Of a stretch of 44,836 nt of DNA, positions 1-44,836 are shown piece after piece (position 1 is the stretch's first letter; every line of letters begins with the position of its first letter). Source of the DNA: Methanotrichaceae archaeon (GTDB lineage Archaea; Halobacteriota; Methanosarcinia; Methanotrichales; Methanotrichaceae); the NCBI GenBank assembly GCA_022865315.1, contig JALHSR010000127.1:1-44836 (forward strand). Reading direction: 5' to 3'. Position numbers and translations under genes: made by a program. The notes beneath the pieces are model-generated. The model searched no databases and was not told the origin of the DNA. It saw only the letters and a program-made list of their open reading frames with translations.

Positions 1-146
1 AGCTCTAAGTGTTCAAAGGTAGGCGTGACTATCTCCGCGTAGCCCCACCTTTCCAGCTCATCCTGCATCTTCCTTCTTGCTGCTCCTCTTCGCCAAGCTT
101 CTTCTGGAAGGAAATCTCTCGTGCCTCTCGGTCTCTGGACGGTCAT
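1..146 (-). CDS. hisS: Histidyl-tRNA synthetase, N-terminal part (runs off the window)
   Basis: Charges tRNA-His with histidine in the cytoplasm. Only the first 48 codons are in the window; the gene continues beyond base 1. Read on the minus strand from ATG at 146, the protein opens with MTVQRPRGTRDFLPEEAWRR and goes on through WGYAEIVTPTFEHLE. This is the class II HisRS N-terminus: the RGTRDFLP signature, a helix, then motif 1 with its xxPTFE sequence. No other family begins this way. The codons are more GC-rich than the flanking DNA, as expected for a conserved core gene. It is divergent from the DUF131-like gene at 188, and a TATA-like box lies about 30 bp upstream of the ATG, which suggests a leaderless or nearly leaderless transcript. 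Confidence 0.9.
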   Translation of the reverse strand, partial: MTVQRPRGTRDFLPEEAWRRGAARRKMQDELERWGYAEIVTPTFEHLE

Positions 147-172
147 ATTCTTAGGAAAATATCACAAAACGC

Positions 173-184
173 CCTTATAGTTTA
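173..184 (-). promoter_or_regulatory. TATA-box candidate for hisS
   Basis: On the minus strand this reads AAACTATAAGGG. It is centred about 30 bp upstream of the hisS ATG at 146, the distance expected between an archaeal TATA box and a leaderless start. It partly overlaps the region just before the divergent gene at 188. Inference from position and sequence only. Confidence 0.4.
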
Positions 185-187
185 TGC

Positions 188-427
188 ATGTACCAAAGTT
201 GGATGAAACAAATGCTAGGTGCATCGCTGATAATCCTAGGATTACTTTGTATCTCAGCATCCCTGCTGCTTACAGGCTTCAACGGCAATGCAGCAATTGG
301 AGGAGTAATTTTTGTTGGCCCAATTCCGATAGTGTTCGGTTCCAGCCCGCAGATGGTGATTGCCTCAATTCTAATATCAATAGTTTTCATTATTATATCA
401 TTATTTTTATTTAGGGGTTGGAGATGA
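188..427 (+). CDS. Small membrane protein, DUF131/TIGR00304-like (first of two)
   Basis: Function unknown. The 79-residue protein has a first hydrophobic helix at about residues 9-30, a glycine-rich linker with the motif GGVIFVGPIPIVFGSS, and a second helix at about 55-75. The linker is the recognisable part: the same G-G-x-x-x-V-G-P-I-P-I-x-x-G-S motif occurs in the next gene, so the two are paralogues. It marks a family of small archaeal membrane proteins (DUF131). The start is uncertain: ATG 188, 203 and 212 are all possible, and none has a clear Shine-Dalgarno sequence. The gene runs divergently from hisS and overlaps the next gene by 4 bp, so the pair is probably co-transcribed and translationally coupled. 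Confidence 0.7.
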   Translation: MYQSWMKQMLGASLIILGLLCISASLLLTGFNGNAAIGGVIFVGPIPIVFGSSPQMVIASILISIVFIIISLFLFRGWR

Positions 428-705
428 CGGCATTATTTATTATTGGGTTAGTCCTAATACTTCTTGGTCTAGCGATTATGATTCTATCGATTTTTCCAGA
501 TCACACTGCTAAGAGCGGGTATCACAAACAATTTGATCGTAAAGAGCCAAGAATTCGGAAAAATGGGCATCGGATTAGAGGAGGAGCTGTCATAATGGTC
601 GGGCCCATACCAATAGCTGTGGGTTCGGATTCTAGGATAGTGCTTCTACTTATGTTTATGGCCTTGACGCTAATGATAATTTGGATCTTATTTTTAAAAG
701 CCTAA
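424..705 (+). CDS. Small membrane protein, DUF131/TIGR00304-like (second of two)
   Basis: Function unknown; paralogue of the preceding gene. The start is taken at ATG 424, because AGGGGTTGGAG just upstream is a good ribosome-binding site and an upstream in-frame TTG lies inside it. The 93-residue protein has a helix at about residues 3-22, a basic hydrophilic stretch at about 28-52, the family motif GGAVIMVGPIPIAVGSDS at about 56-73, and a second helix to the C-terminus. The charged stretch before the motif is absent from the first copy. It overlaps the first gene by 4 bp and ends 50 bp before the convergent secreted-protein gene. Confidence 0.75.
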   Translation: MTALFIIGLVLILLGLAIMILSIFPDHTAKSGYHKQFDRKEPRIRKNGHRIRGGAVIMVGPIPIAVGSDSRIVLLLMFMALTLMIIWILFLKA

Positions 706-755
706 TCAAAGTTTATTGAAATCGATATATTGTTACCTCTTGATGATCCGTCCCT

Positions 756-1481
756 TCAATCAAGCTTTTCTTGCACTTCAGAGAGATAATTAATTATCTG
801 GACTGGCTTAATAATGATATCAGAATTGGCTACGGCACTTCCACCTGGAACATTGTTTATGGCAGTTACCGTTATTCCAGTCACCTCAATGTTAAGATAA
901 TTGCCTGGATTTTTGTCTAAGAATGCTGAATTTCCATCAGGTTTATACTGCCCATCTGACTTTTTCAAACCTGATTCAACCGCATTTTCTACAAATCTCT
1001 CGAGAGCATAATCATTTTCGAATACATTTTTATTATCTCTTGGCATACCTCTAACTTGGATATCAACAAAATTGGCCTTTTTAGTTTCGTTTGTTTGAAG
1101 ATCTTCATAAATGATATTTCTGTTATCGATACAATTTATTGCTGTAAGATCCTGAACAATTTTTTGGGGAGTGGATTGATTCAAGATTATCTTATCATTT
1201 GACTGCATGTCTTGAGCTAAGACAAAATCGCTTTTTTTACCAAATTTTGATGCCCATAATTCAGAAGGCTTCATCATTTCTAGCAAAATACCTAAGTTAT
1301 CATTATTCTCTGTTGGTAGATTTATGCGATTTATGAAATTCGAATGATACATCTTCATTTCATAGAGAGGATCTGCTGAACTTGATGCTTGTGCTAGCAC
1401 AAGATCACAAAGATTGATATTAAGTATAATAAATATAATTACCGCCAGCCCGAGACTGGCGGATCTTGGCATTTGAACCAT
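756..1481 (-). CDS. Secreted protein, partner B of cassette 1
   Basis: Unrecognised. The 241-residue protein begins with a basic n-region and a hydrophobic segment (about residues 9-29) ending in VLAQA, which looks like a cleavable signal peptide. The mature part is hydrophilic and rich in Asn, Asp and Lys, with a single cysteine. The last 50 residues carry the motif IEVTGITVTAINNVPGGSAV followed by ANSDII and VQIIN. The same motif ends the 153-residue protein at 2261-2722, so the two are paralogues that share a C-terminal module but differ in length. It lies 32 bp downstream of the repeat protein at 1514-1945 and is probably in its operon. An exported or sheath/envelope role is inferred from the signal peptide and the partner gene. 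Confidence 0.75.
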   Translation of the reverse strand: MVQMPRSASLGLAVIIFIILNINLCDLVLAQASSSADPLYEMKMYHSNFINRINLPTENNDNLGILLEMMKPSELWASKFGKKSDFVLAQDMQSNDKIILNQSTPQKIVQDLTAINCIDNRNIIYEDLQTNETKKANFVDIQVRGMPRDNKNVFENDYALERFVENAVESGLKKSDGQYKPDGNSAFLDKNPGNYLNIEVTGITVTAINNVPGGSAVANSDIIIKPVQIINYLSEVQEKLD

Positions 1482-1513
1482 ACGACATATCCCTATTTGG
1501 AGATAATACCAAT

Positions 1514-1945
1514 TTATGCCTGGTTAGTCACGATTTTGACATTGTTCGTTGAAGTCGCTGCACCAAACGCAAGTGCATTTCTATTTCCAACGGCAATTGT
1601 CTCCAAATTGTTCTTGATGCAACAATCTTTGCAGGGAATGCTTGGATCTATTTGGCAGCAAACACAGGGACCTGTGTCCTGATTCTTCTTGATCTCCAAG
1701 TTATTTGTTGCAAAAGCTCTTTGTGCAAAAATCCCTACTGGCCAACCATTAGCCAATGCGAAATCATTTCCAACTTGAACTTGGTCTACATTGGTGTCGC
1801 CATCCAGCGCAAATACACCGCCTTCTGTCTCAAATATGCCTTGCCCTAGAATATCCGTTGCACCAGTTCCCACTTGAGCCGTAGCTGTAGCAGCGAAAGC
1901 TACCGCAACCAAAGCCAGCAAGAACAACAATCCTACTTTTTTCAT
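1514..1945 (-). CDS. Secreted Cys-containing beta-repeat protein, partner A of cassette 1
   Basis: Function unknown. Begins MKKVGLLFLLALVAVAFAA with a typical signal peptide ending near residue 24 (TATAQ). The mature protein has two similar units: NVDQVQVGNDFALANG followed by ATNNLEIKKNQ, and NLETIAVGNRNALAFG followed by STNNVKIVTNQ. Between them is a linker with the cysteine pattern CVCC...CKDCC. The spacing of N, Q, V-G-N, A-x-A and N-N resembles curlin-type strand-turn-strand repeats, which form amyloid beta-solenoids; this is resemblance, not homology. The start is firm: AGGGGTGA sits 4 nt before ATG. The paralogue at 2763-3215 has the same layout. It has its own promoter and is followed by partner B. 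Confidence 0.8.
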   Translation of the reverse strand: MKKVGLLFLLALVAVAFAATATAQVGTGATDILGQGIFETEGGVFALDGDTNVDQVQVGNDFALANGWPVGIFAQRAFATNNLEIKKNQDTGPCVCCQIDPSIPCKDCCIKNNLETIAVGNRNALAFGAATSTNNVKIVTNQA

Positions 1946-1994
1946 TTATTCACCCCTTAAAACTTTTTAGATTAAAACTAAATAACTTGCTGAT

Positions 1995-2012
1995 ATATTT
2001 ATACGTTTTGGT
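1995..2012 (-). promoter_or_regulatory. BRE/TATA promoter of cassette 1, in a 315-bp gene-free stretch (1946-2260)
   Basis: On the minus strand: CCAAAACGTATAAATA, an A-rich BRE-like segment followed by a good archaeal TATA box, about 50 bp upstream of the ATG at 1945. Cassette 2 has a matching element (CCAAAAAATATAAG). The rest of 1946-2260 is AT-rich, and I see no gene or repeat there. Confidence 0.6.
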
Positions 2013-2260
2013 GCTTTTTTTAACCATTTACGAAGAATTTTGTTGATATTTTCAATAAAAAATTTAACACCGAATATTCAAGACCAATAATAAGAGGCGA
2101 ATAGCATTTGATTATAGGAGATGTAGGTTGCAGAAATGTATATTGGAATATAATCAGAACTAATGGAAACATTAAATGCTAAATAAAAGCATAATAAAAA
2201 TAATATTATAATTAGAGTGCGCTTCAGAAATTGGTTAGTAAATTTATGATACTTAAATTA

Positions 2261-2722
2261 TTATTTAAGTTTCTCGCCAATCTCATCGTCAGGACCAATG
2301 AAATTAATGTACTGGACGGAATTCAAAATAATATCGGAATCCGCAATGGCATTTCCATTTTCCATCATATTAATGGCAATTACAGTAATGCCTTTAACCT
2401 CAATGCCCATAGAATTGCTGGTTACTCCTGATTCCAGAGGGCCTTCGTACCCCAGGTTTTGCTTCTTCTTATTATTCAAGGCCACTAATCCACCCAACGC
2501 TTTCGGACACCCTGGAACTATATTCTCCTTCATAATTTGAGGTCCTGAATTAAGCTGACAGGAGCTTAAGCATGTCGTTGGACGCAAAAACTGGGCATGA
2601 AATTCTTTAATTTGAAGCAGCGAATCAGATGTAGATTCTGCTTTGCATAGAGGACTAGAATAAATTAATAAAAAAACAAACCCAACCAACAACAAGTTGG
2701 TGGGTTTTAGGATCTTTTTCAT
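2261..2722 (-). CDS. Secreted protein, partner B of cassette 2
   Basis: Unrecognised; shorter paralogue of the 241-residue protein at 756-1481. The 153 residues start with MKKILKPTNLLLVGFVFLLI, a signal peptide ending near SSPLCKAES; the cysteine in LCKA does not clearly form a lipobox. The mature part has a cysteine cluster (TTCLSSC, then PGC) that the other copy lacks. The C-terminus repeats the shared motif as IEVKGITVIAINMMENGNAI followed by ADSDII and VQYIN. It lies 40 bp downstream of the repeat protein at 2763-3215, reproducing the A-B order of cassette 1. An exported envelope component is the best inference. Confidence 0.75.
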   Translation of the reverse strand: MKKILKPTNLLLVGFVFLLIYSSPLCKAESTSDSLLQIKEFHAQFLRPTTCLSSCQLNSGPQIMKENIVPGCPKALGGLVALNNKKKQNLGYEGPLESGVTSNSMGIEVKGITVIAINMMENGNAIADSDIILNSVQYINFIGPDDEIGEKLK

Positions 2723-2762
2723 GTGCGCGCCACTCGGTCAGAGAGATGTCCTCTTGATGCCT

Positions 2763-3215
2763 CTAAGTTTGAGTAGCCACTATTTTTACGTTGTTAGTCG
2801 CCCATGTTGATGGGCCGATGGCCGTAGCCGTTCGGGAGCCCACTTTGATCTGTTCTATATTAACCACCGAACAGCCATTCTTGCAGGCTTCGCAGTCAAG
2901 ACCTACTGAATTCTCTGTACAGCAGGGGGAACAATTGTCAACGGCGTGTTGACTCTTCTCTATGAGCAAATTGTTCGTCGCGTGAGGATCAGCTGCCCAT
3001 CCCCAACCAGGACCATAAGCAAACGCCTTGTCATTCCCAACTTCAAGTTGGTCAATGTTTGTATCCTGACCAGCTACGAATGTTATTGGATTGCTCAGAA
3101 ACTCTGCTTGTCCGAGAACGCTACAGTCGTCGCATCCGGAATTCTGTGCTATAGCCACAGCCGCGAACGATGCCAAAACCATGGCTACTGCCAAAATCAC
3201 TGCCATTTTTTTGAT
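2763..3215 (-). CDS. Secreted Cys-containing beta-repeat protein, partner A of cassette 2 (apparent ATC start)
   Basis: Paralogue of the protein at 1514-1945. Two repeat units are visible: NIDQLEVGNDKAFAYG with ATNNLLIEKSQ, and NIEQIKVGSRTATAIG with ATNNVKIVATQ. A linker with CSPCC...CEACKNGC separates them, and an extra CDDC follows the signal peptide. The first ATG (3206) would give a signal peptide with no positive n-region and a ribosome-binding site too far away. Three codons upstream, at 3215, an ATC lies exactly 4 nt after GGGGTGA, in the position of the ATG in cassette 1 (GGGGTGA-4 nt-ATG-AAA-AAA versus GGGGTGA-4 nt-ATC-AAA-AAA). ATC is therefore proposed as the start, giving the n-region MKKMAV. 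If it is not used, the coding region is 2763-3206. Confidence 0.78.
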   Translation of the reverse strand: MKKMAVILAVAMVLASFAAVAIAQNSGCDDCSVLGQAEFLSNPITFVAGQDTNIDQLEVGNDKAFAYGPGWGWAADPHATNNLLIEKSQHAVDNCSPCCTENSVGLDCEACKNGCSVVNIEQIKVGSRTATAIGPSTWATNNVKIVATQT

Positions 3216-3642
3216 AGTCTCACCCCATACATCCTTTAATTTAAACGTGTGTATGCATTAATTGTACTTATATTTTTTGGTAAGACATATTAGAATCAAG
3301 ATTTCACCAATGGACATTCTATTCCATATATTTCAACCTTTTTAGGTATTGAAGTGAAATATAAGATTACATGCTGAAAAAGGGATTATTTAACGCCCAT
3401 TTAATCTTTTTAGGTATGATTTTGTGTTAAAGCAAGAATTCTGGGATCAAATTTGGAAATAGAGTTTGATAGACAATATAATTATTTTGGTATGCTATAT
3501 TATAATAAAGTTTAGACTGTCTTGACTAGGATGTTGTTGGGGCATACAAATAACAATTTGAAAGTTTAAGCTACGCTCTTTCTGCCCCTTCTTTGCTACC
3601 CTTCTAAAAGTATAATATGGATGAATGTATATAAATCTTTTT
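3216..3642. other. 427-bp AT-rich gene-free stretch with promoter of cassette 2 and repeated TTTTAGGTA-like motifs
   Basis: Separates cassette 2 from the PolD subunit gene. It holds the cassette 2 promoter at 3266-3282 and four similar short motifs: TTTTTTGGTA near 3274, TTTTTAGGTA at 3339-3348, TTTTTAGGTA at about 3407-3416, and TTTTGGTA at about 3485-3492, spaced roughly 65-80 bp. The first and last sit in longer imperfect repeats that continue with ATATTA and AAG. No protein-coding gene is evident. Confidence 0.5.
3266..3282 (-). promoter_or_regulatory. BRE/TATA promoter of cassette 2
   Basis: On the minus strand: TACCAAAAAATATAAGT, an A-rich BRE followed by TATA, about 50 bp upstream of the proposed start at 3215. 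It matches the promoter of cassette 1 in both sequence and distance, so each cassette probably has its own transcript. Confidence 0.65.
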
Positions 3643-5133
3643 CTAAGCAAACAAGAGTTTCCTTACCTTCATAGTGGCCAAATCCACTATGGGTACCGCG
3701 GCAGGAGTGGGATGGATATTCATTTTTTTCTGAAACTCCGTTTGAGCTTGCCAGGTTCCACTGTTTATGACCGCCACTCCCTTATAACGCGCGATGCCCA
3801 CCGTGTGAACATGCCCGCAATGAAGTATAGCCGGTAAACGCGAAATAACATAATGATCCTCTTGCTCCGGAGCAATGGATACCCGGCTGCCATAGATTGG
3901 AGATAAATGCCGTCTCCTCAACATCTCTACCATAGCTTTCTCCGGAGATGCGTAAGAGAGTCCAGGAATTCGTAGGACGAAATCATCTATGCTACGACCA
4001 TGATATATCAAAAAGGGAATGCCACCAAGACAAATCCGGGTGGGATTTCCCACAAAAGTAAAATCGCTTCTGAAAAACTTGCAAACCGTCTCTGGCAATG
4101 CCGGTTGGGGTTCCGCCTGCCTAACTATGTCATGGTTGCCTGGTGAAATTACTATATTTATCCCTTGACGAATGCTATTAAAACATTCAGCAGCTTTCTG
4201 ATACTGCTCATAGATATCTTTTATAGCCAGGTCGGACTCTTGACCAGGATAGATGCCTATTCCGTCTGCAACGTCGCCTGCTACCACAATATGATCGACT
4301 TGCGAAGCTAAACCTGATGGATCATCGACATCGCCATTCAACCAGCTCACGAACCTCAACCAAGCTTCCTCCATGAAAAATTTGCTGCCTACATGTAGAT
4401 CAGATAGAAGCAGAGCGTAACCTCTGCCGTTTTCTAGGATTTGATTTTGGTTTGGTACGTCTGGCCAGATAAGATTCTTAACGAATATCCTTCCATTTCC
4501 GTCTGACATGCCCGTCACACCTAGAACTTCATCTGGCAAGATAAACGAGGACTTTTCGAATATCTCTGAGTCCTTTTGAATTAGAGCTGTAACCATCCCT
4601 GTCGGGTCCTCCAGCTCCACTATGCGGTTTCCTTTATGTGTTGTTTTCACATCCATAACCATGCCAATTATAGTGACCTCTCTGCCAGCCGTATTCCTTC
4701 TCAAACTCTCCATGGGCCTGGCACTAAGCCGATTAGCAAGTATCTCACGAAGTTTTGCATAACGATCTCGAAAATATCTTACAAAATCGTTGTATTCTCC
4801 AGTGCAGGTTGAACGGCCTGTTATATCAGCCCCTATTTCGATATCTTGATTTAATTTAGCCGTCCCCGCAAGTGTATATGGCGTACAATGATCCAACGAT
4901 TCCTGGTTGTTTTTTGAATCAAAAAAAAGAGTGCTCTTTATCCCGGTTGGGGCTAATGATGATTGTCCTAGGTTCGAAATGTGGGAAGAATCTATAACGG
5001 ATACTGCTAGATCAAGGTTGCTCAGAAGAGATTTTATTAGCTCCTCTTTAGCAGGATGAGACTTAATCAGTTCAAGAGCTTTGGGATCTAGCTGGTAGCC
5101 TTGATCAGCAAACCTCTGCACAATCTCAAACAT
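3643..5133 (-). CDS. polB: DNA polymerase D (PolII) small subunit DP1
   Basis: Exonuclease/accessory subunit of the euryarchaeal replicative polymerase PolD, paired with the large subunit DP2 (not in the window). The C-terminal half is a calcineurin-like phosphoesterase: SDLHVGSKF (about residue 245), AGDVADGIG (about 287), PGNHDIVR (about 332), HCGHVH and NSGTWQAQTEF near the end. These are the metal ligands for 3'-5' exonuclease activity and all are intact. An OB-fold segment (VTIIGMVMDV...IVELEDPTG) lies at about 153-185. I chose ATG 5133 (MFEIVQRFADQGYQLDP), giving 496 residues, the usual family length; an upstream in-frame start at 5217 would run into the divergent signal peptidase gene. 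N-terminal residues 50-120 are poorly conserved, as is normal. Confidence 0.93.
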   Translation of the reverse strand: MFEIVQRFADQGYQLDPKALELIKSHPAKEELIKSLLSNLDLAVSVIDSSHISNLGQSSLAPTGIKSTLFFDSKNNQESLDHCTPYTLAGTAKLNQDIEIGADITGRSTCTGEYNDFVRYFRDRYAKLREILANRLSARPMESLRRNTAGREVTIIGMVMDVKTTHKGNRIVELEDPTGMVTALIQKDSEIFEKSSFILPDEVLGVTGMSDGNGRIFVKNLIWPDVPNQNQILENGRGYALLLSDLHVGSKFFMEEAWLRFVSWLNGDVDDPSGLASQVDHIVVAGDVADGIGIYPGQESDLAIKDIYEQYQKAAECFNSIRQGINIVISPGNHDIVRQAEPQPALPETVCKFFRSDFTFVGNPTRICLGGIPFLIYHGRSIDDFVLRIPGLSYASPEKAMVEMLRRRHLSPIYGSRVSIAPEQEDHYVISRLPAILHCGHVHTVGIARYKGVAVINSGTWQAQTEFQKKMNIHPTPAAVPIVDLATMKVRKLLFA

Positions 5134-5173
5134 TGAAAGAGTATAAGAATGTACAGGCTGATAAATCTGGCCG

Positions 5174-5935
5174 ATGAATATCAAAGAGCGGCTAGACAAG
5201 CTACCAGGGTTTGTCAACGATATACTTTTTGTAATAATTGTAGTGGGGATTGTCTCGATTCTCTCTCAGTTAGCGTTGGGCTTGTGGACTCCTATGGTTG
5301 CTGTAGAGTCGGGAAGCATGGTACCTAACCTGAACATTGGCGATATTATAGTAGTACAAGGAGCTTCGCGGACAGATGTAATTACTTGGGAACGAGGAGA
5401 GGAGATTGGTTATAAGTCCTTTAATCTCCCAGGCGATGTCATACTTTACAGACCTTATGGCAAGGATAAACCAAACCTCTTGGACCAAGGAAAGTCCATA
5501 CTGGGTCTTTCCATATCCCCCAAAAAAGCCACACCTATAATCCATCGGGCACTATGGCATATTGAAGAGGGGGAACCCATGTGGAATGGCGGCCCTCCAG
5601 CAACATTTTCGGGTTATATTACGAAGGGAGATCACAACGAGTTAATAGACCAACAGGCGGGTCGAATCTTTGGCTTGACCAATCTTACATATTTGGCCGA
5701 ACACAAGAAGGAAATCAGAAAAGTCGGTAACTCCACTTTTCTGGATGAGGGAACTGGATTAATAATCTATGAGATCGACAACAAGAGCTATGTAGGTGAG
5801 GGCATAAGTTATCTTACTCCAGTCAAACAGGATTGGGTAATAGGCGTTGCTCGTGCCAAAATCCCAATAGTGGGATATATCAGGCTTCTGCCCAACATCA
5901 TAGCTGGTCAGATCCAAAAGCTGCTCAAAGGTTAG
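5174..5935 (+). CDS. Signal peptidase I, archaeal/ER type
   Basis: Removes signal peptides from Sec-exported proteins at the cytoplasmic membrane; the secreted cassettes at 756-3215 would be typical substrates. An N-terminal membrane helix (about residues 17-38) is followed by the catalytic motif VESGSMVPNLNIGD with the nucleophile at Ser48. A histidine replaces the bacterial lysine, probably His124 in IIHRALWH. The family motif YITKGDHNE (about 149-157) supplies the aspartate. A second hydrophobic stretch near the C-terminus may re-enter the membrane. It is divergent from the PolD subunit (40 bp apart) and overlaps the 3' end of flpA by 4 bp on the opposite strand. Confidence 0.92.
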   Translation: MNIKERLDKLPGFVNDILFVIIVVGIVSILSQLALGLWTPMVAVESGSMVPNLNIGDIIVVQGASRTDVITWERGEEIGYKSFNLPGDVILYRPYGKDKPNLLDQGKSILGLSISPKKATPIIHRALWHIEEGEPMWNGGPPATFSGYITKGDHNELIDQQAGRIFGLTNLTYLAEHKKEIRKVGNSTFLDEGTGLIIYEIDNKSYVGEGISYLTPVKQDWVIGVARAKIPIVGYIRLLPNIIAGQIQKLLKG

Positions 5936-6600
5936 ATTTTTCTGGCCACCACAGCTAGATGGTCGTGATGATAAGGATGCAGATCTGATGTAATAAGAAC
6001 CTCCAAGCCGTTGAGCTTCTCAATTTCTCTGCTATAGATCTCTTTTGGCGAGGCTACAACATCTATGGATCTAGCTTTTATCATCAAAATCAAAATACCT
6101 CGTGGCTGCAGGTACATATCACAATTAAGGCTAGCTATCTCCGATTGATTTCTCTGAGCAACATCCTGATAAATCAGATCTACTTGTTCCACCAAACGAC
6201 AATAACTCTCAGGCTTCGACGCATCAGCCAAAACTGGAACTATATTATCTCGGATTTCGCAGAGCCTTAGCAGGTCTTGCATGGTACGAGGAGAGAATTC
6301 AACCGCATAAACTAAGCCATGGCGCACAATGTCACTTATGTGACTGACCGTTGTTCCCGTTGCTGCTCCTAGGTAAAGGACCTTGGATGTTTCATCAAGA
6401 ATTTTTTCCTTTCCCAACCATTTTTTTGGTCCAACTTTCAGAAAAAGCGCGGAAAACTTGGACCTATTAGGATCCCAGAGACGATAGCCTTCTACAAAAC
6501 GTTCTCCATAAACTGATATGTTTGTATCCGATCTGGTGGCCAACCTTTTTTGACCATCAAGCTCCAAAAGGTAGACTCCAGGCAGGACCTCCTCAGGCAT
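5932..6600 (-). CDS. flpA: Fibrillarin-like rRNA/tRNA 2'-O-methyltransferase
   Basis: SAM-dependent methyltransferase of box C/D RNPs, working with Nop5 and L7Ae to 2'-O-methylate rRNA and tRNA. Family landmarks: the N-terminal beta domain with YGERF and YRLWDPNRSKF, the SAM loop VLYLGAATGTTVSHISDIV, then YAVEFSPRTM, VLADASKP, IYQDVAQRNQ (catalytic Asp) and LMIKARSIDV (catalytic Lys). C-terminal DLHPYHHDHLAVV is typical. At 222 residues it is normal length. In many archaea flpA follows nop5; here it follows nikR with a 2-bp gap instead, so this linkage is unusual. It converges with the signal peptidase gene. Confidence 0.95.
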   Translation of the reverse strand: MPEEVLPGVYLLELDGQKRLATRSDTNISVYGERFVEGYRLWDPNRSKFSALFLKVGPKKWLGKEKILDETSKVLYLGAATGTTVSHISDIVRHGLVYAVEFSPRTMQDLLRLCEIRDNIVPVLADASKPESYCRLVEQVDLIYQDVAQRNQSEIASLNCDMYLQPRGILILMIKARSIDVVASPKEIYSREIEKLNGLEVLITSDLHPYHHDHLAVVARKI

Positions 6601-6602
6601 GG

Positions 6603-7037
6603 CTATAGCTCTTTACCCATCGAAGTAGTTGTAAGCTTGACATGTTTCACACCTTTAAGGGACATCATCTTCTCAGCCGCCTTCCTGACATCTAATCCGT
6701 CTCCCTTGAGCACTACTACTTCCAGACAATTATCGTGATCTAGGTGTACATGTAAGCTAGATTGTATAATGGAACCAAACTCATGCCGAATATCGGTTAG
6801 GTTGTCCACCAGCCCTCTTTGAGAATGGGCGTATACCAAAGTTATGACACCTACGCGCTCGCCATGAACATCGGTCATCCATTCATAATGAACGATATAG
6901 TTCCTGATGGCGTCTCTGATGCCCTCTGATCGGGAAGAATACCCTCGTTGCAATATTATATTATCGAATCTTGTTAGCAGTTTCTCGGGGAGCGAAACGC
7001 CAATTCTCATCAGCTCTTGTTCCATATTTAATCGCAC
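6603..7037 (-). CDS. nikR: Nickel-responsive transcriptional regulator NikR
   Basis: Ribbon-helix-helix DNA-binding protein that senses Ni(II) and controls nickel uptake or nickel-enzyme genes. Residues about 9-50 form the RHH domain ([18 protein letters not shown]). The C-terminal ACT-like domain has the nickel-site pattern [11 protein letters not shown], matching the H-x-H-x5-C ligands of known NikR; the fourth ligand may be the His in IRHEF. Length 144 is usual. The start may be ATG 7037 or the ATG four codons later. It is co-directional with flpA and divergent from the gene at 7132; the 94-bp spacer contains an inverted repeat that could be its operator. Nickel demand fits a methanogen (methyl-CoM reductase, CODH, hydrogenase), but that is context only. 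Confidence 0.92.
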
Positions 7038-7082
7038 TCTTTACTCACATCAAATAGTAATAAATTTAATGGAAAGATATCA

Positions 7083-7123
7083 AACTGCGAACCGCAAAAG
7101 ATTTCCCTTTCGATCTCGCAGTT
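7083..7123. promoter_or_regulatory. Inverted repeat between nikR and the GATase-like gene
   Basis: AACTGCGA (7083-7090) and its exact reverse complement TCGCAGTT (7116-7123) are separated by 25 bp, so the half-sites are 33 bp centre to centre, about three helical turns on one face. It could be an operator for NikR or another dimeric regulator, or a hairpin in the 5' UTR of the gene at 7132, since the right arm ends 8 bp before its ATG. It does not match the known bacterial NikR half-site. Confidence 0.45.
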
Positions 7124-7131
7124 AGGGTATT

Positions 7132-7692
7132 ATGCCCGATATCGCGCTCATTGGCGAAAGAAATTTTCTTTATGAAAAGTTATTCCAAGAACTAGGTGTA
7201 ACATATCAGTTTATGCAAGCAAGCGTATTAAATAGCCCGTTCTTGCCTCAATTCAAAATGATCATGATTCCATCTGGATTCGCCAATCCTCAATACTCAA
7301 ACATTCTTCCGTCTTTGAAGAGCCTAAAATCTAAATTGGCAGAGTTCGTAAACAACGGGGGCATCCTCACAATCTTCGGACCTCTCGTTCCAGAATATGA
7401 CTACGATTGGCTTCCCATTTCGCTCAAATATATATGCGAATACGGCCCAAAAGATGTTCAACTTTCAGAGCATGAATGTGCCTGCCTCTGCGATACCCTC
7501 CGACCAGAATGTGACGGATATCTGATGCCAGGCGAAGGTTTCAATACAGTTTTAGACGATGATAAAAACCGACCAATAATTGTTGCGGGAAATTATGGAA
7601 AAGGCATGATTGTGGCCACCACTGTCCATGAATTTCCTGCAGCTAGATACATCCGATGGGCGTTGAACAAAGCAATACCAGCCAAGACTTAA
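7132..7692 (+). CDS. Class I glutamine amidotransferase-like protein (no obvious catalytic Cys)
   Basis: Not assigned a specific function. The 186 residues fit the flavodoxin-like GATase-like fold: a first strand MPDIALIGER, a strand-turn KMIMIPSGFANPQ where the nucleophile elbow would be, LAEFVNNGGILTIFGPLVP, and a late YGKGMIVATTVHEFPAARYI. The elbow reads SGFAN and not G-x-C-x-G, so it is probably not a glutaminase; ThuA-like or BPL_N-like relatives also lack it. A cysteine cluster ECACLCDTLRPEC (about residues 119-131) is unusual and could bind metal. It is divergent from nikR and followed after 1 bp by a small gene, presumably in one transcript. Confidence 0.7.
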   Translation: MPDIALIGERNFLYEKLFQELGVTYQFMQASVLNSPFLPQFKMIMIPSGFANPQYSNILPSLKSLKSKLAEFVNNGGILTIFGPLVPEYDYDWLPISLKYICEYGPKDVQLSEHECACLCDTLRPECDGYLMPGEGFNTVLDDDKNRPIIVAGNYGKGMIVATTVHEFPAARYIRWALNKAIPAKT

Positions 7693-7693
7693 T

Positions 7694-7927
7694 ATGGAAA
7701 CTGAGATCCCCCAGAAGAGAAGCTATCTGCGAAAAGATATCGAAAAGGCTCTAAAAGAAAAAGGCATTGTCCTCGAGAGAAGGATTTCCCTATTCAATTT
7801 AGATACCAATGAAGTCTATCATTTTGATGACTATTATGATGCTATAGATTTTATAAAAGGTAAGAAAAGCAGGTGGTATTTAACTTATAACAATGTAACT
7901 ACTAACTGTTTATCAAAAGAAAAGTAA
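7694..7927 (+). CDS. Hypothetical 77-residue protein coupled to the GATase-like gene
   Basis: Unrecognised. Starts 1 bp after the preceding stop codon, so translation is probably coupled. It is hydrophilic, with a basic N-terminal half (SYLRKDIEKALKEKGIVLERR) and an aromatic-acidic middle (VYHFDDYYDAIDFI). There is no membrane segment, signal peptide or cysteine pair. Coding potential is supported mainly by the tight spacing and the charged, helix-like composition. The C-terminal 15 residues are low-complexity. Confidence 0.55.
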   Translation: METEIPQKRSYLRKDIEKALKEKGIVLERRISLFNLDTNEVYHFDDYYDAIDFIKGKKSRWYLTYNNVTTNCLSKEK

Positions 7928-8351
7928 TTCATGAAAGATTGCTTAGCCGCAATCGTCCTCTTCACCCCCATGACATAAAGGGACTTGCCAACGCGTGAGC
8001 ACCATGACTTTGATTCTTAATACTTTATTAGAGTTTAGTCTCCAACTTGCCTGATCTTTTTCTCGAACATTTTACTGGTGACAAAGTGAAATGCTTCCCT
8101 TCTGTTTCTGCACCGTTCTCATAAAATCTATTTCCTAAAGGTTCTACCAACTTTGGGAGTGTTAATATAAAAGATGCAAAAGTCCATTTTTGGTATAATT
8201 CATAAAAATACTGCAATAATTGAATTTTCAACAAATACTCTTTTATTTTACTCATTAGAGTTATTAAAATAATTATTCGAAATAAATTTTAAGGATATTT
8301 ATAGATAGATTAAAACATTATGAATCAGAATTGTGCAATGGGTGATCAAAT
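7928..8351. other. 424-bp AT-rich spacer upstream of the stress-protein gene
   Basis: No convincing gene. A minus-strand 75-codon open frame (8028-8255) has AT-driven codon use and no recognisable motif. Near 8296-8304, TTTATAGAT about 50 bp before the UspA ATG is a likely TATA box. Nothing else stands out. Confidence 0.4.
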
Positions 8352-9239
8352 ATGCTAGAAAAGGTTCTCGTTCCCACGGACTTTTCAGAGTATTCGCAGA
8401 AGGTTCTTGAGTGCATAAAGGAGTTCCCTGAATTAAAAGAAGTGGTGCTCTTACACGTTATAGGTCCATCGGGTATTTTATCGAGAGTAAGAGATGCGGA
8501 TCCGGTTGCACGGATCAATGAAGCTGAGACAAAATTGGGTCAACAAAAAAAGTTTTTGGAAAATCACGGCTTCAATGTCAAAACGATAGCAGAGTCCATA
8601 ACGGAGGGTGATGTTTCAAGAGGGATACAGAAAGTGGCAGATGAAGAAAAGGTCTCATTGATCGCGATGGGCGCGCGAGGAAAGGGGGTCGTCGAAGATA
8701 TCTTTTTGGGAAACGTCGCCAAAAATGTCTTGCGGTATGTGAATGAGAACTTATTGCTCATGCGATACAATACTTTAGAAGGTAGTTGGGGACTTCCTTT
8801 GGAGAAGTTTTGCTCTAAGCCATTCTCAAAAGTACTCTTTCCGACTGATCTATCTGAACCTGCTGCAGAGGCCATCTCTTTCATCAAAGGAATTGAAAGA
8901 GTAGAAGAGATATTGCTACAGCATGTGGTCTATAGTGGAGAAACCTGGAAAGAGATCGAAGCTCATGTTGAGGAGGCAACTAAGATTCTAAATGCCCTCG
9001 GAAAGGAGATCGAGAAGGCTGGCCCGAGAGTTAAGGTTCATGTCAGCGCAGGGAGCCCAGCTGAGGAGATAAGCAACCTCGCTAAAGAAGAGAGTGTGTC
9101 GCTAATTGCTATGGGTTCCTGGGGAAAGGCCTATCGAAAAGGCTCATTGAACCAATTGACAGTGGGAAGCACTGCCTATGATGTTGCAAAAAAGGCGGAC
9201 CGCCCTGTTCTAATAGTTAGGGCTGGGCGTAATGTCTAA
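8352..9239 (+). CDS. Universal stress protein with two tandem UspA domains
   Basis: Nucleotide-binding stress protein of unknown partner, cytoplasmic. Domain 1 (about residues 1-140) begins MLEKVLVPTDFSEYS and has IAMGARGKGVVEDIFLGN, matching the ATP-binding pattern G-2x-G-9x-G. Domain 2 (about 155-295) begins KVLFPTDLSEPAAEA; its loop reads MGSWGKAYRKGSLNQL before TVGST, with a longer spacer, so it may bind nucleotide less well. 295 residues is normal for a tandem Usp. The start is supported by GGGTGATC 6 nt upstream of ATG. Monocistronic, between two AT-rich spacers. Confidence 0.9.
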   Translation: MLEKVLVPTDFSEYSQKVLECIKEFPELKEVVLLHVIGPSGILSRVRDADPVARINEAETKLGQQKKFLENHGFNVKTIAESITEGDVSRGIQKVADEEKVSLIAMGARGKGVVEDIFLGNVAKNVLRYVNENLLLMRYNTLEGSWGLPLEKFCSKPFSKVLFPTDLSEPAAEAISFIKGIERVEEILLQHVVYSGETWKEIEAHVEEATKILNALGKEIEKAGPRVKVHVSAGSPAEEISNLAKEESVSLIAMGSWGKAYRKGSLNQLTVGSTAYDVAKKADRPVLIVRAGRNV

Positions 9240-9809
9240 ACGGTGATTCTTTCAAAGATTATTCCGCAAAGCCAAATTCGTATCATTGAAGAATATAATT
9301 AGATGGAGAATGGAGACACAAAGCCAATAGAATAATTAAGCTCTGTATCGCCTTACAATCCAGACTTCGTACAAGCGAGAAACCCAGCTTTGAATTGGCT
9401 TAAAAATTAAAATAAGCAGCTGATGAAAAAGATTAATATTAGATCGAACATAAACGCGCAGGGAAGGGGATCATGGAAAAAGAACGGTTAGACAGTTTTT
9501 GGCATATATATTACGGTACTCCTTCTGGATTACTTGAGTGAGATTTTTTGGGAGTATCAATAGTTTAATGCGCTATTTTTAATTTCAGTAGCTGCGGAAC
9601 TCTATTAATTCGATGTATAATAGTCGAGAAGAGTTGCCGATAGAAGCAACCTGGGGTGGCAAGTATGTTGGATGGTGACCCGAACAGGAATATCAATAAA
9701 TTTGGAATATTGTTGGTCGTTCCCTCGCAAAAACTTCTCTCAAAATATCGTTGAGGTAGGATCATTGAATTTTATCGATTTTTTTTTATTGAATTCATCA
9801 TTTAAAGTA
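9240..9809. other. Gene-poor spacer with gene remnants
   Basis: Holds the truncated FWH-YYG reading frame (9473-9541) and a 29-codon frame at 9665-9754 (MLDGDPNRNINKFGILLVV...) that has a GGGGTGG ribosome-binding site but ends abruptly; both look like 5' remnants of small genes. No RNA gene is evident. Confidence 0.4.
9473..9541 (+). pseudogene. Truncated relative of the small Mrp-operon protein (FWHxYYG motif)
   Basis: A 22-codon frame with a strong ribosome-binding site (GGAAGGGGATC before ATG) encodes MEKERLDSFWHIYYGTPSGL and then LE-stop. Its FWHIYYG matches FWHTYYG in the 52-residue membrane protein at 13147-13305, preceded in both by a charged N-terminus. The membrane helix that follows in the intact protein is missing and is not recovered in another frame. 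It lies on the opposite strand from the Mrp genes. Best read as the remnant of a duplicated gene. Confidence 0.5.
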
Positions 9810-9959
9810 TTAATCTCCTAGATAAATACCAAACCATGAATATAGTTGGATCAAAAAATATATGAAACTAAAAATGAGAACTACAACGACAATTAAGTTC
9901 TCCTTAAATACTTCCATTGTATTCTTGATTTCAGCTTGAATTTTATCTTTATTGGCCAT
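9810..9959 (-). CDS. Small single-span membrane protein, 49 residues
   Basis: Not recognised. ATG at 9959 opens a 49-codon frame: a charged amphipathic N-terminus (MANKDKIQAEIKNTMEVFKE), then a hydrophobic helix at about residues 21-40 (NLIVVVVLIFSFIYFLIQLY) and a short tail SWFGIYLGD. The clean division into charged and hydrophobic halves argues for a real gene. The upstream sequence GTGAGAT is a fair ribosome-binding site. It is the last of five tiny genes on this strand downstream of the antiporter operon. A role with that complex is only inferred from position. Confidence 0.55.
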   Translation of the reverse strand: MANKDKIQAEIKNTMEVFKENLIVVVVLIFSFIYFLIQLYSWFGIYLGD

Positions 9960-10119
9960 ATCTATCTCACTGTATGTTCTAAAAATTAGTATTACTATTT
10001 GGGATCGATGGTGAGGGGATAAAGGTGATAATCATTTTCATGAATTATAAAAAAATGAGACGATCAAGAAGCATTGAATCCATTGGATGAGGCAAGCCCG
10101 GTATCGCCTCTCCACGCAT

Positions 10120-10230
10120 TCACCACGGCCCTTTCATCCAAAGCTGACTAAAAACAAAAACAATCCAAACGATCAATACGACAATTCCTAATGTTGCTCC
10201 TGCGAGCACTAATCCCTCATCTGCATCCAT
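10120..10230 (-). CDS. Small single-span membrane protein, 36 residues
   Basis: Not recognised. Starts at ATG 10230 with GGTGAG four nt upstream. The peptide has an acidic N-terminus (MDADEG), one membrane helix (LVLAGATLGIVVLIVWIVFV) and a short basic, Trp-containing tail (FSQLWMKGPW), so a topology with the N-terminus outside is suggested by the positive-inside rule. Its size resembles the small accessory subunits of membrane energy complexes, without a specific match. Fourth of the five tiny genes. Confidence 0.6.
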   Translation of the reverse strand: MDADEGLVLAGATLGIVVLIVWIVFVFSQLWMKGPW

Positions 10231-10294
10231 ATGCCTCACCTATCAAGCAAATTTTGATTATGTGCTATTATTATTCTCACGTACCTTATATCAT

Positions 10295-10411
10295 TCATAG
10301 TCTGTCGCTTGTCAGCTGGTCCTTAAAGGTATATCGATCTCTGACCTTATATAACGCATCATGCACAGGATTATACACTCCACGGCTAGATTCTGGCTTT
10401 GGTGGCCTCAT
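10295..10411 (-). CDS. Small soluble protein, 38 residues
   Basis: Not recognised. ATG 10411 lies 15 nt after the stop of the 28-residue gene, with GGGGTGG as ribosome-binding site overlapping that stop. The sequence MRPPKPESSRGVYNPVHDAL followed by YKVRDRYTFKDQLTSDRL is charged and has no membrane segment, unlike its neighbours. The tight spacing is the main evidence that it is translated. Third of the five tiny genes. Confidence 0.45.
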   Translation of the reverse strand: MRPPKPESSRGVYNPVHDALYKVRDRYTFKDQLTSDRL

Positions 10412-10426
10412 GAAGCTATTCCACCC

Positions 10427-10513
10427 CTAAAATTTTGACTGCAACACCATGGTTATATATATCCAAAAAGTCGTGATTGCCATCAACCAATAGCCAAGCG
10501 ACCGAATGCTCAT
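10427..10513 (-). CDS. Micro-membrane protein, 28 residues
   Basis: Not recognised. ATG 10513, with GGTGG about 7 nt upstream. The peptide MSIRSLGYWLMAITTFWIYI followed by TMVLQSKF is almost entirely one membrane helix with a short basic start. At 28 residues it is in the size range of known single-helix accessory subunits, but no family can be named. Followed after 15 nt by the 38-residue gene. Second of the five tiny genes. Confidence 0.45.
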   Translation of the reverse strand: MSIRSLGYWLMAITTFWIYITMVLQSKF

Positions 10514-10634
10514 TTTTTTACCACCATTTGAAGTTATAACTAATTCAATTAGATAAATCTCCTAGCCGTAAGCTCTCTCACTCCCGCAGACCTCTTTCGG
10601 TTCCAGCTTCATCAATTTCCCCATTTCCCTATAT

Positions 10635-10793
10635 TTAGAACAATTTTTTGACTAAAGCCACATATAACGTACACCATACTATACCAATTGTAAGAAGGGT
10701 TTCGATGATTTCCCCCAAAGCATAATAGCTTTCGACCAAAATAACCAATATGGCCATGATAGCAAGCAATGCAAATCCCTTATTGAACTTCAA
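10635..10793 (-). CDS. Small two-span membrane protein, 52 residues (TTG start)
   Basis: Not recognised. Translation probably starts at TTG 10793, because GGGGTTG is correctly spaced upstream and an in-frame stop lies 7 codons before. The protein has two hydrophobic segments, FALLAIMAILVILVE and LLTILGIV-like residues 33-47 (read as TLLTIGIVWCTLYVALV), separated by SYYALGEIIE, and ends KKLF. First of the five tiny genes; 250 bp separate it from the stop of the antiporter operon, so it may have its own promoter. Confidence 0.5.
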   Translation of the reverse strand: MKFNKGFALLAIMAILVILVESYYALGEIIETLLTIGIVWCTLYVALVKKLF

Positions 10794-11043
10794 TTTTTCA
10801 ACCCCATCGAATCATATCTGAAATTTGGATCCCCTGCACCACCACGGTTTCATTTAAATTATCGATCCTCTCGTGATAGGGAAAACACGAGTCCTAGTCT
10901 CAATATTCCATTTAACATACAAGAACCCTCAATGCACTTCCTAACGCGGCTAAGTGGCTGGCTCTTTTCTGTAATCATCGTCTCATCCAAGTTTTCGGTT
11001 CATCTCGTTCTAATTCACAATAACGTCTTTTTGATTAATCCAA
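10794..11043. other. 250-bp spacer between the Mrp operon and the tiny-gene run
   Basis: No convincing gene. A minus-strand 39-codon frame at 10859-10978 has a ribosome-binding-site-like GGATGAG only 3 nt from its ATG and no recognisable feature. The segment may hold the end of the operon transcript and a promoter for the tiny genes, but I see no clear TATA box. Confidence 0.35.
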
Positions 11044-12762
11044 TTAAGCAATCCATCCATATATCAACTCAATGATCAAATACGAGGCCAAAAACAATAG
11101 GCCTAGCAATACGGATACTCCAATTAAGATTCGTTCTTCCTTTTCTTCGCCGTACGCAGAGAAATCCGCGGCAATCTTCTTAAGATTGCTATCCATCCAG
11201 GCAGCAAAGCTCATTAACGGCCCCTCAACGAAACGCATAAACTTTGCGCCTGCAATCCTAAACGGCCAATCTGAATCAAGATTAATCTTCCTTTGTTCAG
11301 GTGGATATAATCCGGATTTTATGAGAACGACGAATGCTAATGAAGCGAACAATAGCAGCTGGAGTTGACCTATCATATGAGGCGCTGTATACGGTTCAAA
11401 AACCACAGGATAAGGAAGAATCTGATAGAGTGGATATGGATAAACGCCGATAAAAATACATAAAACTGCCGCTATACCCATGCTTAATAGCATATTGAAT
11501 GGGGGGTCTCTCGCATTTAAGTTGGCGTCCTCAGCAAAAAAAGCAAAGAAGGGAACCTTTATGCCAGCGTGGTGAAATACACCCGCCGAGGCAAGTTGCA
11601 GAAGAAGAAATACGAAAGCCATACCCAATCCTGCAGTTGCATCGATAACCATTGATTTGGTTACAAAACCGGTAAAGAATGGAAATGCCGATATTGATGC
11701 AGCACCCACGAAACAAAAAGCGGTAGTTAACGGCATAGTTCTATATAATCCGCCCAGCTCTGTGCACTTGGCTGGTCCCGTCCGATAGAGCACACTTCCC
11801 ACACACAGGAAAAGTAGTCCCTCGAACAGTATGTTTCCAAATGCATGAGAAATAGCACCATTCACGGATAGTGCGGTACCTATTCCGATGCCGCATAACA
11901 TGAATCCCACCTGATTAATGAGGCTGTAGCAAAGTACCCTCCTTAAGTCGTTCTCGAGGACAGCATAGAAAATAGGATATACAACCATCAATGCCCCTAG
12001 CCATATGAGAACATCAAAACCCTCAAAGCCTCTTGCTAAAGCATAAACTGCCGTCTTGGTGGTAAAGATAGATAAAAATACTGTACCTACAACAGTTGAC
12101 TCAGGATAAGCATCGGGCAACCAAGCATGCAAAGGAGGGACAGCAGCATTTATTATAAAGCCTATGAAAATTAATAGAGAAGGCAAATAAACACTATTTG
12201 AACCCAAATTGAAGGCATTAAAGTCGACAGAGCCCGTGTTTCCAATATATGTAATAATGCCCGCCAGCAGTATTATGCCACCAGCAACGTGCCACATAAT
12301 ATATCTAAATCCTGCCCTGCGTGCTTTATCCGTCCCTCCATGCCAAATAATGAGCGTGGATGCGATCGCCATTATCTCCCAAAAGATATATAGTGTGATC
12401 AGGTCGCCCGCGAAAACCACTCCGAGCGCACTCCCCACATATATGTACTGGGACATGTGTTCAACGCTGCTTTTTGCGTTTAGTGCATAAATAGCCACGA
12501 TTAGCGCCGCGAGGGTAAATATAAGTCCAAAAATGAAACTTAGTTTGTCCACCCTACCGAAGATAAGCTCGTATTCCAAAAACGGAAGACGCCATGTAGA
12601 AATGGGAATATCTCCAAATACGCCCATTTTCATGAGAATAACATCTATAAGTGCTGCTGCCGGGAGAATAAGCAGATATCCTTGTTTCCACTTACCTCTA
12701 AAAAGGGGTATGAGGAAAGCTCCAAAGATTAGTATGAATCCAGGATGCAACCACTGAATCAC
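11044..12762 (-). CDS. Third antiporter-like membrane subunit (NuoL/M/MrpD family)
   Basis: Ion-translocating subunit of the proton-conducting transporter family (PF00361), about 14 membrane helices, 572 residues. Family landmarks: helix 5 with the conserved glutamate (YIFWEIMAIAS, Glu129), VPPLHAWLPDAYPES, FTTKTAVYALARGF with the helix 8 lysine, and SGVFHHAGIKVPFFAFFA. At the usual helix 7 lysine position the sequence is IINAAVPPLHAWLP, with Asn seven residues before the His, so the lysine appears to be replaced. A long C-terminal extension ends in an extra helix. It starts at GTG with GAGGGGAT upstream, and is the last gene of the Mrp operon, 2 bp after the gene at 12765. Confidence 0.88.
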   Translation of the reverse strand: MIQWLHPGFILIFGAFLIPLFRGKWKQGYLLILPAAALIDVILMKMGVFGDIPISTWRLPFLEYELIFGRVDKLSFIFGLIFTLAALIVAIYALNAKSSVEHMSQYIYVGSALGVVFAGDLITLYIFWEIMAIASTLIIWHGGTDKARRAGFRYIMWHVAGGIILLAGIITYIGNTGSVDFNAFNLGSNSVYLPSLLIFIGFIINAAVPPLHAWLPDAYPESTVVGTVFLSIFTTKTAVYALARGFEGFDVLIWLGALMVVYPIFYAVLENDLRRVLCYSLINQVGFMLCGIGIGTALSVNGAISHAFGNILFEGLLFLCVGSVLYRTGPAKCTELGGLYRTMPLTTAFCFVGAASISAFPFFTGFVTKSMVIDATAGLGMAFVFLLLQLASAGVFHHAGIKVPFFAFFAEDANLNARDPPFNMLLSMGIAAVLCIFIGVYPYPLYQILPYPVVFEPYTAPHMIGQLQLLLFASLAFVVLIKSGLYPPEQRKINLDSDWPFRIAGAKFMRFVEGPLMSFAAWMDSNLKKIAADFSAYGEEKEERILIGVSVLLGLLFLASYLIIELIYGWIA

Positions 12763-12764
12763 TC

Positions 12765-13088
12765 TTACATCCCCTCTTTCTTCTCATAATAATCCTCTTC
12801 CTTCGGAAGCCAAAGACGCAATCCTTTCGCAAAATAAATAAGAAAAACACATGCGGCGAAGCCATATACCGCATAAAATGCTGTTAGCTCTTGCCACGGG
12901 AACACGATATGCCACTCAGCAAATAAACCTACTACAACCATCGTAATAAGGGTAAAACCATAAATTGCGAGGAATAAATCACGATACCGATGACGCGGTT
13001 CTTTAGCCCCAAAATTAAGAAGGACATATGCAGTAAATCCCAATATAGCGAGAGCTGTTAGAACGAAAACGGATAGCATTATTTCCAT
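12765..13088 (-). CDS. Membrane protein of the Mrp operon, 107 residues
   Basis: Not recognised as a named subunit. Three predicted helices at about residues 4-24, 38-60 and 70-88, linked by a basic cytoplasmic loop (GAKEPRHRYRD) and ending in a charged tail (PKEEDYYEKKEGM). Ribosome-binding site AAGGAGATGA is strong and supports ATG 13088. It lies between the 52-residue protein and the third antiporter subunit, with 2 bp to the latter, so it is very likely a subunit or assembly factor of the same complex. Confidence 0.75.
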   Translation of the reverse strand: MEIMLSVFVLTALAILGFTAYVLLNFGAKEPRHRYRDLFLAIYGFTLITMVVVGLFAEWHIVFPWQELTAFYAVYGFAACVFLIYFAKGLRLWLPKEEDYYEKKEGM

Positions 13089-13146
13089 TTTGTCATCTCC
13101 TTAACCGTATATGCGAAGTTTGATCACCCATTTTTTTTTATTAGTA

Positions 13147-13305
13147 TCATAATATGCCTATAGCCACTGAAACCATAAATGCAAAATATAACAGGCTTAC
13201 AACTAGCAACACATAACCGAGGATTTCAGAGGAAACGCCATAATAGGTATGCCAAAAGTACTCGCTTCTTTTCCTGCTTTCCTTTTCTTCAGCAATAGTT
13301 TCCAT
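13147..13305 (-). CDS. Small membrane protein of the Mrp operon with FWHTYYG motif, 52 residues
   Basis: Not recognised. I chose ATG 13305, which follows AAGGGGGGAT at good distance; an upstream in-frame start at 13368 is less likely. The charged N-terminus (METIAEEKESRKRSEY) is followed by FWHTYYGVSSEILG and a single hydrophobic helix to the C-terminus (YVLLVVSLLYFAFMVSVAIG). The FWH-x-YYG motif recurs in a truncated frame at 9473-9541. Located between two large antiporter subunits, it is probably a small subunit of the complex. Confidence 0.7.
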   Translation of the reverse strand: METIAEEKESRKRSEYFWHTYYGVSSEILGYVLLVVSLLYFAFMVSVAIGIL

Positions 13306-13364
13306 ATAATCCCCCCTTAGAATTCCTATATGTGTTTCCAGTAATCTTGGATAAAGAATCCATC

Positions 13365-14867
13365 TCACACACCTCCGAAGAGCTGCCCAACGGCAATTTT
13401 CATCAGGTCATATATATAAAATGTATTGGGATGTATGAAAAATATTATGGAGATTGCAGCCGTTATTACCAGGGGGATAAGCATGAATCTTGGCGCCTCT
13501 TTTACCTTGTAGCTTCCGCTCATGCCTCCTTCCCCGATTGGCTCTTTGAAGAAGGCAGCATGTATTATGGGGAAGAAATATATTACATCCAGCAAGGAGC
13601 TTATCAAGATGACCGCCAAGAATATCCAATTGTAAGGAGAAAATAATTCCCAAGCCCCAAAACAGAGAAATAACTTGCTGATAAATCCGCATACTGGCGG
13701 AAGTCCGACCATGCCTATGGCACCAACGCTGAAGGCAAGCATGGTTACAGGCATTGTTTTTCCTAACCCCGCCATCTCGCTAATCCTCCTCTTCCCGCTT
13801 GCAACCATAATCGCACCCGCACAAAGAAAGAGAGTTATCTTCATGTAGCCATGGAAGGGTATGTAAAGCATTGCCGCACTTATCCCGCTCTGAGTCACCA
13901 TGGCCGCACCTAAAATTATGTAGGATAGCTGGCTTATGATGGAGTAAGCAAGCCTCTTCTTAAGGTCGTCTTGAGCAATTGCGAAGAAGGAGGCCACGAG
14001 CATGGTGAAACCAGCAATTATTGCCAAAACCAACCACAAGTTCAGTTCTTGCATTAGGTCTACCCCATAGATGTAGCAGACTATGCGCACTATTCCGAAT
14101 ACGCCAGCCTTAACCACGGCTACTGCATGCAATAATGCGCTAACTGGCGTCGGAGCTATCATAGCTGTAGGAAGCCAAGAGTGAAAAGGCATCCAAGCAG
14201 ACTTCAAGAAACCTAGCAAGAAACAGAAAAATATTATTATTGCGATGATTTGAGTTGCGGAAGCAAGTGCCGGTATGCCACCAGGAATGAAATCAGTGGT
14301 TCCAGTGAGGTAATAGGTGAACATGATTGCGAAGAGCAGAAAAACTCCCGACGTTAATAAATAGGCAAAATATTTATGCCCCGCCTTCAAGGCCTCCGGT
14401 GTCTGCTCATGTATGATTAACGGATAGGTAGAGATTGTAATTATCTCATAGAATATAAAAAGAGTTAATAAATTTGATGAGAGGGCAACTCCCAAAGCCC
14501 CCAATATGGCAAGGCAGAAGAAAAAGAAGAACCTTGTCTGACCATGCTCATTCAATGCTCGCATGTATCCTATGGAGTAAAACGATACTAAAATCCAGAG
14601 AGAAGAGGTCGTGATGGCGAAAATCAGTCCAAATGCATCAACCCTAAACCCGAAATTGATGTTTTCGAACATGGTGGGAAATATAGTGTAACTAATTTTC
14701 GCGCCATTAACAACTGCAGGAGCCATGGAAAGGACTAGGGCGAACATTACTATGCTTGCCGCAATTGTCCAAACCTCTCTAATATTTGGTTTGTTCCGGG
14801 ATATCGAGATCAGAACTGCAGCAATTGCTGGACAGAGTATTACTAGCAACGGTGTGATGGACTCCAT
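13365..14867 (-). CDS. mrpD: Second antiporter subunit, MrpD/NuoN-like
   Basis: Membrane ion-translocating subunit, 500 residues, about 14 helices. Key residues are in place: Glu141 of helix 5 (LFIFYEIITISTYP), Lys222 of helix 7 (FLKSAWMPFHSWLPTAM), HAVAVVKAG with Lys253 of helix 8, and ISQLSYIILGAAM in the discontinuous helix region. These residues form the proton/Na+ path in complex I and Mrp. It overlaps the upstream mrpD-like gene by one base and precedes the small 52-residue gene. Which cation it moves cannot be read from the sequence. Confidence 0.9.
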   Translation of the reverse strand: MESITPLLVILCPAIAAVLISISRNKPNIREVWTIAASIVMFALVLSMAPAVVNGAKISYTIFPTMFENINFGFRVDAFGLIFAITTSSLWILVSFYSIGYMRALNEHGQTRFFFFFCLAILGALGVALSSNLLTLFIFYEIITISTYPLIIHEQTPEALKAGHKYFAYLLTSGVFLLFAIMFTYYLTGTTDFIPGGIPALASATQIIAIIIFFCFLLGFLKSAWMPFHSWLPTAMIAPTPVSALLHAVAVVKAGVFGIVRIVCYIYGVDLMQELNLWLVLAIIAGFTMLVASFFAIAQDDLKKRLAYSIISQLSYIILGAAMVTQSGISAAMLYIPFHGYMKITLFLCAGAIMVASGKRRISEMAGLGKTMPVTMLAFSVGAIGMVGLPPVCGFISKLFLCFGAWELFSPYNWIFLAVILISSLLDVIYFFPIIHAAFFKEPIGEGGMSGSYKVKEAPRFMLIPLVITAAISIIFFIHPNTFYIYDLMKIAVGQLFGGV

Positions 14868-16384
14868 TATAGACTCCCTCCGACTCCCAAATTAGCAAGA
14901 ATCTGGTTCATCAAAGGCGTAGATAAGTCACTAAGCCAAACGAAGCCGAGAACGATACAAAGAGAAGCCAAGAACAGCATAGGACCTAGCATGCTGAAGG
15001 GTAGTCCATCCCCTCTTCTTTCGACCTCTCGTTTCGTTGCCTCCTCATGCTTCACAAAATATATCTTGTCGATAACCCTCCAGAAATAAATCAGGTTAAG
15101 AAGGCCGCTCAAAAGCAACACTACAACAAACTGATATTGAGCGGCATCCAAAGAAGCTAGAATTAGGAACAGCTTGGACGCGAAGCCGGCGGTGGGCGGA
15201 ATTCCGATCAGCGAAGCTGCAGCAATTGTAAATGCAGCACTCGAAAACGGCATCCTTTTTCCCAAGCCCTCACAATCCTTTATTTGCCTAAGACCCTCCT
15301 TCTGATAAAAGGCTCCAGCAGACATAAACAGGCATCCTTTTCCTACAGCATGATTCAATATATGTGCAACGAGACCCACAACACCCCAGTAAGAAAAAGC
15401 AGAAAGTCCTAATCCCAGAAGCAGATAGCCCATTTGCGAGATTGAAGAATAGGCTAGCATCCTCTTCAGGTTACTCTGTTTTATTGCCCAGATTGAACCA
15501 GCTAGTATTGCTATTGCAGCGAGCCAACATAATAATATATCAAATCGGATATATTGCCAGATGAAATTTAGCGTAAAGACCGAGAAAAATAACCTGATAA
15601 GTATATAAAACATCACTTTCACATGAACTGAGGCCATCATCGAACTTATCGTAGAAGGAGCCCAGGTATAACAATCGGGCTGCCAAAGGTGGAGCGGGAA
15701 TATGTATGCCTTTATCATCACTCCAACAACTATCATGGCAAAGCCCATCTGAACCACTTTATCGGTATACAAGAGGGGTAGCAAAAGCCTCATGTCCGCC
15801 ATATTGAGCGTACCGGTGGCAGCATAGAGCCAACAAACGCCGAAGATGTAAAGGCAGGCGCCAATCGAGCCCATTATTACATAATTATAAGCTGGCCTCA
15901 ATGCCCTTCCACCGGCAACAGCTATTAATGCGTATGCGGTTAAGGATGCTATCTCTAGCCAGATGAACATATTGAATAAGTCACCTGTGACAGTTATGCC
16001 ATACAATCCGGCTGCCATTAGCTGAACCAGAACATAGAACGTTACATGCTTCCGTTCCTCAATCTCATGTTTTACATTGCTTCTTGAATAGATTAAACCT
16101 AATATGATAATTGATATGACTATAATCAATAGGTAAGCATTCATGGCATCTACAACATACTCTATCCCCCAGGGCGGTCTCCAACCACCTAGCCAATAGC
16201 GAATGGGTCCTACTGTAAGTACATAATCCAATATGAATAAGGACAAGATAAAAAAGAAGGAATTCATTATCAAAGCGATGTAATAGGGGAGCCTCCTGTC
16301 CAAGAATCCCACTAGCAGCATAGTGTAGGCGGTGAACATGGACAACCCGACTATGAGAACAGGGAAATGTTCAACCAGTTGCAT
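14867..16384 (-). CDS. mrpD: First antiporter subunit, MrpD-like
   Basis: Membrane ion-translocating subunit, 505 residues. Helix 5 glutamate Glu143 (FIWLEIASLTAYAL), helix 7 lysine Lys225 (GVMIKAYIFPLHLWQPDCY), helix 8 HVKVMFYILIR with Lys256, and YSSISQMGYLLLG are intact. It follows mrpC by 3 bp and overlaps the next gene by one base, so the operon order is C-D-D'. Ribosome-binding site GGGGTGA. Two adjacent D-type subunits are found in Mrp/Mbh-type operons that carry extra pumping modules. Confidence 0.92.
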   Translation of the reverse strand: MQLVEHFPVLIVGLSMFTAYTMLLVGFLDRRLPYYIALIMNSFFFILSLFILDYVLTVGPIRYWLGGWRPPWGIEYVVDAMNAYLLIIVISIIILGLIYSRSNVKHEIEERKHVTFYVLVQLMAAGLYGITVTGDLFNMFIWLEIASLTAYALIAVAGGRALRPAYNYVIMGSIGACLYIFGVCWLYAATGTLNMADMRLLLPLLYTDKVVQMGFAMIVVGVMIKAYIFPLHLWQPDCYTWAPSTISSMMASVHVKVMFYILIRLFFSVFTLNFIWQYIRFDILLCWLAAIAILAGSIWAIKQSNLKRMLAYSSISQMGYLLLGLGLSAFSYWGVVGLVAHILNHAVGKGCLFMSAGAFYQKEGLRQIKDCEGLGKRMPFSSAAFTIAAASLIGIPPTAGFASKLFLILASLDAAQYQFVVVLLLSGLLNLIYFWRVIDKIYFVKHEEATKREVERRGDGLPFSMLGPMLFLASLCIVLGFVWLSDLSTPLMNQILANLGVGGSL

Positions 16385-16387
16385 CTT

Positions 16388-16822
16388 TTAATTCACCCCT
16401 TCTCTTTCAAATTGCAGCTCCTTCTCTATAAGCTCGCCCTCTTCTATCGTTCCATATTTCTGATATATTCTAATGACAATGGCTAGGGCGACAGCCGTTG
16501 TTGCTGCACTGACCACGATCCCCGTTAGCATGAGAACGTGAGGAAGAGGATTCATATAGATGTATCCTTTTTCCGCTGCTTCTTTCCATAATATAGGATG
16601 AGCTCCTGTTCTCAAACCCCAGGTCCTCAAGATATCTCCCCGCCCTACATCACCGAGAGACACGACCCATAGGAAAAATGCGGTTTGAAAAATGCTTAGC
16701 CCGATAAGTTTTTTTAGCAAATTCTCTTTCACAACCACAGCGGTTAATCCAATGATGACGATGATCATAGCGATCCAGAAGTTATATTTCTCAACGATGT
16801 GCAGAGTTATCCATTCAATCAT
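16388..16822 (-). CDS. mrpC: Antiporter subunit MrpC (NuoK-like)
   Basis: Small three-helix membrane subunit, homologue of NuoK, which links the antiporter modules. Recognised by KKLIGLSIFQTAFFLWVVSLGD and PLPHVLMLTGIVVSAATTAV, both standard MrpC/MbhG features; 144 residues is normal. A longer loop between helices (GRGDILRTWGLRTGAHPILW and what follows) is slightly larger than in bacterial MrpC. The 4-bp overlap with the MrpB-like gene upstream indicates coupling. Confidence 0.92.
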   Translation of the reverse strand: MIEWITLHIVEKYNFWIAMIIVIIGLTAVVVKENLLKKLIGLSIFQTAFFLWVVSLGDVGRGDILRTWGLRTGAHPILWKEAAEKGYIYMNPLPHVLMLTGIVVSAATTAVALAIVIRIYQKYGTIEEGELIEKELQFEREGVN

Positions 16823-17307
16823 CCTTCACCACCCTCCTCCATCTCGTCCTCCTCTTTCCACGCCAGATCAAAATATTGCGATACGAACGAGGCCATCACT
16901 GTCAATCCTATGCCTACCGACACCATATAACTTACAAGAAACGACCTCGCCCCTGCTGTGCCAACATAATCTGCAACGGGCCAAAATGCAGACATATTTA
17001 GCCACTGCGCAGCACCGAAGGTAAAGAGAACTGCTAACCAACCAGCACCATTATAGAGAAACAATCCAAAGCTACTGAAAAAGGTATTTGTGGACTCGGG
17101 CATCTTCTCTCTGCCTGTTTTTGTGCCGAAAACCGTAATATAAAGGATGAAAGCAGTGGCAAGTATTGTTCCACCCTGGAATCCGCCTCCCGTCCCGCCA
17201 GTTCCTATCATCACGTAAAGACCAAATAACAGGGTCAGGGGAAACATAAGTTTTGCCGTCACATCTATTATGACGTCCCTTTTATAGACTCGCCTTTCCG
17301 GAGTCAT
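16819..17307 (-). CDS. mrpB: Antiporter subunit MrpB (MnhB domain)
   Basis: Four-helix membrane subunit. Family features: KLMFPLTLLFGLYVMIGTGG, then GTGGGFQGGTILATAFILY, the MnhB signature GGGFQGG. 162 residues, ribosome-binding site GAGGAAA. Overlaps both neighbours by 4 bp. In the Mrp complex it interacts with the MrpA C-terminal part, which here is encoded by the two genes just upstream. Confidence 0.92.
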   Translation of the reverse strand: MTPERRVYKRDVIIDVTAKLMFPLTLLFGLYVMIGTGGTGGGFQGGTILATAFILYITVFGTKTGREKMPESTNTFFSSFGLFLYNGAGWLAVLFTFGAAQWLNMSAFWPVADYVGTAGARSFLVSYMVSVGIGLTVMASFVSQYFDLAWKEEDEMEEGGEG

Positions 17308-17906
17308 AGTTTTCCTCGCCGCCTCAGAAGCAAAATAACACCAATAGCACCGGTGAGAATGACAGTTTCCTCACCCATTGTGTCGTAACCTCTGTAATCC
17401 GCAAGTCCTGATGTAACAGCATTTCCCATACCGGTCTCCTCTTCGGTCAGCTCCATAACCCTGACCGGCCAGTTATATCTGTAGACGCTCAGATTTCCAT
17501 CTACTTCAGCAATAAAATAATATTTTATAGGCTCGTGATAAAATAGCTCGCCTTCTTTGATGAGAACATTCCATCCATCTTCCGAGTAGAGCCATGGACC
17601 CTCTAGCGTTCCTTTCTCAACCCACTCGATCTCATAGTTCCCCTCATCTAAGGGCGGATAATTCTCCTTCTTGTTAAAACCCAACTCTTCTATTTTATTT
17701 TTTATTTCTATGGGCAGAATGGATTCGTTTAACTCCTTGGCATATCCACGATCTTCAATGCTAAACAGCTTGATATGCTTATTTGCGGGAGAGTTCTCAT
17801 CTCCATAAGCAGGCAGATCCTCAATTGTGTATATAGCTAACCCAATCAAGAGAAGCGCGGTGATTATCCCGAAAATTGTCAGAGTTTTCATTTCTGGGAG
17901 TTTCAT
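17304..17906 (-). CDS. MbhE-like antiporter subunit with an inserted soluble domain
   Basis: Corresponds to the MbhE part of MrpA. The N-terminus has a membrane helix and LPAYGDENSPANKHI; the C-terminus has NAVTSGLADYRGYDTMGEETVIL, a helix and RRRGKL. These two pieces are normally almost adjacent, giving about 95-100 residues. Here about 110 residues are inserted, hydrophilic and acidic (for example YPPLDEGNYEIEWVEKGTLE, then YHEPIKYYFIAEVDGN), probably folded outside the membrane. ATG 17906 is preferred because GTGGGAG precedes it; an upstream GTG at 17918 lies in the ribosome-binding site. Overlaps its neighbours by 4 bp on both sides. Confidence 0.85.
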   Translation of the reverse strand: MKLPEMKTLTIFGIITALLLIGLAIYTIEDLPAYGDENSPANKHIKLFSIEDRGYAKELNESILPIEIKNKIEELGFNKKENYPPLDEGNYEIEWVEKGTLEGPWLYSEDGWNVLIKEGELFYHEPIKYYFIAEVDGNLSVYRYNWPVRVMELTEEETGMGNAVTSGLADYRGYDTMGEETVILTGAIGVILLLRRRGKL

Positions 17907-18148
17907 TCTTTCTCCCACCTAGGAACTCTCGATAAACAGGCCATAAACAAAGCTGTAGAGGCCCCTGCACCGACCGCAGCCTCTGTAAATGCCACGTCGG
18001 TTGCGCCAAGCTGTAACCACACATTAGCCATAATAAAGCTATAAGCACCAGCTAGGACGATTGCAGCTAAAAGGTCTCTCACTAATAATGCCGCCGTCCC
18101 AACAATCAGAAGAAATAACAAAAGCAATAAATCGATAGGAAGTATCAT
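17903..18148 (-). CDS. MbhD/DUF4040 subunit (MrpA C-terminal piece)
   Basis: 81-residue, three-helix membrane protein matching DUF4040. The signature is DLLAAIVLAGAYSFIMANVWL, then GATDVAFTEAAVGAGASTAL, in which the conserved acidic residues of the NuoJ-like helix are kept. In bacterial Mrp this is fused to the C-terminus of MrpA; here it is a separate gene, as in Mbh-type archaeal operons. Overlaps the MbhE-like gene by 4 bp. Confidence 0.9.
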   Translation of the reverse strand: MILPIDLLLLLFLLIVGTAALLVRDLLAAIVLAGAYSFIMANVWLQLGATDVAFTEAAVGAGASTALFMACLSRVPRWEKE

Positions 18149-18164
18149 CTCTTACCCTCCTTTT

Positions 18165-18689
18165 TTATTCCTCCAGGAAAACATAGCCAACGTACTTTTG
18201 CATGGTCTGATCTACTTCTAGAGAATCTGCAGGTTCCTTGGCTATCGCATGCACCATATACCTTCCTCGCTCAGGCTCTACGTTTATCGTTATTGTTCCT
18301 GGAGTCAGAGTTATTGAGTTTGCGAATGTAACAAGCGCAAAGTCACTTCTTAGGGTCGTATCAAATTCTATTATTCGTGGATCTACAGGCAGGGTGCCCA
18401 CAACACGATATGCCACATCTATGGTTGCCAAAACTATCTGATATAGCTCCCAAATAATGTAACCGAGGAACCTTCGTAGTTTCAATAGCACCTTCTCACT
18501 GCGACTTGGGACAAACATCTCGTAAGTGAGACAAGTAACGATTAATGATGCTAATACTCCTTTTGATAATAACATTGTCAAATCGAAGGGCTCAATAAGG
18601 TAAATGGTCCACCAAGATAGAAGCAGCCAGAATATGAACATGATACAAAAGGTCAAGACAAACCTAAATGTCCTGCTCTCTCTACTCAT
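18165..18689 (-). CDS. mrpE: Antiporter subunit MrpE
   Basis: 174 residues with two N-terminal membrane helices and a C-terminal cytoplasmic domain. The MnhE family is recognised by IDVAYRVVGTLPVDPRIIEF, then FANSITLTPGTITINV and HAIAKEP. ATG 18689 follows GGAGGTGA; an upstream GTG (18698) lies inside that ribosome-binding site and is rejected. MrpE is needed for assembly or activity in known Mrp complexes. It lies 15 bp after mrpG. Confidence 0.92.
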   Translation of the reverse strand: MSRESRTFRFVLTFCIMFIFWLLLSWWTIYLIEPFDLTMLLSKGVLASLIVTCLTYEMFVPSRSEKVLLKLRRFLGYIIWELYQIVLATIDVAYRVVGTLPVDPRIIEFDTTLRSDFALVTFANSITLTPGTITINVEPERGRYMVHAIAKEPADSLEVDQTMQKYVGYVFLEE

Positions 18690-18704
18690 ATCTGTCACCT
18701 CCTA

Positions 18705-19019
18705 TTAATTCCTTTGATCTCCCTTCTTCCAGGGCTTGATGCCAGTAACATATCCTGCTTTCATTAAAGCGTGAGTTCCAGCGGGACCTGCTAGCAAATA
18801 AAAAGCACTTACGAGTAACAGTTTTATAGTTATATAGGACCATCCTTCATAGATCATACAACCGAATATAATGAGAACCTGCCCCATAGTATCGCATTTA
18901 CCGGTTGCATGCAACCTTGTATAAAAGTCGGGAAACTTATACAATCCTGCTGTCCCGGCTATCATAAAAAATGCTCCACCCGCAAGAAATATTGTTGATA
19001 AAATTTCTATGGGGAGCAT
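18705..19019 (-). CDS. mrpG: Antiporter subunit MrpG
   Basis: 104 residues, three helices. MnhG signature: GTAGLYKFPDFYTRLHATGK with CDTMGQVLIIFGCM, and LLAGPAGTHALMKAGYVTG. Ribosome-binding site GAGGAG. Overlaps mrpF by 13 bp. Normal length. Confidence 0.93.
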   Translation of the reverse strand: MLPIEILSTIFLAGGAFFMIAGTAGLYKFPDFYTRLHATGKCDTMGQVLIIFGCMIYEGWSYITIKLLLVSAFYLLAGPAGTHALMKAGYVTGIKPWKKGDQRN

Positions 19020-19276
19020 AGTTCTCCTCTCTCTGCATACTTGGCAATAATTATGGTACCTATAAAACTAATTGCTGCATACATAATAGCAATGTCCAAA
19101 AATTGCGGTCTTTCAAATATAAAACCCACAACGACTAATAGAACGATCGCTTTCGTTCCTATCACATTTGCTGCCACAATGCGATTGAAAGTCCCTGGCC
19201 CAATCATCGCCCTGTATGAACATGCCAATATAGTACAGCCAATTAGTATACCGGTTACTAGAAAAGGTATTATCAT
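19007..19276 (-). CDS. mrpF: Antiporter subunit MrpF, first gene of the operon
   Basis: 89 residues, three helices. MrpF features: GPGTFNRIVAANVIGTKAIV, and PQFLDIAIMYAAISFIGTII with the conserved D-x-A. It opens a twelve-gene operon, F-G-E-MbhD-MbhE-B-C-D-D'-small-107aa-third antiporter subunit, all on the minus strand with overlaps or gaps under 80 bp. The order and the split MrpA resemble the membrane arm of Thermococcus Mbh, but no hydrogenase or ferredoxin-oxidoreductase subunits follow. The complex is most simply a multisubunit Na+/H+ antiporter. Confidence 0.92.
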   Translation of the reverse strand: MIIPFLVTGILIGCTILACSYRAMIGPGTFNRIVAANVIGTKAIVLLVVVGFIFERPQFLDIAIMYAAISFIGTIIIAKYAERGELCSP

Positions 19277-19532
19277 GATAACACTACCTCTAATTACCTC
19301 TACCCTTTGGCCCGATCCCTCCTACATTTTTGGGCAAGCGGCGAAATGATGTGGGTAGGATAAATAGTTTTCGTTTACTGTGGAGATCAATCATTTACAT
19401 TAGTATTATTCTTAATAGTCTACTTAAAAATTTTTTATAAGAAACTAAATTCTATCTGAGTAAGGATTAATTCTTGAGTCTTTGAAGAATCAGGCTTATA
19501 GATATCATTTGAATTTTTCCCCCATTTAGGAT
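19277..19532 (-). promoter_or_regulatory. Likely promoter region of the Mrp operon
   Basis: 256-bp gene-free stretch between raSEA and mrpF. On the minus strand TTATAAAAAATT (19430-19441) is a good archaeal TATA box about 155 bp upstream of mrpF, so the leader would be about 130 nt. The T-rich run on the same strand could also help end the raSEA transcript. No other structure seen. Confidence 0.4.
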
Positions 19533-20513
19533 TTATAAGATTCTTGGAAAGAATTCAGCAAGCTGTACCCCAAAAACTTGTTTTTCAAGCTCCAGGATCT
19601 TTTTCCACCCAGCCATGCAATGGCAACTCAAGTTCTCGAATATCGCCGCATTCTGCGTCAATGAATGCTTTCTTATTGCCTCGGCCACTGCTGCATCACA
19701 TTGCCCACAGTTATGCGGCCCTCTTTTTGCGCCCGCCCCTACTGGATCGCATATAATCGGTCCTTCTATGCTCTTTAAGACCTCAACGGCTGACCAAAGC
19801 CAAGGAGGTCGATAACCGCCACGCTCCCAGATGCGTTCCAACAGAGTGCCCCGCTGCACATTGCATAAGTTAAGAGATAAGATATCCGCATAAGGCCTGG
19901 CTCTTTGAGCCGAACAGATGGCATCAGTAATCGCCTGACCTTCAGTAAGTAGGGGAGGCTTCAGAAGCAAATATGCCTTAACTCGACCACCTCTTTCATG
20001 GATAAGCTTGGAAGCATGGATAAAATCCTGGAAGGAAAATCCCTTTTTAATGAGCTCATCTCTGATCAAATCGTTTGAAGTCTCCAAGCCAATAGAGAAC
20101 TCTGTCTCAATAAAAGAGAGGATTCTCTGAACGCATTCCGACTCAACATATTCCGGCCGGGTCTCGATCACCAATCGTTTGACCCCCAGATCACCTAGCG
20201 TTTCGAGTATCTCATCGCTGACCTCATTGGGCACTTCTCGAGGATCTAGGAAACTCCCGGAAGTATAAATCTTTACTAACTCTTCTCCTGAGAACCTTTG
20301 CATTGCATTACTAAATTGATTAAGAAGTTCATTGTCTGTGACCGCAACGCCTTCCTTGGCGTAACCACACATCGTGCAACATTTCCATCTGCAGCCTTCA
20401 GTACGAAGGATAATTGTTAATGAGGGCACAATCCTTTCATTCAGAAGATCTTTAGATTTCCAGACAGCAACGGGCTTATTACGATCAAGGATTGTCTTGG
20501 ATTTCTTTTGCAT
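19533..20513 (-). CDS. raSEA: Archaeosine synthesis radical SAM enzyme RaSEA
   Basis: With ArcS it converts preQ0-lysine at position 15 of tRNA to archaeosine. Radical SAM cysteines are in LRTEGCRWKCCTMCGYA (Cys41, 45, 46, 49; the cluster probably uses 41, 46 and 49). Further family features: VKIYTSGSFLDPREVP, LVIETRPEYV, SIGLETSNDLIRDELIKKG, LLLKPPLLTEGQAI and a C-terminal CDPVGAGAKRGPHNCGQCD, typical of this family (TIGR01210). 326 residues. It ends 4 bp upstream of its neighbour's position in the operon: the thioredoxin-reductase-like gene precedes it with a 4-bp gap, so both are probably co-transcribed. Confidence 0.9.
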   Translation of the reverse strand: MQKKSKTILDRNKPVAVWKSKDLLNERIVPSLTIILRTEGCRWKCCTMCGYAKEGVAVTDNELLNQFSNAMQRFSGEELVKIYTSGSFLDPREVPNEVSDEILETLGDLGVKRLVIETRPEYVESECVQRILSFIETEFSIGLETSNDLIRDELIKKGFSFQDFIHASKLIHERGGRVKAYLLLKPPLLTEGQAITDAICSAQRARPYADILSLNLCNVQRGTLLERIWERGGYRPPWLWSAVEVLKSIEGPIICDPVGAGAKRGPHNCGQCDAAVAEAIRKHSLTQNAAIFENLSCHCMAGWKKILELEKQVFGVQLAEFFPRIL

Positions 20514-20517
20514 GAAC

Positions 20518-21417
20518 CTAACCTAGATACTGAAGGGCGCTAATGGCAGCTGATGCCCCAGAGCCGACTGCCGTTGTAACCTGCATTCTTCCTCCCGTTA
20601 CATCTCCAGCGGCAAAAACTCCATGCATGCTCGTCTCCTGGTTCATCCGATTTACCTTGACGAAACCGCCAGTCGTCATATCTAGGTCTAATTGTTGAGC
20701 TAAGTCAGTATTGGGTTTCATGCCCATCTCAACAAACACACCATCCACTTTTAACGATCTTGGTGTATTACCAACTTCAAATTCGATACCTTTGACCGAC
20801 TCATCTCCCATGATCTGTTTAACTTGCGCTCCAAAAGTGGCACCGAAGTTGGACAGATTCTTGATGTGGTCTAGATAAATAGACTCCGCTACGAGCTTTT
20901 CTCGTGGCGAGATCAGATGAATTTTGCTGCAAATATTAGCCAAGTAGAGCACTGCCCTTGCTGCCCCATTACCATAGCCTACAATTGCAACATTCTTGTT
21001 TTTGAAAAGTGCACCATCGCACTGAACACAATAGGAGACGCCTTTAGTGATGAACTCTTTCTCGCCAGGAACATCCAAAGTGCGATGGGTGGAGCCGGTG
21101 GCCAATATCAAAGCTTTGCATTCATAATGCCAGTTTTTTGTTTTCAGCTTAAACAAATCACCTAAATGAACGACTTTCTGAACGATATCCATCTGGTCTT
21201 CGGCACCAAATTTTTGAGCTTGCGCTAGCATCCTCTCCGAGAGCTCTATGCCCTGGATACCATCCGGAAATCCTGGATAGTTCTCATAAAGACCTCCCAT
21301 AGACTGCTGGGAGCCGTAGATATTTCCAAGGATCATTGTTTTTTTCCCACCACGCGCGCAATAAATCCCGGCTGTAAGCCCAGCCGGTCCAGCACCTACA
21401 ATTATGACATCATGCAA
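20518..21417 (-). CDS. trxB: Thioredoxin reductase-like flavoprotein
   Basis: FAD-dependent disulfide reductase, 299 residues. FAD motif VGAGPAGLTAGIYCARGG at the N-terminus, redox pair CVQCDG (bacterial enzymes have CATCDG), second nucleotide loop GYGNGAARAVLYLAN, and C-terminal GVFAAGDVTGGRMQVTTAVG. The HRRxxxR motif that binds the NADPH phosphate is absent; the equivalent segment reads HLISPREKL. The electron donor may therefore be NADH or F420H2, as reported for the deazaflavin-dependent enzyme of Methanocaldococcus; this is inference. Starts at TTG 21417 with GGTGA upstream. Co-directional with raSEA. Confidence 0.88.
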   Translation of the reverse strand: MHDVIIVGAGPAGLTAGIYCARGGKKTMILGNIYGSQQSMGGLYENYPGFPDGIQGIELSERMLAQAQKFGAEDQMDIVQKVVHLGDLFKLKTKNWHYECKALILATGSTHRTLDVPGEKEFITKGVSYCVQCDGALFKNKNVAIVGYGNGAARAVLYLANICSKIHLISPREKLVAESIYLDHIKNLSNFGATFGAQVKQIMGDESVKGIEFEVGNTPRSLKVDGVFVEMGMKPNTDLAQQLDLDMTTGGFVKVNRMNQETSMHGVFAAGDVTGGRMQVTTAVGSGASAAISALQYLG

Positions 21418-21568
21418 TCAAATTCACCATAAAAATAGCCTCAAACTCATCATAGATAAAATGTGTGAATGTGTCGACCATATCATCTCCCTAATTGAAA
21501 ACACCACCATCTACCCGCAATGTTTTTAGTATAGAAGGTATTTGGAAGGAATGCTCTCTCTGGCAAGG

Positions 21569-21640
21569 GCGCCGATAGTGTAGTGGTTATCACTAGGCGT
21601 TGCCAACGCCTCGACTCGGGTTCGAATCCCGATCGGCGCA
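21569..21640 (+). tRNA. tRNA-Gly (GCC)
   Basis: Complete cloverleaf: acceptor GCGCCGA pairs with TCGGCGC, D arm GTG...CAC, anticodon stem AGGCG/CGCCT with loop TTGCCAA (anticodon GCC at 21602-21604), T arm TCGGG-TTCGAAT-CCCGA, discriminator A. CCA is not encoded and no intron is present. Its last bases form one copy of a 15-bp direct repeat whose other copy lies beside the integrase at 28632. Confidence 0.97.
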
Positions 21641-21641
21641 T
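21627..21641 (+). repeat. Putative attachment site, tRNA copy
   Basis: TCCCGATCGGCGCAT, covering the 3' end of tRNA-Gly plus one base, occurs again exactly at 28632-28646. Five bp inside the bounded region (21646-21655) lies TTACCCGTAA, which also occurs inside the other end (28609-28618). This fits an integrase core site with an arm-type site on each side. Confidence 0.65.
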
Positions 21642-21744
21642 TGATTTACCCGTAATTTTTAGAGTTTTTAATCCAGCCGTTATGGATCATCTAGCCTAAA
21701 CAAATCTTTTCTGAGCTGGCTTGACCAAACCTTCCGTCCCAGAA

Positions 21745-21955
21745 AGCTACAAATGATTTAACGGCCCAATACTTTTTGAAAGGAGGGAGGGAGACGGAAA
21801 CCATCACCATCTTGCTCAAATCATTGTTGTGATGAGTTCTGTGAGCATTACCAACCTGATTATGAATCTGGAGTCTGGTTCTACGGGCTAAATGCTACGG
21901 GTGGATGTGTGGATTTTATGTGAGTTCAGTGTTATTTCTCCGAGGGTCCTCATGT
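21745..21955 (+). pseudogene. Degenerate copy A of the Cys-rich ORF/MazG-tail segment
   Basis: Clearly homologous to 23144-23351: the shared text starts AGAAAGCTACAAATGATTTA and continues past the stop codon GATTTTATGTGAGTTC. Copy A has one extra base just after its GGAGGG run, which shifts the frame. Downstream the reading frame is preserved (KPSPSCSNHCCDEFCEHYQP and so on to CVDFM) but two cysteines are lost (YES, FYG). The antisense MazG-like tail is also damaged. The remaining spacer from the tRNA to 21744 and from 21956 to 22075 shows no gene. Confidence 0.6.
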
Positions 21956-22075
21956 AAAGTAGTTTTTGGCTTGCCGGAATAGCTAAATTTATGGTTTAAT
22001 AGAATAGATGAAATGATTCTCTTTCGAACCAAAAGATTAGGCCTATAATGAATTTTAAAGCCTTCGTGAATAAAA

Positions 22076-22291
22076 TCAGATTAATGTTATAATCTGCCTT
22101 GAGATTCCGTTCTTGTCAACTCCTTGCTCTGTTCTCCTTATCCTTCCATCTCGCTCTAGTTCTTCGAGGATAGGGTCGAGATCGGCATATCTGATCCCTA
22201 CACGTCGCCTCAATACGCTCCGAGTAAGTTTGCTCCTGTTGTTTGCCAACTCCCATAAGATCTTGTCTCGTGTGCTCTGGGTGTGTTCCAT
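22076..22291 (-). CDS. Small winged-helix DNA-binding protein
   Basis: 71 residues. The pattern RDKILWELANNRSKLTRSVL, RRRVGIRYADLDPILEEL, ERDGRIRRTEQGVDKNGISR is a typical winged helix: three helices, a basic recognition helix and a beta wing. Small proteins like this act as regulators or excision factors of integrated elements. It starts at ATG 22291, with GGTAGGTCAGGG upstream. It lies between the two copies of the duplicated Cys-rich segment in the tRNA-Gly-bounded region. Target unknown. Confidence 0.65.
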   Translation of the reverse strand: MEHTQSTRDKILWELANNRSKLTRSVLRRRVGIRYADLDPILEELERDGRIRRTEQGVDKNGISRQIITLI

Positions 22292-22521
22292 CCCTGACCT
22301 ACCGACCTACTGTGAAATTACGAACTTACTCGTCATAAGTACCTCCAAAAATAGGGGGGTGAAGAAGATCACACTTTTTGCCCAGAATCATGTAGGGTCT
22401 CGTGCAATCTTCAAATCCTACATGGAGAGCATTAGCTTTGGCATTCATAAATATGCGATCCAGGCAAGGCGAAAGTATTCATTACAGATGTGAACCTACG
22501 TTGTCTTATTTTATCGTGCCG
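22292..22521. other. Short spacer, no supported gene
   Basis: A plus-strand frame at 22359-22493 begins at a GTG inside a GGGGGGTGA run and encodes 44 residues without recognisable features; its ribosome-binding site and start overlap, so I do not call it. Nothing else seen. Confidence 0.3.
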
Positions 22522-23028
22522 TTAGCCCCAAGGATTATTCGAATCGAATACTGATGGCAACACATAGTTACCCGACCTGTAAGATGGAACGGCCTCGTAA
22601 TATGGAACTTCAGCATTTGAATCTACGTTGGTATAGACCGGACTTCCGGTAGTGGGATCCACGTAAAAGTTGAGAATCCTCCCCGTATAGGGATCTATAT
22701 AGGCATAGACCGGATATCCAGTGATGGGATCAACATAAGCCTTTCCCAGCCAACCTTGTGTATAGTTGAGCGACTTCCAAATGTAATAGGGATCAGGTGC
22801 TAGCATTCCATTAACAATCATGCTACCTTTTGGCGCACTACCCCAGGTCCAGAGGTCATTCTTGAGATTCTGTTGAGCTGATTGGAGATTATTGGCCATC
22901 AATTTGCTTACCCACTCGGTTTCGAAATCATTACTCACATCTTGAAAGCTGCGCGTGCTTTGGCCATGACCGCTCGTGGTCAAGAGAAATATTGTTAGAA
23001 ATGTGACAACAAAAAATGCAACCTTCAT
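22522..23028 (-). CDS. Secreted protein with three 12-residue YxDPxTG repeats
   Basis: Function unknown. Signal peptide MKVAFFVVTFLTIFLLTTSG ending near GHGQ. Mature residues about 20-85 are helical (EWVSKLMANNLQSAQQNLKN) and Trp-containing. Then come three consecutive 12-residue units: YVDPITGYPVYA, YIDPYTGRILNF, YVDPTTGSPVYT. Such beta-rich repeats occur in surface proteins. The tail is rich in Asn, Ser and Pro. 168 residues, plus-minus strand opposite to pcn. It may be cargo of the integrated region. Confidence 0.7.
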   Translation of the reverse strand: MKVAFFVVTFLTIFLLTTSGHGQSTRSFQDVSNDFETEWVSKLMANNLQSAQQNLKNDLWTWGSAPKGSMIVNGMLAPDPYYIWKSLNYTQGWLGKAYVDPITGYPVYAYIDPYTGRILNFYVDPTTGSPVYTNVDSNAEVPYYEAVPSYRSGNYVLPSVFDSNNPWG

Positions 23029-23140
23029 CCTTACCTCGGAAGTAAAGGAACCCTAGAAATAAAAGGCTTTTTCAACTTATTACTTGCCCACGAAAATTAG
23101 TTCCAATGTTTCGTTTTGCTTGCATTCTTGCAGGTGTCAA

Positions 23141-23326
23141 ATGGAGAAAGCTACAAATGATTTAATAGCTCAATGCTTTTTGAAAGGAGGGATAATACTG
23201 AAACCATCGCCATCTTGCTCAAATCATTGCTGTGATGTGTTCTGTGAGCATTACCAGCCCGACTATGAATGCGGAGTATATTTCTGCGACCTAAATGCCA
23301 CAGGTGGATGCGTGGACTTTATGTGA
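23141..23326 (+). CDS. Small Cys-rich protein, copy B
   Basis: Unrecognised. The frame from ATG 23141 encodes 61 residues with eight cysteines (QCFLKG, SCSNHCCDVFCEH, YECGVYFCD, GGCVDFM). A strong GGAGGG lies inside it, 6 nt before an in-frame CTG at 23198, so the real product may be a 42-residue peptide starting at KPSPSCSNHCC, which keeps seven cysteines. The spacing suggests a disulfide or metal-bound mini-domain. Its 3' end overlaps the antisense MazG-like remnant by 8 bp. A frameshifted copy lies at 21745. Whether copy B is expressed is uncertain. Confidence 0.4.
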   Translation: MEKATNDLIAQCFLKGGIILKPSPSCSNHCCDVFCEHYQPDYECGVYFCDLNATGGCVDFM

Positions 23327-23498
23327 GTTCTGTATATTTCTTTGAAGATCCTCTTGATTTCTCAATAGAATACCTTGCATGACTCTCTTCCAGTTTCTTT
23401 GCGGCTGCTTCGACGAGATCGATACCCAGATCATGAGACATCGACAGCAAATAAATGAATATATCCGCAATCATTCGTTCGAAGTTTTGCCAGCTAAC
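23319..23498 (-). pseudogene. C-terminal remnant of a MazG-like/dCTPase nucleotide pyrophosphohydrolase
   Basis: The minus-strand frame reads FERMIADIFIYLLSMSHDLG, then IDLVEAAAKKLEESHARY, SIEKSRGSSKKYTEL and stop. This is the C-terminal half of the MazG-like family (all-alpha NTP pyrophosphatases), with the ADIFIYLL helix carrying the metal-binding Asp and the KSRG-x(2)-KKYTEL tail. The N-terminal metal-binding EE-x-x-E part is absent; a stop codon lies just upstream, so the gene is truncated and presumably inactive. The tail belongs to the segment duplicated at 21745-21955. Confidence 0.65.
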
Positions 23499-23830
23499 TA
23501 TTTTTTAAAATTCGATGGCGCTGCATAGCGACAAATTTTCGAGTTAAGCTATAGACTATAGTAAGGAAAATAATCGACATCTTGAGGAGATGTGAATATT
23601 AAGAATCGATAGCTAGTAAAAGTTCGCAATGGATCCAAAAACCTAAGTCTCGTTTAGGTCGATCTCTCTGCATGCGGCTTTTCTTTAGAGACGAACGAGA
23701 ATGGCGAATACGAGCCAAAATTCGACAATCATTATTATAATTCCGGTCACGCTTCTGGCGAGGATATCACTTGGGTTATCGAGCCAAAGATTAAGTAAAA
23801 TTACAAGTGTTGCTGTTTAGGGGCTCTAGA
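23499..23830. other. Spacer upstream of pcn
   Basis: 332 bp. Contains a 39-codon frame at 23701-23820 without a convincing start site or family. The pcn promoter should lie near its right end, but no strong TATA box is obvious. A repeat-free stretch otherwise. Confidence 0.35.
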
Positions 23831-24565
23831 ATGTTCAAGGCAGTAATTAATGCAGAAACTTTACGTGATGCAATCGAGGCTGTTTCCTCGTTAGTGGACG
23901 AGGTTAAATTCGCTGTGCTGGAAACGGGTCTGGAGTTGAAGGCCGCTGATCCGGCAAATGTAGCCATGGTATCACTTAAGGCAGGCTCGGCCGCTTTCGA
24001 GAATTTCAAGGCTACTCCCAGCGAGATAGGTGTGGATTTGGTGCGCCTGAGCAACGTCCTGAGCATGGCTGCCAAGGGAGAGAATGTTCAACTAGAACTG
24101 GATGAGGAGAGCCACAAACTTAAGATTGGCGTTGGATCGCTTTCCTACACATTGAGCCTAATCGACCCAACAGCAATGAGGAAAGAGCCCGATATACCTG
24201 AGCTTGATTTGCCTGCGCATGTAACGCTTCCCGGAGGAGAGCTGCGACGTGCTGTTAAAGCTGCAGAGAAGGTGAGCGACCATGTCATTTTGGGGGTCTC
24301 AGACGAGGGCTTCTACATGGAGGCAAAAGGAGATATTGATTCACTAAGGCTCAAGATCCCGAGTACCGAGCTCCTTGGCATGAAGCCAGGCGAGGCAAGA
24401 TCTTTGTTCTCTTTAGATTATTTGAAAAACATGAGCAAGGCAATTGGCAAGTCCAACGAGGTCACTCTGGAATTGGGCATCGATTATCCGCTGAGGGTTA
24501 TTTTCAAGTTGGGGCAGTCCTTGGAGGTCAGCTATTTGCTGGCACCGCGTATAGAGCAGGAATGA
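23831..24565 (+). CDS. pcn: DNA polymerase sliding clamp PCNA
   Basis: Ring-shaped processivity factor for PolD/PolB and partner of Fen1, ligase and RFC. 244 residues from ATG 23831 (MFKAVINAETLRDAIEAVSS); an in-frame start eight codons upstream is less likely because PCNA normally begins at this point. Features: ELKAADPANVAMVSL, VDLVRLSNVLSMAAKGE, the interdomain loop region DPTAMRKEPDIPELDLPA, FSLDYLKNMSKAIGKSNEV and the C-terminal YLLAPRIEQE. Codon use is more GC-rich than the surrounding decayed genes, so it looks like the housekeeping copy. It lies inside the region bounded by the tRNA-Gly repeats. Confidence 0.95.
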   Translation: MFKAVINAETLRDAIEAVSSLVDEVKFAVLETGLELKAADPANVAMVSLKAGSAAFENFKATPSEIGVDLVRLSNVLSMAAKGENVQLELDEESHKLKIGVGSLSYTLSLIDPTAMRKEPDIPELDLPAHVTLPGGELRRAVKAAEKVSDHVILGVSDEGFYMEAKGDIDSLRLKIPSTELLGMKPGEARSLFSLDYLKNMSKAIGKSNEVTLELGIDYPLRVIFKLGQSLEVSYLLAPRIEQE

Positions 24566-24692
24566 GGGTTTCGGATTATCCCTTTACACAAGATACAGCC
24601 CATCATGTTCGATCAACTCCGCCGTCTTTTATAGTCTTATATGCCTTATCATTTATCTTTCTGGCCAATAGGACATATAAGAAATACTGAAT

Positions 24693-24967
24693 ATGGCGAT
24701 AAACTTCGCCTTCGGCTTCTTTGGCGGATTCTTAGTAGTGAGCTTCGCTCAGATCAAGGAGCTGTTCCCTATAAGCATCGTGGGGACGAGTACTGCGGCC
24801 CTCAATATATTTCCCTTTGCCGGCGGGGCCATTTTGCAGCAGGTCTCCGGTCTGATGCTGACCACCAGGTCTCTGGAGTCATATCAAGCATATGGTTATT
24901 CATGCTGATATGCGTGATTATCGCCACTGTATTTGTCTTCCTGTCTAAGGAAAAGGAGCGATATTAA
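24693..24967 (+). pseudogene. C-terminal fragment of an MFS transporter, frameshifted
   Basis: Reads FAFGFFGGFLVVSFAQIKEL, FPISIVGTSTAALNIFPF, AGGAILQQVSGLML as in the last helices of a major-facilitator transporter, then shifts frame near 24880 and continues SIWLFMLICVIIATVFVFLS and KEKERY-stop. The N-terminal three quarters is absent. No start signal precedes it. A decayed remnant downstream of pcn. Confidence 0.65.
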
Positions 24968-25018
24968 ACAGAGTTGGATCGAAGCCAAATATGACTCTGC
25001 ACTTGAAAAATTCTTTTA

Positions 25019-25063
25019 TTAGATCCCCAACTGCGGTATATACGCCAAATAACTCTATTTCAG
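25019..25063 (-). pseudogene. Integrase C-terminal remnant 1
   Basis: On the minus strand the last codons read LK-stop-SYLAYIPQLGI-stop, against LKESYLVHIPRLGI at the end of the intact integrase (27153) and LKESYLAHIPQLGI at 25620. The Glu codon is replaced by TAG. Homology covers only about 45 bp, ending precisely at the stop codon, and is not seen beyond it. Confidence 0.55.
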
Positions 25064-25205
25064 CACCTGCTGAAAAATTATATATGAGTACTAGAATCGT
25101 CGTCCCAAGTTGTTTTCGGATCGGCTCAAAGGAATCCGCGCCAGACGGAATCCGATAATAGAAAGCATTCATTAAGAAAGCGCACAAAATAATATAGTGG
25201 ATATT

Positions 25206-25558
25206 ATGTCTTCCATAGTCTATTTTGATATCACTTTAATGAAGCAGAGAGGGCTAAGAAATTCTACACAGAGCTCTTTGGTTGGAAAGTGGAGAAAGAC
25301 CCTTAAACGGGGTATTGGATGATTACCACCCAAGAGGGGACATCTGGTGGCATGATGAAGCGCTTCAATCCAAATCAGAAGATCACCGACTACTTTGGAG
25401 TCCTTTCTGTCCTGGAGTATTCCGCCAAAGTGGAGAAGTTGGGTGGAAAGATTCTCGTGCCTAAGATGGCCGCTGCCAAGATTGGATACTTCGCGTTATG
25501 TATGGACACGGAGGGCAATGTTTTTGGACTCTGGGAGGATGATCCTCAAGCTAAATAA
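25206..25558 (+). pseudogene. VOC/glyoxalase-family protein, broken by two frameshifts
   Basis: Pieces in three frames line up as one VOC-superfamily protein: MSSIVYFDI, then NEAERAKKFYTELFGWKVEK, then GYWMITTQEGTSGGMMKRFN through VLSVLEYSAKVEKLGGKILV to DTEGNVFGLWEDDPQ-stop. Frame changes fall near 25237 and 25304. The motif order (first strand, FYTELFGW helix, EKLGGKIL, GNVFGLW) is that of bleomycin-resistance/glyoxalase-like domains. Inactive unless the breaks are sequencing errors. Confidence 0.7.
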
Positions 25559-25619
25559 TAAGCAACGGGGTCATACCTCGGCATTGTCCAAGCATATTCC
25601 CCGATTAGGGTATTGTGCC

Positions 25620-25820
25620 TTAAATTCCCAGCTGCGGAATATGTGCCAGATAGCTCTCCTTCAATTCCTTGGGATCAATATGGTCATAGATATCGATGGC
25701 TTCCTTTCGCACATCGCCTCTCAGTTCCTGGATGAACTCTCGTGGCATGTCAGCTCGTCTCAAGTGTGTGGTGAACCAATGGCGACAGCAATGGGGCGAG
25801 ATGTGGTCTTCCATTCATTT
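25620..25820 (-). pseudogene. Integrase C-terminal remnant 2
   Basis: A 64-codon frame (from ATG 25814) reads MEDHISPHCCRHWFTTHLRR, ADMPREFIQELRGDVRKEAI, DIYDHIDPKELKESYLAHIP, QLGI. It matches the last 64 residues of the integrase at 27153 in all but about eight positions and keeps the HxxR box and the catalytic Tyr. Homology stops within 10 bp upstream of the ATG. Not functional alone, since the first catalytic Arg and the N-terminal domain are missing. Confidence 0.75.
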
Positions 25821-25971
25821 TTTCAGACCTATGAAGCAAAAAGGCTATTGTGTATCATAAGATGACAATTTTGGTACGCAAACCAATTTGTGATTCATGC
25901 ATTAAACGCAAAATTCGTTATGTACCCTTTCCGAGGCTTCATGATACATAAGGCCAGTTTGTAATTCGACT

Positions 25972-26583
25972 TCATGTTTCGACTCTCTCCGTGATATCGA
26001 GCAGCTGCTTGAATCCGTAAATTGCTGGCTTACGCCCTTGTGCCTTACGCAAAACGATCAAGATTTCGTGTTCCGTTAACCCCCTGAGTATTCTCATAGC
26101 GGTCATTTTGGAAATCCCTGATTTATTAATGAAATAATTTGAATTAAATATTGGACGAGAGAACATAGCATCAATGGCTTGAATTGAATGCTTAGATCGC
26201 GTTACTTCAGGTACTTGATCTTTCATTTTATCATATAAATCAATGATAGCCATTGCCTTCTTGCTATTCTCCTCGGATTGTTCTACAAGAGCATTAAGGA
26301 AAAAGTATATCCAACCATTCCAATCCTTAAGCTGAGAAATCGCAAGCAAACGCTCATAGTAAACATCACGATTTCGCTCAAGATACGAGCTTATGTAGAA
26401 CGTAGGTTTTGAGAGGATATCTTTGCTGTAAAGAAATAGAGGAACGAGCATGCGCCCGATGCGACCGTTTCCATCCAAAAATGGATGGATAAGCTCAAAT
26501 TGGGCTTTAATAACTGCCAGTTGGACAAGGGGATCTTTTTCTTCACTATGCAAATAAAGCTCCCAATTCGAAAGCGCATCCAT
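25972..26583 (-). CDS. Fic-domain AMPylase, catalytic part and C-terminal winged helix (second half of a split gene)
   Basis: Fic proteins transfer AMP (or another phosphate moiety) to hydroxyls of target proteins. The signature HPFLDGNGRIGR (residues 33-44) is intact, including the catalytic His and the Arg residues. Downstream are FYISSYLERNRDVYYERLL and a C-terminal helix-turn-helix (KSGISKMTAMRILRGLTEHE) as in many stand-alone class II Fic proteins. The N-terminal half is encoded by the gene at 26583-27086. The stop of that gene and this ATG overlap as TAATG; the joined sequence would read PPAHLR-(I)-MDALSNWE and fits the family without a gap, so a 1-nt indel probably split one gene. Translational coupling could still yield both halves. 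Confidence 0.8.
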   Translation of the reverse strand: MDALSNWELYLHSEEKDPLVQLAVIKAQFELIHPFLDGNGRIGRMLVPLFLYSKDILSKPTFYISSYLERNRDVYYERLLAISQLKDWNGWIYFFLNALVEQSEENSKKAMAIIDLYDKMKDQVPEVTRSKHSIQAIDAMFSRPIFNSNYFINKSGISKMTAMRILRGLTEHEILIVLRKAQGRKPAIYGFKQLLDITERVET

Positions 26584-27086
26584 TATCTGAGGTGAGCTGG
26601 CGGAATAAATGTTGCCCGTTCAATAGGTGTACCTGGAGGAGCTATGTAATTCTGGATACGCCTGATCTCACCAGGATCCCTATTTCGACCTCTTACTCCT
26701 GCCAGAAGAATTCGATGAAGCTCACGAATCGTATTGATAGTGAGACGATGTTTGGCCAGGTTCTCTACTGCAGATGCCATAGCTTTACGATAATTTATAA
26801 TTTCATGAATATCTTTAATCCTGTCGTCTCTCAGACCTTCGTTTTCTTTTGGCTCCTCCGCTTCATACTGCAAAACGTCTTCCAGAGAGGCCTGTGTACC
26901 TTCAATCCTTGAGGATAACACGGCTTCTCGAACTGTCAGCGGCGAAAGCAGTACTTGTGGATTTATGATGCCCAAAAGTATTCCATCATATCTGGCAAGA
27001 GCCGCATTAGCTTTGCCAATAAGAGATATATGCATTTCCCAATCAATTGATTTGAGTGGCAAATTCTCCGGAACGTATGGCTCCAT
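26583..27086 (-). CDS. Fic protein N-terminal half with inhibitory helix (first half of a split gene)
   Basis: Encodes the N-terminal domain and the start of the Fic fold. The inhibitory motif [S/T]xxxE[G/N] is present as SSRIEG (Ser58, Glu62), which in class II Fic proteins blocks productive ATP binding until relieved. Also DIHEIINYRKAM, TINTIRELHRILLAGVRGR and DPGEIRRIQNYI, all standard for the family. It ends at HLR-stop, directly before the HPFxDGNGR half. If the two ORFs make separate peptides, the inhibitory and catalytic parts are on different chains. Located next to the integrase, as often seen for toxin-like genes. Confidence 0.78.
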   Translation of the reverse strand: MEPYVPENLPLKSIDWEMHISLIGKANAALARYDGILLGIINPQVLLSPLTVREAVLSSRIEGTQASLEDVLQYEAEEPKENEGLRDDRIKDIHEIINYRKAMASAVENLAKHRLTINTIRELHRILLAGVRGRNRDPGEIRRIQNYIAPPGTPIERATFIPPAHLR

Positions 27087-27152
27087 TATATATTTCCTTT
27101 AGTCTATTTGCTGAGCATTGAATTATAAAGAGATAACTTGTTTCATCTACCA

Positions 27153-28076
27153 TCAGATCCCCAGCCGCGGAATATGCACCAAGTACGACTCCTTCAGCTC
27201 TTTCTTGTCAATGTGGTCGTAAATATCGATAGCCTCTCGTCTCGCGTCGCCTCTCAGTTCCTGGATGAACTCACGTGGCATGCCTGCTCGCCTGAGATGA
27301 GTTGTGAACCAATGACGACAGCAATGTGGGCTGAAGTGATCTTCCATGCGATCTGAATCAGAGTTGTGAAGGCCGATCCTTTCTGCCGCTTTGGTAACAG
27401 TCAGATAAACTCCATTCCTGCTAATCCGGTCTCCCCAACCACTTATGAAGAGGGCAGAAGATCCTAAATGGTTCATTCCTTCCCTTATCCTAATCCATCT
27501 CCTAAGGATGAATGCGGTCTCGTCATCGAAAAATATTGTTCTATTGGTTCTTTTGGCGGTAGGTTTGAGCCTAATCTTCTGTTCCACGAAGTCTACATCA
27601 TCTAGATCGAGTGTGATAAGTTCAGATCGCCGAATACCTGTCTTAGCAAGAAGTGCAATAATTGCCTTATCCCGGATATCTAAGCAAGAATTGATCAAAC
27701 GAGTCATATCCTCCAGGGATACTAGCTTTCTCTCATGGTTATCGTGGTTTTTCTTGAAGCTACGAAGATAACGCTTTCTAACTGGCAAAATCGGATTGAA
27801 CATTACATGTCCCTCATAAACGAGATACTCATAAAAGGAAGAGAGTACGCTAAAAATCAGCTCTAATGTCCTAGGTGCCACCTGACGCCCATTTCTCATA
27901 TATTCGATAAAGTCTCTAAGCACCTCTTTATCTACATCCAAGATCGTTATATCCTGCGCATTAAGAAATTGGTCAAAAGATTTCACTGCTGATTTGTATC
28001 CAGGGAGTGTGCGTGGAGACATTCCGCGGATTTTGCAATCCTGTAAGAAGTCCTCAATCAACCTATCCATTTCCAA
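27153..28076 (-). CDS. Tyrosine recombinase/integrase (XerC/D type)
   Basis: Site-specific recombinase, 307 residues. N-terminal SAM-like core-binding domain (about 1-95, EDFLQDCKIRGMSPRTLPGY), then the catalytic domain with GIRRSELITLDLDD (Arg149), HCCRHWFTTHLRR (His251, Arg254) and the nucleophile in DIYDHID (Tyr286). The gene is not split, unlike SSV-type integrases. It overlaps the accessory gene upstream by 19 bp. Close to its 5' side lies the 15-bp copy of the tRNA-Gly end. Two degraded C-termini of near-identical sequence lie at 25620 and 25019. Confidence 0.9.
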   Translation of the reverse strand: MEMDRLIEDFLQDCKIRGMSPRTLPGYKSAVKSFDQFLNAQDITILDVDKEVLRDFIEYMRNGRQVAPRTLELIFSVLSSFYEYLVYEGHVMFNPILPVRKRYLRSFKKNHDNHERKLVSLEDMTRLINSCLDIRDKAIIALLAKTGIRRSELITLDLDDVDFVEQKIRLKPTAKRTNRTIFFDDETAFILRRWIRIREGMNHLGSSALFISGWGDRISRNGVYLTVTKAAERIGLHNSDSDRMEDHFSPHCCRHWFTTHLRRAGMPREFIQELRGDARREAIDIYDHIDKKELKESYLVHIPRLGI

Positions 28077-28567
28077 CCACGACCTTCCGGCTTGACCATG
28101 CCGTATTCTTCCAATTCTTCAAGTTGTCTGGAAACCGCTTTCACAATATCTGACTCTCTCGGATCTATGTTTAAAGCCTCGAGAAGGCTGTAACTGTCTA
28201 TACTCCTCTTGGCCTTTAGGAGTTCCACTAACTCACGGGAGTAGCGTCTAGTGCCTTGAAAGTCCTCCTGGAGAAAAGCAGCAGATCTGTACCGCTTAAG
28301 CTCTACTTCATAACGTTCAAGGACGATAGTTTTTTGATGTAAGTCTTCGCGCAGGGTTTTGTTCTCTATCCGGATTTCCTCTAGCTCCTTTGCCAGCTCT
28401 CGGCGGGGTTTGAATTCCGCCTCCTCAGCCAACCTTTCCTCAATTATCGATGTGCAAAACGTTGATAACGGAGTCCCTGCTTTATTCGCAAGGGCCTGCC
28501 ATCGATCTTTATCAGCTTTGGAAGGAAGGTAAAGCCAAACATATCTTGCCTTGTCAGGTTTGACCAC
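28058..28567 (-). CDS. Coiled-coil, winged-helix-like accessory protein of the integrase
   Basis: Not a named family. I choose GTG 28567, since GGTGAG stands 4 nt upstream; an ATG at 28609 is possible but lacks a good ribosome-binding site and would overlap the TTACCCGTAA site. The 169 residues have an N-terminal domain (VVKPDKARYVWLYLPSKADK, then a helix with STFCTSIIEERL), a coiled coil at about 50-95 (AKELEEIRIENKTLREDLHQ) and a C-terminal winged-helix-like region (VSRQLEELEEYGMVKPEGRG). The first part resembles ribbon-helix-helix DNA-binding proteins. The 19-bp overlap with the integrase implies co-expression and a role in recombination or its control. Confidence 0.65.
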   Translation of the reverse strand: MVKPDKARYVWLYLPSKADKDRWQALANKAGTPLSTFCTSIIEERLAEEAEFKPRRELAKELEEIRIENKTLREDLHQKTIVLERYEVELKRYRSAAFLQEDFQGTRRYSRELVELLKAKRSIDSYSLLEALNIDPRESDIVKAVSRQLEELEEYGMVKPEGRGWKWIG

Positions 28568-28608
28568 CAGGCTCACCAATATGGATTGGATTTCTAAGTA
28601 TTTAAACA

Positions 28609-28618
28609 TTACCCGTAA
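28609..28618. promoter_or_regulatory. Candidate integrase arm site TTACCCGTAA (right end)
   Basis: Ten-base, near-palindromic site (TTAC-CC-GTAA) 13 bp inside the right-hand 15-bp repeat; the identical decamer is at 21646-21655, 5 bp inside the left one. Shared position on the inner side of both ends is the only evidence. Confidence 0.4.
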
Positions 28619-28631
28619 ATAATGGCTTTCT

Positions 28632-28646
28632 TCCCGATCGGCGCAT
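28632..28646 (+). repeat. Putative attachment site, integrase-proximal copy
   Basis: Exact copy of TCCCGATCGGCGCAT from the tRNA-Gly 3' end at 21627-21641. The rest of the tRNA is absent here, as expected of the distal att site of a tRNA-targeted element. It lies 65 bp upstream of the accessory-protein start. Confidence 0.65.
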
Positions 28647-28769
28647 ATAGAACCGCTAAAATTCAATTAGCGTCCAACTAAACGTGGAAATACAGATCCT
28701 TTCTTCTATTTTTATGTTCAGCCGGGCTATTTAAAATACAGAAAATATTAAAATTAAACGTCTTAAGAC

Positions 28770-29033
28770 TCACTGTTTTGCAGATACTTTTTCTATATAA
28801 TAAGACTGACTTAATTGAGATATGCGGCTAATCACAGCATCACGTTTGATCAAACAGGCCCCGCAAAGGATGCAATAAGTTGGTTTATCCCGGTTTGGAG
28901 CGGGATAAATGCCGTATCGTCTGCAATCAGGACAAACAAACAATTCAGGTTCTGCTGCTAACAAGAAATTCGCCCCCACGAATTCTGTAATTGTCTGAAG
29001 ATCTTCAAGGTATAAAAATATTACTAGGTTCAA
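28770..29033 (-). CDS. Small zinc-ribbon protein, 87 residues
   Basis: No specific family. Five cysteines, CPDC (34, 37) and CILCGAC (54, 57, 60), form a likely zinc ribbon with a 16-residue spacer (RRYGIYPAPNRDKPTY). The N-terminal 30 residues are hydrophobic and acidic and the C-terminus is helical. The start (TTG 29033) is uncertain, with no ribosome-binding site in view. It lies between the integrase region and the Cdc6 gene. A nucleic-acid-binding or protein-docking role would be typical for such ribbons. Confidence 0.5.
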   Translation of the reverse strand: MNLVIFLYLEDLQTITEFVGANFLLAAEPELFVCPDCRRYGIYPAPNRDKPTYCILCGACLIKRDAVISRISQLSQSYYIEKVSAKQ

Positions 29034-29374
29034 GATAAATTCGTGTATTGACTTAATTAAATTAGATTTGTTTTATCAAATCACGATGAGAATCGACTAA
29101 AAACTTTGGAGTATCATCATCAATATTAGAAATTGCGAAGATAATAAAAGGATCCATTTTTCAAATGGGCGATCGATGGATTGAGTTTAGCTCTAATCTA
29201 ATGTCATTGATACAACAAATTGGGCTCATTTAAAGTTCGAGGGATCTTCATTGGTACAAGCTATTAAGAAAAATTTCACCTGAAAAATTGGAGATTTGCT
29301 ATGCTAACTAATTATCCCTCAATCGATTTAATAAAAAATTTCTCAATCCCTGATTTATTTAAAATTTTAAGCTC
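29034..29374. other. 341-bp AT-rich spacer downstream of cdc6
   Basis: No gene seen. A small perfect hairpin CCATTT-TTC-AAATGG lies at 29154-29168. No ORB-like box was found here. It may contain the cdc6 transcript end and the promoter for the zinc-ribbon gene. Confidence 0.35.
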
Positions 29375-30598
29375 TCAAATCCCAAATCTTGCTTGCATGG
29401 GCACATTCACATTGCTGAGATCTCTCAGACGGATGTCCTGAAGCAAAATCGATTTGAGCTTCCTGGGAAAAACACTCAACGTTATCTCTTTTGTTCGACC
29501 ATACCTGCCCTTACTGATGACAACTGTATGCAAAATACCTAGCATATCCAATTCTGCAATGAGATCTGTAATTCTTCTATGTGTTAGATAGTCTGTATCA
29601 GCCATCGGACATAGTTGCTTGTACATATTGTATACGACGCTTGTAGTTATATTCCTAGTACCCAGTTCATCCAAAAGGATAATGCCATATAGAACCAACT
29701 TTGACTGGGTGGGTAGAGTCTTTATTACCTCTTCTACCCGATCTTGTTCAATCTTGTCCCTGGCCGATTTCACATGATCTTCTGTAACTATTACGCTATG
29801 AGACCGTTCCGCTAATTCTCCGGATATTCTAAGCAAATCCAAAGCCCTACGTGCATCACCATGTTCATGAGCCGCAAAAGCCGCACAAAGAGGCAAAACA
29901 CCTTCTGTCAGAATACTTTGCTTAAAAGCCACAGTAGCTCTTTGCTCCAGGATATCTTTGATCTGTTCAGCGTTATATGGAGGAAAAACTATCTCATCTT
30001 CACCAAGTGAACTCTTGACTCTGGGATCCATAAATTCAGTAAATCTCAGATCATTGCTGATGCCAATCAAGCTAACCTTGGACCGAAGCAGATCAGAATT
30101 AATTCGAGATAGATTGTATAGAATATTATCTCCTTTCTTAACCAGCTTATCAATTTCGTCTAGCATTATAATTACTACTTTCTTTTCGTTATCAAGGGCA
30201 TCTCTGAACTCCGAGTAGACTTGATCCGTAGGCCAGCCTGTCATTGGAATTTCCTTGTCAAAATGCCTTGCCAAATGAGCCAAAATCCTATATTGTGTAT
30301 CGATCACTTCGCAGTTAATATATATCACTGAACACTTAATCCCAGAACTCGTTTCTTCAAGTTCTTTTCCCACGAATTTAGTAACTGCGGTTTTCCCTGT
30401 GCCGGTCTTGCCATATATGAGAACGTTAGAGGGAGTCTCTCCTCTTAATGCAGGAACCAAAATTGAAGCTAAAGCATTGATCTGATCTTCTCTATGAGGT
30501 AGTTCGCTGGGCGTGTATGTCGATCTCAGAACATCTCTATCTTGGAATATTCCACCTTGTGATAAGAGATCAGCAAATAGCCCTCTTGATGTTGACAT
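29375..30598 (-). CDS. cdc6: Orc1/Cdc6 replication initiator
   Basis: AAA+ protein that binds origin boxes and loads the MCM helicase. Start at ATG 30598 (MSTSRGLFADLLSQGGIFQD), supported by GAGGGGAATTAAC upstream; 407 residues, the usual size. Walker A GKTGTGKT (63-70), Walker B VVIIMLDEIDKL (DEID 147-150), sensor 1 region LIGISNDLRF, the family box EDEIVFPPYNAEQIKDIL, sensor 2 GDARRALDLLRISGELA, and a C-terminal winged helix (about 310-407) that contacts ORB DNA. ORB-like boxes lie directly upstream, so this is probably an origin-linked Orc1-type copy. Confidence 0.95.
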   Translation of the reverse strand: MSTSRGLFADLLSQGGIFQDRDVLRSTYTPSELPHREDQINALASILVPALRGETPSNVLIYGKTGTGKTAVTKFVGKELEETSSGIKCSVIYINCEVIDTQYRILAHLARHFDKEIPMTGWPTDQVYSEFRDALDNEKKVVIIMLDEIDKLVKKGDNILYNLSRINSDLLRSKVSLIGISNDLRFTEFMDPRVKSSLGEDEIVFPPYNAEQIKDILEQRATVAFKQSILTEGVLPLCAAFAAHEHGDARRALDLLRISGELAERSHSVIVTEDHVKSARDKIEQDRVEEVIKTLPTQSKLVLYGIILLDELGTRNITTSVVYNMYKQLCPMADTDYLTHRRITDLIAELDMLGILHTVVISKGRYGRTKEITLSVFPRKLKSILLQDIRLRDLSNVNVPMQARFGI

Positions 30599-30659
30599 GT
30601 TAATTCCCCTCGAACAGTTTGTCAATGAAATGTAGACCTGATAAGAGTTATGGTACATA

Positions 30660-30680
30660 CCCCTTGGTTTCCAGTGGAGC
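30660..30680 (-). promoter_or_regulatory. Origin recognition box ORB1
   Basis: Minus-strand sequence CTCCACTGGAAACCAAGGG: the ORB core (TTCCA-x-TGGAAAC half) with its G-string, in the established archaeal order. Located 62 bp upstream of the cdc6 start; cdc6 may therefore be autoregulated by its product. Confidence 0.72.
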
Positions 30681-30691
30681 AACAACCTGCG

Positions 30692-30715
30692 ACCCCATTG
30701 TTTCCGGTGGAAACC
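30692..30715 (-). promoter_or_regulatory. Origin recognition box ORB2
   Basis: Minus-strand core TCCACCGGAAACAATGGGG, preceded by GGTT; contains the full dyad TTTCCACCGGAAA and a four-G string. Better match than ORB1. Same orientation, about 33 bp away, roughly three helical turns. Confidence 0.78.
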
Positions 30716-30795
30716 AAATAAATTTCTTGTAAGTATACTTATTGATAATGAAAATAAATTTCTCTGGTGTAATTACGCAAATTATCATATTTAAG

Positions 30796-30832
30796 ATTTG
30801 CTATCGGAGATTTTGTTTTTCGGATAGCAAAT
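30796..30832. repeat. Inverted repeat inside the candidate origin
   Basis: ATTTGCTATC (30796-30805) and GATAGCAAAT (30823-30832), 17-nt spacer, perfect arms. It lies between the ORBs and the AT-rich tract. It may be a structural element of the origin or a regulator site. Confidence 0.6.
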
Positions 30833-31153
30833 TATCTATTTTTATTGTTAATTATTTGTTTATTATTTTATATTATTGCTTAACAGAGTTGTGCAATGCG
30901 TTTCGTCGCTATTCATAAAGCAAAAAAATCATACGCAATAACGAATTTTCCTATTTTAATAGCCAGACTCTAATGAACATTTAAACCGAACATTGATAAA
31001 ATATCTATGCATACAATATAGAAATGTAACACCAATAAAATGCCGTTTTTGGGCTGGAACTTGAAATTATGAGCACACTAGAAGTTCCATGAGAAATAAG
31101 GGGGATCCACCTTCGATTTTTAATGAATTTATCGTTCACTCAACTAATAATGC

Positions 31154-31411
31154 TCATCTTACAGGTATTGTCTCTAACTGACTCGCAACATTCCAAATCT
31201 GGGTTCTAGTATGAAGTGGTATATTGGGATCATTGCTTATTTCATCCAGTATAGATATTGCAGATGCAGCCTTAATTGAATCGTCAATGTTTTCATCCAG
31301 AAGAATGGTTCTGACCTTTTCAGCCGAGCGCCTTATATTCCTTGGAACACCATCATCACCCATTATACGATCCAAAGACTCGACGCATTTAAGGATCTTT
31401 TCAGATGTCGT
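31154..31411 (-). CDS. UPF0147 family protein (apparent ACG start)
   Basis: Small all-helical archaeal protein of unknown function. DRIMGDDGVPRNIRRSAEKV, IKAASAISILDEISNDPNIP and LHTRTQIWNVASQLETI are unmistakable for UPF0147. The first conventional start in frame is TTG 31375, which would remove the conserved N-terminal helix; upstream codons encode TSEKILKCVESL before LDRIM. No ATG, GTG or TTG exists between that helix and the upstream in-frame stop, but ACG at 31411 follows GGTGGTGAT at ribosome-binding-site distance and would give 85 residues, the usual family length. The alternative is 31154-31375. Divergent from the zinc-ribbon gene. Confidence 0.85.
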   Translation of the reverse strand, partial: TTSEKILKCVESLDRIMGDDGVPRNIRRSAEKVRTILLDENIDDSIKAASAISILDEISNDPNIPLHTRTQIWNVASQLETIPVR

Positions 31412-31531
31412 AAAATCACCACCTTGGCCGGGACGGCAAAAAGATTAATCAGTGTGTCCGTCCAAGTCGGTTATGCAGTGATGTCACAGTCGATGTATTT
31501 AAACATATGTTAAGTAATTTGGTGATAAAGA

Positions 31532-31975
31532 TTGGAAGAAGAAGAGGTACTCAACAGGATAACCAAATTTCTAGAACAGGGTTGCACCATGCTAGCAACG
31601 CATCATAGCTGCGGAACACCTCTGTTTCGTTGCAAAGGCCAGATAATCTGCCCAGTTTGTTCATCGCTTCAAGTAGATGAAGCCGAAGCGGCAGTTGTTG
31701 CAACATCTTCAGAAATGGCATCGTCGAAAGCTAAAGCAGAAGATATCGTGCAGCTCAGAGAGTCGGAAATTTCAGTGCTACATAGTGGTCAAATGCAGCA
31801 ACAAATAACGCAAATAAACGATATTAATAGTGCAAAAAACAGTCTGAAAGCAGCCCTTTTAAAAAAGCTAGGAAATCTTCAGATCAAAATGGAAGAAGAG
31901 GATGATCTCGATCGGCTTTATGGTATATTGGAATGTCTTGAAATAATTCTAGATATTTTAAAAATTTTGGAATAA
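31532..31975 (+). CDS. Sjogren/scleroderma autoantigen 1 (SSSCA1)-type zinc-ribbon protein
   Basis: 147 residues. The N-terminus has the family zinc ribbon MLATHHSCGTPLFRCKGQII with CPVC (Cys27, 34, 40, 43), preceded by a helix. The rest is a flexible Ala/Glu/Ser-rich linker and a C-terminal amphipathic helix (LDRLYGILECLEIILDILKI). Archaeal members have no established function. TTG 31532 is used as start, with GGTGAT upstream. Divergent from UPF0147, sharing a 120-bp spacer. Confidence 0.82.
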   Translation: MEEEEVLNRITKFLEQGCTMLATHHSCGTPLFRCKGQIICPVCSSLQVDEAEAAVVATSSEMASSKAKAEDIVQLRESEISVLHSGQMQQQITQINDINSAKNSLKAALLKKLGNLQIKMEEEDDLDRLYGILECLEIILDILKILE

Positions 31976-32181
31976 CAAAAATATTTATTAGTGCGAATAC
32001 AAAGCGAATTGTGGCTCCATTGGAAATGAAGGGGTTTAATGAACTGGATTACAAATAGAACGTAGTTTCTTTTTGCAAAAACTTCTTATGCCAAAAACAG
32101 ATTTAGATCTGGGCGAATTTGACAAAACTCTCTACTTCAGCGAATTGATGCAAATGGATTTTAATCGGTTTCCAAGATTTG

Positions 32182-32763
32182 TTACTCTTTCTCGAAGTGA
32201 CCGATCATAACGCAGGAAAGACTGGATACATGTAAATGGGCAGTTGTCCGATCTCGCGTTATCCGCTCTTCAGGATATCCAAGGTTGTCTAGAATTACCA
32301 CTTCCATGGAGAGGCCTTGGTTTTCCAAATACTGGCAAAGGCCTTTGAGATCGACCGTCTCATCTGCAATGAGAAAAACAATCTTTCCTCTTTTGAGTTC
32401 GGCAGCTATAGTATAGGGATCAAGTTTTCTGCCATGAGATGTCACAGGTACAACTCTTAGATGACTAACCTTTAAGCGGGCGCAGGCCAATTGCATGCTT
32501 GATATCCCCGGAATAACTTTACCGGGAAGGTAACCTAAACCGCTTAGCATGGGGTCTCCAGTTGAGAGTACAACAGCATCCTCCGGCAACTGGTTCAAGG
32601 TTTTAAAATCTTCTATCGCATTCAGGGAGGTTTCAGGCATAATATGATCCTCGACAAGTTTGATAGCCCTCTTCGATCCGTAGATAATCTTAGCTTTACG
32701 AATAGCTTCGATTGCATCTTCTGTTAGCATTTTTGGACCTGCTCCGACCCCTATTATGATCAT
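32182..32763 (-). CDS. cbiE: Cobalt-precorrin-7 C5-methyltransferase
   Basis: Tetrapyrrole methylase of the anaerobic B12 pathway; with CbiT it makes cobalt-precorrin-8. Motifs: GVGAGPKMLTEDAIEAIRKA (SAM loop with the GxGxG), VVLSTGDPMLSGLG, PGISSMQLACARL and FLIADETVDL. 193 residues, normal for archaeal CbiE not fused to CbiT. Last gene of the eight-gene operon, overlapping cbiD by 4 bp. Confidence 0.9.
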   Translation of the reverse strand: MIIIGVGAGPKMLTEDAIEAIRKAKIIYGSKRAIKLVEDHIMPETSLNAIEDFKTLNQLPEDAVVLSTGDPMLSGLGYLPGKVIPGISSMQLACARLKVSHLRVVPVTSHGRKLDPYTIAAELKRGKIVFLIADETVDLKGLCQYLENQGLSMEVVILDNLGYPEERITRDRTTAHLHVSSLSCVMIGHFEKE

Positions 32764-33773
32764 GGCAGATCTTTGAAGATTTTTCCATCTTTCAGAAGCA
32801 GTACTAACCTTGTATGTGGAAATTTGGCTTTGGTTCTCTTCAAGGCTTCAGAAATATGGGGGTGTTCTGGATCTTTGCTAACCATCTCTGCTATGGTGAT
32901 ATATTCTGTTCCATCGAGGACTTGCGGCCATGCCCATTTCAGTATTAGAGCCGGCAATCCGCAAATGATACTATCTTGATTATTTCTAAATTTAATGCGA
33001 TCTAATTGGTTTCCAATTAGTACCGCTCTATGATCTGGGAATAGCATTCTACAATATTTCAAACCTGTTCTACCGGTGGTGACAACAACGCTTGTTGAAT
33101 CGTTGATCTCCGTTTCTCGACTTTCTCCTAGGTGATCATTCCATGGTTCGGAGAATCCCGTAGAGCCTAAGATAGAAATTCCTCCTTCAATGCCAAGCCG
33201 CGGATTAAGGGTATTTTTCGCCACAATTTCACCTTTGGGCACACTTAACTCCACTCTTGCACCTTGCATTCCGGTTTGAGCTAAGCCCTCTTCAATGGCA
33301 TTTATAATCTGCTGCCGAGCAGATTGGCTTATTGCATGATGATAAATTTGGTTGCTTAGGCCCAGCTTGGCAATTCTGCCGATGCCTTTGCCAATAATTA
33401 GCTCGATTTCCCGCGAATTTTCGGCGCACGCCATTAACTCTAGTCCGTGGGTAACATCAAACTCATGATCACCTCCGTCTTTAATAGCTATGCAAAATCC
33501 CTTCTTAGCTATTACTGGCAGGGTTACCCGAATCCCTATTGGCGTCATCACGTCTACTATGTCCAGGGGGTCGCAAAGAGATATTATGGCACCTTTACAA
33601 GCAGCTGATGCGGTTGTTCCAGTTGTTACGCCACGCTGAAGTACCTTACCATTGGAAAGAAGGACGTAGAGCCCACTTTGAATCTTAGCCAGAACTTGAG
33701 ATTCTTCCGCCCGTTCTATCCACTCGGTTGGAATCTCGAAGCCGTTCACTGGATCAATGATACGATCTTGCAT
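32760..33773 (-). CDS. cbiD: Cobalt-precorrin-5B C1-methyltransferase
   Basis: Methylates C1 in the anaerobic corrin pathway. Features: LQRGVTTGTTASAACKGAII near the N-terminus (the TTGT-x-A-x-A motif), IAIKDGGDHEFDVTHG, GGISILGSTGFSEPWND, and VVVTTGRTGL. 337 residues. Overlaps cbiC by 20 bp and cbiE by 4 bp, so translation is tightly coupled. Confidence 0.93.
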   Translation of the reverse strand: MQDRIIDPVNGFEIPTEWIERAEESQVLAKIQSGLYVLLSNGKVLQRGVTTGTTASAACKGAIISLCDPLDIVDVMTPIGIRVTLPVIAKKGFCIAIKDGGDHEFDVTHGLELMACAENSREIELIIGKGIGRIAKLGLSNQIYHHAISQSARQQIINAIEEGLAQTGMQGARVELSVPKGEIVAKNTLNPRLGIEGGISILGSTGFSEPWNDHLGESRETEINDSTSVVVTTGRTGLKYCRMLFPDHRAVLIGNQLDRIKFRNNQDSIICGLPALILKWAWPQVLDGTEYITIAEMVSKDPEHPHISEALKRTKAKFPHTRLVLLLKDGKIFKDLP

Positions 33774-34389
33774 AAATATTGATAATCTCGTTTATAGCTG
33801 CCACGGCGATAGGTGTACCACCTCTAGTTCCTACTGTAGTGATCGAAGGGACGCTCAGATTTCTCAATTGTTCCTTACTTTCTGCGGCATTTACAAACCC
33901 AACCGGAACTCCAATTACCATTGCGGGCATAACCTTTCCAGATCTAAAAAGATCACAAAGTGTAATAAGAGCCGAAGGAGCATTTCCAATTATTACTATA
34001 GATGCAGAAATCTCTTCCTGCAAAGCCAAAACGCCAGCGGAAGTTCTTGTTATTCCGTTGGCCACAGCAAGATTGTCACCGCTACCTATGAAAGTCTTGA
34101 TGGCGCTCTTATGTTCGCTCTTAATTATGCCAGATTCGACCATTTTGATATCAACGTAGATTGTTTTCCCATCTCTCAATGCTGAAAAACAGGCACTAAT
34201 TGGATCCAAATTGAAACGTAATAGCTCTGATACACTCGGATCCCCGGTTGCTATGACACACCTTTGACGGATTTTATCCTCAACGCAAGAATCTCCGATT
34301 AGCTTTGATACTAACTTGCGACTCTTTTGGCTTATCTCCATGGCCTGCGATGTTGTGGCCCCTATATCCCTGAAGTCCTCGAGCATCAT
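33754..34389 (-). CDS. cbiC: Cobalt-precorrin-8 methylmutase
   Basis: Moves the C11 methyl to C12, forming cobyrinate. Features: QRCVIATGDPSVSELLRF, the helix with IYVDIKMVESGI, GNAPSALITLCDL and VIGVPVGFVNAAESKEQL, with the final TVGTRGGTPIAVAAINEI, all standard CbiC/CobH sequences. The catalytic histidine usually found near the N-terminus is not obvious; the segment before ATGDPS reads IRQRCVIA, where other members have a RxVHATAD-like sequence. 211 residues. Lies 7 bp after cbiH. Confidence 0.9.
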   Translation of the reverse strand: MMLEDFRDIGATTSQAMEISQKSRKLVSKLIGDSCVEDKIRQRCVIATGDPSVSELLRFNLDPISACFSALRDGKTIYVDIKMVESGIIKSEHKSAIKTFIGSGDNLAVANGITRTSAGVLALQEEISASIVIIGNAPSALITLCDLFRSGKVMPAMVIGVPVGFVNAAESKEQLRNLSVPSITTVGTRGGTPIAVAAINEIINIYARSYH

Positions 34390-34396
34390 TTCACGC

Positions 34397-35809
34397 TCAA
34401 TAGCAGTATTTGGCTTGATATCCTCTGCGGGTTATTATTTTGTTATCTTTTATAAACGCGTTGCGAGAACTAATGATAAGGGTAAACCTAAATCCATCAG
34501 CTTTGTGATTTAGAAGGTCGCTTGACGTTGATATTTTTATCTCTTCCTTTTTTCTGTTGATATCTCTTGCCAGTGTACAAGGCCTATTTGGAGAGATGCG
34601 CTCGAGAACAGGTTCGAGCTCATCGGAACGTACGTTGTATGCAACAATCCCAAATCCTTCCTTATTCAACCTTGCTATCTTTATTGGCTCTTTGGCATTG
34701 GAGAAAAGAGCAAAATCATTCACTAGAGGTGCTCCTGCCTTTGCTGCAACCGCAGAAAATGCGCTTATACCAGGTGATACATGAATATTATGGGATCCTT
34801 GAGCTTCCTCAAGAATCCTCCAAGCAGCGCTAAATATGCTGGGGTCTCCTCCAGTTAAGATCGAAGAAATCTGATTCTTTTCCGAAGCGACTCTTGCGTC
34901 ATGGAAACGCAACTTCATTCTTTCCGAGCAATTTCCGTAATGAAGAATTCCTTCTCCTTTAGAGATGCTCCTTGCCATTTGAATATATCTCTTAGGTCCA
35001 AAAAGTTTAGCTGACTCCTTTAACAGTTCTCTGGCTTCTATAGTGAGACAAGCAGGATCGCCAGGCCCTAGACCGACGATGTTTATCTTGGATTTGCGAA
35101 AAGCTTGGCCTCGGTGAATATTATGGCCGCAGATGATAATAAGGGTAAACATATCGATCTTTTCTTTGAGCCATTCCTCATTCAGTATCTGGTCAACCTT
35201 AGACCAGATCAGCTCCTCGCATTCTCTGGCAATATTTCGAGCGATTAAAACATCAGTTTCCGATCTAAAGTATTCTAAAGCTTTATCCAGTTGCCAGTTG
35301 CGCTTCCTGCTACGTGGATTATAAAGGGCTACAGACATATTTAATTCTGCAGCTAGCTTAATTCTTCTATCAATTTCCGAAAAGGGAGTCAACAAGTCGC
35401 TTAAGCTTATAATTGCCACGGAATCTAAAAAAGTGATGCCAGTTCGACAAGCAGCTGCTGTAAGTGATGTCACGCCAGGGACGACTTCTACACTTTTCAT
35501 GTTTGCTTTTTTGCAAGCCACCTCGAGGCCGAGTCCTGCCATGCCATATATATTGGGATCACCGCTACTCACCAACGCCACTCGGCCTGTATCTAGCAGA
35601 TCTACAGCGATCTTAGATCTATCCACCTCTTGACCCATACCGCTGGAGAATATCTCTTTTCCATCGAGCAAATCTTTCAATAGCGCTATGTAGGTATGAT
35701 GACCCACTATGAATTTGGATTCTTCAATTGCGTTTAATGCCTGGGGGGTCATTAAATTGCGTTGGCCCGGACCTATTCCAACGATATATAGCTTATTCTC
35801 CGATTGCAA
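34397..35809 (-). CDS. cbiH: Fused cobalt-factor III C17-methyltransferase (CbiH) with a second CbiH-like domain
   Basis: Ring-contracting C17-methyltransferase. Residues 1-235 are a full CbiH: YIVGIGPGQRNLMTPQALNA, ALVSSGDPNIYGMAG, VVPGVTSLTAAACRTG, VALYNPRSRKRNWQL and LIIICGHN. Residues about 245-470 are a second, more diverged tetrapyrrole methylase domain: INIVGLGPGDPACLTIEARE, ILTGGDPSIFSAAW, VSPGISAFSAVAAKAGAP, IVAYNVRS and LIISSRNAF. Other archaea carry two separate cbiH genes; here they are joined in 470 residues. Starts at TTG 35809 with GGGAGAGTGA upstream, overlapping cbiG by 17 bp. Confidence 0.88.
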   Translation of the reverse strand: MQSENKLYIVGIGPGQRNLMTPQALNAIEESKFIVGHHTYIALLKDLLDGKEIFSSGMGQEVDRSKIAVDLLDTGRVALVSSGDPNIYGMAGLGLEVACKKANMKSVEVVPGVTSLTAAACRTGITFLDSVAIISLSDLLTPFSEIDRRIKLAAELNMSVALYNPRSRKRNWQLDKALEYFRSETDVLIARNIARECEELIWSKVDQILNEEWLKEKIDMFTLIIICGHNIHRGQAFRKSKINIVGLGPGDPACLTIEARELLKESAKLFGPKRYIQMARSISKGEGILHYGNCSERMKLRFHDARVASEKNQISSILTGGDPSIFSAAWRILEEAQGSHNIHVSPGISAFSAVAAKAGAPLVNDFALFSNAKEPIKIARLNKEGFGIVAYNVRSDELEPVLERISPNRPCTLARDINRKKEEIKISTSSDLLNHKADGFRFTLIISSRNAFIKDNKIITRRGYQAKYCY

Positions 35810-36674
35810 CAGTCACTCTCCCGAAGACTTTTTTGGGCATTATAAGCCTCGTACCGATTGCCATAGCAGCAGGCTCGGCAACGCCAGTAAGGCCAAGGTC
35901 GATGGCTCGAGAAATAGTGGTAGGTACTTGGGTGTTTAATATGTCAGCAGTTAAGTAGATTACATCTATTCCTAAAACAGCCGCTGCATCGGAGATGCCA
36001 GCCTCATCTTTCTTGAGCCAAGCTGTAGTTATGGTACTAATTTCATCTCTCCTTCGTCCAATGGAATGAAGGGCGCAATCTATGGCATCTAGAACTTCCT
36101 GCGCGCTAACACCTTTTCTTGTTCCTAGGCCAAGTATCAATCCTTTAGTCTTGAGAACCGCAACATCTTTATCTACTACGACAATCTTAGGCCCTTTTAA
36201 TCTAAGGATAGGCATATCGCATTCAAGAAATGCCAGATTAATCTCTTTTGAAACATTCTTATTCAAGATTTCTGTTCCAAGAGAGTCTGCGATTTCCTCT
36301 AGATTTCTTTTTCCAGTGGAGTAAGTTGCCGTGGTGATAGCCGGAAAGATGTCAAGCTCATTGGCAAGGTATTGTGTTAATTCATTGGCTCCGTGATGAC
36401 CCCCAACGATTGGAACAGCACAGTGTAGGGCAGAATCTAGCGCTACTACAGGGGTATCTATCCACTTATCTTTGAGATGATTGCAGATGTTTCGGACCAA
36501 GATGCCGGCCGCCATGATCCCCACAACCATATCAAATGTCTTCAGGATCTCACCAATCTTCTCTCGATCATAAAGAACCAATGATGGATCATATTTCCCA
36601 ATTAGGGCTTGACAGATCTTTTTCCCTTTATCCAGATCTTTGGGAAAGACCAGGATAGCTACCGTTCTCTGTAT
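35793..36674 (-). CDS. cbiG: Cobalt-precorrin-5A hydrolase (apparent ATA start)
   Basis: Opens the delta-lactone and releases acetaldehyde. Features: MVVGIMAAGILVRNICNHLK, PVVALDSALHCAVPIVGGHH, GANELTQYLA, LGLGTRKGVSAQEVLDAID and TQVPTTISRAIDLGLTGVAE plus PAAMA. The first conventional start (TTG 36581) would lose the first strand and helix. Upstream, in frame, are VAILVFPKDLDKGKKICQAL and IGKYDPSLVLYDR, a normal CbiG N-terminus, and a perfect AGGAGGT lies 7 nt before an ATA at 36674. No ATG, GTG or TTG is available between them. ATA gives 293 residues. The alternative is 35793-36581. Confidence 0.88.
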   Translation of the reverse strand: MQRTVAILVFPKDLDKGKKICQALIGKYDPSLVLYDREKIGEILKTFDMVVGIMAAGILVRNICNHLKDKWIDTPVVALDSALHCAVPIVGGHHGANELTQYLANELDIFPAITTATYSTGKRNLEEIADSLGTEILNKNVSKEINLAFLECDMPILRLKGPKIVVVDKDVAVLKTKGLILGLGTRKGVSAQEVLDAIDCALHSIGRRRDEISTITTAWLKKDEAGISDAAAVLGIDVIYLTADILNTQVPTTISRAIDLGLTGVAEPAAMAIGTRLIMPKKVFGRVTVAIGE

Positions 36675-37369
36675 AGGTGCGACCTCCTGAAGCCCGTCCT
36701 GTCAATAACGCCTCCTACTAAAATCAAAGCACTATGTTTCACTCCCTCTGCTTCGACTTTATCTGCAATATTTTTCAGGTTACCTAACAGAATCTTCTGG
36801 TCAGGCCAGGATGCATGATAGATTAAGGCAACAGGTGTTTCCTCTGGCATCTGCAATGAAGCCATTACTTCTTGGACTTTGTCTGCTGCCAAGAAAATTG
36901 CCATTGTTGCGCCATGCTTTGAGAGTGAAGTTAGGTCATCCTTTTCAAGAGTCGCTCCAACTGGTCTAGTTATAATCAGCGACTCTGAAACACCCTTAAG
37001 TGTAAGTTGGGTTTTTAAGGCAGCAGCGGCTGCAAACAAAGATGAAACCCCTGGCACAACTTCCACTTCAATACCAGCCTCCTCCAGCGGTCTTATTTGC
37101 TCCAAAATAGCTCCATATAGAGAGGGATCCCCACTATGCAATCTAACAATCTTCTTGCCAGCGTTCAAAGATTCAATAATTTTGGCTATTATAGATTCAA
37201 GAGATAAATTACTGCTATTGACAAGTTCAGCTGTCAGGCCTGAAAGGAGTTGCGGATTCACAAGAGAACCTGCATAAATTATTAAATCAGCATCTTTTAA
37301 CAACTTAAATCCCTTCACTGTAATTAGTTCCGGATCTCCTGGCCCTGCACCTACAAACCAGACCTTCAT
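36659..37369 (-). CDS. cbiF: Cobalt-precorrin-4 C11-methyltransferase
   Basis: Tetrapyrrole methylase, 236 residues. Features: VWFVGAGPGDPELITVKGFK, LIIYAGSLVNPQLL, VRLHSGDPSLYGAILEQI, VVPGVSSLFAAAAALKTQL, TRPVG, AIFLAADKV and ALIYHASWPDQKI, all typical of CbiF/CobM. Overlaps cbiL by 4 bp; its last codons overlap the ribosome-binding site and ATA of cbiG. Confidence 0.95.
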   Translation of the reverse strand: MKVWFVGAGPGDPELITVKGFKLLKDADLIIYAGSLVNPQLLSGLTAELVNSSNLSLESIIAKIIESLNAGKKIVRLHSGDPSLYGAILEQIRPLEEAGIEVEVVPGVSSLFAAAAALKTQLTLKGVSESLIITRPVGATLEKDDLTSLSKHGATMAIFLAADKVQEVMASLQMPEETPVALIYHASWPDQKILLGNLKNIADKVEAEGVKHSALILVGGVIDRTGFRRSHLYRER

Positions 37370-37983
37370 GTTTTCTTCCTAGCATAAAGTACGGAAAAGT
37401 AATCGCTGCGTTCCGGCATATCTTGCGAATTTCCTTTTACAATTTTCTCTTGTGATGTATAGAGCCTGCTTCCAAGAATGAATTCCTCGAACCCTTGCTT
37501 CTGAAGATCCTCTGCCATCTTTCTTGGATGTATCGCTTTCATTCGTATTTTGGCAAAGATCTCAGAACCGTCAGAAACCTCAAATGACTTATCAAAGGCA
37601 CTGCCAAACTTCGATGCTAATGCTGGAATCACTCCAACTCCTGGGATGGTTTTCACTTCTATCTCGGGATGTCTATCAATTAATATTTTTTTAAGGTGAA
37701 TAAAAGTAGAAAATGTATTAACATCACCAATCACTGCGAAACCTACCAATGCCTTAGAAGCGGAGTCGGCCACGATTTCTGCATTCTTTACCCAGATTCT
37801 CTCCAGTTCTTGTTCATCGTCGATCATAGGAAAAGTGAGAATATTCGGGGAGCAATACGGCCGTGCTAGCTCAGCAGACATCTCTCCTGGCACGAAAACC
37901 TTGAAGCAACTTTGGAGGGCTTTAGCGGCCTTAAAAGTCATGAGTTCCGGATCTCCCGGGCCTAGACTAATCCCTATTAGCAT
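37366..37983 (-). CDS. cbiL: Cobalt-factor II C20-methyltransferase
   Basis: Tetrapyrrole methylase that adds the second methyl, at C20. Features: GISLGPGDPELMTFKAAKAL, VGFAVIGDVNTFSTFIHL, and IPGVGVIPALASKFG. 205 residues, on the short side for CbiL but typical in archaea. Ribosome-binding site GGTGGTGGG. Overlaps cbiT by 7 bp and cbiF by 4 bp. Confidence 0.92.
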   Translation of the reverse strand: MLIGISLGPGDPELMTFKAAKALQSCFKVFVPGEMSAELARPYCSPNILTFPMIDDEQELERIWVKNAEIVADSASKALVGFAVIGDVNTFSTFIHLKKILIDRHPEIEVKTIPGVGVIPALASKFGSAFDKSFEVSDGSEIFAKIRMKAIHPRKMAEDLQKQGFEEFILGSRLYTSQEKIVKGNSQDMPERSDYFSVLYARKKT

Positions 37984-38489
37984 TTTCCCACCACCATGAA
38001 TATGGGATTGAAAGGCTTGAGAGCTAGGTCTCCAGACAATTTGTAACCGCGGGATATTTGAATCTGGAGAATTTCTTTGAACATGCCATGTTCATTCATT
38101 AAGGTCGCTACTTTAGAGGCCATTCCAAGTCTTGCAAGGTTAATAACTATTGTGAGACCCGGGTTGGCTTTTTCTTTGAGCAAGGGAAAGAATTCGTCAA
38201 TATTGCGGGTACCACCAATAAAACATCTATCGATATTCGGAAGTTCATAAATGAGCTGGGAGGCTTCGCCCAATAAAAAAATGCCAAGAGGTACTCTGGA
38301 TTTAGAAGCTTCAATAGCTTCAGGGCGAATGTCTATGCCATATATCCTATCTGTAAAGCGTGAAGCTGCCTCAGAAACTGCCCCGGAGCCACATCCAATA
38401 TCTAGAAAAATGTTTCCTTCTTGGATGTTAAGTTTGCCCATGACAATATGAATGTTCTCCTCTTGCGTAGTCGTTCCGGGGAGTTTCAT
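37977..38489 (-). CDS. cbiT: Cobalt-precorrin-6B C15-methyltransferase (decarboxylating)
   Basis: Rossmann-type SAM methyltransferase acting on C15 with loss of the ring C acetate carboxyl. Features: PGTTTQEENIHIVMGKL at the N-terminus, DIGCGSGAVSEAASRFTD (SAM loop), IYGIDIRPEAIEASK, CFIGGTRNIDEFF and LTIVINLARL. 170 residues, single-domain. First gene of the operon cbiT-L-F-G-H-C-D-E. Absent from this cluster: cobalt chelatase, cbiJ and cbiA. No cobalamin riboswitch is apparent in the 81-bp spacer upstream. Confidence 0.92.
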   Translation of the reverse strand: MKLPGTTTQEENIHIVMGKLNIQEGNIFLDIGCGSGAVSEAASRFTDRIYGIDIRPEAIEASKSRVPLGIFLLGEASQLIYELPNIDRCFIGGTRNIDEFFPLLKEKANPGLTIVINLARLGMASKVATLMNEHGMFKEILQIQISRGYKLSGDLALKPFNPIFMVVGKC

Positions 38490-38570
38490 GCATGAGGAAA
38501 CGGGAAGATTGGATATAAAATTAATCCAAATAAACTTGACTAAAGTTAACTAGATCGAATTTCATGGCTG

Positions 38571-39104
38571 TTATGGATCATACAAGCCTTCAGATGAATC
38601 CTCATTCGAAGCTATGTCGTGGTAACCAGTTATTCTAATTATGTCCAGGCTGGATATTTCATATTTTCCTCTTTTCCTTTCCAATGCTGGATTTTGTTCT
38701 ATCTCTTCCAGAGTTAAACCGGCTCTCCCAGCCAGAAAAAGTTGGTAAGCTTGTCCCCATGGCAAGAAATAGGCTGTTTTTGCATTACCTGTGCCATGCC
38801 GGAGTTCTACAGCCAATATGCCATTCCTTCCTGATCGAGTTAAGAATTCAGTCTCCCGGGCTAATTGATGAGCTCCTTTAGCAGAGCTGAAATGTTGCTT
38901 AAAATAAAGGGATTTAGTTTTCCTTGAGTCAAGACTCTTGCATTCTATGGCTAGATAATATTCGGATTGTGTTGAATCGACTAAGATATCCATCACTTGC
39001 GAGACAAAACGTGATTGCTTGAGCCTATATGCTATTGCCATTATTCCTTGGCGTTCAAAGAAAGCATTCAAGGCATTGGTCAAGGCCCATTCAAAGTCGC
39101 TCAT
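38571..39104 (-). CDS. PD-(D/E)xK nuclease-like protein (Holliday-junction-resolvase-like)
   Basis: Possible nuclease of the restriction-endonuclease fold. The N-terminus FEWALTNALNAFFERQGI supplies the helix and conserved Glu; VSQVMDILVDSTQSEYYLAI followed by ECKSL gives the D...E-x-K active site as in Hjc. It is 177 residues, longer than Hjc (about 130), and continues with a C-terminal part (YFLPWGQAYQLFLAGRAGLT). Archaea often keep such Hjc-like paralogues of unknown role. Separated by 81 bp from cbiT on the same strand; no functional link to B12 synthesis is evident. Confidence 0.68.
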   Translation of the reverse strand: MSDFEWALTNALNAFFERQGIMAIAYRLKQSRFVSQVMDILVDSTQSEYYLAIECKSLDSRKTKSLYFKQHFSSAKGAHQLARETEFLTRSGRNGILAVELRHGTGNAKTAYFLPWGQAYQLFLAGRAGLTLEEIEQNPALERKRGKYEISSLDIIRITGYHDIASNEDSSEGLYDP

Positions 39105-39575
39105 TAAACTCGATCTTATTTTGATTTCATAGAATTTTACTTTTTGTTTAGCTATCTTATCGGTTATTTTTCTTATGGCAACTGTTTATCATCTTGGAAT
39201 AAGACCTATGGTTGCATATAATTCTAGGGATAACTATGGTTGTCAAAAGATTTCATGGGGCTTTCTAATCAAAATGAGGAAACCTTCAAAGTTCATGTAA
39301 TGCTATTAGCTCTGTTAAAGCTATAGCTTACCAATACTATATTGCTCTTGCCTTTTAGTTTCTCAGATCGAGCTGTAATGGAATAGCGGTATAAATTCAG
39401 ACTCTGACTAATACCATGCTAATTTAGCCCTCATCTGGGGAAGACACCAGAGGATTCCTAATTACTCAAATTAGCCCAAAATCATATTAATTTTTCTGTA
39501 TTTTGTTGTGAAATGGTCCCATTTTCCCCCCATATTATCCGCCATTGCGGATATTACTCGATAGCTACCGCTAGC
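39105..39575. other. 471-bp spacer downstream of the IS element
   Basis: AT-rich, no gene found on either strand. It should contain the left end of the insertion sequence; CCGCCATTGCGGATATTACT around 39540 includes a short dyad (CCGC-cattGCGG), but I cannot match it convincingly to the right end. Confidence 0.35.
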
Positions 39576-40514
39576 CTAGATAATTCCGACATTTTTGAGT
39601 GAGCATAGCTGATACAAGTTAAAAGCAAATGAAGTGAACATCATTTTGACGTGGACTCTTTGAACTGTGGTAACCATGACATATGCAGCTTTGAATACTC
39701 GTTTAATAACAGCAAATGGCCTCTCACCTGGAGATCGTAATTTGCTAATCAAGCTATTACGCAATTTATCGATCTCTCCCAGTGGATGTTCTGCCGTGGC
39801 TCGTTTCATAGTGAAATCAATTCCTCTAGCAGGAGCACCGAAGTATCCTTTGTCTCTGAAGATGGCTTCACCCTTGATAGAAAGATCAATCTGGCTATCG
39901 TGAAGCGAAGCTGTAGTGGTCTCAATGCTCCGTATCAAGCCGTAATCGATATCGACTTTTGAGTGCAGTTTATAGCCGAAATGGAGTTCGTCACCTTTCT
40001 TGGCCCAGGTTCCATCTCGGCTGCGACGTGTTTTGGCATCATCACCGCGTAATTTCCTGGATTTTCCAGGATCAGCCTCGATAAATGTAGCATCTTGGAT
40101 AGCTCCTTTTTTTACTTGAAGCCCTTTGGCATCCAATTGTCTCTGAAGTCCTTCCCAGATTATCGCGTCTTTTCCTGTTCTCGCCAAGCGCTCTCGAAAT
40201 AGCCAAACCGTCCTGGAATCGGGATTAGAATCAGGGAATCCCAAGAACCTCATAAATGATATGCGGTCGGAAATTTGTTTTTCCACCTCTATATCACTTA
40301 AACTATACCATTGCTGCAGCAACAATACCTTGAGCATTAGAATAACGTCGAAGTTAGGCCGTCCTCCTTTCTCGGTCTTATTATTGTACATGTCATCGAG
40401 AATAGGACGAACGAACTCCAAATCCATTAATTTCGATACCACGGATAGCTTGTCGCCCAGTACCTCCACTTTCTTATAAGCTTCTCGCAATCCCCAAGCT
40501 CGGAAAGAATTCAT
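39576..40514 (-). mobile_element. IS5-family transposase (DDE)
   Basis: 312-residue transposase of an insertion sequence. N-terminal domain with GRPNFDVILMLKVLLLQQWY, SDRISFMRFLGFPDSNPDSR and TVWLFRERLARTGK (typical of IS5/IS1182-like DUF772), then the catalytic triad: QDATFIEADPG (Asp), FRDKGYFGAPARG (Asp), RSPGERPFAVIKRVF (Glu). Frame and motifs are intact, so the element may be active. Terminal inverted repeats and target duplication were not identified with confidence. Upstream lies a strong AT-rich hairpin. Confidence 0.85.
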
Positions 40515-40523
40515 ATATATTAT

Positions 40524-40549
40524 ATAGTATTATTAGTATATAATACTAT
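40524..40549. repeat. AT-rich inverted repeat upstream of the transposase
   Basis: ATAGTATTAT (40524-40533) and ATAATACTAT (40540-40549), 6-bp loop, 10 bp upstream of the transposase ATG. It may limit read-through or translation of the transposase, or be part of the right end of the element. The rest of 40515-40790 is very AT-rich; a 23-codon frame at 40663 is not called. Confidence 0.5.
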
Positions 40550-40790
40550 CGATACTCTGGGTGTGGATCATAAATATTATAGGTTTCTAGGAGCCCTCAC
40601 CAATTTATATAAGTAATAGATTATATATAATATATTTTAGCTTTTCTTGGAGCAAAAATCAAATGATACGCAGATATATCTTTAAGAGAACTCTTCTTCC
40701 TGGATCGGCGTTAGGTTTAATTTCTTATTAATAGTTCTTATTATAACATTAGTTTTAAGTAGATTCCAGGAAAAAGATATAGAGACCATT

Positions 40791-40934
40791 ATGGATGCAG
40801 AGGAGATCGCAAAAAAGTACAGTATGAATGATCTGAGGCCTTTAGCCAAGAAATATGGCATACCTACAAGATGTGCAAAAAAAATCGATATAGTTAAATC
40901 CCTTCCACCGGACGCTTTGGCAGAGCTTGAATGA
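40791..40934 (+). CDS. Small SAP-like protein, 47 residues
   Basis: Not assigned. ATG 40791 opens a frame reading MDAEEIAKKYSMNDLRPLAK, KYGIPTRCAKKIDIVKSLPP and DALAELE, the helix-turn-helix pattern of a SAP/HeH-type DNA-binding motif (L-x-x-L-AKK-x-GI-P...KK-x-DI-VK-L). The same frame is open upstream through a hydrophobic stretch (FLLIVLIITLVLS) but has no conventional start there, so a longer membrane-anchored form is conceivable. It lies 50 bp before the thymidylate synthase gene, on the same strand. Confidence 0.5.
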   Translation: MDAEEIAKKYSMNDLRPLAKKYGIPTRCAKKIDIVKSLPPDALAELE

Positions 40935-40984
40935 AATAGTTATGCTTAACTTCAAAAATTTTTATATTTTTTGGTTATTGAAAA

Positions 40985-41647
40985 ATGATTAGATTGGGTA
41001 GATTAATTCGGGCCACAACAATTTGTGATGCTTGGCACCGCGGGATCAATCTTATTTGGAGGCAAGGCCAGCAAATTACAGATCAGCGGGGAACTAAGAT
41101 AAAGGAGCTTCTATCGCTTCAAGTTGTTGTGGAAAATCCCTATTCAGATATGATCCCACAAGAATATTCCTGGAACCAGGAACGTTTGGAGGATTATGCC
41201 AATCAGCTATTGAGCAGTGAGAATCCGGGGTTTGAATATACTTATGGCAATCGGTTGCGAGCATGGGATTTTGGCTGTATTCCTTTGGATCAGATTGATC
41301 ATTTAATCAAATTGATCAAGGATTCGCCTTCAACTAGAAGGGCCACAGCTGTAACTTGGATTCCTCCGATTGACAGCACAAAGGACGAAGTTCCCTGCAT
41401 GATCGTGATCGATTTCAAGATTCGTGACGAACGCATGAACTTGACGGCTTTCTTTCGCAGCCATGATTTTGCTGGTGCTTACCCGGCAAACCTTTACGGT
41501 CTTGCAAGAATTCTGGAGTTTGTTTCCAAAGATGTTTCAGTTTCACCGGGCTCCATATCGACATTAAGCGCTTCGGCGCATATATACGAGCATGATTGGG
41601 ACTGGGTTCGGGAGATGTTGTTAGGCTCGATGAGATCCGATATTTAA
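40985..41647 (+). CDS. thyA: Thymidylate synthase, archaeal type
   Basis: Makes dTMP from dUMP; archaeal members probably use a tetrahydromethanopterin-type cofactor. 220 residues, shorter than bacterial ThyA but typical of methanogen enzymes. Features: LLSLQVVVENPYSDMIPQEY at the N-terminus, YTYGNRLRAW, STRRATAVTWIPPIDS (phosphate-binding Arg residues), the nucleophile in DEVPCMIVIDF (Cys138), and FFRSHDFAGAYPANLYGLAR for the substrate site. ATG 40985. Confidence 0.9.
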   Translation: MIRLGRLIRATTICDAWHRGINLIWRQGQQITDQRGTKIKELLSLQVVVENPYSDMIPQEYSWNQERLEDYANQLLSSENPGFEYTYGNRLRAWDFGCIPLDQIDHLIKLIKDSPSTRRATAVTWIPPIDSTKDEVPCMIVIDFKIRDERMNLTAFFRSHDFAGAYPANLYGLARILEFVSKDVSVSPGSISTLSASAHIYEHDWDWVREMLLGSMRSDI

Positions 41648-41998
41648 TCATCAGCGAGAAGGAATTATCAACCACATAAGCAGATACCGGCTAATAATAA
41701 TGGTGCAGGACCGGGTCTCATTTTTCTTCAAATATATGTGGGGCAATATTCACATAATGCCGCTTATAAGTAAAGGTGAAACAGGATCAAAACTCGACTT
41801 TGATGTGGATTCCCTTTTACTGGGATGATCGAAATAAATGCAAATTTCTCGGTATGTTCGGACAAAATCATTAACTTAGAAAAGCAAATCAAATTGAATT
41901 ATATTGCTGAGCCTTTCTAGATTTTTAGGTGAGGAGAACGAATTTATCAATCTGTCAAATTCATCTCGAGGAAACCGCAAGAACAATGCTATCATTGA
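41648..41998. other. 351-bp convergent spacer
   Basis: Between thyA (plus) and the U32 gene (minus), which converge. AT-rich, with no supported gene, tRNA or repeat. Transcription ends of both genes should lie here. Confidence 0.35.
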
Positions 41999-44500
41999 TT
42001 AGCAGGGATACTCTTTCCGGCCCTTAATTAAATGTCCTGTGGTCAATCCTCCTATTACCATAGGTTGTATCTTATGTTTCAGAACTCGAAGATGATTTTC
42101 AAAAGAACCGTTCTTTCTTTCAATCAACTTGATCGCTTCGATGTAAACCATAGCAGTTTCTTCAGCATACCTCTTCGTCCTATTTCTTGCATCGATGGCC
42201 AGACCGTCTAGGCCAATATTGAATAGGATTGGCAAATAGTCAAGGAGGCAGGTCTCGACGGAATTGAAAATATGGGTTCGTCCATCGTCATCCGTACTAA
42301 TTGGAAACAAACGTTTGACGTCCTGCAAACCATAGAAGTCGGAATTGCCAGGTGCTAAGCACGCTATACAGTCCTCTGTGATCATAACTTCTTGGTTTCC
42401 TTGGACTATCAGCTCAAATTTTGGAGAAAGCATTGTACGTGATCTGGCAATAAGCATAGATAGCTGATCTGTTGACAACTCTGGCGATAGAGTAAGAAGT
42501 TGAAAATATGATGCGAAATGCCAAACCGTAAAATGATTCCATATATTCAATCCTGTTGAACCAAAGATCTTAGCATCCGGCCGGATAGAAAGAATAGCTT
42601 CGGCTGCGCCTAATCCTTCTACCATTATTCCGTCTATTTCGGCCCTTCTAACAAGAGTGCATGCTGAATGCAGGAATGAATCTTTAGTTATCTTTGGCCA
42701 CTTCCAAATCAACTGAGATCTTTTGCATAAGGATTTCGCCTCTTCTAGCATATCAGAGATTTTCCGGGCACGTCCGTATCTATTTCCAATAGCGGGTTCT
42801 AGGTATATCCGATCGCATCCAGCTTTTGCAGCTCCCTCTACGGTTTCTAGACTGTCTGCATACATTGCCAATGTAGGGATGCTGTTCGTTTGTGGAACTG
42901 AACTGCAAAAATCGATAGATTTAAGTTTCTGTTTAGCGGTTTCTACTTTCAATGAACTTGGACAATGGTCTTGGAGTATAGCTTCCTCAGCTCGTGCTAA
43001 TATGCTACGTCGAAATCGATTAATGGCGGATATCGGGGCAAAAAAACCTCCCGGATAATCCATCTTTAGTCTTCTGACGTAAAAAAGTGTTCCGCCTGTT
43101 TTTCGTATTTGAGCCATAATCCGTTCTTCTGTTAGGGGTTTTCTGATGGCGTGTTCCATTTTAAAATCGCTTTCGAATCTAAATTTCCGGCACATCTCCA
43201 CTCGTTCAATAGAGCCCTCCACTAGGACATTTCCATCTTTCCAGGAGATTTCAAGGTCAATTGGTATGCATATCCTCTCTTGAGAGATAATCTGCCCCGC
43301 CTTCCTAGAAAGGGATTTGCTGTTTGTTTGGTAGACTGCAGCGCCTATAATTGCCTTGTCTGGAGTTTTGATCTTGAGAAATTCAGCCTTTCGGATAGGT
43401 CGATGAACAATTAGTCCGAACTTACGATCAGTGGATATGACTACTAACCCATCACCTTCTTCAGGAAACCACGAGTTTATGAGCTTAATAGATGCCTCTC
43501 TTTCGGTGGAATCGAATGAAGCTACAGTTCCTATCAATAAACCCCGGTTTTGGGACATCTCTCGTCCCATAATTTGCCTCGAGCCCAAAATATAGCCGTC
43601 AGTGAAGTCGCGGTTAAAAGCCAAAGATAGGTCTCTGGCGTCATCTTCAGATGGTTGCCAGTTTCCTTGTGCTATCGAATCCAGAGCCTTTCTATAGATG
43701 CTAGTTACTATGGCAACATATTCAGGGGATTTCATTCTGCCTTCGATTTTCAAAGACGCTATAGTAGAGCGCACAATTTTATCTAAATGCCAATAAACCG
43801 ACAAGTCTTTCGTGGAAATCAAGAAATGATTCTTGATAGGTATAGTTTTCAGATCAATTGGTCTACCATATTCATCTTTCTCTCCATGTATCAGAAGGTA
43901 CGGTTTTCGACAAGGCTGCGCACATAGTCCGCGGTTTCCGCTTCTTCCTCCTATGGCAGACGAAATGAAACATTGGCCAGAATAGCAATAGCATAGAGCT
44001 CCGTGGATAAAAACTTCAAGACCTAATCCTGAGACCTGCTGCATTGCATCGATCTCCTTTAATGAGACCTCCCGGGCCAAAACAACGCGCTTAAATCCCA
44101 TCTTTGCCGCCCAAGCTAAACCCTCTTGGTTGTGAATTGTCATCTGGGTAGATGCATGCAAATCTAGTTCAGGAACGAGGAAGCGAGCCAGAGAAGCAGC
44201 ACCCACATCTTGAATTAGTAAGGCATCTACTCCAATTTCATAAAGTTCTAAGAAATACTCTGCTACCTCTGCCAACTCATCTTCTCTTATTAGCGTATTT
44301 ACTGTGACATAGACTTTCACATCTCTAAGGTGGGCATAATCTAAGGCTTGTTTAAGTTGGGACTTGTTAAAGTTATCAGCCAGCTTTCTAGCTCCGAAAC
44401 GTTTTCCACTTAAGTAGACGGCATCCGCTCCAGCGGCTACAGCAGCCTTCAAAGCAAGGGGAGACCCTGCTGGTGAAAGGAGTTCAGGTAATCCACTCAA
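41999..44500 (-). CDS. Large U32 peptidase-family protein (RlhA/TrhP-like, DUF3656-containing)
   Basis: U32 family members are now known mainly as RNA hydroxylation factors (RlhA on 23S rRNA, TrhP on tRNA) and in ubiquinone synthesis, not as proven peptidases. The TIM-barrel-like N-terminus has ELLSPAGSPLALKAAVAAGA, DAVYLSGKRFGARKLADNF, LDLHASTQMTIHNQEGL and EVFIHGALCYCYSGQCF, with Cys170, 177, 193 and 197 as a probable Fe-S site. SLKIEGRMKSPEYVAIVTSI is the standard U32 motif. Residues about 330-600 are a long middle domain and about 560-800 a second barrel-like half. 833 residues fits the long archaeal form. TTG 44500 is used as the start; the ribosome-binding site is weak. Confidence 0.88.
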   Translation of the reverse strand: MSGLPELLSPAGSPLALKAAVAAGADAVYLSGKRFGARKLADNFNKSQLKQALDYAHLRDVKVYVTVNTLIREDELAEVAEYFLELYEIGVDALLIQDVGAASLARFLVPELDLHASTQMTIHNQEGLAWAAKMGFKRVVLAREVSLKEIDAMQQVSGLGLEVFIHGALCYCYSGQCFISSAIGGRSGNRGLCAQPCRKPYLLIHGEKDEYGRPIDLKTIPIKNHFLISTKDLSVYWHLDKIVRSTIASLKIEGRMKSPEYVAIVTSIYRKALDSIAQGNWQPSEDDARDLSLAFNRDFTDGYILGSRQIMGREMSQNRGLLIGTVASFDSTEREASIKLINSWFPEEGDGLVVISTDRKFGLIVHRPIRKAEFLKIKTPDKAIIGAAVYQTNSKSLSRKAGQIISQERICIPIDLEISWKDGNVLVEGSIERVEMCRKFRFESDFKMEHAIRKPLTEERIMAQIRKTGGTLFYVRRLKMDYPGGFFAPISAINRFRRSILARAEEAILQDHCPSSLKVETAKQKLKSIDFCSSVPQTNSIPTLAMYADSLETVEGAAKAGCDRIYLEPAIGNRYGRARKISDMLEEAKSLCKRSQLIWKWPKITKDSFLHSACTLVRRAEIDGIMVEGLGAAEAILSIRPDAKIFGSTGLNIWNHFTVWHFASYFQLLTLSPELSTDQLSMLIARSRTMLSPKFELIVQGNQEVMITEDCIACLAPGNSDFYGLQDVKRLFPISTDDDGRTHIFNSVETCLLDYLPILFNIGLDGLAIDARNRTKRYAEETAMVYIEAIKLIERKNGSFENHLRVLKHKIQPMVIGGLTTGHLIKGRKEYPC

Positions 44501-44836
44501 TCCGATCTCTCATCGATCATTCCTTAGCACTAGATCCATATGTCTTTTAAAATTGCGTCTATTTCAAATAGATGCAAACTTGTTCGATATATAAGAGCGA
44601 AACTGAATGGTCGTCGTTTCAATTTTATATCGGATTGTCTGGCTTATTGATGAGGAATAGCTCTCAAATCTAGAAGCATGAGATTAAACAAAGTAAATTT
44701 ATAGTCTTCCGCACAATTTCTAATAATCAGATTGTATTGTAATTAGTCCCCTCTAAGAATCTCCTTATCCAGCCTTTGGCATAACTGATCGAACATGAGA
44801 GCGCATTCCATTGGTCAGATATGAGTTTCTTCATGC
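44501..44836. other. 336-bp stretch upstream of the U32 gene
   Basis: No supported gene. A minus-strand 22-codon frame (44743-44811) is too short to call. On the minus strand, TTATATATCGAACAAG around 44580-44600 may be the U32 promoter (TATA about 85 bp upstream of its start). Nothing else seen. Confidence 0.35.

Follow-up and report, generated by a model that had tools for sequence, protein, structure and literature searches.

The question raised by this locus was whether a run of very short reading frames downstream of an Mrp-type operon consists of genes and, if so, whether their products belong to the ion exchanger encoded by the operon. The locus lies in a 44,836-nucleotide stretch of DNA, referred to here as the window, from a Methanotrichaceae genome of 3.03 Mb (G000). 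An initial annotation had proposed five overlooked genes, four of them encoding membrane peptides. The five minus-strand frames of 52, 28, 38, 36 and 49 codons were indeed present at the positions given there (Table 1). The gaps of 121, 15, 64 and 160 nt, in the order p52-p28-p38-p36-p49, agreed with the reported range of 15-160 bp, and G-rich stretches were found upstream of most start codons, where ribosome-binding sites had been assigned. The p52 start lay 250 nt behind the stop codon of D3, the gene at which the operon ends. Relatives of the frames were searched for in 50 Methanotrichaceae genomes and in 238 genomes of the class.

In the operon, Pfam matches followed each other on one strand: PF04066, PF03334, PF01899, PF13244, PF20501, PF04039, PF00420 and three instances of PF00361. 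The part upstream of op52 encoded MrpF, MrpG, MnhE, MbhD, MbhE, MnhB and MrpC, along with two antiporter-like subunits, 505 and 500 aa long. Contiguous homologues of the MrpA-G subunits, by which an Mrp (CPA3) system is recognized, were present. The canonical seven-subunit form with a single MrpA of ~800 aa and one MrpD was not found: MrpA was split, MbhD, MbhE and the antiporter-like genes each being separate, with three antiporter-like subunits in total. Split MrpA forms are known among archaeal Mbh/Mrp modules. Judged by these domains, the operon is an Mrp (CPA3) Na+/H+ antiporter with a split MrpA and three antiporter units, for which antiport activity is predicted. Because the operon held no redox subunit, an ion exchanger is the appropriate reading of the energy-conserving complex suggested by the initial annotation. 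The third antiporter-like subunit, D3, was carried by five of the 50 Methanotrichaceae genomes, and the reported lack of Mrp genes in two Methanocrinis strains (PMC10598746) agrees with the rarity of the operon among the Methanotrichaceae analysed here.

Table 1. Positions of the Mrp operon, the small frames and a degenerate gene copy in the window.
Feature	Description	Positions	Strand	Remarks
Mrp operon, whole		19276-11044	minus	ends at D3
Mrp operon without op52, p107 and D3		13365..19276	-	Pfam and NCBIfam matches
op52	52-residue single-helix protein, FWHTYYG motif	13147..13305	-	inside the operon; same five D3 genomes
p107	107-residue protein, three predicted helices	12765..13088	-	adjoins D3; same five genomes
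D3	third antiporter-like subunit, 572 aa	11044..12762	-	NF009310/PRK12668, 690 bits (cutoff 564); PF00361
p52	hydrophobic orphan frame	10635..10793	-	TTG start
p28	28-residue single-helix membrane peptide	10427..10513	-	ATG start; synonymous excess
p38	soluble frame, not hydrophobic	10295..10411	-	ATG start
p36	36-residue single-helix membrane peptide	10120..10230	-	ATG start; Shine-Dalgarno (SD) GGTGAG
p49	49-residue peptide	9810..9959	-	ATG start; synonymous excess
degenerate op52 copy		9473..9604	+	TGA and TAA inside

On the minus strand of the region, eight frames reached 28 codons or more, against a mean of 6.8 in shuffled sequences (P = 0.34). Strongly hydrophobic frames numbered three against a shuffled mean of 0.35 (P = 0.002); p28 fell under this cut, yet was mostly apolar. 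The frame count, together with the two relative-less frames p38 and p52, would fit a reading in which all five are chance open frames of an AT-rich intergenic region. As an account of the whole run this is highly improbable, since p28, p36 and p49 display selection at the protein level and have kept their starts, order and strand. A chance origin is contradicted for these three and is still likely for p38, which had no relative beyond itself among the 238 class genomes. The p38 frame sits in the p28-p36 spacer, which measures merely 5-14 nt in relatives and is expanded in the window genome; being soluble as well, p38 looks spurious. For p52, the 238 genomes yielded no credible relative, the matches being limited to E 0.03-0.08 and several of them stop-broken. 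No alignable DNA was found at the sister loci, and in relatives the stretch between D3 and p28 did not contain the frame. As a gene, p52 is unsupported and unproven.

The three remaining frames behaved differently. All five D3-bearing Methanotrichaceae genomes carried p28 (E <= about 3e-16) and none of the 45 D3-less ones did, a co-occurrence with a chance of 1 in C(50,5), or 5e-7, if the two were independent. The p36 frame was found in four of the five D3 genomes and in 0 of the other 234 class genomes, and p49 in three of the five. Outside the D3 genomes, none of the three had a credible match among the 238 class genomes: the sole other p28 match (E 0.009) covered 17 residues inside a 523-codon frame, and the leftover p49 matches (E 0.003-0.008) were short, partial and in several cases stop-broken. 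In G030 (locus L003) and G031 (L004), all three frames lay behind D3, in the order and on the strand seen in the window. G015 carried p28 and p36 behind D3 and lacked p49, and in G004 (L050) p28 alone was present, p36 and p49 being missing. Start codons were kept across the relatives, that of p36 in G031 being a GTG at the same codon. Downstream of D3, DNA similarity between the window and its sisters was restricted to the end of D3 and to p28, p36 and p49. The genes beyond the peptides varied between species while the order and strand of D3-p28-p36-p49 stayed constant, which links the peptides with the Mrp operon and not with the other flank.

Substitutions were mainly synonymous in all three frames. 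Between the p28 copies of G030 and G004, 19 of 19 synonymous and 17 of 65 nonsynonymous sites differed (P 3e-9), and the synonymous excess between G030 and G015 reached P 1e-4; the window-versus-sister comparisons of p28 alone gave P 0.07-0.09, suggestive at most. For p36, Fisher P values of 0.005-0.015 were obtained (0.005 for window-G030), and for p49 values of 2e-9 (window-G030) and 5e-7. The D3 gene of G030 followed that of the window (79-91%) to about base 1500 and was then 96% identical to that of G031 over the last ~200 bases, and the G030 and G031 blocks downstream of D3 were 85% identical, spacers included. This mosaic of D3 and p28-p49 at L003 points to recombination or a chimeric assembly; with the apparent recombination taken into account, p28 is represented by four independent lineages, p36 by three and p49 by two. 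By their substitution patterns, p28, p36 and p49 are genuine genes under selection, encoding predicted single-helix membrane microproteins of 28 to 49 residues. From the proposal of five genes with four membrane peptides, these three conserved membrane peptides were retained. Conservation of frames and starts in sister species, on which that proposal had been made to depend, held for them and not for p38 and p52.

The p28 sequence is predicted to be helix almost throughout, and its start is preceded by an SD sequence that reads GGTGG in the window and GGTGA in relatives. The p36 peptide, 58-61% identical to its relatives, would comprise 39 aa if the start were taken at GTG 10239. In p49 (55-58% identity to relatives) a charged N-terminal part is joined to one membrane helix. 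No model came near its cut-off when the tiny peptides were compared with Pfam and NCBIfam, including CydX, KdpF and TorE/NapE, and sequence searches of the PDB with p28, p36, p49, op52 and p107 gave no convincing match. Profile comparison assigned a probability of 2-7% to paralogy between p28 and op52 and between p36 and p49, and both relationships were rejected. It was also considered that p49 might be a detached copy of the C-terminal helix of D3: when it was compared with 5,534 membrane segments, several D3 tails ranked among its best matches. Other peptides, the orphan p52 included, favoured D3 tails too, so the likeness is largely one of composition. A descent of p49 from the C-terminal anchor helix of D3 may have occurred, with a likeness that stays within composition.

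The 52- and 107-residue proteins noted earlier within the operon, op52 and p107, exist and are conserved. For op52, the synonymous excess between G015 and G004 gave P 8e-6, and weaker matches were found in ANME Methanosarcinales (best E 1e-5). An FWHTYYG in L062 was out of frame within another gene and was dismissed as chance. A degenerate op52 copy (profile E 3.7e-6) was observed on the opposite strand, downstream of a universal stress protein gene, and read MEKERLDSFWHIYYGTPSGLLE*DFLGVSIV*, where asterisks mark stops. At the loci L133, L134 and L136, the genes for the second antiporter subunit and op52 were separated by one for a protein of ~420-440 residues ending in TGVTESYGAGKEDVWLIK or a close variant; a remnant of it was seen in G030 (L003 ~7350-7415), and it was absent from the window.

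The window copy of p107 had no Pfam or NCBIfam match. It bears a C-terminal DYY motif and represents an unnamed conserved protein beside D3 in archaea and sulfate-reducing bacteria, encoded upstream of D3 at loci in the range L003-L082. Homologues preceded D3 in most of 77 D3 loci, from archaea (including ANME) to Desulfobacterota, a count in which the automatic choice of frame may be wrong at some distant loci. Its model consisted of three long helices at low confidence; with a mean pLDDT of 66 it was not good enough to search structures with. In many Desulfobacterota, an unannotated single-helix gene of ~40-50 residues with the pattern HEPVPGY lay before p107 and D3 (L014, L015, L018, L021-L023, L032-L034, L038, L041-L044) and gave no NCBIfam match. 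As a homologue of op52 the bacterial gene of ~42 residues was rejected (7% probability); it is a positional analogue only. No recognisable p28, p36 or p49 was found at ANME and bacterial D3 loci. Other small membrane proteins, of 64-93 aa with an LSxIQKEGxxDD-like ending, were observed behind D3 at the ANME-1-type loci L020, L025, L035, L046, L069, L077 and L082. Across the loci compared, tiny genes for predicted single helices recur beside D3, and p28, p36 and p49 are an addition of the Methanotrichaceae.

In acetate-using methanogens the peptides were found only directly behind the exchanger cluster, which makes them probably small helper subunits of the exchanger. We proposed that p28, p36 and p49 are microproteins encoded at the 3' end of the operon and inserted beside the Mrp arm near D3, where they stabilise or tune it, and this reading is considered probable. 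The three peptides would be translated as single helices from the 3' end of the three-antiporter operon, would insert beside the membrane arm like the supernumerary helices in complex I, and would act on the arm as CydX, KdpF and TorE act on their partners. With op52 and p107 added, they would make up the accessory subunits of an Mrp complex of Methanothrix type. We infer that they are co-transcribed with mrp, associate physically with the complex and contribute to its stability or activity. Linkage and co-occurrence, as expected of Mrp subunits, were found for all three. The initial annotation had left open whether the frames belong to a complex rich in small subunits or to a separate microprotein system; the shared order and strand and the match between p28 and D3 favour Mrp subunits. 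It appears improbable that the peptides form an independent membrane microprotein unit that happens to adjoin the operon and has a promoter and function of its own. In the window, D3 and p28 lie 530 nt apart, which would leave room for a separate promoter, a TTATAA lies ~25 nt before p28, and the peptides have no homology to Mrp subunits; however, the same gap measures 86-259 nt in relatives, and in 238 genomes the peptides never occurred without D3, though the other neighbours of the block change.

The linkage evidence would also fit if p28, p36 and p49 were assembly factors or regulators of Mrp, such as insertion helpers or protease adaptors, that stay outside the mature complex. Such a role would suit the fact that some genomes do without p36 or p49, and also the charged, soluble N-terminal part of p49, but p28 is present in every D3 genome and, as almost nothing but helix, offers scant space for a regulatory domain. 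This explanation is regarded as unlikely, though less so than a separate unit. Within the preferred reading of the peptides as accessory subunits, the absence of p36 from G004 and of p49 from G004 and G015 implies that neither is essential to the complex. It is a somewhat doubtful extension of that reading that a three-antiporter Mrp complex of ~15 subunits contains op52, p107, p28, p36 and p49 in stoichiometric amounts, with helices gained lineage by lineage.

No report of small Mrp-associated peptides in Methanotrichaceae was found in the literature. The operon resembles the MrpA-G systems of Bacillus, Dietzia and Methanosarcina acetivorans in its MrpB, C, E, F and G homologues, in the MbhD and MbhE domains of MrpA and in its antiporter-like MrpA/D subunits. 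It differs from the published seven-subunit complex (PMC5703873) and from the solved structures, which contain seven subunits and no such peptides (PMC9568556), in its three antiporter-like subunits, its split MrpA and the presence of op52, p107, p28, p36 and p49. With the D3-type Mrp clusters of ANME archaea and sulfate reducers (the PRK12668 neighbourhood) it shares the placement of p107 immediately upstream of D3, with, in many bacterial clusters, a single-helix gene of ~40-50 residues before p107. In contrast, p28, p36 and p49 are absent behind D3 in those clusters, and homology of the sulfate reducers' small gene to op52 is not demonstrable. The unnamed conserved proteins p107 and op52 thereby gain a clear genetic context, which for p107 extends to sulfate-reducing bacteria, and the small genes are open to deletion-phenotype testing.

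The closest functional parallels are CydX, KdpF, TorE/NapE and AcrZ, which have fewer than 60 residues and one helix and whose genes accompany those of a large membrane complex; in the case of TorE, the anchoring and assembly of the partner are strengthened (PMC6134056). The window peptides match none of these families, and the parallel is drawn by analogy. Mrp antiporters, which have been described as seven-subunit machines, are closely related to the arm of complex I that pumps ions, and mitochondrial complex I has gained supernumerary single-helix subunits. If op52, p107 and the three peptides were all stoichiometric subunits, an archaeal relative of the complex I arm would have gained supernumerary single-helix subunits of its own, in parallel to those of mitochondrial complex I. 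A three-antiporter variant with several tiny helices, present in methanogens that use acetate, would show the repeated origin of accessory single-helix subunits in this superfamily.
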